Part shown: piece by piece, positions 1-33,008 of the stretch | Position numbering within the stretch: the first letter of the stretch is position 1 | Layout of the letters: each line of letters opens with the position of its first letter | Origin: a virus | Reading direction: 5' to 3' (one strand) | DNA: 33,008 bases | IMG/VR virus record: IMGVR_UViG_3300035698_008720 | Span: 1-33,008 of that record | Program-made: the position numbers and the translations under genes | The notes under the pieces: model-generated | What the model saw: only the letters and a program-made list of their open reading frames with translations | The model's database searches: none | Told to the model about the DNA's origin: nothing

Positions 1-9
1 AGATTTCAT
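1..9 (-). CDS. Start of a gene running off the left edge
   Basis: Only the first three codons (M-K-S) are in the window. They are recognised because the upstream 33 nt plus these codons recur, inverted and with one mismatch, at 8805-8846, where they precede a broken reading frame that also starts M-K-S. The gene would run leftwards, divergent from the HD-domain gene. Its product cannot be seen. Confidence 0.4.
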
Positions 10-42
10 TGTAGAACCATTTGAACCAAGATATCAAAGAAC
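1..42. repeat. 42-nt inverted repeat copy A1 (pairs with 8805-8846)
   Basis: The reverse complement of this segment matches 8805-8846 at 41 of 42 positions. It covers the upstream region and first codons of a leftward gene. Such conservation between two upstream regions suggests a recent gene duplication or a shared promoter segment. Confidence 0.85.
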
Positions 43-52
43 TTAATAATTA

Positions 53-152
53 TATATAATTAAAAAATAATGATTTTTTTTCCATTTATTTAAAGTCAAA
101 TTCATCTACGACACTAAAGATGTCGTAATTTTCTTTGATGGGTATATAAAAA
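53..152. repeat. About 100-nt inverted repeat, left copy (pairs with 32881-32980)
   Basis: The reverse complement of 32881-32980 aligns along this whole stretch with roughly 85-90% identity by eye. It includes an identical core of more than 40 nt around a hairpin (stem ACGACA/TGTCGT, 7-nt loop, about 108-126). It ends about 20 nt before the ATG of the gene at 174. The right copy lies in the same position relative to a leftward gene, so this looks like a shared 5' regulatory segment. A degenerate third hairpin lies at 9086-9109. Confidence 0.85.
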
Positions 153-173
153 AATTAAATAAAAAACGAATTC

Positions 174-920
174 ATGAACTTTTTAGACATATTAAAAGAA
201 GATAAACCATATCTTAAATTAATTGAATTGCAAAAATCAGGTAAATTATTAGAATTATGCCCTGAGTTGTCTAATTTAGATGAAAAGGTTATTGGTCACA
301 AAAATAATTTTTATCATACCATGGGAGTTCTTAAAAATATTTGTGAATCAGAAAACAACACTTTTAAAATGAAAGTCGTTGCATCATTTCACGACATTGG
401 AAAACTTATAACTAAAAGATTTGTAAATGGTGAATGGACTTTTCACGAACACGAAAAAGTTAGTGCTAAAATGGTTATAAAAATTTTCAAAAGAATGAAA
501 ATAAAGGATAAAGATTTTATCAATTATGTTTATAGAATGATATATTATCACGGTAGAACTAAAATTTTAAGAAATGTAACTGAATCTGCAATTAGAAGAT
601 TTGATAAAGAAATTGGATTAGATATAGTAAATGATTTAGTGGATTTTTGTAAATGTGACATAACAACTAAAAGTAATGAAAAAAGAGAACGATTTCAAAG
701 TGCTCTTGATATAATTAGAAATAGAATATTTGAAGTAAATAAAAAAGACGAAGAATCTAAATGGAGAAGTCCACTTACAGGTAAAATAATAATGGAAACA
801 TTAAATATTAAACCTTGTAAATTAATTGGAAATATTAAGAAAAAATATGATCCGTTTTTTAGAAAAGAAAAAATAACTTTGAGTGAAGCAATTAAACAGA
901 TTAAGATTGATTATTCTTAA
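174..920 (+). CDS. HD-domain phosphohydrolase, CCA-adding-enzyme-like HD region
   Basis: The 248-aa protein shows HD-family metal-binding residues: H48 (FYHTMG), H73-D74 in SFHDIGK, then HEHEK near 91-95 and a later Asp in CKCDITTKS. Their arrangement resembles the C-terminal HD region of bacterial tRNA nucleotidyltransferases and poly(A) polymerases, but the N-terminal nucleotidyltransferase domain is absent. It is therefore a stand-alone HD protein. By family, a metal-dependent phosphohydrolase acting on a nucleotide or RNA 2',3'-phosphate end is likely; the substrate is unknown. The ATG lies about 20 nt downstream of the left inverted-repeat leader, which probably carries its promoter. It converges on the Nudix gene, and a terminator hairpin overlaps its stop codon. 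Confidence 0.8.
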   Translation: MNFLDILKEDKPYLKLIELQKSGKLLELCPELSNLDEKVIGHKNNFYHTMGVLKNICESENNTFKMKVVASFHDIGKLITKRFVNGEWTFHEHEKVSAKMVIKIFKRMKIKDKDFINYVYRMIYYHGRTKILRNVTESAIRRFDKEIGLDIVNDLVDFCKCDITTKSNEKRERFQSALDIIRNRIFEVNKKDEESKWRSPLTGKIIMETLNIKPCKLIGNIKKKYDPFFRKEKITLSEAIKQIKIDYS

Positions 921-930
921 TCTGTTTTAT
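897..930 (+). terminator. Intrinsic terminator overlapping the HD gene stop
   Basis: A perfect 10-bp stem (CAGATTAAGA / TCTTAATCTG) with an 8-nt loop is followed by TTTTATATTT. The stem includes the last codons and the stop of the HD gene. It lies between two convergent genes. Confidence 0.7.
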
Positions 931-932
931 AT

Positions 933-1334
933 TTAACCATAAGAATTACCTTCGATAAAATTATCGAAACAAAGAAATAATGGTTCTGGGAGATTATCCA
1001 TATCAAAATATTTCCATTCTGAGCATTTATCTGGTTCCATTATTGTAGGGAATCCATAAATTTCAATTGCATCCATGTAGATAGTAACAAAATGATTTCC
1101 ACCTTCAAATATATCATTAGTAATACAATTAAATTTAATATCACTAAGAATCATACCTGTTTCTTCTTTAGTTTCTCTTATTATAGAATCTTTAATGGTT
1201 TCTCCCTTTTCTAATTTACCACCAGGTGGAGCCCATGTATAATTTCCTAATTTAGAAATTCTTTTTCCTAATAAAATTTTATTTTTCTTTCTAATAAGAA
1301 TTGCGATTCCTACATTTGCTGTTTCATATTTCAT
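933..1334 (-). CDS. Nudix hydrolase (MutT-like)
   Basis: The 133-aa protein holds a complete Nudix box GX5EX7REUXEEXGU at residues 39-61 (G39, E45, R53-E54, E57-E58, G60), the catalytic Mg-binding motif of nucleoside diphosphate-linked-X hydrolases. APPGGKLEKGE and the following REKEETG-type helix resemble MutT/NUDT15-type nucleotide pyrophosphatases. Length is normal for a single Nudix domain. Likely roles are nucleotide-pool cleaning or removal of phosphorylated metabolites; the substrate cannot be read from sequence. It is transcribed towards the HD gene and starts about 80 nt from the divergent HAD gene. Confidence 0.9.
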   Translation of the reverse strand: MKYETANVGIAILIRKKNKILLGKRISKLGNYTWAPPGGKLEKGETIKDSIIRETKEETGMILSDIKFNCITNDIFEGGNHFVTIYMDAIEIYGFPTIMEPDKCSEWKYFDMDNLPEPLFLCFDNFIEGNSYG

Positions 1335-1403
1335 ACAACATATAGGATATTATTTTAATTTAGTTTTTATCCTAAATAAATAAATTTATTTATTTTTTTT
1401 ATG

Positions 1404-1411
1404 TATCTTTG
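1404..1411 (+). promoter_or_regulatory. Bacteroidota -7 box TATCTTTG
   Basis: A perfect TAnnTTTG -7 element lies only 4 nt before the ATG at 1416, so transcription would start at or next to the initiation codon and the mRNA could be leaderless. No clear -33 TTG is seen at the usual distance. Confidence 0.5.
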
Positions 1412-1415
1412 TAAA

Positions 1416-1919
1416 ATGAAAATTATATTTTTAGATATAGACGGTGTATTGAATGTTATTTCACAAGGATGGGATGATTTTGGTTCGTTATTTCATAAAC
1501 ATTTTGAAGATAATTTAAGAATGATTATTGAAAAAACTGGAGCTAAAATTGTTATATCAAGCACTTGGAAATCAGATGGATTAAAAAGGATGCAAGAAAT
1601 GTGGAAACACCGTAATTTACCTGGTAAAGTTATTGATATTACACCAGATTGTATTGAAATAGTAAATAAAGGAATATGTGAATTCTATGATTTAGTTGAT
1701 AGAGGACATGAAATACAATATTGGATTGATACCCATAATATAGATAACTATGTAATATTAGATGATGATAATGATATGTTAGATAATCAAAGAAATAATT
1801 TTGTTAGAACATCTAATAATACAGATCATGAAGATTGTGTTGATATTGGTTGGGGGTTAACTAAAAAATGTGCAAAACAATCAATTAAAATTCTGAATTC
1901 TTCAGATGTCACTAATTAA
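1416..1919 (+). CDS. HAD-superfamily phosphatase (HAD_SAK_2-like)
   Basis: The N-terminus MKIIFLDIDGVLNV carries HAD motif I (D7 and D9). VISSTWK supplies the motif II Ser/Thr, and YVILDDDNDM is an acidic motif IV. A GLT-plus-helix C-terminus is typical of the small phage/bacterial HAD family seen in RNA-repair proteins. The ATG at 1416 is preferred over the in-frame ATG at 1401, because the latter would sit inside the -7 promoter box. Length from 1416 is 167 aa. Probably a phosphatase; a role in RNA or nucleotide end repair is inference. It converges with the next gene, overlapping it by 8 nt. Confidence 0.8.
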   Translation: MKIIFLDIDGVLNVISQGWDDFGSLFHKHFEDNLRMIIEKTGAKIVISSTWKSDGLKRMQEMWKHRNLPGKVIDITPDCIEIVNKGICEFYDLVDRGHEIQYWIDTHNIDNYVILDDDNDMLDNQRNNFVRTSNNTDHEDCVDIGWGLTKKCAKQSIKILNSSDVTN

Positions 1920-2124
1920 GATATTTTAATATTTCTTTTTTATCCTTATCTAATAATTTCCAAATTTCTAATTTTACATCCCAATTAATTGATAATTTAG
2001 GATAAAATTCACATATCATATCTAATTGATATGAGCTAATAAATAATACTTCCCCACTTGGACATAATACAATTTCCTCTTTATTTGATGGTTTTATCGA
2101 TTCAAATAATTTTATATATTTCAT
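1912..2124 (-). CDS. Small protein with capsid-targeting-like N-terminus
   Basis: This 70-aa protein is not recognised by family. It begins MKYIKLFESI, one of several proteins in the window whose first ten residues follow M-K/L-x-aromatic/hydrophobic-x-x-F-x-E. That resembles the T4 capsid-targeting sequence of internal head proteins. LFE at 6-8 fits a prohead-protease-like L-x-E site. The rest is a mixed alpha/beta small domain with no visible catalytic motif. A packaged internal protein is inference. Confidence 0.6.
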   Translation of the reverse strand: MKYIKLFESIKPSNKEEIVLCPSGEVLFISSYQLDMICEFYPKLSINWDVKLEIWKLLDKDKKEILKYLN

Positions 2125-2198
2125 GTGTTTATATATTAAGATTAATTGTCAAAAATTCAGATTTTAATATAAATATATAAAAATAAAAAATAATAATT

Positions 2199-2267
2199 AT
2201 GATTTTATTTACACCATTAATCAAATTTCTATTAATGCCTGTTGCTCATTGTAATGAAGGGTGTTGA
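2199..2267 (+). CDS. 22-aa hydrophobic peptide
   Basis: A short ATG frame encodes a peptide with a hydrophobic stretch (LFTPLIKFLLMPVA) and the tail HCNEGC. It has an AT-rich leader like other genes here and is followed 20 nt later by a good terminator, which makes a small membrane-associated peptide plausible. No family is recognised. Confidence 0.35.
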   Translation: MILFTPLIKFLLMPVAHCNEGC

Positions 2268-2286
2268 AAAAACTAAATATTTGAAT

Positions 2287-2323
2287 AAAGAAATCCCCGG
2301 AATTCTGATCGGTGATTTCTTTT
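2287..2323. terminator. Bidirectional terminator hairpin
   Basis: A 9-bp stem AAAGAAATC/GATTTCTTT continues through one mismatch into CCG/CGG with a 10-nt loop. It is T-rich on both sides. It separates the 22-aa ORF on the plus strand from the membrane ORF on the minus strand, whose stop codon overlaps the T-run. Confidence 0.65.
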
Positions 2324-2630
2324 AATCCATTAAAGGTTTAATTAAAATATAAGTTATATAGCAAACAAAACTCCCAATAAACCCATAAAGTATATAATAT
2401 ATATCTGACCAATAAAAAATAAAACCATTTCTTAATTTTAATAGAATAACGAATTGAACCACCAATGATACATGAAATCCCATACATTGAGGACATTTTA
2501 CTAATCTACCTATATTATTATTTATATTATCTATTTTTTTTCTTACATTTCTAAAAATATAAGAATGTGTTATTATTAATGTAATACCTAATGTAGATAA
2601 TAAAAAAATTACAAAATTAAGACGAAAAAA
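2322..2630 (-). pseudogene. Membrane protein ORF lacking a start codon (DUF1360-like)
   Basis: An open frame of 102 codons encodes a hydrophobic N-terminal segment (FVIFLLSTLGITLIITHSY), a basic region, the motif LVKCPQCMGFHVSL and two further hydrophobic segments. The CxxCxGF(W/H)V motif next to a membrane helix resembles DUF1360-type small membrane proteins. The frame opens after a TGA at 2631-2633. It has no ATG, GTG or TTG before the internal Met of CMGF. So it is either a decayed gene that has lost its 5' end, or it starts at a rare codon such as ATT. Codon and amino-acid make-up look genuinely coding. Confidence 0.5.
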
Positions 2631-2674
2631 TCAATTAAAAATTTTAATATATACAATAAATTATATAGAAAAAA

Positions 2675-3016
2675 ATGAATAAAATTTTAAATAAATTATA
2701 TGAAATATATAATATTAGAGATGATTCAACTAAACACCCTGATTCATTACCTGAAATAACAGGTAAAGGGGGGGCCCCTGTTGTTGATATTAGCATCAGT
2801 CCAGATGGTAAATTAATTGCATCTGTTGATGGAAGAATACATATATGGGATTACGCCAGTGGTAAAAAAGTAAGAAGTTTTTATTCTCCATCTAGACTTA
2901 CTAGCATAACCTTTACTCCAGATAGCAAATTTGTTGTTGTTGGTAATGTAAATGGAAATCTACAAAAATGGAATGCTCAATCGGGTAAAGTAGTTAGAGA
3001 ATTTTTAAGAAATTAA
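2675..3016 (+). CDS. Short WD40-repeat protein (two repeats)
   Basis: After about 30 unique residues, two WD40-type repeats are visible. One is ISISPDGKLIASVDGRIHIWDY followed by ASGKKVRSF, the other ITFTPDSKFVVVGNVNGNLQKWN followed by AQSGKVVREF. Each has the SPDGK turn, the four-strand pattern and a final W-D/W-N. A complete propeller needs four to eight blades, so two blades in 113 aa imply oligomeric assembly, capping of another propeller, or truncation. The codon pattern is slightly less AT-rich than neighbours, consistent with acquisition from a cell. Its 3' end overlaps the convergent small gene by 4 nt. Confidence 0.75.
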   Translation: MNKILNKLYEIYNIRDDSTKHPDSLPEITGKGGAPVVDISISPDGKLIASVDGRIHIWDYASGKKVRSFYSPSRLTSITFTPDSKFVVVGNVNGNLQKWNAQSGKVVREFLRN

Positions 3017-3141
3017 ATTGGTAAATCATCTTCATAATCAAAATCCACATTAGGAACATCCCCATCAATAATATCATCCATTGTAAAATAATCAACTATA
3101 ATTCCAAATTCAACCATTCTGCTTTCTAATTCGTAATTCAT
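3013..3141 (-). CDS. 42-aa acidic small protein
   Basis: This small gene has its own promoter. The start MNYELESRMVEF is followed by a strongly acidic C-terminus (DDIIDGDVPNVDFDYEDDLP). A Bacteroidota -7 box (TATCTTTG on the minus strand, 3181-3188) lies about 40 nt upstream of the ATG. Length, leader and promoter support a real gene. No family is recognised. Confidence 0.6.
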   Translation of the reverse strand: MNYELESRMVEFGIIVDYFTMDDIIDGDVPNVDFDYEDDLPI

Positions 3142-3180
3142 TTTTATTGTTTTTAATTGTTTTTAAATAATTTATCTTGG

Positions 3181-3188
3181 CAAAGATA
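3181..3188 (-). promoter_or_regulatory. Bacteroidota -7 box for the 42-aa gene
   Basis: The minus strand reads TATCTTTG, matching TAnnTTTG. Transcription would start about 30 nt before the ATG at 3141. Confidence 0.55.
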
Positions 3189-3264
3189 CAAAAAAAATTA
3201 ACAATAATTCTAAAATAAACTTTTTTTTATCATTTTTCTATAATGAAAAAATAAAAACCATAAA

Positions 3265-3516
3265 ATGAAAATTACCAAAAAAGAATTTAACAAAATTTGT
3301 AATTTTTTAGACAGGATTGAAAAACCTGATTTTACAAAATTAGATATCTCAGATTTATTTAAGATACCAACAAATGAAACAAAATTAAATATCAGAAACG
3401 ATTATAAAGGAATTGAAAATATTAAAATATTAAGATTATTATATCAATTAGAATCAGTAAGAAATAAATACAATGTCACATTAAACGAAGATAATATAAA
3501 TAAATCATCTTCATAA
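3265..3516 (+). CDS. Hypothetical protein, 83 aa
   Basis: A lysine-rich, mainly helical small protein beginning MKITKKEFNKICNFLDRI and ending in an Asn/Ser-rich tail. No motif, signal peptide or membrane segment is visible. It is the first of a run of plus-strand genes up to the SPFH gene. Clean AT-rich leader; function unknown. Confidence 0.6.
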   Translation: MKITKKEFNKICNFLDRIEKPDFTKLDISDLFKIPTNETKLNIRNDYKGIENIKILRLLYQLESVRNKYNVTLNEDNINKSSS

Positions 3517-3584
3517 CCAATTATTAATTTTATTATCGGTACATTATATTTAATAAAACCAATTAAAATATAAGCGAAAAATAT

Positions 3585-3866
3585 ATGAGTAAAAAGAAAA
3601 AAAGAAAAGAAAGAGTGAAGAAAAGGTGGAAAGATATGGAAAATGAACTAGACTCATTTATTGATGCATTTAAATATGAAAGTTATACTGAATGGGGAGA
3701 TGTTATAAAAGATGAAATAATTAAAATCATTAAAAAATATAATGTTCTATCATGGTATGGTAAAAATTGGTATGTTATAACTAGTATAGACCCAATAAGT
3801 GATATATATACTTTTGATGTTAGAACAGTTAAAAGTTATTGGAGAGTTTTAAAAATACAAAAATAA
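3585..3866 (+). CDS. Hypothetical protein, 93 aa, basic N-terminus
   Basis: The first 16 residues are almost entirely Lys/Arg (MSKKKKRKERVKKRWK), suggesting nucleic-acid binding. The rest is amphipathic, with aromatic clusters (WYGKNWYVITS, SYWRVLKI) that may form a small beta domain. No family is recognised. The last codons and following 40 nt form the first copy of a duplicated segment (3858-3904). Confidence 0.6.
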   Translation: MSKKKKRKERVKKRWKDMENELDSFIDAFKYESYTEWGDVIKDEIIKIIKKYNVLSWYGKNWYVITSIDPISDIYTFDVRTVKSYWRVLKIQK

Positions 3867-3904
3867 TTTTGTTATCTTATTATTTTTTATTAATTTCATA
3901 AAAA
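3858..3904 (+). repeat. 47-nt direct repeat, first copy
   Basis: This segment matches 3942-3988 with one mismatch. The 15 nt after it (taatcgacttgcaaa) also resemble codons 11-15 of the isochorismatase-like gene (taatcgacttacaaa). The upstream region and a piece of that gene's beginning have evidently been duplicated, with a small internal deletion. Confidence 0.85.
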
Positions 3905-3941
3905 TAATCGACTTGCAAAATAGCGAGTTTTAAAAATAAAT

Positions 3942-3988
3942 CAAAAATAATTTTGTTACCTTATTATTTTTTATTAATTTCATAAAAT
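3942..3988 (+). repeat. 47-nt direct repeat, second copy (leader of the gene at 3987)
   Basis: This copy directly abuts the ATG at 3987 and is the functional leader of the isochorismatase-like gene. It differs from 3858-3904 at one position. Confidence 0.85.
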
Positions 3989-4595
3989 GGAAAAAAAAAT
4001 AAAAACAGCATTAATAATAATCGACTTACAAAACGAATTCATAAATGGTAAAATTCAAATACCTTATTCGTCTATTATTATTAATAAAATTAATAAACAT
4101 CAAAATAAATTTGATGTAACTTGTTTTGTTAAAAATATCATTCCCGTTTCCACAAATATGAAAAAAAATGCAATTATTTCTGATTATTATGATTGTTGTA
4201 TCGAAAACACAAACGGGTCACATTTTCCTAACGAATTAAAAATAAATGAAAACATATTCTCCAGATCATATTTAAATGGAATTAGTGGATTACTCAGTAA
4301 AAATCATAATAAATCTCTATTTGATTTTCTCAAAGAAAACCAAATAACTCATGTTTTTATTGGTGGGGTACCTGGGGATTATTCAGTAAAACAAACCGCG
4401 GTTGATTGTATATCAAATAAATTTAAAACTTATATTATTATTGATATGATAAAAACATTAAATTCTATGAATAATTTTATAAATTTTACATTAAAAAATA
4501 ATATCCCTTTTATAAACACTAATGATATTAGTATTGTTTTAAATGGGTTAAAATCAAAATATCATAAAACAAAAGTAAATAAATTAAATAAATAA
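3987..4595 (+). CDS. Isochorismatase/nicotinamidase-like protein, catalytic Cys replaced
   Basis: The 202-aa protein has the cysteine-hydrolase fold signature ALIIIDLQNEF, with the catalytic Asp at D13. The nucleophile loop reads GGVPGDYSVKQTAVD, where active nicotinamidases have TDYCV, so the nucleophilic Cys is Ser at position 133. The DxH metal site of nicotinamidases is also not seen. It is therefore probably a pseudoenzyme or has a changed reaction, perhaps binding a pyridine ligand without hydrolysis; Cys141 is too far along the helix to be an obvious substitute. It starts 34 nt upstream of the SPFH gene, on the same strand. Confidence 0.75.
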   Translation: MEKKIKTALIIIDLQNEFINGKIQIPYSSIIINKINKHQNKFDVTCFVKNIIPVSTNMKKNAIISDYYDCCIENTNGSHFPNELKINENIFSRSYLNGISGLLSKNHNKSLFDFLKENQITHVFIGGVPGDYSVKQTAVDCISNKFKTYIIIDMIKTLNSMNNFINFTLKNNIPFINTNDISIVLNGLKSKYHKTKVNKLNK

Positions 4596-4629
4596 ATTAT
4601 AAATTAAACAAAGAAAGGAAAATTAAATT

Positions 4630-6435
4630 ATGTGGTTATTTTTAATCATTTTAGGTATTGCATCAATAGTAATTGGTGCGCAAGGTTTCAAAAGAGGATG
4701 GTTCGTTGGATATAATCCACCATTATTAAAAAAGGTGTGTATCGGAGTGGGAGCTATCGTAATACTAATAGGGTGTCTCTTAACTAGTTTTGTTTTTACA
4801 CCAACAAAAAACACTGGACATTTAATTAAAAAGTATGGAAATGAATTAAATAGTAATAGAGTTATCGCTGTTAACGGTGAACGTGGAAGACAATCCCATC
4901 TTTTACAAGAAGGGCTCAGTTTTCAACCATTCATAAGGGTTTTATATGATATTGAATTTGTTCCATATGAAAAAATCAATGAAGGTTTCGTGGGTTTACT
5001 TACATCAAATGACGGTGGTTCATTAACTGATTTTATTGCACCAGATTGGGTGGGTGAAGAAAATTTTAATATCGAAAAAGATAAGGATTCTGCCCTAACA
5101 AAGCGCGAATATCGAGATTATATTGAAAAGAGAATGATTGATCCAAAATATTTCATAGAAAACAATGGAATAAAGGGTCCTCAATTAAACACACTAAAAC
5201 CAGGTGAATGGAAAATAAATAAATATATGTGGAAGGTTGATATAGTACCAGCAACTAATGTACCAGCAGGTTTTGTTGGAGTTATTGAATCAAGAGTAGG
5301 TAAAGTACCAAAAAACATAGAACTCGAAGGAGCAGGTAACAAATTAGCTACTCCAGTGGTGGATAAAGGATATATGGGCATATGGAAAGAAGTTCTAAAA
5401 CCAGGTATGTATTACCTTAATTCTCACCCAACCGATGACAATAAAGGAGCATATAGAGTAACATTAGTAGATACTCGTCTTCAAACATGGTTATATAAAG
5501 GTGGTTATGATTATTACACTATTGATCTAACAATCAATGAAGATGGTAAAATATCGCAAACCAAATCAGAAATACGACCAGTTGATGTACCTGATAATGC
5601 GGTTGGTACAGCTATTAGAATAATTTCATTGGATGAATGGGATGTTTATGTTGATGCTAGACTTTTGGTACAAGTACAACCAATTGATGCACCATATATG
5701 GTAGCAAGTGTTGGAGGATTAAAAGAATTGCAGATCAATGTAACGACTCCCATACTTCGTTCAGAATTAAGAAACATGGGTGAAAGTAAAAACGCTACTT
5801 CATTTGTAACTAATCGATCTGACCTGGAAAGTGAATGTGACAGTGCAATAAAGATAAAAAGTGTTGGTACAAGATTAACGGTTAAAGAATTCAAGATGAA
5901 CGATATTTATATAAAACCTGAACTACTTGTACCTGGTAAAAGAAAACAACTAGCTAATAAAATGGCTGAAACCTATGTTCAGGAAGAACTAGCATATAAA
6001 CAAAAAATTCTAACTGAAAAAGCAAGTGAGGAATCACAACAACAGGGCGTTCTTGTTGAAGCTAAGATAAGAAAACAAGCAGCAAAGGAAGATAAAGAAG
6101 CTCAACGTTTGATAGGACAAGGAAATAAATTTAGAATGATTGAAGAAGCATTAGGTCAAAAAGCTAAAATTGATGTTCTTGGTATAGAAAATACATATAA
6201 ACTTGAAATGGCTAAAGTAATTCGAGAATATCCACCTGAAGCATTTGAAACTCCATATTTTGTTGGAAGTGGTGGAGGTAATAGCAATGGTAGTGATGAC
6301 ACTTACACGGCTATATCCATTAGACAATTAATGGCAACAATGGACAATCTTAATGTTCCAATAAAAGCAAGAACAAATAAATCTAAACAATCTAAACCTG
6401 TAAAAAACAAGACAGAAGAAACACCAAAAAAATAA
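4630..6435 (+). CDS. SPFH/band-7 domain membrane protein (flotillin/prohibitin-like)
   Basis: This 601-aa protein has two N-terminal membrane segments (about residues 2-18 and 36-56). A long SPFH-like region follows, with repeated VPAGFVGVI/INEGFVGLL-type strands and LKPGMYYLN. A charged helical region (about 430-540, rich in Glu, Lys, Gln and Ala) is typical of the oligomerising coiled coil of flotillins and prohibitins. The C-terminus is Lys-rich. SPFH proteins form large membrane rings and often control membrane proteases such as FtsH. An AGGAAA stretch precedes the ATG. The gene is noticeably less AT-rich than its neighbours and ends at a strong terminator. Membrane remodelling or superinfection control is inference. 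Confidence 0.85.
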   Translation: MWLFLIILGIASIVIGAQGFKRGWFVGYNPPLLKKVCIGVGAIVILIGCLLTSFVFTPTKNTGHLIKKYGNELNSNRVIAVNGERGRQSHLLQEGLSFQPFIRVLYDIEFVPYEKINEGFVGLLTSNDGGSLTDFIAPDWVGEENFNIEKDKDSALTKREYRDYIEKRMIDPKYFIENNGIKGPQLNTLKPGEWKINKYMWKVDIVPATNVPAGFVGVIESRVGKVPKNIELEGAGNKLATPVVDKGYMGIWKEVLKPGMYYLNSHPTDDNKGAYRVTLVDTRLQTWLYKGGYDYYTIDLTINEDGKISQTKSEIRPVDVPDNAVGTAIRIISLDEWDVYVDARLLVQVQPIDAPYMVASVGGLKELQINVTTPILRSELRNMGESKNATSFVTNRSDLESECDSAIKIKSVGTRLTVKEFKMNDIYIKPELLVPGKRKQLANKMAETYVQEELAYKQKILTEKASEESQQQGVLVEAKIRKQAAKEDKEAQRLIGQGNKFRMIEEALGQKAKIDVLGIENTYKLEMAKVIREYPPEAFETPYFVGSGGGNSNGSDDTYTAISIRQLMATMDNLNVPIKARTNKSKQSKPVKNKTEETPKK

Positions 6436-6448
6436 ATATCTAAAAGAA

Positions 6449-6488
6449 GAAAAAAAAAGAGGGATGGTAACATCCCTCTTTTTTTTTT
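6449..6488 (+). terminator. Strong intrinsic terminator after the SPFH gene
   Basis: An 8-bp GC-containing stem (GAGGGATG/CATCCCTC) with loop GTAA is flanked by an A-run and a run of ten T. It ends the isochorismatase-SPFH unit. Confidence 0.9.
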
Positions 6489-6549
6489 AATTATATTTAG
6501 CCATAAAATTATTTATATATACTATAAATAATTAGACAAAAAACATATT

Positions 6550-7884
6550 ATGACTAAAATAATAAAATTAAATAAAGTAAAGAACACTAATGAATTTATA
6601 TTTCAAATAAAAGATAAAGAACTTTTAATATATGAAGATATACAAGGATCACAGATATATGTTAAATTTAATAAAAATAAATTTATAATTAAACCGAAAT
6701 CTATTAAAAGCGAAGAATTAAATTTTATTGATTTAACTGTTCAAAAATTTTATAACCAAGCATTTGATTATTTACATTCATTACCAGAATATATAACAAA
6801 TATATTAAATCCAAATTGGTGGTTTGTTTTCGAATATTTCCCTGATAGTCAACCAGCAAATGTAGAATACAAAAGAAAGCCTAAAAATTCACTCATACTT
6901 ACTTGCATATTAAAAGGAAATAAGCATATTTATAATTATAATGAAATAATTGAATTTTCTAAATTATTTAATGTTGATACATTACCTGTTTTATTTAAAG
7001 GTATATTAAATAATAAACAATTAGAAATAATAAATTTATATTTAAATACATCCAACAAAGATATAAAATACATATTCGGTGAAGAAAGTTTTGCTAAATT
7101 CTTTTATACCATGTTAAACCCAAATATTGAAAATTCATTTTTAATGAATAAAGAAGAATTCAATGATAATATTGAAAAACTTATAATAAAAATAGATGGT
7201 GACAATAAATACTCATTCGAAATATTAAACCCCATTCATAAAAAATTATCATTAAACAATGACACCGAATATGTTGAAGTATATACTCTAATTCTTATAA
7301 ATTTCTTAGAATATTTACAATTAGAAAATATAGATGATATAAAATTAACAAAAATAACAAAAGACGAATTATATATAGAAATAATATGTAAAATTTTCAA
7401 TGATTATATGAATAATGTAAAAGATGATATAATCAAATGGAATTTTCATATCCCAGATTTTTTCAAAGAAGATAAATTTAAAATAAATATAGATTTATTA
7501 AATAACCAAAAAACAATTGAACATATAAAATCAAATCCTAAAATCGAATATTCTTTTAAAATTATTTTAAGTTCATTTCATAAAAAAAGAAAAAAACCGA
7601 TTGGATTATTTACAGAAAAAACAGTAGAATTATTTAACGATACTATTGATAAATTAACTGATAAGATATATCAAACATTAAATATAAACAGAGAATACAA
7701 ACTAAAAAAATCCGATGTATTAAATTTTAATGATTTTTTTAATTTAGATTTTAATACAGACAATGATGGTAGATTATATCCTGATGTCTTTTCTATGGAT
7801 GACGAATTTAATGGAAAAGAAAAAGAAAAAAAATCCGGATCAAAATTAAAATTATCACCATACGATAAAAAGAAATTGTTATAG
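6550..7884 (+). CDS. Large hypothetical protein, weakly nucleotidyltransferase/RNA-ligase-like
   Basis: A 444-aa protein without a clear family. The segment WWFVFEYFPDSQPANVEYKRKP followed by SLILTCI (about residues 91-118), and LFNVDTLPVLFKG after it, resembles the middle motifs of some phage RNA/DNA ligase-like nucleotidyltransferases. A convincing KxDG lysine motif is not seen, so this is only a hint. The C-terminal 60 residues are acidic then Lys-rich (KEKEKKSGSKLKLSP). It stands alone between the SPFH terminator and the convergent lysin gene. Confidence 0.55.
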   Translation: MTKIIKLNKVKNTNEFIFQIKDKELLIYEDIQGSQIYVKFNKNKFIIKPKSIKSEELNFIDLTVQKFYNQAFDYLHSLPEYITNILNPNWWFVFEYFPDSQPANVEYKRKPKNSLILTCILKGNKHIYNYNEIIEFSKLFNVDTLPVLFKGILNNKQLEIINLYLNTSNKDIKYIFGEESFAKFFYTMLNPNIENSFLMNKEEFNDNIEKLIIKIDGDNKYSFEILNPIHKKLSLNNDTEYVEVYTLILINFLEYLQLENIDDIKLTKITKDELYIEIICKIFNDYMNNVKDDIIKWNFHIPDFFKEDKFKINIDLLNNQKTIEHIKSNPKIEYSFKIILSSFHKKRKKPIGLFTEKTVELFNDTIDKLTDKIYQTLNINREYKLKKSDVLNFNDFFNLDFNTDNDGRLYPDVFSMDDEFNGKEKEKKSGSKLKLSPYDKKKLL

Positions 7885-7921
7885 ATTTTTATATTCATGG
7901 ATTCAATTCAATTCATAAATT

Positions 7922-7948
7922 AAATCATTTAAATCATTTAAATCATTT
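7922..7948. repeat. Three tandem 9-nt repeats (aaatcattt)
   Basis: Three perfect consecutive copies lie in the 90-nt space between two convergent genes. No function is evident; a slippage-prone microsatellite. Confidence 0.8.
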
Positions 7949-7973
7949 AGTAGTATTTTACCCGAATTTGATA

Positions 7974-8510
7974 TTAAGGTTGAAATGGGTGAATAAATCC
8001 TAATAATTTTAATCCATTTTGGGGTGTATTAAAATTAAGAATTCGTTTTTTCTTAGCAACTTCTATACCTTCACGACCGCCTTGAGAATTTGTATTACCT
8101 TCTACTGTAGTTAATTTATCACCATCATAATCAATTAGAATACCAATATGACCAAATTTGGTTGATTTACTATTAGAATAACTATTCCAAACTATCAACG
8201 ACCCTTTATCAGGTGACTGGTCAACATTAAATTCATTATTATCACTAAAATTATCCCATGTTGCCATTACACTACCAGAAAACAATCCAGATAATTTTTC
8301 TACATATGTAGAATCAATTTGAGCATATGCCAATTTCCATACTAATTCAGAAAAATAAGCACACCATGGATGTGATTTTTTCCACCCCACTGTTTTCATA
8401 TATTCTTCAAATATTTTATCTAAAAATCCTAAATTTCCTTTTATCTCTTTTTGTCCAATGAATTTTTTCGATTCTTCAACAATTTTATTATTTATATTAA
8501 TATCAAACAT
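7974..8510 (-). CDS. CHAP-type peptidoglycan hydrolase (candidate endolysin)
   Basis: The 178-aa protein has a Cys-His-Asn arrangement of CHAP/NlpC-P60-like amidases: C50 in HPWCAYFSELVW, H121 in FGHIGILIDYDG, and N139 in VEGNTNSQGG. The length is that of a single catalytic domain. There is no signal peptide, so release would need a holin or membrane damage. It is expected to cut peptide bonds in host peptidoglycan during lysis or entry. The small basic/acidic gene at 8529-8732 lies 18 nt upstream on the same strand and is probably co-transcribed. Confidence 0.8.
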   Translation of the reverse strand: MFDININNKIVEESKKFIGQKEIKGNLGFLDKIFEEYMKTVGWKKSHPWCAYFSELVWKLAYAQIDSTYVEKLSGLFSGSVMATWDNFSDNNEFNVDQSPDKGSLIVWNSYSNSKSTKFGHIGILIDYDGDKLTTVEGNTNSQGGREGIEVAKKKRILNFNTPQNGLKLLGFIHPFQP

Positions 8511-8528
8511 CTTTCTTTATTAATTTTT

Positions 8529-8732
8529 CTAATCAATAATCATATCATCAGTATCTATTCCTTCTATATCAACAGATTTATCTTCTACTGGTTGATCATT
8601 TAATTTTTCTTTATATTTAGCATCCATCATTTCCATATATGATTTTTTAATTGCGTCTTGTTTTTGTTTTAACCTTTTTTTGTATTCAATTAATTTCTTC
8701 TTATGTTTCTTTCCATTTCTTGACTTAGGCAT
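8529..8732 (-). CDS. Hypothetical 67-aa protein, basic head and acidic tail
   Basis: Starts MPKSRNGKKHKKKLIEYKKR and continues as one charged helix. It ends in an acidic segment (DKSVDIEGIDTDDMIID). Such strongly polarised small proteins occur next to phage structural genes, but no family can be named. It precedes the lysin gene in a likely two-gene unit. Confidence 0.6.
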   Translation of the reverse strand: MPKSRNGKKHKKKLIEYKKRLKQKQDAIKKSYMEMMDAKYKEKLNDQPVEDKSVDIEGIDTDDMIID

Positions 8733-8804
8733 AATATTTTTTTTATTTTTTAGTTTTAATTATTTAATATATAAATATAATTAAACAAAGTTTTAATTAA
8801 TTAT

Positions 8805-8846
8805 GTTCTTTGATATCTTGGTTCAAATGGTTCTATAATGAAATCT
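8805..8846 (+). repeat. 42-nt inverted repeat copy A2 (pairs with 1-42)
   Basis: Matches the reverse complement of 1-42 with one mismatch. It holds the upstream segment and first three codons of the broken frame at 8838. Confidence 0.85.
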
Positions 8847-9030
8847 TGAATTGTAGATAAAACCAATAAAGTAATAATAATCAACGATAACCAAGTTGAT
8901 TTAAATCAATTTTTAATGATTGATTATCGGTGCCTACCAGAAATGGATGTGATAACTGAATTTAAAAATAATATCAGTTGGAACGACTGATTACGAACGT
9001 GGAGATCAAATAAGACCCTTGATTTTTTAA
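8838..9030 (+). pseudogene. Broken small gene (M-K-S start, early TGA, frameshift)
   Basis: The frame starts M-K-S, meets TGA at codon 4, then stays open for about 46 codons (IVDKTNKVIIINDNQVDLNQ continuing to TEFKNNISWND). A frame one register away continues with VGTTDYERGDQIRPLIF to a stop at 9030. A premature stop plus one frameshift fits a decayed gene of roughly 63 codons. Its 5' end is a duplicate of the gene leaving the left edge, so the intact paralogue probably lies just outside the window. Function unknown. Confidence 0.5.
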
Positions 9031-9064
9031 ATTAAAGGCATAATCTATGAAACGTTTAAGAGAA

Positions 9065-9109
9065 GGAACTTTATGTTCCCGAAATCACTACATCTTTAGT
9101 GTCGTGGTA
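9065..9109. repeat. Two adjacent hairpins; third copy of the terminal-repeat hairpin
   Basis: A GGAAC/GTTCC hairpin (9065-9079) is followed by a degenerate version of the ACGACA-TGTCGT hairpin (about 9086-9109), the core of the inverted repeats near both window ends. The loop TCTTTAG is identical; one stem pair is lost. A 23-codon frame from 9047 covers this region but looks accidental. Confidence 0.55.
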
Positions 9110-9208
9110 GTTCATTAAGTTTAAATAATTTATATATAGAAATAAAAAAATATAGTAATATTCCATTTGTATTCTATAAAATGTATCCAAACTTAATACG
9201 AAAATATA

Positions 9209-9610
9209 ATGAAACATATAAAAAAATATAATGACATAAAAGATAAACAAACTCGTGGATATGAGGTTGATAATATAAAATCAATATCAAAAATTTTTAA
9301 TAAGTATAACCTGGTTAAAGAATCTATCAATTGGACATTTGATGATGAAGAAGAAGAAGAAGATATATTAACCAATCCTATTTTTGTAAAATTTTTAATA
9401 AATAATAATGCTTACACATCATTTATTGAAAATTTAAAAAATGAAAAATACAATGGTTCGCTTAAAAAAAAATATAAATCTATAGAATCGTTTTGTGATG
9501 ATATACAAGATTCTGATTATCTTTATTTTTCTTTTCTTTGGAGATTGACACCAGAAAAATTTGAATATTGGGAGGAATTAAATTCGGATTGGATAAATAT
9601 AATTCTATGA
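9209..9610 (+). CDS. Tandem paralogue 1, with capsid-targeting-like N-terminus
   Basis: First of three tandem related genes; 133 aa. Residues 1-40 (starting MKHIKKYNDIKDK) are unique to this copy. The shared domain follows: INWTFDDEEEEED, ILTNPIFVKFLINNNAYTSF, a variable segment, then KSIESFCDDI, YLYFSFLWRLTPEKFEYW and LNSDWI. The pattern is all-helical with many aromatics and no catalytic residues visible. The N-terminus resembles the capsid-targeting-like starts elsewhere in the window. Family unknown. Confidence 0.65.
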   Translation: MKHIKKYNDIKDKQTRGYEVDNIKSISKIFNKYNLVKESINWTFDDEEEEEDILTNPIFVKFLINNNAYTSFIENLKNEKYNGSLKKKYKSIESFCDDIQDSDYLYFSFLWRLTPEKFEYWEELNSDWINIIL

Positions 9611-9626
9611 AAAAAAAAATAAAAAT

Positions 9627-9923
9627 ATGAAAAATCCAATAGATTGGACTTTTGATGATGAAGAAGAAAACAATATATTAACCAATCCTATTTTTGTAAA
9701 CTTTTTAATGAATAATAACGCTTACGCATCATTTATTAAAAATTTAAAAAATAAAAATTGTGAGTTAAATAATAAAAAACATAAAACTATAGAATCACTT
9801 TGTGATGATATAATAGAATATAATTATTTGTATTTACCTTTTGTTTGGAGATCGACACCAGAAGGATTTGATTATTGGAATAAATTAAATTTGGATTGGC
9901 GATATTCAATAAAAAAAATCTAA
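9627..9923 (+). CDS. Tandem paralogue 2
   Basis: 98 aa, starting directly at the shared domain (MKNPIDWTFDDEEENN, ILTNPIFVNFLMNNNAYASF, KTIESLCDDI, YLYLPFVWRSTPEGFDYW, LNLDWR), 16 nt after paralogue 1. It lacks the 40-residue leader of copy 1. Amino-acid similarity is high across the whole domain, indicating recent tandem duplication. Function unknown. Confidence 0.65.
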   Translation: MKNPIDWTFDDEEENNILTNPIFVNFLMNNNAYASFIKNLKNKNCELNNKKHKTIESLCDDIIEYNYLYLPFVWRSTPEGFDYWNKLNLDWRYSIKKI

Positions 9924-9927
9924 AAAT

Positions 9928-10216
9928 ATGAAAAACCCAATAGATTGGACTTTTAACCAATTCTATTTTTGTAAACTTTTTAATGAATAATAACGCTTAC
10001 ACATCATTTATTAAAAATTTAGAAAATAACAACATTGTATTACCATCAGAATCTTACCGTAAAACATATAAAACTATAGAATCATTTTGTGATGATATAG
10101 CAAAATATAATTATTTATATCATTCTTTTCTTTGGAATTTGACACCAGAAGGATATGATTATTGGAAGAAATTGAATTTGAATTGGCGAGATTATTTGGA
10201 AAAAAATTGGACATAG
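9928..10216 (+). pseudogene. Tandem paralogue 3, 5' end broken by a 26-nt deletion
   Basis: It begins like copy 2 (ATG at 9928, MKNPIDWTF). The 26 nt encoding DDEEENNIL in copy 2 are missing, which shifts the frame so that translation from 9928 stops at 9990. The rest of the domain stays open from an internal ATG at 9983 (MNNNAYTSFIKNL to EKNWT, 77 aa) and remains well conserved. It is either a truncated but still expressed protein restarted at 9983, or an early pseudogene. Confidence 0.65.
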
Positions 10217-10248
10217 AAAACTGATATTGGTAATTAATATATAGGAAT

Positions 10249-10656
10249 ATGGATAAACAAAATAAAATAACAACTGACTTTGAAAATTTCAAATCTAAAC
10301 AGAATAAATCTAAAGATTATGACCCTTTATCTGATGATATCACTGTCCTAAGAAAGTTGGATAATGGTAATTATGAAAAAGCAAAAGGACCATTTAATAT
10401 TGTTCAAATAACTGGAATAATAACAGATGAAAAAGAAATCGATAAAATCGAAAATCAATTATCTGAAAACGTACCAGGTGCACCAGTATTCAACACAGAT
10501 CTAATATTAAAAAAAGTAAAAAGAGGGGATATTATATGGGTAACTGCTTTATTAGAAAGACCTGGAAACACATCTTTTAATTCTCAGAATTTAAGCGTAA
10601 TAAAATGCAGAGTAGTCGATTTCTTTTATGGGCTTAACAAGTTGAAATATATATAG
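10249..10656 (+). CDS. Hypothetical protein, 135 aa
   Basis: The N-terminal 30 residues are polar and probably disordered. The rest looks like a beta-rich domain (FNIVQITGIITDEKEIDKI, DLILKKVKRGDIIWVTALL, LSVIKCRVVDFFYGL). No family or catalytic motif is recognised. It meets the convergent endonuclease gene with no gap. Confidence 0.6.
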   Translation: MDKQNKITTDFENFKSKQNKSKDYDPLSDDITVLRKLDNGNYEKAKGPFNIVQITGIITDEKEIDKIENQLSENVPGAPVFNTDLILKKVKRGDIIWVTALLERPGNTSFNSQNLSVIKCRVVDFFYGLNKLKYI

Positions 10657-11766
10657 TTATAATATTTTATCCAATTTTTTTACAATATTTTCATTATATT
10701 TAATTCTACATAATTTTATATTACTATCTTCGCAATATTTATTTTTAATAATATCTCTATTTTTATTTTCTTTCAAATATTCTAAACCACCAAATTTTTC
10801 AACAGGTTTAAAATGTTGTATTCCGTCATATTCTATACACATATTATAATTTGGTAAATAAAAATCAAAAAACAAAGGATTTATATTTCTACAACCCCCA
10901 AAAGATACCTGAGTTTCAAAAATCATATTCCTTTCATTCAAATAATTAAAAATTTGATTTTCTCCTTTTGAGGATTTACAATTAGGACACCCGCTTCCTC
11001 TTAAATGAGATGCTGGAGTTTGTTTAAAAATATCATGTTCTTCACAAATTATTTGTACTTTCTTATTATTACCATTATAATCCACTAATGAATAATCATA
11101 TTTATCTCCATGTATCTTTTTGGATTTTTTAATAAATTCTTTCGTATTTGATAAAAGTTTTAAACTCACCTGTTCATAACCACATTTCTTGCATCCACCA
11201 TCATTAATATTTAAATGATGTGATGGTTGTTGTTCAAATATTCCATGTTCCCTACAAATTATTTTTACCTTCGTTTTGTTATTTTTATAATCAACTAATG
11301 AATAATCATATTTTTCATTATAAATCTTATTTGATCTTTCGATAAATTCAATTGTTGTTAAATTTATATTTCTTGCACATATCTGACATCCTTTACCTTG
11401 CAAATGATCATTAGGAATTTGTTCAAATGTTCCATGTTCTTTACAAATTATTTTCACTTTTTTATGAACATTTTCATATTTAACTAATGAATAATCATAT
11501 CTATCATCATGTGTTTTATTAGATTTTTCAATAAATTCTTTCGTATTTGAAAATTTAGATAATCTTCGTTTTTCAAAACCACATAATTTACAACCTCTAC
11601 CTATTAAATGTTTTGTTGGTATTTGTCCAAACATACCATGAATAGGGCAAATTATTTTAACTCTTTTACTCACACTTACATAATCAACTAATGAATAATC
11701 ATATTTATCATTATGAATTCGTTTTGAGCGAACAATAAAATCTTCAATTGTGATTTTTTTAGGCAT
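10657..11766 (-). CDS. Zinc-repeat VSR/PD-(D/E)XK-type endonuclease (candidate homing endonuclease)
   Basis: 369 aa. Four repeats of about 65 residues each carry F-x2-(R/K)S-x2-H-x-D-(K/R)YDYSLV-x-Y, then (V/I)KIIC-x2-HG-x-F-x-Q-x-P-x2-HL and GC-x2-C, a likely zinc-binding DNA-recognition unit; repeat 4 has HD in place of HG. From about residue 266 a nuclease domain follows: SKGENQIFNYLNER, LFFDFYLPNYNMCIEYDGIQHF, then KNRDIIKNKYCEDSNIKLCRIKY, with the D...E-Y-D order of VSR/PD-(D/E)XK enzymes. Such proteins are common as free-standing mobile endonucleases in phages. Its ATG overlaps the end of an RHH gene, so the two are probably translationally coupled. Confidence 0.8.
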   Translation of the reverse strand: MPKKITIEDFIVRSKRIHNDKYDYSLVDYVSVSKRVKIICPIHGMFGQIPTKHLIGRGCKLCGFEKRRLSKFSNTKEFIEKSNKTHDDRYDYSLVKYENVHKKVKIICKEHGTFEQIPNDHLQGKGCQICARNINLTTIEFIERSNKIYNEKYDYSLVDYKNNKTKVKIICREHGIFEQQPSHHLNINDGGCKKCGYEQVSLKLLSNTKEFIKKSKKIHGDKYDYSLVDYNGNNKKVQIICEEHDIFKQTPASHLRGSGCPNCKSSKGENQIFNYLNERNMIFETQVSFGGCRNINPLFFDFYLPNYNMCIEYDGIQHFKPVEKFGGLEYLKENKNRDIIKNKYCEDSNIKLCRIKYNENIVKKLDKIL

Positions 11767-11902
11767 TTTTTTTCTTATCTTTTAATAATTTTTTAATACA
11801 ATTTTCAACAAACAATGATTTATTTATTGATATTTCATTACAATATGATAAAAATTTTTCATATATTTTTTCATCTATTGTAAATGTTTTTTGAATTTTC
11901 AT
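11759..11902 (-). CDS. Small ribbon-helix-helix DNA-binding protein
   Basis: 47 aa with the classical RHH layout: beta strand MKIQKTFTI, first helix DEKIYEKFLSYCNEI, turn SIN, second helix KSLFVENCIKKLLKDKK. The stop codon overlaps the start of the endonuclease gene (8 nt shared), a typical coupled pair. By family it should bind DNA as a dimer. It could repress its own operon or aid the endonuclease in target binding; both are inference. It is easily missed because of its length. Confidence 0.75.
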   Translation of the reverse strand: MKIQKTFTIDEKIYEKFLSYCNEISINKSLFVENCIKKLLKDKKKNA

Positions 11903-12010
11903 ATTTATTTATATTGTTTTATATGTATATATAGTAATTTTTCATTATCAAAAATCAATATATAAATAAAATAATTATTTTAAATTAAATTGAAAAAAAA
12001 TAAAAAAAAT

Positions 12011-12319
12011 ATGAAACATTTAAAAAAATTTAATGAAATGAAATCTTCGATTATAAAAGAAAATATATCTGATGAAGATATAATAAATTATTTTAAAAAT
12101 GCAAAACCAGGTGATATGGTACTATGTTTTAAAGATTATCATAATTTATATCATAAAGATAATAAATATGAAATTTATAATATAGATTATGATAATAATA
12201 AAATAACAATAAATAATCATAAAATATCCCTGAATAAAAAAGCAATTCTGGGCTGGAAAACATTTTTGAACTATTTTCAAATAACCCAAAAAGAAGATGA
12301 ATATTTTCGCAAAAGATAG
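12011..12319 (+). CDS. Small protein with capsid-targeting-like N-terminus
   Basis: 102 aa from the ATG at 12011. An in-frame TTG at 11990 would add seven Lys/Asn residues and is not needed. The start MKHLKKFNEMKSSIIKE follows the N-terminal pattern seen in several other proteins here, with IKE as a possible prohead-protease-like site. The body contains a small beta domain (PGDMVLCFKDYHNLYHKDNK, YEIYNIDYDNNKITINNHKIS). Function unknown; packaging with the virion is inference. Confidence 0.6.
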   Translation: MKHLKKFNEMKSSIIKENISDEDIINYFKNAKPGDMVLCFKDYHNLYHKDNKYEIYNIDYDNNKITINNHKISLNKKAILGWKTFLNYFQITQKEDEYFRKR

Positions 12320-12411
12320 CTTTTTCTGATAATCTTGAAACATTTTAAATTAAATCGAAAAAAATAAAAACGAATTTATTTTTTTAATATATAAATAAAA
12401 GTATTAAATTT

Positions 12412-12945
12412 ATGAATAAAAAAAGAAAGAAAAGAATAACGATACCTGATAAAGCATTAGCAAATGCTGTAAAAAACGGTGAGATATCGTCAGAAGTATT
12501 ATCCGATGATAAAAAAAAGTTAGTTAAAAAAATAATAAAAAATACAAGTGTCAATGATTTAGATAAAGCAACTAAAAATAAATATAAATTTTCTAAAAGA
12601 CATATAAAACATAGAAAAAATAAAAAAAATGAATCAATTTTTTACAAAAAAATAATTAATACCCAAATGAAAACAATTAGAAATTTCTCGGATTTTAACA
12701 AAATCAACGAAAACAAAGAACCAAAAAGATTTCCAAAAGAAAACAAATTTAAAAGAGTAATAGATAACAATGAAGAAATTCTACAATCTTTAATCGAACA
12801 TAAATTTACAGGGGAAGAAGATAATGAGGGCGGATTTATTATATTTGATATAATAGAAAAAAATTATAATATAACAAATGAAAAACCACTCGATATAAGA
12901 GAATGTGTAAAACAAGAATTCGACCACATAATGGATAATTTATAA
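12412..12945 (+). CDS. Apparent in-frame fusion of two small proteins
   Basis: 177 aa. Residues 1-85 are very basic (start MNKKRKKRITIPDKALANAV). At residue 86 (ATG at 12667) a new start-like sequence MKTIRNFSDFNKINENKE appears, matching the capsid-targeting-like N-termini of this window, with INE as a possible cleavage site. The following 75 residues are acidic and helical. Either two genes have fused through loss of a stop codon, or translation also starts internally at 12667. A terminator follows. Confidence 0.55.
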   Translation: MNKKRKKRITIPDKALANAVKNGEISSEVLSDDKKKLVKKIIKNTSVNDLDKATKNKYKFSKRHIKHRKNKKNESIFYKKIINTQMKTIRNFSDFNKINENKEPKRFPKENKFKRVIDNNEEILQSLIEHKFTGEEDNEGGFIIFDIIEKNYNITNEKPLDIRECVKQEFDHIMDNL

Positions 12946-12952
12946 AAACAAA

Positions 12953-12989
12953 AAAAAAGAGAGTATCTCTTAGATCACTCTCTCTTTTG
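12953..12989 (+). terminator. Intrinsic terminator
   Basis: An A-run and AGAGAGT pair with ACTCTCT and a T-run across a 12-nt loop. It follows the gene ending at 12945 and is also T-rich on the opposite strand, so it may serve the convergent gene too. Confidence 0.7.
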
Positions 12990-13019
12990 TTGTTAAATTA
13001 AATTTCTTTTTATCCCTGT

Positions 13020-13358
13020 TTACTCTAGCCCATCAAGTATTTGATTAGCCTCTTCTGAAAGATACATGGAATTAACTAACTCATAAACTTGATGATAAAA
13101 CGATATTCTTAAACGAAGTTCATCTTTCCAAGCAGAAGTAATTACCAAAATACCAACTAATCCATTAACTTCAAATTCATTAATGTCGATGTTTTCCAAA
13201 AATCTATTAACTAAATCGAATTGCTCATCAATTAACAAATCATCAAATGTATTAAAAATATAATCCAAAGTTTTTTCTACATTACTTGTTCTTTGAAGAT
13301 TTATTATATGTGATTTGATCCTATTTACACTAATTCGAGTTAACAAATGGTCTTCCAT
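13020..13358 (-). CDS. Hypothetical helical protein, 112 aa
   Basis: Almost entirely helical pattern (RIKSHIINLQRTSNVEKTL, LDYIFNTFDDLLIDEQFD, YHQVYELVNSMYLSEEANQ) with a hydrophobic central stretch GLVGILVITSAW. No motif is recognised. It lies 23 nt downstream of the zinc-ribbon gene on the same strand and is probably co-transcribed from the promoter at 13731. Confidence 0.6.
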   Translation of the reverse strand: MEDHLLTRISVNRIKSHIINLQRTSNVEKTLDYIFNTFDDLLIDEQFDLVNRFLENIDINEFEVNGLVGILVITSAWKDELRLRISFYHQVYELVNSMYLSEEANQILDGLE

Positions 13359-13381
13359 ATTTCCGGAATATTTGTTTCCTT

Positions 13382-13681
13382 TTAATTATTTGATATTTTC
13401 CAATTCACATTCTCATCGTTATTCAACACATCACTATAGTGATATTCATATGTAATTAATCCATCCTCATCTAAATAATGAAAACAATTACACACATCAC
13501 AATGCATACCATCACGATCTTTATCATCCAATTTTTTTCTAAATGATACAATATTCACATTACCACAATTTAAACATTTTTTAACCAGTTGAATGGTTTT
13601 TTTTACATTATTGTTATTGTTATAGTACTCTGCGATTTCTTTGGTAATTTCCTCTCTATTGACTAATTTCTGGTCATTCAT
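13382..13681 (-). CDS. Zinc-ribbon protein, 99 aa
   Basis: Two CxxC pairs are visible, CLNCGN and HCDVCN, about 24 residues apart; they would bind one zinc ion in a ribbon fold. The N-terminus is helical with a run of five Asn; the C-terminus is acidic. Small zinc ribbons in phages often contact nucleic acid or transcription machinery, but no specific role can be assigned. A Bacteroidota -7 box lies 50 nt upstream. Confidence 0.65.
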   Translation of the reverse strand: MNDQKLVNREEITKEIAEYYNNNNNVKKTIQLVKKCLNCGNVNIVSFRKKLDDKDRDGMHCDVCNCFHYLDEDGLITYEYHYSDVLNNDENVNWKISNN

Positions 13682-13730
13682 TTTTTTTTTATTTTTTTCA
13701 TTTTTAATAATTTAAATATAATATCTTTTT

Positions 13731-13738
13731 CAAAGATA
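13731..13738 (-). promoter_or_regulatory. Bacteroidota -7 box
   Basis: TATCTTTG on the minus strand, about 50 nt before the ATG of the zinc-ribbon gene. It probably drives the two-gene unit 13681-13020. Confidence 0.5.
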
Positions 13739-13763
13739 AACAAATTTTATTTATAACATATTA

Positions 13764-15230
13764 TTAAACAGATACTAAATCATATCTATCTGAATTTACA
13801 ACACTTAACATAGTTTCTAAAGGGGTAGGTTTTCTTTTAATATCAACATTTAAAATGTTCTTTAAAATGCCGGTATTAAAACCAGACACTAACCCAACAC
13901 CGTGTTCGTTATCTTCAACTGGAACATTATCAATTTCTGCTCTTACATTCCAAAAAATAATTTGAGGCAATGTATATCCAGCTCTTTTATATTTTTCTCT
14001 AATCATATTCACAGCGGTATCATTAATCTTACATCTATCAAATTGCATATCTGATATAATTAATAGCACTGTTGGCATATATTTTTCTTCTATATTATAC
14101 TCAACAGATTTATCTAAAAGTAATTCAAATGATCTTTCAATATTTGTTGTTCTACCCCATTTTGCACATCTTAATTGATATGCTCTTTCAGCAAATGATC
14201 CTTTTAAAAATTCAATAGTTGGATTATCAGAAAATGTCATAAAAGCATCTTTAAAAACACTTTCATTTCTTTCACTAATATAAATACCAAGAGAAATAGC
14301 AACTTCTATTGGTAAACCATTGAGCCATGTCATAGATGGTGATACGTCAACTATAGGTAAAATTCTATGTTTTGAACCTTCCATATAATTTGGTAAAGAT
14401 TTCCATTGAGCCTCAATTGCATCATTTTCAATAATTTTAAATGTATTCATATCAGCTCTACCACTTTTAGTAAGAGCGTGGTATAACATATGTGGATAAA
14501 TTGCCTTTGAATTTATTTTGGATTTACCACTCTTTACATCATCAATATACATTTTAAATCTATTCTCATCATTACGATAAAATGAAGTTCTATATTTATT
14601 CATTGCAACTGATGGAACAGTTTTATAATCAATCTCTCCAAATTTCTTATCACACATTTTTTGTTCTATTGTATTTGATAATCCAACAATTAATTTTCTA
14701 TATGCCTTAGGAGATAATTTCAAAAAATTACGAATTTTATTAAATTCATAACCTTTTCTTTTTGACCATTTTGCTAATAATCCAATTTTATTTAAATCAC
14801 CATATAATACATCTTTTATATAATTAAGAATTCCTATATCTGATTCATTATTACATGATGTATCCGTTAATAAACGACTTAAATCATCCCATCTACCATA
14901 TTCTGGTATCAATTTTAAATTTTTTATCAATATATTGTTATAATTTTCAAAAAGAAAATCTGAACAAACTCTAAAAAAATCTCTCTCTCCAGCTCCTCTT
15001 CTAACATCTCTTGTCCAAAATAATAATTTCATTGCAATTAATGGATTTTCAACAAATGCTTTTTGAAATAGATTTTGTTTTTTTTCTTTTGACCAGTGTC
15101 TTGAAGCACCAGCCATAAAAAACATATCAACACACGCATCTAATGATGTTGAATTTGTTACCATTCCTTTTTCTGTTAATTTGTCCTTTGTTCTAAGAAC
15201 ATTAATTAATTCTGATTCTGATCTTGCCAT
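13764..15230 (-). CDS. Ro60/TROVE-like RNA-binding protein with VWA domain (DUF2828-type)
   Basis: 488 aa. The N-terminal two thirds form a helical-repeat region with signatures LLFWTRDVRRGAGERDFFR, YGRWDDLSRLL, LLAKWSKR and MLYHALTKSGRADMNTFK. A von Willebrand A domain follows, with a MIDAS-like DVSPSM, then MTFSDNP, GRTTNIERSFELLL and LLIISDMQFD. This order is that of Ro60/TROVE proteins and the related DUF2828 family, which occur in phages, giant viruses and plants. Ro60-type rings bind misfolded RNAs and Y RNAs and can present RNA to nucleases. ATG chosen at 15230, preceded by AAAGGAG. A hairpin-rich, gene-free region lies directly upstream. Confidence 0.8.
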   Translation of the reverse strand: MARSESELINVLRTKDKLTEKGMVTNSTSLDACVDMFFMAGASRHWSKEKKQNLFQKAFVENPLIAMKLLFWTRDVRRGAGERDFFRVCSDFLFENYNNILIKNLKLIPEYGRWDDLSRLLTDTSCNNESDIGILNYIKDVLYGDLNKIGLLAKWSKRKGYEFNKIRNFLKLSPKAYRKLIVGLSNTIEQKMCDKKFGEIDYKTVPSVAMNKYRTSFYRNDENRFKMYIDDVKSGKSKINSKAIYPHMLYHALTKSGRADMNTFKIIENDAIEAQWKSLPNYMEGSKHRILPIVDVSPSMTWLNGLPIEVAISLGIYISERNESVFKDAFMTFSDNPTIEFLKGSFAERAYQLRCAKWGRTTNIERSFELLLDKSVEYNIEEKYMPTVLLIISDMQFDRCKINDTAVNMIREKYKRAGYTLPQIIFWNVRAEIDNVPVEDNEHGVGLVSGFNTGILKNILNVDIKRKPTPLETMLSVVNSDRYDLVSV

Positions 15231-15255
15231 TTTTACTCCTTTTTTTTAGAATACA

Positions 15256-15280
15256 TTAAATTAAATTAAATTAAATTAAA
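15256..15280. repeat. Five tandem TTAAA repeats
   Basis: A perfect pentanucleotide microsatellite in the leader upstream of the Ro60-like gene. Copy-number slippage could change leader length; no other function is visible. Confidence 0.85.
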
Positions 15281-15300
15281 TTAATTTGTGTTTTGATATT

Positions 15301-15470
15301 AATATTCTTCCTTTATTTTTTTTATGGAGTGGTAGGATTAAAAAACCACTCAGGATACAAAAAGTTTCTTAAAACTTTATAAAAATCACATACTAATTTT
15401 TTTTTATTTAGGAAAATTTTTAGTATGACTAAAAACCTACTCACAATCTATGTGTTTTTTTATTTGCTGT
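15301..15470. ncRNA. Hairpin-rich intergenic region, possible small RNA or structured leader
   Basis: About 290 nt between the Ro60-like gene and the next upstream gene contain no frame. They hold several inverted repeats: GAGTGGT/ACCACTC at 15327-15351, AAAGTTT/AAACTTT at 15361-15378, CATACTAA/TTAGTATG at 15389-15427 and TTTTTAGT/ACTAAAAA at 15417-15435. The last two are mutually exclusive. In bacteria, Y RNAs are typically encoded next to the Ro60 homologue, so a Y-RNA-like transcript is worth testing. No tRNA-like Y-RNA module is recognised. Confidence 0.35.
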
Positions 15471-15521
15471 ATATATCCCTTAAATAGTTCATTTATATAT
15501 TCTCTTTTTTTTATAAAGTTT

Positions 15522-15905
15522 TTATTTATTTTTTTTTAATTCTTGAAAAGATTCAACCAAATATTTATAAATACTGTATGATTTAGCAGCTTCAAGTTTT
15601 CTTTTACTATGTTCACTTTTATGATATTTTTTTAATAGCTTATCAACACGAAGAAATCTAACCATATCGGGTGATACTAATTCTAATTCTATTGCTTTTT
15701 GTTTAGCTGTATCATTATCCTCTGCTACAACATATCCAACTATATCATAATCTCTCCCAGTTGCAACACAATAAATATGTTTCTTGATTGATCCATCAAC
15801 CCAATTATCTTCATCAAAAGGCTGCACATCTTCTAAAATATTTTCAATTTTACCATTTTTATCAACTTTAAAATTAGTAAATTTTATTAGATTATTTGAT
15901 TCCAT
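15522..15905 (-). CDS. Hypothetical protein, 127 aa
   Basis: It begins MESNNLIKFTNFKVDKNGK. A central segment (HIYCVATGRDYDIVGYVVAEDNDTAKQKAIELELV) looks like a small alpha/beta domain of the type found in many short phage proteins, followed by a basic helical tail. No catalytic motif is seen. It lies upstream of the structured region and the Ro60-like gene on the same strand; the 290-nt gap makes co-transcription uncertain. Confidence 0.6.
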   Translation of the reverse strand: MESNNLIKFTNFKVDKNGKIENILEDVQPFDEDNWVDGSIKKHIYCVATGRDYDIVGYVVAEDNDTAKQKAIELELVSPDMVRFLRVDKLLKKYHKSEHSKRKLEAAKSYSIYKYLVESFQELKKNK

Positions 15906-16057
15906 TTTATTTTTATTTTTATATAGTAATAAATTAAAAATATTATTTTTCCAAACTTAATAAAAAATTTTGAATAAATGTACATTAAAACACAATTTTA
16001 AATAAAAAACTTTTAACTCTTATCACATATATATAATATAATAATAAAAAATCACAA

Positions 16058-16744
16058 ATGAATTACAAGAACTTATTTTACTTTGATATTGAAACAGTAA
16101 GTAGATATAAAAATATATCTGAACTAGAAAAAAACGATAAACGAGGATATGAATTATTTTTGAAAAAAATAAAAAGAAAAAGTATTAGATTTCAAGAATG
16201 GAATGATGATAAGGATACTATATATAAAAATAAATCATCATTAATACCAGAATATGGAAAAATTGTCTGTGTATCAATGGCATATTACAAAAACGATGAA
16301 TTAAAAATAAAATCAGTATATAATGACGATGAACAAGAAATCGTTATTGAAGTTAATAATATATTTAATAACATTAGCAAAAATACTACTTTTGGTTTAT
16401 GTGGATATTATATAAAAGGTTTTGATATACCATGGTTAAATAAAAAAATGATGAAATATGAATTAAAAATACCATCTATACTTAAAACATTTAACATAAA
16501 ACCATGGAATATGAATGTATATGATTTATCCGAAATATGGAAATCAAACGGAACATTAGAACATTCATCATTTGATGAAATGTTGTTTGAACTAAATGTT
16601 GATAGCCCTAAAGAAAATATGAGTGGAGAAGATTGTAGTTCTGTTTATTGGGGTGATAATGATTTAGAGAAAATTAAAATTTATTGCGAAAATGATGTTA
16701 TAGCATGTGTAAATGCTGCTGAAAAATTAAATTGTTCTATTTGA
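16058..16744 (+). CDS. DEDDy 3'-5' exonuclease, stand-alone proofreading type
   Basis: 228 aa. Exo I motif FYFDIET gives D10 and E12. Exo II lies in CGYYIKGFDIPWLNKK, with Asp in FDIPWL. Exo III YCENDVIA at 209-216 has the Tyr-x3-Asp of DEDDy enzymes. This fits the family B polymerase-like exonuclease domain (PF10108 type) found without a polymerase in bacteria and phages. Likely functions are DNA proofreading in trans, end trimming or RNA processing. It ends overlapping the convergent gene by 18 nt. Confidence 0.8.
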   Translation: MNYKNLFYFDIETVSRYKNISELEKNDKRGYELFLKKIKRKSIRFQEWNDDKDTIYKNKSSLIPEYGKIVCVSMAYYKNDELKIKSVYNDDEQEIVIEVNNIFNNISKNTTFGLCGYYIKGFDIPWLNKKMMKYELKIPSILKTFNIKPWNMNVYDLSEIWKSNGTLEHSSFDEMLFELNVDSPKENMSGEDCSSVYWGDNDLEKIKIYCENDVIACVNAAEKLNCSI

Positions 16745-17137
16745 TCTTTTTGCTATATATTTTACATGGCGACGTCCATCGTTTTTAATCCTATCTAAAA
16801 TCAATTTTCGATTTATAGGTTTATGTGCCCATTCCTTTTTAGTTTTATCCCAATGATTCTTTTTTTGTTTTATTTCTTGGACCTCTTTATCATATTCAAT
16901 TTTAGTTTTAATATAATAAACTATTTTATAAAGTGTTGTAATATTACAATCCATTAATCGGTATATCGAATATCTATATTTACTTTGATTGTTATTTCTA
17001 TCTATGATAAATTCAATACCACCGGGGTTATCTTGAAACCCAATAATTTTACCATCATCAATATCTAAATCAATATCATCATCAATTTCATTAATTATTG
17101 TAGATATGTAATTCGTAATCCTCTTTTTTATTTCCAT
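16727..17137 (-). CDS. Hypothetical protein, 136 aa
   Basis: It begins MEIKKRITNYISTIINE and has an acidic segment IDDDIDLDIDDGKIIGF. A beta-like GGIEFIIDRNNNQSKYRYSIYRL follows, then a long basic helix to the C-terminus (KKNHWDKTKKEWAHKPINRK). No known domain is recognised. The basic tail suggests nucleic-acid contact. Confidence 0.6.
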   Translation of the reverse strand: MEIKKRITNYISTIINEIDDDIDLDIDDGKIIGFQDNPGGIEFIIDRNNNQSKYRYSIYRLMDCNITTLYKIVYYIKTKIEYDKEVQEIKQKKNHWDKTKKEWAHKPINRKLILDRIKNDGRRHVKYIAKRSNRTI

Positions 17138-17276
17138 AACACTTTTTCGTAAATTTAATCAATATTATTTTATTATCAAAAACAAATTAAACAATTATTT
17201 TTTGAATGAATATATTACAAATTTTTTTATATCAATAATTTTGTTTATATTGTATCAAATTAAAATAAATTAATAT

Positions 17277-17471
17277 ATGGAAAAAAAATCTAAACAAAAC
17301 CCACCATTACCACCACCATTTCCATTAGATAGGATATTAAGAGAGGGTGTAACTTATTACTGTAAAAATTGTAATAGCACAACTAGACGTGGATTTTTTA
17401 AATTATCGGGTAAAAGATATTGTGATAATGATGAGTGTTCAAATAGTTATAACAAGATTCATAACCAATAA
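17277..17471 (+). CDS. Small zinc-finger protein, 64 aa
   Basis: The N-terminus is Pro-rich (NPPLPPPFPLDRIL). It is followed by CKNC, then CDNDEC 22 residues later, together a likely single treble-clef/ribbon zinc site. Such short zinc proteins are common in phages; the target is unknown. It lies 54 nt upstream of the phosphatase gene on the same strand. Confidence 0.65.
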   Translation: MEKKSKQNPPLPPPFPLDRILREGVTYYCKNCNSTTRRGFFKLSGKRYCDNDECSNSYNKIHNQ

Positions 17472-17500
17472 AACAATTTTTTTATTAAAAAAATTATGTT

Positions 17501-17508
17501 TATTTTTG
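17501..17508 (+). promoter_or_regulatory. Possible Bacteroidota -7 box TATTTTTG
   Basis: Matches TAnnTTTG and lies 17 nt before the ATG of the phosphatase gene. No clear -33 element is seen. Confidence 0.35.
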
Positions 17509-17525
17509 TAAAAAATTAAAATAAA

Positions 17526-18275
17526 ATGAAAACATTAACTATAGGAGACATTCATGGTGAATCTAATTGGATAGACATTGAAGATATAAACCAATTAATT
17601 AACGAAAATAATATAAAACCTATATATGATAAATACATATTTTTAGGTGATTATGTTGATGCTTTTCATAAGACAAATGTAAGGATTTTAAAAAATTTGT
17701 TAAAAATTATTAAATTTAAAAAGAAATATCCAGAAAATATTATATTACTTTGGGGAAATCATGATATTCAATACTTATTAGATTATAATAAATATGGATG
17801 TACTGGATATAGACCAACAATGCAATATGATTTACATGATATATTTAAAGAAAACAATTCATTATTTCAATTTTCATTTCAAATAGATGATACTATTTGG
17901 ACTCATGCTGGTATAAGTAATTGGTGGTATGAAAATAAATACATACCTTATTTTAATTCAGAAGAAAATAAAAAATTTAATATATTAGACGAAGACAATA
18001 CATTATCTAAAAATTTAAATAATTTATTTTTTCATGAATCAAATATTCTATTTAATGTAGGAAAATCAAGAGGGGGGTGGAATAAAACAGGTGGTCCTTT
18101 ATGGTGTGATAAAAATGAATTAATAACTGATCCTTTAAATCATTTTAATCAAATAGTTGGTCATACTACTATAGAAAATATTAAAATATATAAAAACAAA
18201 TATGATAATAATCTAGAATTAGTATTCTGTGATTGTCTTCAAAATACTACAAACTGTTATATTAAAGAATTTTAA
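17526..18275 (+). CDS. Metallophosphatase, PP1/PP2A-like (diadenosine-tetraphosphatase family)
   Basis: 249 aa with the full calcineurin-like motif set: GDIHG at 7-11, GDYVD at 41-45, GNHD at 77-80, a later His in WTHAGIS and IVGHT near the C-terminus. The GDYVD variant and overall length fit the bacteriophage-lambda-type protein phosphatase / ApaH-related group. It can act on phosphoproteins or dinucleoside polyphosphates; the sequence does not decide which. Candidate targets are host signalling nucleotides or proteins during infection. Confidence 0.85.
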   Translation: MKTLTIGDIHGESNWIDIEDINQLINENNIKPIYDKYIFLGDYVDAFHKTNVRILKNLLKIIKFKKKYPENIILLWGNHDIQYLLDYNKYGCTGYRPTMQYDLHDIFKENNSLFQFSFQIDDTIWTHAGISNWWYENKYIPYFNSEENKKFNILDEDNTLSKNLNNLFFHESNILFNVGKSRGGWNKTGGPLWCDKNELITDPLNHFNQIVGHTTIENIKIYKNKYDNNLELVFCDCLQNTTNCYIKEF

Positions 18276-18277
18276 AT

Positions 18278-18391
18278 ATGAAAAAAATTGAAATATTTAT
18301 AAAAAGACTTGATAAAATTGGTATAAAAATATCAATTCTTAATAACTTTCCAACATTTGAATTTTTTTGTTTATCTTTGCATAATTATTAA
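18278..18391 (+). pseudogene. Truncated ORF ending inside a promoter repeat
   Basis: A 37-codon frame (start MKKIEIFIKRLDKIGIKIS) follows the phosphatase gene by 2 nt. Its last dozen codons are read through a copy of the Bacteroidota promoter repeat, so the natural 3' part has probably been replaced by recombination at that repeat. Protein origin unknown. Confidence 0.35.
18353..18386 (+). promoter_or_regulatory. Duplicated Bacteroidota promoter, copy 1
   Basis: About 34 nt (acatttgaattttttt to tatctttgcataat) recur at 19258-19291 with one mismatch. It includes the -7 box TATCTTTG at 18372-18379. No intact gene follows; downstream lies degraded bacterial-type DNA. Confidence 0.6.
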
Positions 18392-18419
18392 TTAAAAAAT
18401 TATTTATTGAATATGAGAA

Positions 18420-18773
18420 TTATTCTATTTCTCCATCAAAAGGAAGTATTTTAAGAAGCCTGGATCCTGATTCCATACCATTTGTTTATGGAAAAGAATA
18501 CGGCCAAAATCAAATATCATTATTATTGTTAGTAATTTGATTAAACTGATAATTTATAACCAGATCATTAAAATCGTAATCGCCTGTACCTGGCCAAAGA
18601 TCTTCGAAAGCCAAAGTACCAAATTCAACAATACAGGATAATGATTATCAAAAGAATCATCTCCATCAGAATCAACTCCTACATAATCAATTATTGGAAT
18701 ATCAAGAATTGGTGCACAAAAGTTTTTTCTGCCTTTTCATTTTCTCCGGCTAAATAATTGTGCTAGTGCCAAA
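18420..18773 (-). pseudogene. Degraded bacterial gene fragment (LruC / DUF4842-type domain)
   Basis: On the minus strand one frame reads FGTLAFEDLWPGTGDYDFND then LVINYQFNQITNNNNDI and stops at 18510. This is very close to the hallmark AFEDLWP-x-GDYDFNDLV of LruC-domain (DUF4842) surface proteins of Bacteroidota. Upstream, one base out of frame, IDYVGVDSDGDDSFDNHYP fits the acidic stretch that normally precedes that motif. Further upstream HNYLAGENEKAEKTF is open in another frame. Several frameshifts and lack of a start show it is non-functional. Composition is clearly less AT-rich than the phage genes. The 18420-18510 stretch carries no interpretable frame. Confidence 0.65.
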
Positions 18774-19142
18774 TTATGATTGCACATATCGGGTCTTTTC
18801 AGCCGTCATTACCACTTCTTTTTCTTTTACATTACTATAACCTATGGATTTTCCGTGATTATTTAAGAAGTATTCTAACGCTCTCTGATTACCTTGTTTT
18901 ATATTATTCTGTAATTGTTCCTCTGCTTCATCAACTTTTAATTCTCTTATAGATTGCAGTTTTTCATCAACCTCAGTTTTATATTCCATATCATCCCTTT
19001 TCCAATTATAGAAAATTGTCGGTTGAATTTTTAGAATCTTTAAACTTTTATAAATTTGTCCATTCGTTTTTTCTAAACATTCTACCAATTCTTTTTTCAA
19101 TCGTTTTTCAACTCTAATTCCATATTTCTTATTTCTACCCAT
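18774..19142 (-). CDS. HTH protein resembling phage terminase small subunits
   Basis: 122 aa from the ATG at 19142. A longer frame to 19220 adds 26 residues read through a typical AT-rich leader and is not favoured. Residues 12-50 form a helix-turn-helix (KRLKKELVECLEKTNGQIYK, then SLKILKIQPTIFYNWKRDD). The helical segment EAEEQLQNNIKQGNQRALEYFL and a C-terminal NHGKSIGYSNVKEKEVVM follow, the layout of TerS-like/phBC6A51-type proteins that recognise DNA for packaging. No large subunit is nearby. It borders the LruC fragment, so it may derive from a host prophage rather than be this phage's own terminase. Confidence 0.6.
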   Translation of the reverse strand: MGRNKKYGIRVEKRLKKELVECLEKTNGQIYKSLKILKIQPTIFYNWKRDDMEYKTEVDEKLQSIRELKVDEAEEQLQNNIKQGNQRALEYFLNNHGKSIGYSNVKEKEVVMTAEKTRYVQS

Positions 19143-19254
19143 TACTTTATTTTTATTTATTATTACTCTCTTTAATATATATAATAAAGTTGATTTTTTA
19201 TGTTTATTTAACTTTTTCAATTATTTTACAATAATAAATTCTTTTCAAATTTAC

Positions 19255-19291
19255 TTGACATTTGAATTTTTTTGTCTATCTTTGCATAATA
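19255..19291 (+). promoter_or_regulatory. Canonical Bacteroidota promoter (copy 2)
   Basis: TTG at 19255-19257, 19-nt spacer, TATCTTTG at 19277-19284: an exact match to the -33/-7 arrangement of the primary Bacteroidota sigma factor. It lies about 40 nt before the ATG at 19324. Confidence 0.8.
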
Positions 19292-19323
19292 AAAAATCAA
19301 TAAATAAATTAAAAAATTAAACC

Positions 19324-19863
19324 ATGAAAAAATTAATTATAATTATCGCGATAACATTTATCAGTATGATAACATTCGCACAAAACCAAAACAAAATTCC
19401 CGAATTTAAAATCTCAAAATATGATTCTCTAAAAAAAATTGAAATGGCTCCAATATGGAAGGAAGAGGCTAAAAAATGGAAGGTACAAAAAAGTAAATAT
19501 TACAAAGTGCCACTTCCTCCTGGTGTATCACAAAAAGAATATGATTTACGAGATTCTATAAGAAAAGATGAGATATTCTATAATATAAATGTAAATGGAT
19601 GGATGATATCATCGTTAGCATTAGTAGATATTGGATATATTAATATTATTATAATAAATGAAACAGAATCAGATGTTAGTGTATATGTAGATTGTGGAGA
19701 AACATATATAAATGGTTATTTAGTTACATGGGGGAAGAAGAAATTATTCAATAATAGAATTGATGTATTTAATTTTATGTATAGAAATGGATATAAATAT
19801 GTTGAAATAATTGATAATGAATATGATTCAAAAAATATTAATATGTATCTATTTAGAATATAA
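19324..19863 (+). CDS. Secreted protein with signal peptide, 179 aa
   Basis: The N-terminus MKKLIIIIAITFISMITFAQ is a classical Sec signal peptide with the FAQ end typical of Flavobacteriia. The mature part has a Lys/Pro-rich region (KVQKSKYYKVPLPPGVSQKE) and a beta-rich C-terminus with hydrophobic strands. No enzyme motif is seen. With its own host-type promoter and terminator, and next to an LruC fragment, it looks like a bacterial gene carried by the phage, perhaps a morphon expressed in the host. Function unknown. Confidence 0.75.
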   Translation: MKKLIIIIAITFISMITFAQNQNKIPEFKISKYDSLKKIEMAPIWKEEAKKWKVQKSKYYKVPLPPGVSQKEYDLRDSIRKDEIFYNINVNGWMISSLALVDIGYINIIIINETESDVSVYVDCGETYINGYLVTWGKKKLFNNRIDVFNFMYRNGYKYVEIIDNEYDSKNINMYLFRI

Positions 19864-19870
19864 GAAACAT

Positions 19871-19903
19871 AATTCCCATTATATAATAATGGGAATTTTT
19901 ATT
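19871..19903 (+). terminator. Strong intrinsic terminator
   Basis: A 12-bp stem (AATTCCCATTAT/ATAATGGGAATT) with a 3-nt loop, followed by a T-rich tract. It ends the secreted-protein unit. Confidence 0.9.
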
Positions 19904-20015
19904 TTTTATTTTTAATTTAAGAGTATCTAATATCATTTCAAAGGGTTTTATATAAGATATACAATAAGATAAGATAGTGTCTTATATCTAATTTATATCC
20001 ACTATACGATAGTCC

Positions 20016-20360
20016 TTATTCTTTAAAGAAATTAAAAAATTCGTTCATGCAAATATACAATTTTTTAACCCAAAAAACATGTCTCCTCCAATTCTTAATA
20101 GTGGCTATTATATCCTTACCAAAGATTTCAGCGACATCAGCATCCTTATAATAATTTAATTTATCCTTTGTATCATTCATATTCAATAGATATTCATTAA
20201 ACGATTTAAAAATCATACTTGAATTCATTTTCAATTTGTCTCTTATATCCTTTATATCGTCTTTATTTTTACCTTCAATAAAGATATAATCACTTATCGC
20301 TTTTTTCATTTCCGATTCACTTGGTTTAAATTTTAATAAAATATCTATTAACTCATACAT
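20016..20360 (-). CDS. Hypothetical helical protein, 114 aa
   Basis: Helical, charged protein beginning MYELIDILLKFKPSESEMKK and ending FWVKKLYICMNEFFNFFKE, with a central KNKDDIKDIRDKLKMNSSM. The hydrophobic/aromatic tail could contact a membrane or a partner. No family is recognised. It lies alone between two terminators. Confidence 0.55.
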   Translation of the reverse strand: MYELIDILLKFKPSESEMKKAISDYIFIEGKNKDDIKDIRDKLKMNSSMIFKSFNEYLLNMNDTKDKLNYYKDADVAEIFGKDIIATIKNWRRHVFWVKKLYICMNEFFNFFKE

Positions 20361-20709
20361 AAGATTTCAATACATTCTTTTTTATAGGGGTTTAAAACTT
20401 CCTATCTTAGTAATATATATAATTTACCTTAAAATTTACTATTTTTCCAATAAATTCATTTATAGATAATTATGAACATATTTTCATATATCCCTTTGAT
20501 TAATAAGATATTAAAGAAATATAAAAATAATTAACATTTTTTCAAAAGCATAAAAAAAAGAGCCTTAAATTTCTTTAAGACTCTTTTAAGGGTATAAAAA
20601 TCTTAAAAAATTCCTTTTATATAAGTTTTATATAAGTTATTTTTCATCACGTTTAGTATAATTACCCTTGTTTTTGTTTTTTAAGTTCTTGATTACCAAC
20701 ATCATTTTA
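20361..20709. other. Gene-poor stretch with terminator and a short ORF
   Basis: About 350 nt. It holds a terminator hairpin at 20552-20588 and, on the minus strand, a 22-codon frame (20637-20705; tail KNKNKGNYTKRDEK) just after the PurN stop, which may be a gene remnant. Nothing else is recognised. Confidence 0.5.
20552..20588. terminator. Bidirectional terminator hairpin
   Basis: AAAAGAG/CTCTTTT continues through a C-A mismatch into CTTAAA/TTTAAG with loop TTTC; A-rich before and T-rich after on both strands. It probably ends the GT9-PurN transcript on the minus strand. Confidence 0.75.
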
Positions 20710-21309
20710 CTAATACAATTCATCTAAATTATTACACAATGAGTATATAGTTACGGGATACCATTTATATTCTAAAAAATGTATTTTATTAGCAAGTGAT
20801 TCAGGGGTATCTGACATACTTATTCGTTGTCTTATTCGAATTATTATATCACCATCATCATAACCCCCATTCACATAATGAATTGATATACCAGAATATT
20901 TTTCATTATTATCTATTACTTTCATATGAACATTCATACCATACATACCCTTACCTCCATATTTTGGTAATAACGATGGGTGAATGTTTATAATTCTTTT
21001 TTTATAATAATCTACTATTTGTTTGGGTATTAATTTCAAATACCCACATAATGATATAAAATCTATTTTTTCTTTTTTCAATTTATTAAAAATTTTACCA
21101 TTTTTCATATCATCTTCATTAAAAACAAAATATGGTATTCTTAACCCAATACACCTTTTTATTACATAGGCATTTTTATTATTAATAAATACCATTTTTA
21201 TTATCATTGAATCTTTTCGATTTGTATTTAATTTTCTACTATCAATATACTTATGTATATTCTCAACAATAGAACCATTTCCGGACGAAAAAAGTGCTAA
21301 ATTTATCAT
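20710..21309 (-). CDS. purN: Phosphoribosylglycinamide formyltransferase-like protein (PurN)
   Basis: 199 aa with PurN landmarks: N-terminal LALFSSGNGSIVENI phosphate loop, catalytic NIHPSLLPKYGGKGMYG with N108 and H110, and SGISIHYVNGGYDDGDII with D154. These correspond to N106, H108 and D144 of the E. coli enzyme. It transfers a formyl group from 10-formyl-THF to GAR, step three of purine synthesis. All catalytic residues are present and length is normal. The GT9-like gene ends 8 nt upstream in the same unit, so purine supply or, less likely, sugar formylation are both conceivable. Confidence 0.85.
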   Translation of the reverse strand: MINLALFSSGNGSIVENIHKYIDSRKLNTNRKDSMIIKMVFINNKNAYVIKRCIGLRIPYFVFNEDDMKNGKIFNKLKKEKIDFISLCGYLKLIPKQIVDYYKKRIINIHPSLLPKYGGKGMYGMNVHMKVIDNNEKYSGISIHYVNGGYDDGDIIIRIRQRISMSDTPESLANKIHFLEYKWYPVTIYSLCNNLDELY

Positions 21310-21317
21310 GTATTTTT

Positions 21318-22271
21318 TTATTTCTTAAAGTTATAATATTCATATATGTGAATTATCTCATTAAACACCCTATCAACAGTTGGATGACATCTATAAATAT
21401 TTTCATCAAAATTATCTTTTTTCCAAAAACTATCTGTTCTTTCTAAACAAAAAGCAATAGGAGGTATGTTATTATGTCTTTTATTAAATTTTATAGCATA
21501 TTCTAAATTAGATGCACAACATAAATTACATTCTCCACCAATATAAGAGAATTTATATTTCTGGCTCCCTTTACGATAAGGTGCCCGAAATCTAAAATCA
21601 ATAGAACTACCTAATTGCAAAATATAAGAATCCGTTGATCCCGCTAAATGTAATATACCAGAATCCATCGTAATTACCATTTCAGATTTATTTAATACAT
21701 GCCATGTTTGATCTATACTTAATTTATTTGTTAAATCTATTACATTGTCTATTTTAAATGTTGGTTTATCATAACTAATTGATATTCCTTTTTCACTTTC
21801 GTTTTTTCCAACCAAAACTACTTTTATATTTTCATTATTTAATTTATTAGCCAATTCTTGCCATTTAATAGTATCCCAAGTTCTTGAAGGCCATGTTTGT
21901 ACAGCATGTATTGTTACATATTTTTCTGGTAAATTATTTATTTTAATATAATCATCAGGATAATATTCAATATGCATCTCAGTTGGTAATAACTCCACCC
22001 CAATCGACCTAGCATGTAATTGTCTTATATCAACTCTTGGATGTATATTTTTCTGAATTTGAAATGTACTAATTATATCTAAATCACTATAATTAACATG
22101 TTCATCAAAATCATAAGCATGAATATATGAAAAATTTTTAAATAACGATGGGTTATATGTAAATACAATTATATTATATTTATATATTTTATATAAATAT
22201 CTAATTGTTGGTATAGATGATAATGTATCACCTAACCCATTACATGATAATATAACACTAATTTTTTTCAT
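21318..22271 (-). CDS. GT9-like glycosyltransferase (heptosyltransferase family)
   Basis: 317 aa from the ATG at 22271. An upstream GTG frame start would lie in the tRNA-Glu gene and is rejected. The N-terminal loop CNGLGDTLSSIPTIRYLYK and the C-terminal SEMVITMDSGILHLAGSTDSY are the two signatures of the ADP-heptose:LPS heptosyltransferase (GT9) fold. VTIHAVQTWPSRTWDTIKWQ fits the nucleotide-sugar region. A Cys pair (GECNLCCAS) is unusual. Likely modification of host surface glycans or of phage DNA or protein; the acceptor is unknown. Confidence 0.75.
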   Translation of the reverse strand: MKKISVILSCNGLGDTLSSIPTIRYLYKIYKYNIIVFTYNPSLFKNFSYIHAYDFDEHVNYSDLDIISTFQIQKNIHPRVDIRQLHARSIGVELLPTEMHIEYYPDDYIKINNLPEKYVTIHAVQTWPSRTWDTIKWQELANKLNNENIKVVLVGKNESEKGISISYDKPTFKIDNVIDLTNKLSIDQTWHVLNKSEMVITMDSGILHLAGSTDSYILQLGSSIDFRFRAPYRKGSQKYKFSYIGGECNLCCASNLEYAIKFNKRHNNIPPIAFCLERTDSFWKKDNFDENIYRCHPTVDRVFNEIIHIYEYYNFKK

Positions 22272-22294
22272 TTTATTGCATTTTTTGATAGTAG

Positions 22295-22369
22295 TCACCC
22301 GTAGGGGATTCGAACCCCTGTTTCAGGGATGAAAACCCTGCGTCCTAGGCCGGACTAGACGAATGGGTG
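22295..22369 (-). tRNA. tRNA-Glu (UUC)
   Basis: Anticodon arm CAGGG-TTTTCAT-CCCTG with anticodon TTC; T-arm AGGGG-TTCGAAT-CCCCT; D-arm resembling bacterial tRNA-Glu (TCGTCTAG). The acceptor stem has one A-C mismatch (6-67). A73; CCA not encoded. It stands apart from the eight-tRNA array, 23 nt upstream of the GT9-like gene's ATG. Confidence 0.9.
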
Positions 22370-22445
22370 ATAATTTAATTTATATATAAATATAATTTAT
22401 TTAAGTTTTTTTTATTTATTTTTAATTTTTATTCTAACCTTTCAA

Positions 22446-22835
22446 TTAAAATTTTTCAAACATATCTTCTAACTTGTCCCTTAATTTTTCTTTTTTTGAT
22501 TCAGTCCATTTATAAGGAGGTAATCTTATTTCAAATTTAGTAATGATATCTATCATCTTTTTAATTTTATCATCTTGTAATATATCTAATTTTAATATTT
22601 TACCAACTTCATCATCTAAATAATCTGATGCTGATTGATACTCACCCATTTCATAATCTAAATCAACCTGAAGTTTATTGTTCAAAAATGTCCCTAAAGT
22701 ATTAAATGGGTTATCAGTTTCATAATCGTCATACACATCTATTTCATTTTCCTGATTATTTGTTATTTTTTTTATCGGTTCATATTTTTTTTTTCTATTC
22801 CAAACCCACTCTTCAAATAATTGCAAAATTTTCAT
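22446..22835 (-). CDS. Hypothetical protein with capsid-targeting-like N-terminus, 129 aa
   Basis: It begins MKILQLFEEW followed by a basic patch (NRKKKYEPIKK), then an acidic middle (NEIDVYDDYETDNP) and helical C-terminus (IKKMIDIITKFEIRLPPYKW). The start fits the window-wide M-K-x-hydrophobic-x-x-F-E pattern. No enzyme motif. A structural or packaged role is inference. Confidence 0.6.
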   Translation of the reverse strand: MKILQLFEEWVWNRKKKYEPIKKITNNQENEIDVYDDYETDNPFNTLGTFLNNKLQVDLDYEMGEYQSASDYLDDEVGKILKLDILQDDKIKKMIDIITKFEIRLPPYKWTESKKEKLRDKLEDMFEKF

Positions 22836-22964
22836 ATATTTTTATTTATTTTTTTATTTATATATTAAAAACTAAACTTCATTTCAAAATAGAATCCAAT
22901 TCTTTTTTTATGATATATTTTTCCAATATGTTTTATTAATATATAAATAAAAAAATATATTAAT

Positions 22965-23267
22965 ATGGCAACAACAATTACCAATCCAACAATAAAAAAT
23001 ACAAATAACCGAAATGAACAATTAGGTTTATTGCCATTAAGAGCCGATGAAACCTCTGCAAAAAAATACTTAGAAGATAACAATCTTGGAACATTTGCAA
23101 GTCTTACATCTAATGGAGAAAAATTCTCAAATGATTACGGAGGGGGTTATAATTATTATGTAAGTGGGGAAACATATATTACTTATTGGTTAAATACTGG
23201 TATAACTTATGAATGGAGAACAGAATTTGGCTATTATCCAACTATCGAATCTATTACATATTCATAA
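22965..23267 (+). CDS. Hypothetical protein, 100 aa
   Basis: Thr/Asn-rich N-terminus (MATTITNPTIKNTNNRNEQ) and a Gly/Tyr-rich beta-like C-terminus (DYGGGYNYYVSGETYITYW). The composition, free of Lys-rich stretches and with many Thr, Tyr and Gly, is like that of small virion or fibre-associated proteins, but no family is recognised. Confidence 0.6.
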   Translation: MATTITNPTIKNTNNRNEQLGLLPLRADETSAKKYLEDNNLGTFASLTSNGEKFSNDYGGGYNYYVSGETYITYWLNTGITYEWRTEFGYYPTIESITYS

Positions 23268-23298
23268 AAAAATTAAATTTTAACAAAATAATATAAAA

Positions 23299-23931
23299 AT
23301 GAAAAAATATAACGAATTTATTAACGAATATAAAAAATTAAATGAATCAAATGATTTTATTAACGAAATAGATCCATATAATGAAGAAGATTGGGATGAA
23401 ATTGATAGAGGTTATGATGATGATGATAATGATGATTGTGTGATTGATTATTACGGAAACGAAATAGATGGGGATGATGCTATTATGATAGGTAATGAAT
23501 ATTTTTCTATAAATGATGTTCTATGGTCAAATTATCATGATGAATATTTTAGTCCTGAAGATGATAATGTTGTTTGGGTTGAATATGATGGTGGAGATCA
23601 TATATATAAAGATGAAGCAAAATATTCAAAAAAATATGATGAATATTTTCACCCAGATGATGATAATATTATTTATATTAATAGTAGAGATGATTGGATT
23701 TTTGGGGATGATACCGTTTATTCTGAAAGAGATGAAGAACACTTATTTATCGATGATGCACAATGGTGTAAATATGAACAAGATTATTGTTTGGAAGCCG
23801 AATCAATAGAACTGGAAAATGGAGATTATTCCTTTTCTGAAAATGTTAAAAAAGATTATAAAGGTGATAATTATCATAAAGATACATTAAAATGGAATGA
23901 TGATAAAAATGGATATGTTTATATAGAATAA
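23299..23931 (+). CDS. Very acidic repeat protein with capsid-targeting-like N-terminus
   Basis: 210 aa. The start MKKYNEFINEYKKLNE is the closest in this window to the T4 capsid-targeting sequence (MKTYQEFIAE-like), followed by LNE, a good L-x-E prohead-protease-like site. The rest is dominated by Asp/Glu/Tyr/Trp and built of irregular repeats of about 20 residues: W-x-NYHDEYFSPEDDN, KYSKKYDEYFHPDDDN, YSERDEEHLFIDDA, WCKYEQDYCLEAES. Such charge density suggests DNA mimicry or DNA counter-ion binding. A packaged, ejected anti-defence protein is a reasonable but unproven idea. Confidence 0.65.
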   Translation: MKKYNEFINEYKKLNESNDFINEIDPYNEEDWDEIDRGYDDDDNDDCVIDYYGNEIDGDDAIMIGNEYFSINDVLWSNYHDEYFSPEDDNVVWVEYDGGDHIYKDEAKYSKKYDEYFHPDDDNIIYINSRDDWIFGDDTVYSERDEEHLFIDDAQWCKYEQDYCLEAESIELENGDYSFSENVKKDYKGDNYHKDTLKWNDDKNGYVYIE

Positions 23932-24044
23932 AAATTATAGAAATAAATCACTTGATACATAGTAGATTTAATCACAGAATGAATAAATAAACAACTAAAA
24001 TTCCAACCTTTTCATAATTTCAATTTATTTTATTATCTAAAAAT

Positions 24045-24884
24045 TTATTTATATTTTTTATCGAAATATTCTATTCTTTCCTTTAATTCTTCTAAACTAA
24101 TTGAAGACTTATCCAATTTACTAATATTATCCACATGTACCATTAACTCACAATTGGCTGGATGAGATAATAAATTTGGATCAATTTTTAATCTATATCC
24201 TTCTTTTACTGAAATCATATGATCCCTACTTACACCATTGAGATTATCTCCCCTGTTCTTTGCTTTATACCATCCATATTTTTTTATCAATGAAAAATCA
24301 AATTCATCTTCATAATCCGATAAATTAAACTTAAATTGTATATCCTTTTTATAAATTTCATATTCCGTCTTATTCCTATTAATATAAGTATATCTACATT
24401 GATTATTACAATAAATATTATTTCTGTTTAAATATGGTAATCTTTTTCCACAATTTAAACATTTTTTAATATTAGAATAATAATCTTTTTTCTTTTGATA
24501 ATCCCTTTTTTTATTGGATTCTCTTATCGATTTAATCCCACTAACACTCATAGAATATTTCATTCCTTTTTTATTTTTATTCGTGTGAGACGCAAAACAC
24601 GAACTATTACAATAATTATTTCTTCTTTTATCATATGGTATCTCTACTCCACAAAACAAACAATACTTTATATTATCACTATAACTACCTTTAAATTTTT
24701 CACTTAATCCTTTTGAATTTTTTTTATAATCTCTTAAATATTTATTTACATAAATATTTCTACATTTTAATGAACAATATAATTTATTCCCTTCTGTTTC
24801 ATTATTACATTCTATATTTTTACATTTAACCACATAATTCTTTTTATCTTTATATATAAAAATAAAAAAGTGGAAAAAATCCAT
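24045..24884 (-). CDS. HNH-type endonuclease with three zinc knuckles
   Basis: Up to 279 aa. Three zinc units follow one another: CKNIECNNETEGNKLYCSLKC, CLFCGVEIPYDKRRNNYCNSSC and CLNCGKRLPYLNRNNIYCNNQC share the C-x2-5-C, YC-x3-C layout. The C-terminus has an HNH-like region (GVSRDHMISVKEGYRLKIDP, LLSHPANCELMVHVDN, then SLEELKERI), as in free-standing phage homing endonucleases. The N-terminal 17 residues are hydrophobic and read through AT-rich leader-like DNA, so the true start may be a GTG about 54 nt inside. It sits immediately downstream of the tRNA array, a common insertion place for such genes. Confidence 0.75.
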   Translation of the reverse strand: MDFFHFFIFIYKDKKNYVVKCKNIECNNETEGNKLYCSLKCRNIYVNKYLRDYKKNSKGLSEKFKGSYSDNIKYCLFCGVEIPYDKRRNNYCNSSCFASHTNKNKKGMKYSMSVSGIKSIRESNKKRDYQKKKDYYSNIKKCLNCGKRLPYLNRNNIYCNNQCRYTYINRNKTEYEIYKKDIQFKFNLSDYEDEFDFSLIKKYGWYKAKNRGDNLNGVSRDHMISVKEGYRLKIDPNLLSHPANCELMVHVDNISKLDKSSISLEELKERIEYFDKKYK

Positions 24885-24902
24885 TTCAAACCATATGGGT
24901 TG

Positions 24903-24976
24903 TGGAGTTGGCGAGGTTCGAACTCGCTAGTTTTCACATTGCAGGTGTGACGCTTAGCCAATTTAGCTTCAACCCC
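24903..24976 (-). tRNA. tRNA-Ala (UGC) with C33
   Basis: Acceptor GGGGTTG/CAACTCC contains G3-U70, the alanine identity pair. T-arm GCGAG-TTCGAAC-CTCGC is perfect. The anticodon stem TCACA/TGTGA is perfect and gives loop CCTGCAA, hence anticodon TGC but C at position 33, normally an invariant U. Reading the loop one base later would give GCA (Cys) but breaks the stem. A73; CCA not encoded. Last tRNA of the array. Confidence 0.8.
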
Positions 24977-25053
24977 ATTTTACAGAATACACTTTTTAGA
25001 ATATTAAATTATAAATTTAGTCCTTTTTAGTTTGCTGTATTCTTAAAAAATTG

Positions 25054-25127
25054 ATGACCTACTGAGGTTCGAACTCAGAATCTTCAGAATCAAAATCTGA
25101 CGTGTTAACCAATTCCACCATAGGTCA
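25054..25127 (-). tRNA. tRNA-Gln (UUG)
   Basis: Anticodon arm TCAGA-TTTTGAT-TCTGA gives TTG; acceptor TGACCTA/TAGGTCA; T-arm CTGAG-TTCGAAC-CTCAG. Variable loop of 5 nt. U73; CCA not encoded. Confidence 0.9.
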
Positions 25128-25161
25128 TTATTGTGATTATAAGAAAAGAATGAATTAATTG

Positions 25162-25235
25162 TAGTTCCAGTTGGATTCGAACCAACGACTTTTTCCATGT
25201 AAAAGAAACACTCTAACCAACTGAGTTATGGAACT
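25162..25235 (-). tRNA. tRNA-Val (UAC)
   Basis: Anticodon arm TTTCT-TTTACAT-GGAAA gives TAC; acceptor AGTTCCA/TGGAACT; D-arm ACTC...GAGT; T-arm GTTGG-TTCGAAT-CCAAC. A73; CCA not encoded. Confidence 0.9.
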
Positions 25236-25238
25236 ATA

Positions 25239-25312
25239 TGGAGCAAGATGTGAGAATCAAACCCCGTCTCAGCGTTGGAAGCGCTGCGCTTTATCATTAA
25301 GCTACATCTTGC
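25239..25312 (-). tRNA. tRNA-Gly (UCC), encoded CCA, weak T-arm
   Basis: Acceptor GCAAGAT/ATCTTGC with U73, fitting glycine, and an encoded CCA (25239-25241). Anticodon arm CAGCG-CTTCCAA-CGCTG gives TCC. The T-arm CGGGG-TTTGATT-CTCAC has only about three pairs and T in place of the conserved C56. It may be decaying or stabilised otherwise. Confidence 0.8.
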
Positions 25313-25343
25313 ATAAAAATTTGAATGCATTTTAAAATTATTG

Positions 25344-25417
25344 AGGCGAAGGTGGGATTCGAACCCACGAATAACTGGTTTGCAATCAGATCCCTTAAAC
25401 CACTCGAGCACTTCGCC
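25344..25417 (-). tRNA. tRNA-Cys (GCA)
   Basis: Acceptor GGCGAAG/CTTCGCC with U73, the cysteine discriminator. Anticodon loop TTGCAAA gives GCA. The anticodon stem has an A-C mismatch next to the loop. T-arm GTGGG-TTCGAAT-CCCAC is perfect. CCA not encoded. Confidence 0.85.
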
Positions 25418-25421
25418 ATTG

Positions 25422-25493
25422 AGACCCCACTAGGAATCGAACCTAGATTCTGAGTTTAGAAAACTCATACATTATCCGTTATGTTATGGGGCC
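25422..25493 (-). tRNA. tRNA-Arg (UCU)
   Basis: Anticodon arm TGAGT-TTTCTAA-ACTCA gives TCT; acceptor GGCCCCA/TGGGGTC with one G-U pair; T-arm CTAGG-TTCGATT-CCTAG. It reads AGA/AGG, preferred in AT-rich genomes. CCA not encoded. Confidence 0.9.
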
Positions 25494-25496
25494 GTG

Positions 25497-25578
25497 TCGG
25501 GTAGACAGGATTCGAACCTGCGTATGCATAAAGCCCACATCCCAAATGTGGCGAGAAACCAAACTCCTCTACTACCCG
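25497..25578 (-). tRNA. tRNA-Pro (UGG) with 13-nt variable region
   Basis: Acceptor CGGGTAG/CTACCCG has the C1-G72 pair of proline tRNAs. Anticodon arm CCACA-TTTGGGA-TGTGG gives TGG. T-arm GCAGG-TTCGAAT-CCTGT. The variable region is 13 nt (GCTTTATGCATAC) instead of 4-5, unusual for tRNA-Pro. It is separated from tRNA-Arg by only 3 nt. CCA not encoded. Confidence 0.85.
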
Positions 25579-25612
25579 AAATTTATTTTCCAAGATGTCA
25601 ATGAACTTATTG

Positions 25613-25695
25613 AGCCTTCTGTTGGATTCGAACCAACGTGTCCTTTCGGATCTTGTTTACAAGACAAGTGCAATCAACCACTATGCGAAGAAGGC
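25613..25695 (-). tRNA. tRNA-Thr (UGU) with class II-like variable arm
   Basis: Acceptor GCCTTCT/AGAAGGC; anticodon arm CTTGT-CTTGTAA-ACAAG gives TGT with the usual Thr loop; T-arm GTTGG-TTCGAAT-CCAAC. The variable region is 14 nt and can form TCC-GAAA-GGA, a stem with GNRA loop, as in class II tRNAs (Ser, Leu, Tyr), which is unusual for Thr. First tRNA after the attenuator. CCA not encoded. Confidence 0.85.
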
Positions 25696-25715
25696 ATTAT
25701 ATTTAAGATTTTTCA

Positions 25716-25751
25716 CAAAAAAAAACACCCAAACCTTTTGAGTTTGAGTGT
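25716..25751 (-). terminator. Attenuator terminator in front of the tRNA array
   Basis: Read on the minus strand, ACACTCAAAC pairs with GTTTGGGTGT (10 bp, one G-U) across a 7-nt loop, followed by a run of T: a complete intrinsic terminator 22 nt before tRNA-Thr. Its 5' arm overlaps the 3' arm of the antiterminator stem (25745-25755). Confidence 0.8.
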
Positions 25752-25808
25752 AGATTTATGGGAAACCGTTTTACCGATCATATATAATTATTTTTTCATC
25801 TACACTCA
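25745..25808 (-). promoter_or_regulatory. Antiterminator stem of the tRNA-array leader
   Basis: On the minus strand TGAGTGTAGAT (25808-25798) pairs with ATCTACACTCA (25755-25745), 11 bp. The TGA of the 5' arm is the stop codon of the leader peptide, and the 3' arm shares ACACTCA with the terminator. The two structures exclude each other, and a ribosome at the stop codon would cover the 5' arm. Confidence 0.7.
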
Positions 25809-25880
25809 TACCAAACATGGCGCTACAGGTCTCCCTGTTGTGCCTTGTTGAAACATCGTATTTTGTGTAGAATTATTCAT
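25806..25880 (-). CDS. 24-aa leader peptide of the tRNA array
   Basis: A short frame from an ATG preceded by an A-rich leader (aaaaaaaataaaa). It ends QQGTTGRPVAPCLV. Its last fourteen residues contain Gln, Gly, Thr, Arg, Pro, Val, Ala and Cys plus a single Leu: the first eight are exactly the amino acids of the eight tRNAs downstream. At least one codon for each fits the array's anticodon (CAA, GGG, ACA, AGA, CCA, GTA, GCG, TGT). Codons such as GGC, GGG and GCG are rare in this AT-rich genome. The frame probably senses aminoacyl-tRNA supply. Alternatively it is a chance frame over a structured RNA, since 25814-25849 forms a stable hairpin. Confidence 0.55.
   Translation of the reverse strand: MNNSTQNTMFQQGTTGRPVAPCLV
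25814..25849 (-). ncRNA. Leader hairpin with GAGA tetraloop
   Basis: On the minus strand AACA-GGC-ACAGG pairs with CCTGT-GCC-TGTT around a GAGA (GNRA) loop. It contains a 1x1 and a 3x3 internal loop, twelve pairs in all. It lies inside the leader-peptide frame and would be opened by translating ribosomes. It is the most GC-rich stretch of the leader. Confidence 0.6.
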
Positions 25881-26094
25881 TTTTATTTTTTTTTATTATA
25901 TTTTATTTTTTACGTTTATTTTATCTATATAGTTATAAAAAATTGTCAACTTTTTCCATTTTTTAATATGATACAAAGATACAATAAGTTTTTAGAAAAT
26001 CTAATTTTTTTTTAAATTATTTTTGTTCTTAGTTTTGGTAGTTCTTTTCCTTCCATTTTTCCTCTTTTTTAATTAAGATAAAACCCCACAGGAA
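25881..26094. other. Promoter-proximal part of the tRNA leader and gene-poor DNA
   Basis: About 200 nt, very AT-rich. It contains the -7 box at 25974 and, on the minus strand, a TTGACA at about 25943-25948. A 14-codon minus-strand frame at 26012-26056 with an AGAGGAAAA-type leader is too short to judge. Nothing else is seen. Confidence 0.4.
25974..25981 (-). promoter_or_regulatory. Candidate promoter of the tRNA array
   Basis: TATCTTTG on the minus strand, a perfect Bacteroidota -7 box, about 95 nt upstream of the leader-peptide ATG. The -33 region shows only a weak match. Confidence 0.5.
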
Positions 26095-26283
26095 CTATGC
26101 TAAATGAGGAAAAGGTTTATTTCCTTTATCAACCTTCTCATATTTAATAACTGATTTCGGATTCACCACACACATACTCCTATCTTTTATATGTTTAGAT
26201 AAATAAAATGTGGAATTATTAATCGTTATTTTATCAATAATTAAATATCTTTCATTATTTTCTGTTGTTATTATTTTATGCAT
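26095..26283 (-). CDS. Hypothetical protein, 62 aa
   Basis: A compact beta-rich protein (MHKIITTENNERYLIIDKITINNSTFYLSKHI) with a short basic/Pro-containing tail. It resembles small single-domain phage proteins but no family is recognised. It lies upstream of the tRNA-array promoter on the same strand and runs divergently from the SbcDC gene. Confidence 0.6.
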   Translation of the reverse strand: MHKIITTENNERYLIIDKITINNSTFYLSKHIKDRSMCVVNPKSVIKYEKVDKGNKPFPHLA

Positions 26284-26390
26284 AATATTTCTATTATATA
26301 TTTTTCTATTTGTTTTAATTTATTTTATAATAAAAATATAAACATATTAAAAATAAAATCCTATAAATAGGAAAAATATTTCTATATTTT

Positions 26391-29300
26391 ATGATTAGAA
26401 AAATAGCTCATTGTGGTGATATTCATATCAGGAAATCAATGGAAAGACACCACGAATACAGAGAAGTTTTTGAAAGATTTTATAAAGATTTAAAAGAAGA
26501 AAAACCAGATAGGATTGTAATCGGTGGTGATTTATATGACAATTTTATTGATTTAGAAGGTGAAGCACTCATATTAGTAGCCGATTTTTTAAATAATCTA
26601 TCTATTATCGCCAAAGTTATACTAACACTTGGCAATCACGATTATATGAAAAAAAACAAAAATAGAATAGATACAATAAAAACCATTACAACACTAATAA
26701 AAAACCCAAACATAATTTATTATGATAAAAGTGGATTTTATACTGATGAAAATGTAACATGGGTTGTATGGTCACACGCAGATGGGTTAAATCCATGGAA
26801 AGATTTTAATAAAAAATTAAAAAATAAAACATATATTGATTTATATCATAACCCAATAAATGGATGTAAATTAAATAACGGGTTAATAATGAAAGGGAAA
26901 AATGCCAATATATCTGATTTCAAAGGTAATTTTTCAATGTTAAATGACATTCATCTTCGTCAATTTTTCAAAAAAAGAACAAAAGCATTTTCTGGTTCAC
27001 TTATCCAACAACACTTCGGTGAGTCAATAGAAAATCACGGTTATTTAATATGGGATATCGAAAATGGAATAGTTACTGAAAAAAACATTCACAATGATTA
27101 CAAATTCATAAATATATCAATTGATCAAAAAACTGATTATGATAATTTAAAAATTGGTAAAATAGATAAAAATGAAAAAACAAAAATAAAAATAAAATGG
27201 GAAGATTTCAGTATTAATATGAATACTGAAAACGAACAAAAATTAATAAAATTCGTAAAAGAAAAATATGGAAGTAATTCAATTACATTTAAGAATACAC
27301 CATTATACACAGATATAAATGACACAAAACTACTATCAGAAACAATTAATATTAACGATGAAGATATTCAACAAAATATTTTAAAAGAATATCTAATATC
27401 AAATAAAATAAAAAAAAACATTATAGAAAATGTTATTGGTTTAGATAATATTATAAATAAGAGATTAAATATTGATAATCATAGTAATATAAAATGGAAT
27501 ATTGATAAATTATGGTTTAATAACTTTAAATCTTATGGAGATAACAATACAATTAATTTAGAAAATAAAAATGGAATAATTCAAATCAATGGATCCAATC
27601 AAGATGGTAAATCTACTATATTAGATATAATTTGTTATATTATTTATGGTACTACTTTATCAACTCAAAAAAGAGAAAAAAATGGTGATAGTAGATATAT
27701 AAATAATAAAAGAAATATCAACTCCTGTAATGGTGGTGTAATAATAGATATAAATGGTGAAAAATTTCTCATATATAGAGAAACTAAACAAACAGTTAAA
27801 AATGGAAAAATGGTTTCTTGTTCCACTAAATTAGATTATTATAAAGGTACAGAAAAATCCGAAAAAAACAAAATAATTGAGGAAACAAAAACAAAAACCC
27901 AACAAAAATTAGATAATATATTGGGGGATTTTCAAGATTTTACAAGATTGGCATTAACTAACGCTGATAATATAAATGATTTATTATCAATTGATAGAAG
28001 TGTTTTTATTGATAATATTATTAGGGATGCCGGATATGATATTTTTGAAAAAAAACTACAAGAATTTAAAGAATATAAAAAATCCTTAAATCAAGAAAAA
28101 ATAATAATAGATATTACCAAAACCAAAAACGAAATTGAAAAAATATTAAAAGAAATATATCAAGATGAAATAATAGTAAATGAAATAGAAAATAAAATAC
28201 AAGAATTAGACAATAAAGTTCATAAAAATCAAAACGTCAAAGAAAATTTCATTAGTAAATTATATAATATAGATGAAGAAATAATGAAAATAAATTCCGT
28301 CAATTTATCAGAAAATATTAAATCTATTGATGATTCTATAGAATTTGATAATCAAAAAATAAAAACAATGAAATCTGAAATAATAAAATTAAAATATGAT
28401 TATAGTGAAATTATAAATCCAAAATTTAGTGGTTTAAGGATTGATGAATTAAAGGATAAATATAATGAATCTAAAAATATATTATTAAAAAAAGAAATAG
28501 AAATTAAAAATATAGAAAATAATATAAAAAATAATGATTTTGAAATAAAAACCACTGAAAATGAAATTAAAGATAAATATAATATTATTAATAATACACA
28601 AATAAATAATAAAAAAATAGAAGAAATATCATTAATAAATAAATTAAAATCATCTAAAAAAGACATTGACAAATTAAAAAATGAAATTAATATTTTATCA
28701 GAGTCGACAAAAACAAAAATATGCCCAACATGTAAAAGAAAATTAGATACTAAACAACACATAATAAATGAAATCATAAACAAAAAATCAACAATTAATA
28801 AAATTTATGAAAATTCAAAACCCATAAAAATTCTATTGGATAAAATAAAAATAACCAACATAAATATAAACGAAAATATAAATTATTTGACTTTTAAAAA
28901 TTCTAATACAATAAAAATAAATGAAAATAAAAACAAAATAAAAACAAATAAAAATATAATAAATAAAATATCAATAGAAATAAAAGAATATAAACCAATA
29001 TTAAAACAAATGGAAATCGATATACCCAAATTAGAAATCGATAAAAGAAATTACGATAAAAGAAAAAAAATAATATCTAAAATAAAAGATACAAAAATAC
29101 AAATAAACGAAAACATTATAGAAAATAACAAAAACAAAGAAAAGATAAACAAGTATTTAGAAAATGAAAAATTTATAAATAAAAATATAAAAATAAACGA
29201 AAATATTAATAATATTAATAATATTATCTCAATATTAAATAATGAAAAAAATAATAATAGTGATAATAAATCAATAATTAACAAAAATTTAATACTTAAA

Positions 29301-29831
29301 AATAAAACAATTGAAGATTACAATATATTAATAAAAAAATTCAAAAAACAAGAAAATATAAATTTTATTCATAACACATATATGAAATCAATGCATAGAG
29401 ATGGATTACCATCATATCTATTAAAAAAATCTATTCATTTAATCAATAACTATTTACAAAATCTTTTATCATATGTGGATTTCGATTTAATATTTGATGA
29501 AGAATTAAACCTAAAAATGAAATCTAAAATAGACAATAATACATACAATGCTATTGAAGGATCTGGAAAAGAAAGAACATTTCACGCATGTGCTCTAAAA
29601 ATGGCATTGAGAAAAATAAATCATACCTCTAAACCGAATTTTATACTATTTGATGAAATTATGATAAAAATGGTTGATAAATCAATAGATGAATTTTCTA
29701 ATTTTTTATATGATCTAAAAAATCATATAGATAAAATAATATTAATAGAACACATACATCATATAGACTATGACTATTTAATAAATGTAACTAAAGATAA
29801 AAACGGAATAAGTTCATTATCAATGGATTAA
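26391..29831 (+). CDS. Fused Mre11-Rad50 (SbcD-SbcC / gp47-gp46-like) recombination nuclease
   Basis: 1146 aa. The N-terminal metallophosphoesterase has D10-x-H12 (CGDIH), GGDLYD at 45-50, GNHD at 81-84, WSHADG and a later NDIHLRQF. From about residue 370 an SMC/Rad50 ATPase begins: Walker A INGSNQDGKST near 400-409, a long Asn/Lys/Ile coiled coil, the zinc hook CPTCKRKL at 778, a second coiled coil, the signature EGSGKERTFHACALKMAL near 1056, Walker B FILFDEI near 1086 and the H-loop IEHIHH. In T4, gp47 and gp46 are separate proteins; here both are in one chain. It should process DNA ends for recombination-dependent replication or repair, and may degrade host DNA. Confidence 0.9.
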   Translation: MIRKIAHCGDIHIRKSMERHHEYREVFERFYKDLKEEKPDRIVIGGDLYDNFIDLEGEALILVADFLNNLSIIAKVILTLGNHDYMKKNKNRIDTIKTITTLIKNPNIIYYDKSGFYTDENVTWVVWSHADGLNPWKDFNKKLKNKTYIDLYHNPINGCKLNNGLIMKGKNANISDFKGNFSMLNDIHLRQFFKKRTKAFSGSLIQQHFGESIENHGYLIWDIENGIVTEKNIHNDYKFINISIDQKTDYDNLKIGKIDKNEKTKIKIKWEDFSINMNTENEQKLIKFVKEKYGSNSITFKNTPLYTDINDTKLLSETININDEDIQQNILKEYLISNKIKKNIIENVIGLDNIINKRLNIDNHSNIKWNIDKLWFNNFKSYGDNNTINLENKNGIIQINGSNQDGKSTILDIICYIIYGTTLSTQKREKNGDSRYINNKRNINSCNGGVIIDINGEKFLIYRETKQTVKNGKMVSCSTKLDYYKGTEKSEKNKIIEETKTKTQQKLDNILGDFQDFTRLALTNADNINDLLSIDRSVFIDNIIRDAGYDIFEKKLQEFKEYKKSLNQEKIIIDITKTKNEIEKILKEIYQDEIIVNEIENKIQELDNKVHKNQNVKENFISKLYNIDEEIMKINSVNLSENIKSIDDSIEFDNQKIKTMKSEIIKLKYDYSEIINPKFSGLRIDELKDKYNESKNILLKKEIEIKNIENNIKNNDFEIKTTENEIKDKYNIINNTQINNKKIEEISLINKLKSSKKDIDKLKNEINILSESTKTKICPTCKRKLDTKQHIINEIINKKSTINKIYENSKPIKILLDKIKITNININENINYLTFKNSNTIKINENKNKIKTNKNIINKISIEIKEYKPILKQMEIDIPKLEIDKRNYDKRKKIISKIKDTKIQINENIIENNKNKEKINKYLENEKFINKNIKINENINNINNIISILNNEKNNNSDNKSIINKNLILKNKTIEDYNILIKKFKKQENINFIHNTYMKSMHRDGLPSYLLKKSIHLINNYLQNLLSYVDFDLIFDEELNLKMKSKIDNNTYNAIEGSGKERTFHACALKMALRKINHTSKPNFILFDEIMIKMVDKSIDEFSNFLYDLKNHIDKIILIEHIHHIDYDYLINVTKDKNGISSLSMD

Positions 29832-29851
29832 CTATAAAATTTATTATATTT

Positions 29852-30313
29852 TTATTTTTCTCTTGATTTATTACGAAGATATTCTGATAATTCTTTATTA
29901 GACATATTTTTAACATCAACAAACACTTCTTTTTTCAATTCAACTTTCATATGGGATACTAATTTATTAGTTAGTACATCTTCTATTGTTTGTGATAAAA
30001 ACAATCTAATGTTTTCACCGTTATATTCAGATTTATAAATTTCATTTTCATTCATTATAATAATATCATCGACTGACATACTATAATCAATATAAAATAA
30101 TAAAGTTCCTATCTTACCAATTCTATTTATATATTTACCATAAGTATCATAAAATTTCTTTATGTTTTTATCTTTAATATTCCACTGACCACCAGACGAA
30201 TAATCCTTTCCTTTTTTACCACTATCTATTTTAACCGCTAATCCTAAATCTAATTTATATTCCGGAATTTCTTTAAATCTTCTATTTAAATTTAATCCTG
30301 TTATTATCACCAT
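29852..30313 (-). CDS. Hypothetical protein, 153 aa
   Basis: Mixed alpha/beta protein beginning MVIITGLNLNRRFKEIPEYK, with a Gly-rich GKKGKDYSSGGQWNIKDKNI and a strand-rich GKIGTLLFYIDYSMSVDDIII. The C-terminus is a basic helix. No family is recognised. It lies 22 nt downstream of the next gene on the same strand and is probably co-transcribed. Confidence 0.6.
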   Translation of the reverse strand: MVIITGLNLNRRFKEIPEYKLDLGLAVKIDSGKKGKDYSSGGQWNIKDKNIKKFYDTYGKYINRIGKIGTLLFYIDYSMSVDDIIIMNENEIYKSEYNGENIRLFLSQTIEDVLTNKLVSHMKVELKKEVFVDVKNMSNKELSEYLRNKSREK

Positions 30314-30335
30314 TTATTATTTTTAAATATTTTTT

Positions 30336-30884
30336 TTAAAATTCGTATTCATCATCATCACCACCAGGCCCCCCAAGATTAAATTGATCATCATTATTTT
30401 CTTCATTACCAATCTCCATCGGATTATCTGCAGTATCATCTACATCTACATTATCATCACTTTGAATCTTTTCTTTTTCCACTTCAATTTTACTTTTTTC
30501 TGGATTGTCATTTTTTTCTTCCATTTCACTTATCTTAGATATTATAAAATCTTCTTTGACATCATCAATATTAATTTTTTCTGTTATTTTATCAAGTAAT
30601 TTTTGATCATCTAATTCATATCTTTTAATTGTAATACTACATTTATCACCATCTTCAGAATTAACTGTAAAAATACATTGATACATATAATTCTCATTAC
30701 TAAACATAGCTGTTATGCTCCTATAACTATATTTATTAGTTACAGTACTATCTATATCAACTAAATTAGTATCTTTACCTAATGTGCCTTCTTCACTAAA
30801 CCAATATTTTATTCTATTTTCTAATTGTAAAATTACCTCATGTAATTTATCATATTCTAAAAATTCTTCATATAATTTCAACAT
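30336..30884 (-). CDS. Protein with capsid-targeting-like N-terminus and acidic tail, 182 aa
   Basis: The start MLKLYEEFLEYDKLHEVI follows the capsid-targeting-like pattern, with LHE as a possible prohead-protease-like site. A beta-rich middle (ITAMFSNENYMYQCIFTVNS) follows. The last 60 residues are very acidic and low-complexity, ending GGPGGDDDEYEF. No enzyme motif. It could be an internal head or scaffold-like protein; inference only. Confidence 0.6.
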   Translation of the reverse strand: MLKLYEEFLEYDKLHEVILQLENRIKYWFSEEGTLGKDTNLVDIDSTVTNKYSYRSITAMFSNENYMYQCIFTVNSEDGDKCSITIKRYELDDQKLLDKITEKINIDDVKEDFIISKISEMEEKNDNPEKSKIEVEKEKIQSDDNVDVDDTADNPMEIGNEENNDDQFNLGGPGGDDDEYEF

Positions 30885-30953
30885 TTTACTTAATTTTTTT
30901 ATTTTTACATTTTTATATATAAAAATATATAAATTAAAAAAGAAGAAATAAAT

Positions 30954-32336
30954 ATGATATTAAAATATTCTCAATTTATAATTGAAAAAAAAATACAATT
31001 TAATTTAGGAAAAAATCAAGATTTACCAGCAAATCGAAAAATATATAATGATGTTGATAAAGAAGTTATTAATGATTTAATAAAAAAATCACCAGGTAAT
31101 ATAGATAATACATCTGCAACTGATACTGTTGTTTTTGATGAAGAAGAAAAATATTGTTATCCTTATTCATCATTTAAACATTCATCCACTCATGGTGCTA
31201 CTAGTCACGCAATAAAACATTTAATTGAATTCGATACCGAATTTATGTTAAATATATTAAAGAAAGCAATATCAATTGCAAAAACAACATCTGATGACTT
31301 ATTAGTTATTGATAAATTTGGAACACCAGACGAAATCAATCCAGATGATATTAATAATCTTAATATTTTAAATACATTAGATATGATACAAGATAAAAAA
31401 GTTGTTGATGTTAATTATCCACATTCGGTTAACCCCGAAGATTTATCTATGACAAATACCGAAAGTATATTACTAAAAGAAATTATTCAACCCATAAGAA
31501 ACAGAATAAAAGAACATTGTGATTATATTATGAAAAATTCTATTAGTTTAAAAAATAATAAAGGTGAAAATATTATACGTTTCCCAGTGAAAGCTAAAGG
31601 ATTTAATATAATATTTTATAATTGGGACAAACAAATAGTACTATTTTTTAATAAACACACTCAACTTATAACAACAATATTTAAAATAGATAAAGATATA
31701 TTAGATTTCATAAATAGAAATAGAATCCATGAAATAAAGGTATGGAATGACGTTAAAAATATGTTGATTGATTATATCACCGAAAAAAGAAAAGAAAAAA
31801 ATAGTGTATTTAAAAATGAATCAACTATATCTTACCTTCCATTGCAATTAGGACCATCTCCTAATTTCGATGTGTTTTATAACCAAAGGCTTACTAATAA
31901 TGTACTTAGTAGTAATCCTGATAAAATAACAGGATTTAACACTAAAATTATTGAAGATGATTATTTTAAAAAACCAAAGAAAAAATTAAAAAAAAGAAAA
32001 AAAGAAAAAATTAAAAAATTTAATGATTTCAATGAAGGATCTGGATTTGGTAATGTTGATTATAGAGATGTTACTGGCAACGCAACAACCAGTGGATACC
32101 TTAATGACACCCAACCAATGGGACAATCATCCCAATCGATATCAAGTACCGTACCAAGAGGTAATTACACTGAACCATCAACTATTATAATTGGTTTCAA
32201 TAAATATAATATAAAGGATCCTTATTTTTCAGGAAAAAAGAAAAAAAAGAAAAAAATAAGAAAAAACATAGAAAAAGATAAAAGAGTAAAAATTTCTAAC
32301 AAAATAAATAAAAATTATAAAACTACTAAATATTAA
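30954..32336 (+). CDS. Large protein with capsid-targeting-like N-terminus and internal copy, 460 aa
   Basis: It starts MILKYSQFIIEKK. Residues 60-310 form an alpha/beta region without recognised motif. Then two similar units occur: DDYFKKPKKKLKKRKKEK (about 332-350) and DPYFSGKKKKKKKIRKN near 425-440, each a D-x-YF followed by a run of Lys. Between them lies KIKKFNDFNEGSGFG (about 351-365), an internal copy of the capsid-targeting-like motif, and a Ser/Thr/Gly-rich linker. It looks like a composite structural or packaged protein. The very basic tail could bind DNA. Confidence 0.6.
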   Translation: MILKYSQFIIEKKIQFNLGKNQDLPANRKIYNDVDKEVINDLIKKSPGNIDNTSATDTVVFDEEEKYCYPYSSFKHSSTHGATSHAIKHLIEFDTEFMLNILKKAISIAKTTSDDLLVIDKFGTPDEINPDDINNLNILNTLDMIQDKKVVDVNYPHSVNPEDLSMTNTESILLKEIIQPIRNRIKEHCDYIMKNSISLKNNKGENIIRFPVKAKGFNIIFYNWDKQIVLFFNKHTQLITTIFKIDKDILDFINRNRIHEIKVWNDVKNMLIDYITEKRKEKNSVFKNESTISYLPLQLGPSPNFDVFYNQRLTNNVLSSNPDKITGFNTKIIEDDYFKKPKKKLKKRKKEKIKKFNDFNEGSGFGNVDYRDVTGNATTSGYLNDTQPMGQSSQSISSTVPRGNYTEPSTIIIGFNKYNIKDPYFSGKKKKKKKIRKNIEKDKRVKISNKINKNYKTTKY

Positions 32337-32364
32337 TATATAAAAAAAATCAATTAATTTAAAT

Positions 32365-32706
32365 ATGGATAATTATAAAACCTTTTTAGAGTCCAAAAAA
32401 GATATCCCACAGAATTTACCTGATGAGGTTATTAAATCATCATTAACAATATCAAGAAGTATGTATGATAAAGTTAAAAAATATTCGTTTTTTATCGAAG
32501 ATGATGATTTTTTCATAAGATTCGAAGTTACTCCTTCAGATTTCAAATATGTTGACTCTAGCGATGTATTTACATTAGAATTATCCACAAACATAAATAA
32601 AAAGCATAAATATTACGTTGAATTAGTATATGATGATCAAATTCCATCTACATTAGAAGTCATATATAAAATATTATTTGAAAAAATCTCTAACAAGATA
32701 GATTAG
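32365..32706 (+). CDS. Small protein with capsid-targeting-like N-terminus, 113 aa
   Basis: The start MDNYKTFLESKKDIP resembles the other capsid-targeting-like N-termini. The rest is an alpha/beta domain with an acidic patch (FFIEDDDFFIRFEVTPSDFK, YVDSSDVFTLELS). It lies 28 nt after the 460-aa gene and is probably co-transcribed. Family unknown. Confidence 0.6.
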   Translation: MDNYKTFLESKKDIPQNLPDEVIKSSLTISRSMYDKVKKYSFFIEDDDFFIRFEVTPSDFKYVDSSDVFTLELSTNINKKHKYYVELVYDDQIPSTLEVIYKILFEKISNKID

Positions 32707-32736
32707 ATATAATTAAAAAAGTGAAATAAACATATT

Positions 32737-32841
32737 TTATTTCCAGCATTCTTCTACAGTACTTTTTTGTTTTTTGAATCCCCATTGTGAAAAATTTCCT
32801 ACAATATCATATATTTCTTTTGCTAAATTTTGTTTTGTCAT
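32737..32841 (-). CDS. 34-aa protein behind the right inverted-repeat leader
   Basis: A short frame (start MTKQNLAKEIYDIVGNFSQW, end KSTVEECWK) has balanced composition and an amphipathic helix. Its upstream region is the right copy of the 100-nt inverted repeat, placed as in front of the HD gene at the left end, which supports expression. No family is recognised. Confidence 0.5.
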   Translation of the reverse strand: MTKQNLAKEIYDIVGNFSQWGFKKQKSTVEECWK

Positions 32842-32880
32842 ACTTTCATTTAAATTAATTTTAAATTTTAAATTTTATTA

Positions 32881-32980
32881 TTTTTATATATCTGTCAAAG
32901 AAAACTACGACATCTTTAGTGTCGTAGATGAATTTGACTTCCAAACAAATGTAAAAAAGTCATTATTTTTTAATTATATA
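32881..32980. repeat. About 100-nt inverted repeat, right copy (pairs with 53-152)
   Basis: The reverse complement aligns with 53-152 at about 85-90% by eye, with the identical hairpin core at about 32904-32926 (CTACGACA/TGTCGTAG, loop TCTTTAG). It precedes the leftward 34-aa gene and probably carries its promoter. Confidence 0.85.
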
Positions 32981-33008
32981 TACTTTATAGAAAAAGTTTT
33001 TTATTTAA

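Follow-up and report, generated by a model that had tools for sequence, protein, structure and literature searches.

We have identified, in a virus, an array of eight tRNA genes that is very probably governed by ribosome-mediated transcription attenuation, in which a translated leader would sense the charged tRNAs of the array's own kinds. Some ten other huge or large phages carry leaders of the same design but of unrelated sequence, and it is likely that these leaders form a widespread, modular class of attenuator in huge phages, providing per-array feedback, gauging in multiplex exactly those charged tRNAs that the array supplies and being retuned as array content changes. This class would be the first known case of ribosome-mediated transcription attenuation of tRNA genes.

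The stretch of DNA analysed (hereafter the window) is a 33-kb virus record in which the leader and the tRNA array are read on the minus strand, with positions 25981-25717 lying upstream of the tRNAs. A preliminary description of the window had proposed a trp/his-type attenuator whose leader peptide encodes the amino acids of the array. The comparisons reported here support that reading of the sequence and, taken together, support it strongly.

Methods

tRNA genes were called using ARAGORN, and arrays were delimited by a 1.5-kb gap rule. Leaders were detected in a blind scan, which took no account of amino acids; the sole requirements were a terminator, an upstream duplex competing with it and a short frame. 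Two leaders escaped the strict detector and were recovered by a looser version. The longest-frame rule used to choose the reading frame does not pick the correct one in at least one locus (L231). A peptide-pattern scan raised the total number of leaders to 53. Because related phages are not fully independent, 25 representatives were also analyzed, comprising one leader per similar group and including leaders beyond those of the blind scan.

Results

Leader and tRNA array of the window

Each element named in the preliminary description was located, namely a promoter-like box, a 24-codon frame, an 11-bp stem starting within the stop codon, an overlapping terminator and eight tRNAs (Table 1). After the terminator, the tRNAs occur in the order Thr, Pro, Arg, Cys, Gly, Val, Gln and Ala (25695-24902, minus strand). 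In the window, the 2:3 duplex is formed by 11 bp between segments 2 and 3, and segment 3 overlaps the terminator stem. The mutually exclusive 2:3 and 3:4 pairings bear out the trp/his-type geometry proposed earlier, and a 7-bp pairing of segments 1 and 2, absent from the preliminary description, was found in addition; with 1:2, 2:3 and 3:4 all present, the window leader has a complete trp-type set of alternative pairings. Its folding lies 4.45 standard deviations below that of dinucleotide shuffles and is better than 200 of 200 shuffles. A small hairpin (ACAGG-GAGA-CCTGT; 25829-25842, minus strand) lies within the control codons and may slow the polymerase, allowing it to keep pace with the ribosome.

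Table 1. Positions of the leader elements, tRNA genes and closing gene in the window
Feature	Position	Strand	Basis
-7 promoter box TATCTTTG, Bacteroidetes type	25974..25981	-	sequence; comparable boxes precede several other leaders
GGAAAAAGTTGACAATTTTTTATAACTATATAGATA, motif common to many leaders	25922..25957	-	comparison of upstream regions
Leader frame, 24 codons, MNNSTQNTMFQQGTTGRPVAPCLV, stop TGA	25806..25880	-	sequence and residue statistics
Control codons QQGTTGRPVAPC; 12/12 residues within the array's amino-acid set	25815..25850	-	residue and position tests
Segment 1, TCTACAC; partner is GTGTAGA in segment 2	25865..25871	-	7-bp pairing
Segment 2, TGAGTGTAGAT, antiterminator 5' arm; begins within the stop codon	25798..25808	-	pairing, folding
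Segment 3, ATCTACACTCA; alternative partners are segment 2 and, in part, segment 4	25745..25755	-	pairing, folding
Intrinsic terminator; stem 25751-25725 including segment 4 (25735-25725), then U-tract to 25717	25717..25751	-	fold with segment 2 masked gives the 3:4 stem
tRNA-Thr (TGT)	25612..25695	-	tRNA search
tRNA-Pro (TGG)	25496..25578	-	tRNA search
tRNA-Arg (TCT)	25421..25493	-	tRNA search
tRNA-Cys (GCA)	25343..25417	-	tRNA search
tRNA-Gly (TCC)	25239..25312	-	tRNA search
tRNA-Val (TAC)	25161..25235	-	tRNA search
tRNA-Gln (TTG)	25053..25127	-	tRNA search
tRNA-Ala (TGC)	24902..24976	-	tRNA search
phrog_23051 protein of unknown function, closes the array	24045..24884	-	homologue sits within the corresponding LR756501 array

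The promoter box was classed by its resemblance to TAnnTTTG, which we take to be the -7 consensus of Bacteroidetes. The motif downstream of it is a probable second promoter, of phage type. In its general form, GGAAAAAnTGAC..TTTTT followed by ATATATA, it occurs upstream of many leaders (window 25957-25922, LR756501, G009, G012 and G013) and is probably a phage promoter different from the Bacteroidetes-type box that precedes the leaders of G003 and G014. Promoter boxes and relatives point to Bacteroidetes as the likely host phylum. The Pro/His/Gln leader was not found in a scan of GTDB, which hence gave no host link, and in a second GTDB scan the formyltransferase matched only Pelagibacteraceae.

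The end of the leader peptide, QQGTTGRPVAPCLV, contains all eight array amino acids with Leu as the sole extra, just as had been claimed. Of the 23 residues of the window leader, 16 belong to the array's set, compared with 7.25 expected from other leaders (p = 2e-4). Among 29,194 stop-free 12-residue stretches in the six frames of the window, 11 of 12 residues in the set with at least seven kinds occur only in four overlapping stretches at the leader, and its density of residues from the set (A, C, G, P, Q, R, T and V) is unmatched elsewhere in those frames. The earlier statement that the codons used are largely ones read by the array's anticodons was slightly too strong; GGC and CCT are unread by strict wobble. 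Across many leaders, the codon-level match beyond the amino-acid match is weak (402 of 465, with 382 expected). These window statistics were judged insufficient alone, and relatives were therefore sought.

A solitary tRNA-Glu (22294-22365, minus strand) lies outside the array and is given no leader by the detector; Glu is missing from the leader of the window array. Possible RNA-repair or RNA-handling genes occur at 1401-1919, 174-920 and 13764-15230, the candidates being a HAD domain of RNA repair proteins, an HD-domain protein resembling phage tRNA nucleotidyltransferases and the RNA-binding phrog_850, and their presence would suit a phage exposed to tRNA damage.

Arrays of a related 735-kb phage

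No close homologue of the window's leader, as peptide or as DNA, was found in annotated phages or IMG/VR. The SbcC-like protein as sole query returned no relatives; alignment with the 735-kb phage genome LR756501 did establish a relationship to the window. There are no tRNAs at the SbcC region of LR756501, so synteny with the window is broken there, and the phrog_23051 protein led instead to the corresponding array, within which its homologue lies.

All five tRNA arrays of LR756501 are preceded by a leader with matching residues. The array that holds the phrog_23051 homologue (Arg, Thr, Val, Ala, Gly, Phe and Pro) has the leader MLFNSNISVKFTPAPAVAFRRGTGTGTGTCVPAGCGFEGMNG, which differs from that of the window and has its own pairings. 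Leader SKHSKHFSSSSKWF precedes the Trp/His/Phe/Lys/Ser array, YNDYCIND precedes the Ile/Cys/Asp/Asn/Tyr array, and the leader with MIQEQMQQIQ (MNFRIINMIQEQMQQIQNLIGG) precedes the Met/Gln/Ile/Glu array. The array consisting only of Leu tRNAs has the leader MNNILHINLLNSLCLLGIKLIG, in which all six Leu codons (CTA, CTT, CTG, TTA, CTC and TTG) are used. A gene for ribosomal protein L7/L12 (PF00542, PF16320; L070:18960-19331, minus strand) lies between the YNDYCIND attenuator and the tRNAs, and it would be controlled by that attenuator as well. Calls of tRNAs with the anticodon CTA (L073:4586-4739 and L075:4335-4406) in LR756501 and LR756508 suggest that UAG is reassigned in both.

Leader peptides follow the tRNA content of their arrays

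Searching related phages for short frames upstream of tRNA arrays, as the preliminary description had advised, was productive, and the blind scan yielded 25 leaders (24 without one duplicate) in about ten huge or large phages. Their mean share of own-array residues was 0.50, compared with 0.28 when arrays were permuted. The permutation z was 9-10 in frame and 0.4-0.7 in other frames; frames +1, +2 and the reverse complement displayed no amino-acid excess over permuted arrays. With z near 10, the expectation that leader amino acids track the tRNA set beyond chance was borne out. Structure kept while the frame was lost had been named as a finding that would speak against attenuation, and the opposite was seen: residues of the analogous leaders follow the tRNA set, while their RNA sequences differ.

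Position within the leader sharpens this match. In the 25 representatives, 0.80 of codons -12 to -3 before segment 2 fall in the own-array set, compared with 0.30 in permuted arrays (reached in 0 of 100,000 permutations), and from codon -2 onward there is no amino-acid excess. Array amino acids are present in their own leader in 97% of cases versus 71% in permutations. Along the leader, the enrichment forms a block that ends abruptly, on its downstream side, at codon -3. Such an edge is expected if segment 2 has to stay uncovered by a ribosome stalled at that point, and it would agree with a ribosome footprint reaching about 12 nt past the start of the A-site codon.

Leaders picked by independent criteria behaved likewise. 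The N-terminal motif MKNLVNI as sole criterion returned 18 contigs with downstream tRNAs, and a terminator plus antiterminator was present in 17 of these (0.23 expected from shuffles) versus 1 of 57 MKNLVNI contigs without tRNAs. The pattern VNIxPQPQQHP occurred in 21 contigs; in all 20 with enough downstream sequence, the tRNAs within 1.5 kb are confined to Pro, His and Gln, one unassigned tRNA call being set aside. On contig L226, which has two arrays, MKRFTHIITMSFTTCSKWAEVADIRMSRGIV precedes an array for 14 amino acids, and MKNLVNIQQPSNNPLSGNGRGIYLCHPC... precedes an array covering most of the remaining ones. Leader ISVHIIHIWEHLLEEV of LR756500, found in the looser scan, precedes His, Glu, Val, Trp and Leu tRNAs. 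The MKNLVNI start is common to leaders of quite different arrays (L107, L143, L187, L196 and L226), as would result if a single ancestral leader had been adapted solely through changes of its control codons.

Two large G009 arrays, L103 (minus strand, reverse-complement position 5703) and L105:6409 (plus strand), are leaderless by the detector, and sister arrays on the contig have leaders. Lak phages, T4, PA5oct, phiWec190 and two more phages yielded no matching leader; not all phage tRNA arrays therefore have the device. A T4 candidate, MIFSRILWVLNVS, was judged a false positive.

Alternative pairings across leaders

Among the 53 leaders, 33 distinct segment 2 sequences occur, and every one is matched by a complementary segment 3 and repeated in segment 4; this is a description of the set, since detection required pairing. 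Two homologous Leu leaders carry GACTGAG/CTCAGTC/GACTGAG and GACTGGG/CCCAGTC/GACTGGG, a three-way compensated change, and two homologous His/Phe/Lys/Ser leaders carry TTCGGGGTT/AACCCCGAA and ATCGGGGTT/AACCCCGAT.

For transcripts that end ahead of segment 4, the best folds included 2:3 in 41 of 41 leaders when a ribosome was placed at codon -4, and 2:3 formed in 25 of 41 when no ribosome was present. Masking segment 2 gave 3:4 in all 41. When segment 4 was included and segment 2 was left free, 2:3 was in the final minimum free energy structure of 10 of 41 leaders, including the window leader, where it prevails despite segment 4 (-22.7 kcal/mol). For the majority of the other leaders, the end state of higher stability is 3:4, even when nothing occupies segment 2, and the switch must therefore be kinetic there. 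The 1:2 pairing, which in trp-type attenuators frees 3:4 when the leader goes untranslated, is clear in the window and is not general among leaders. In most leaders, segment 2 sits 18-35 nt ahead of the stop codon, a distance at which its coverage by a terminating ribosome would not be assured.

Discussion

In the mechanism that we propose, RNA polymerase would start upstream of 25900, at either of the two promoter candidates (25981-25974 or 25957-25922), and a ribosome would trail it into the 24-codon leader. Were charged Thr, Gly, Arg, Pro, Val, Ala, Cys or Gln tRNA scarce, the ribosome would stall in the control codons, block the pairing of segment 1 and leave segment 2 free; 2:3 would then form in place of the terminator, and the eight tRNAs would be made. 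Were all eight charged tRNAs plentiful, the ribosome would reach the stop codon and cover segment 2, the 3:4 terminator would form and transcription would end near 25717. As a stall would give read-through and its absence termination, the array would be switched on by a shortage of its own products. Leader translation, stalling, termination near 25717 and a physiological trigger are steps that we infer. The same device, in other sequences, would head separate arrays of many huge phages, each leader spelling the amino acids of its own array. The signal would be slow decoding, to which missing tRNA and missing charge would both contribute; as tRNA is what the device puts out, we judge tRNA supply to be the more reasonable signal. 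Candidate natural triggers are host tRNA loss, tRNA cleavage, codon demand and amino-acid shortage, with the device itself presumably reading charged tRNA.

The alternative that fares best, although unlikely, is an ordinary amino-acid starvation attenuator for which tRNA genes are merely the chosen output. A stalled ribosome cannot distinguish a missing amino acid from a missing tRNA, and one LR756501 leader would, by its position, control the L7/L12 gene ahead of the tRNAs. However, sets of up to 14 amino acids correspond to no biosynthetic pathway and track the tRNA genes closely, extra tRNA would not cure amino-acid starvation, and none of the genes seen immediately after the leaders is biosynthetic.

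A riboswitch or T-box-like leader RNA that binds a ligand or uncharged tRNA directly, with the frame being incidental, is considerably less probable. The 1:2 stem of the window encloses a folded domain with the inner ACAGG-GAGA-CCTGT hairpin, and alternating 1:2, 2:3 and 3:4 pairings are also riboswitch geometry. Nevertheless, no Rfam family matches the leader (for T-box, none at gathering score or with E up to 5), the amino-acid match is confined to the reading frame and missing from +1, +2 and the reverse complement, and what leaders of different arrays have in common is the logic of the frame, not an RNA domain. Still more improbable is a small functional protein with incidental tRNA neighbors; the N-terminus MKNLVNI is shared by several leaders, as in a conserved peptide, but the remainder of the peptide is wholly different for each tRNA set (HPQ, L, KY, DEAVLW, up to 14 amino acids), and it is distance to segment 2, not peptide position, that sets the matched stretch. 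With no Rfam match, a signal in the frame only and a peptide that varies with the tRNA set, the riboswitch, T-box and small-protein readings were rejected. Chance or a search by-product has a negligible probability, for although the detector demands pairing and a short frame and the window finding was picked after the fact, detection made no use of amino acids and the array-permutation, frame, position and independent-selection tests agree.

Attenuation of tRNA arrays by their own leaders was not mentioned in the places where we looked for it. Neither Al-Shayeb et al. 2020 (PMC7162821), where the 735-kb phage genome is described, nor a 2024 opinion article on phage tRNAs mentions an attenuator or leader. 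A literature search, whose coverage excluded preprints and many subscription papers, found no tRNA operon or phage array under such attenuation.

Attenuation by ribosome stalling bears on the question of why phages carry tRNAs and when they are used, as the leaders would reveal the phage's own measurement, a shortage of the charged tRNAs that it encodes. Ideas of tRNA depletion and codon demand become directly testable by reporters. Feedback on tRNA supply at the level of transcription is indicated, and a natural multi-codon sensor is on offer. Leader peptides predict array content and can thus aid the annotation of huge phage genomes.

Ribosome-mediated attenuation itself has long been known. 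Like the trp, his, leu and thr attenuators of enterobacteria, the leaders described here have a leader peptide with control codons, segments 1-4, exclusive 2:3 and 3:4 pairings and an intrinsic terminator ahead of the structural genes. Several features of a trp-type attenuator are present: the leader frame is rich in array-linked codons, the exclusive pairings come with a U-tract, and the control codons (enriched from -12 to -3) are positioned such that a stalled ribosome spares segment 2. The window is close to the trp layout in that segment 2 begins at the stop codon, whereas in most phage leaders, unlike trp-type ones, segment 2 lies inside the frame. Biosynthetic or synthetase genes, which usually follow known attenuators without being a mechanistic requirement, are replaced by tRNA genes, and one leader would read up to 8-14 amino acids. 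Clusters of tRNAs like those seen here occur in T4 and huge phages (PMC7162821), the arrays of T4, PA5oct, phiWec190 and Lak phages being without a matching leader. T-box leaders of Gram-positive bacteria likewise control transcription by tRNA charging, but they bind tRNA directly, whereas the phage leaders would sense it via translation. In the pheST attenuator of E. coli, which controls synthetase genes, the ribosome stalls at codons whose tRNA charging the operon serves. The stalling logic is the same in the phage arrays; the pheST product charges tRNA, whereas the phage product is the tRNA itself, which would make the feedback more direct.
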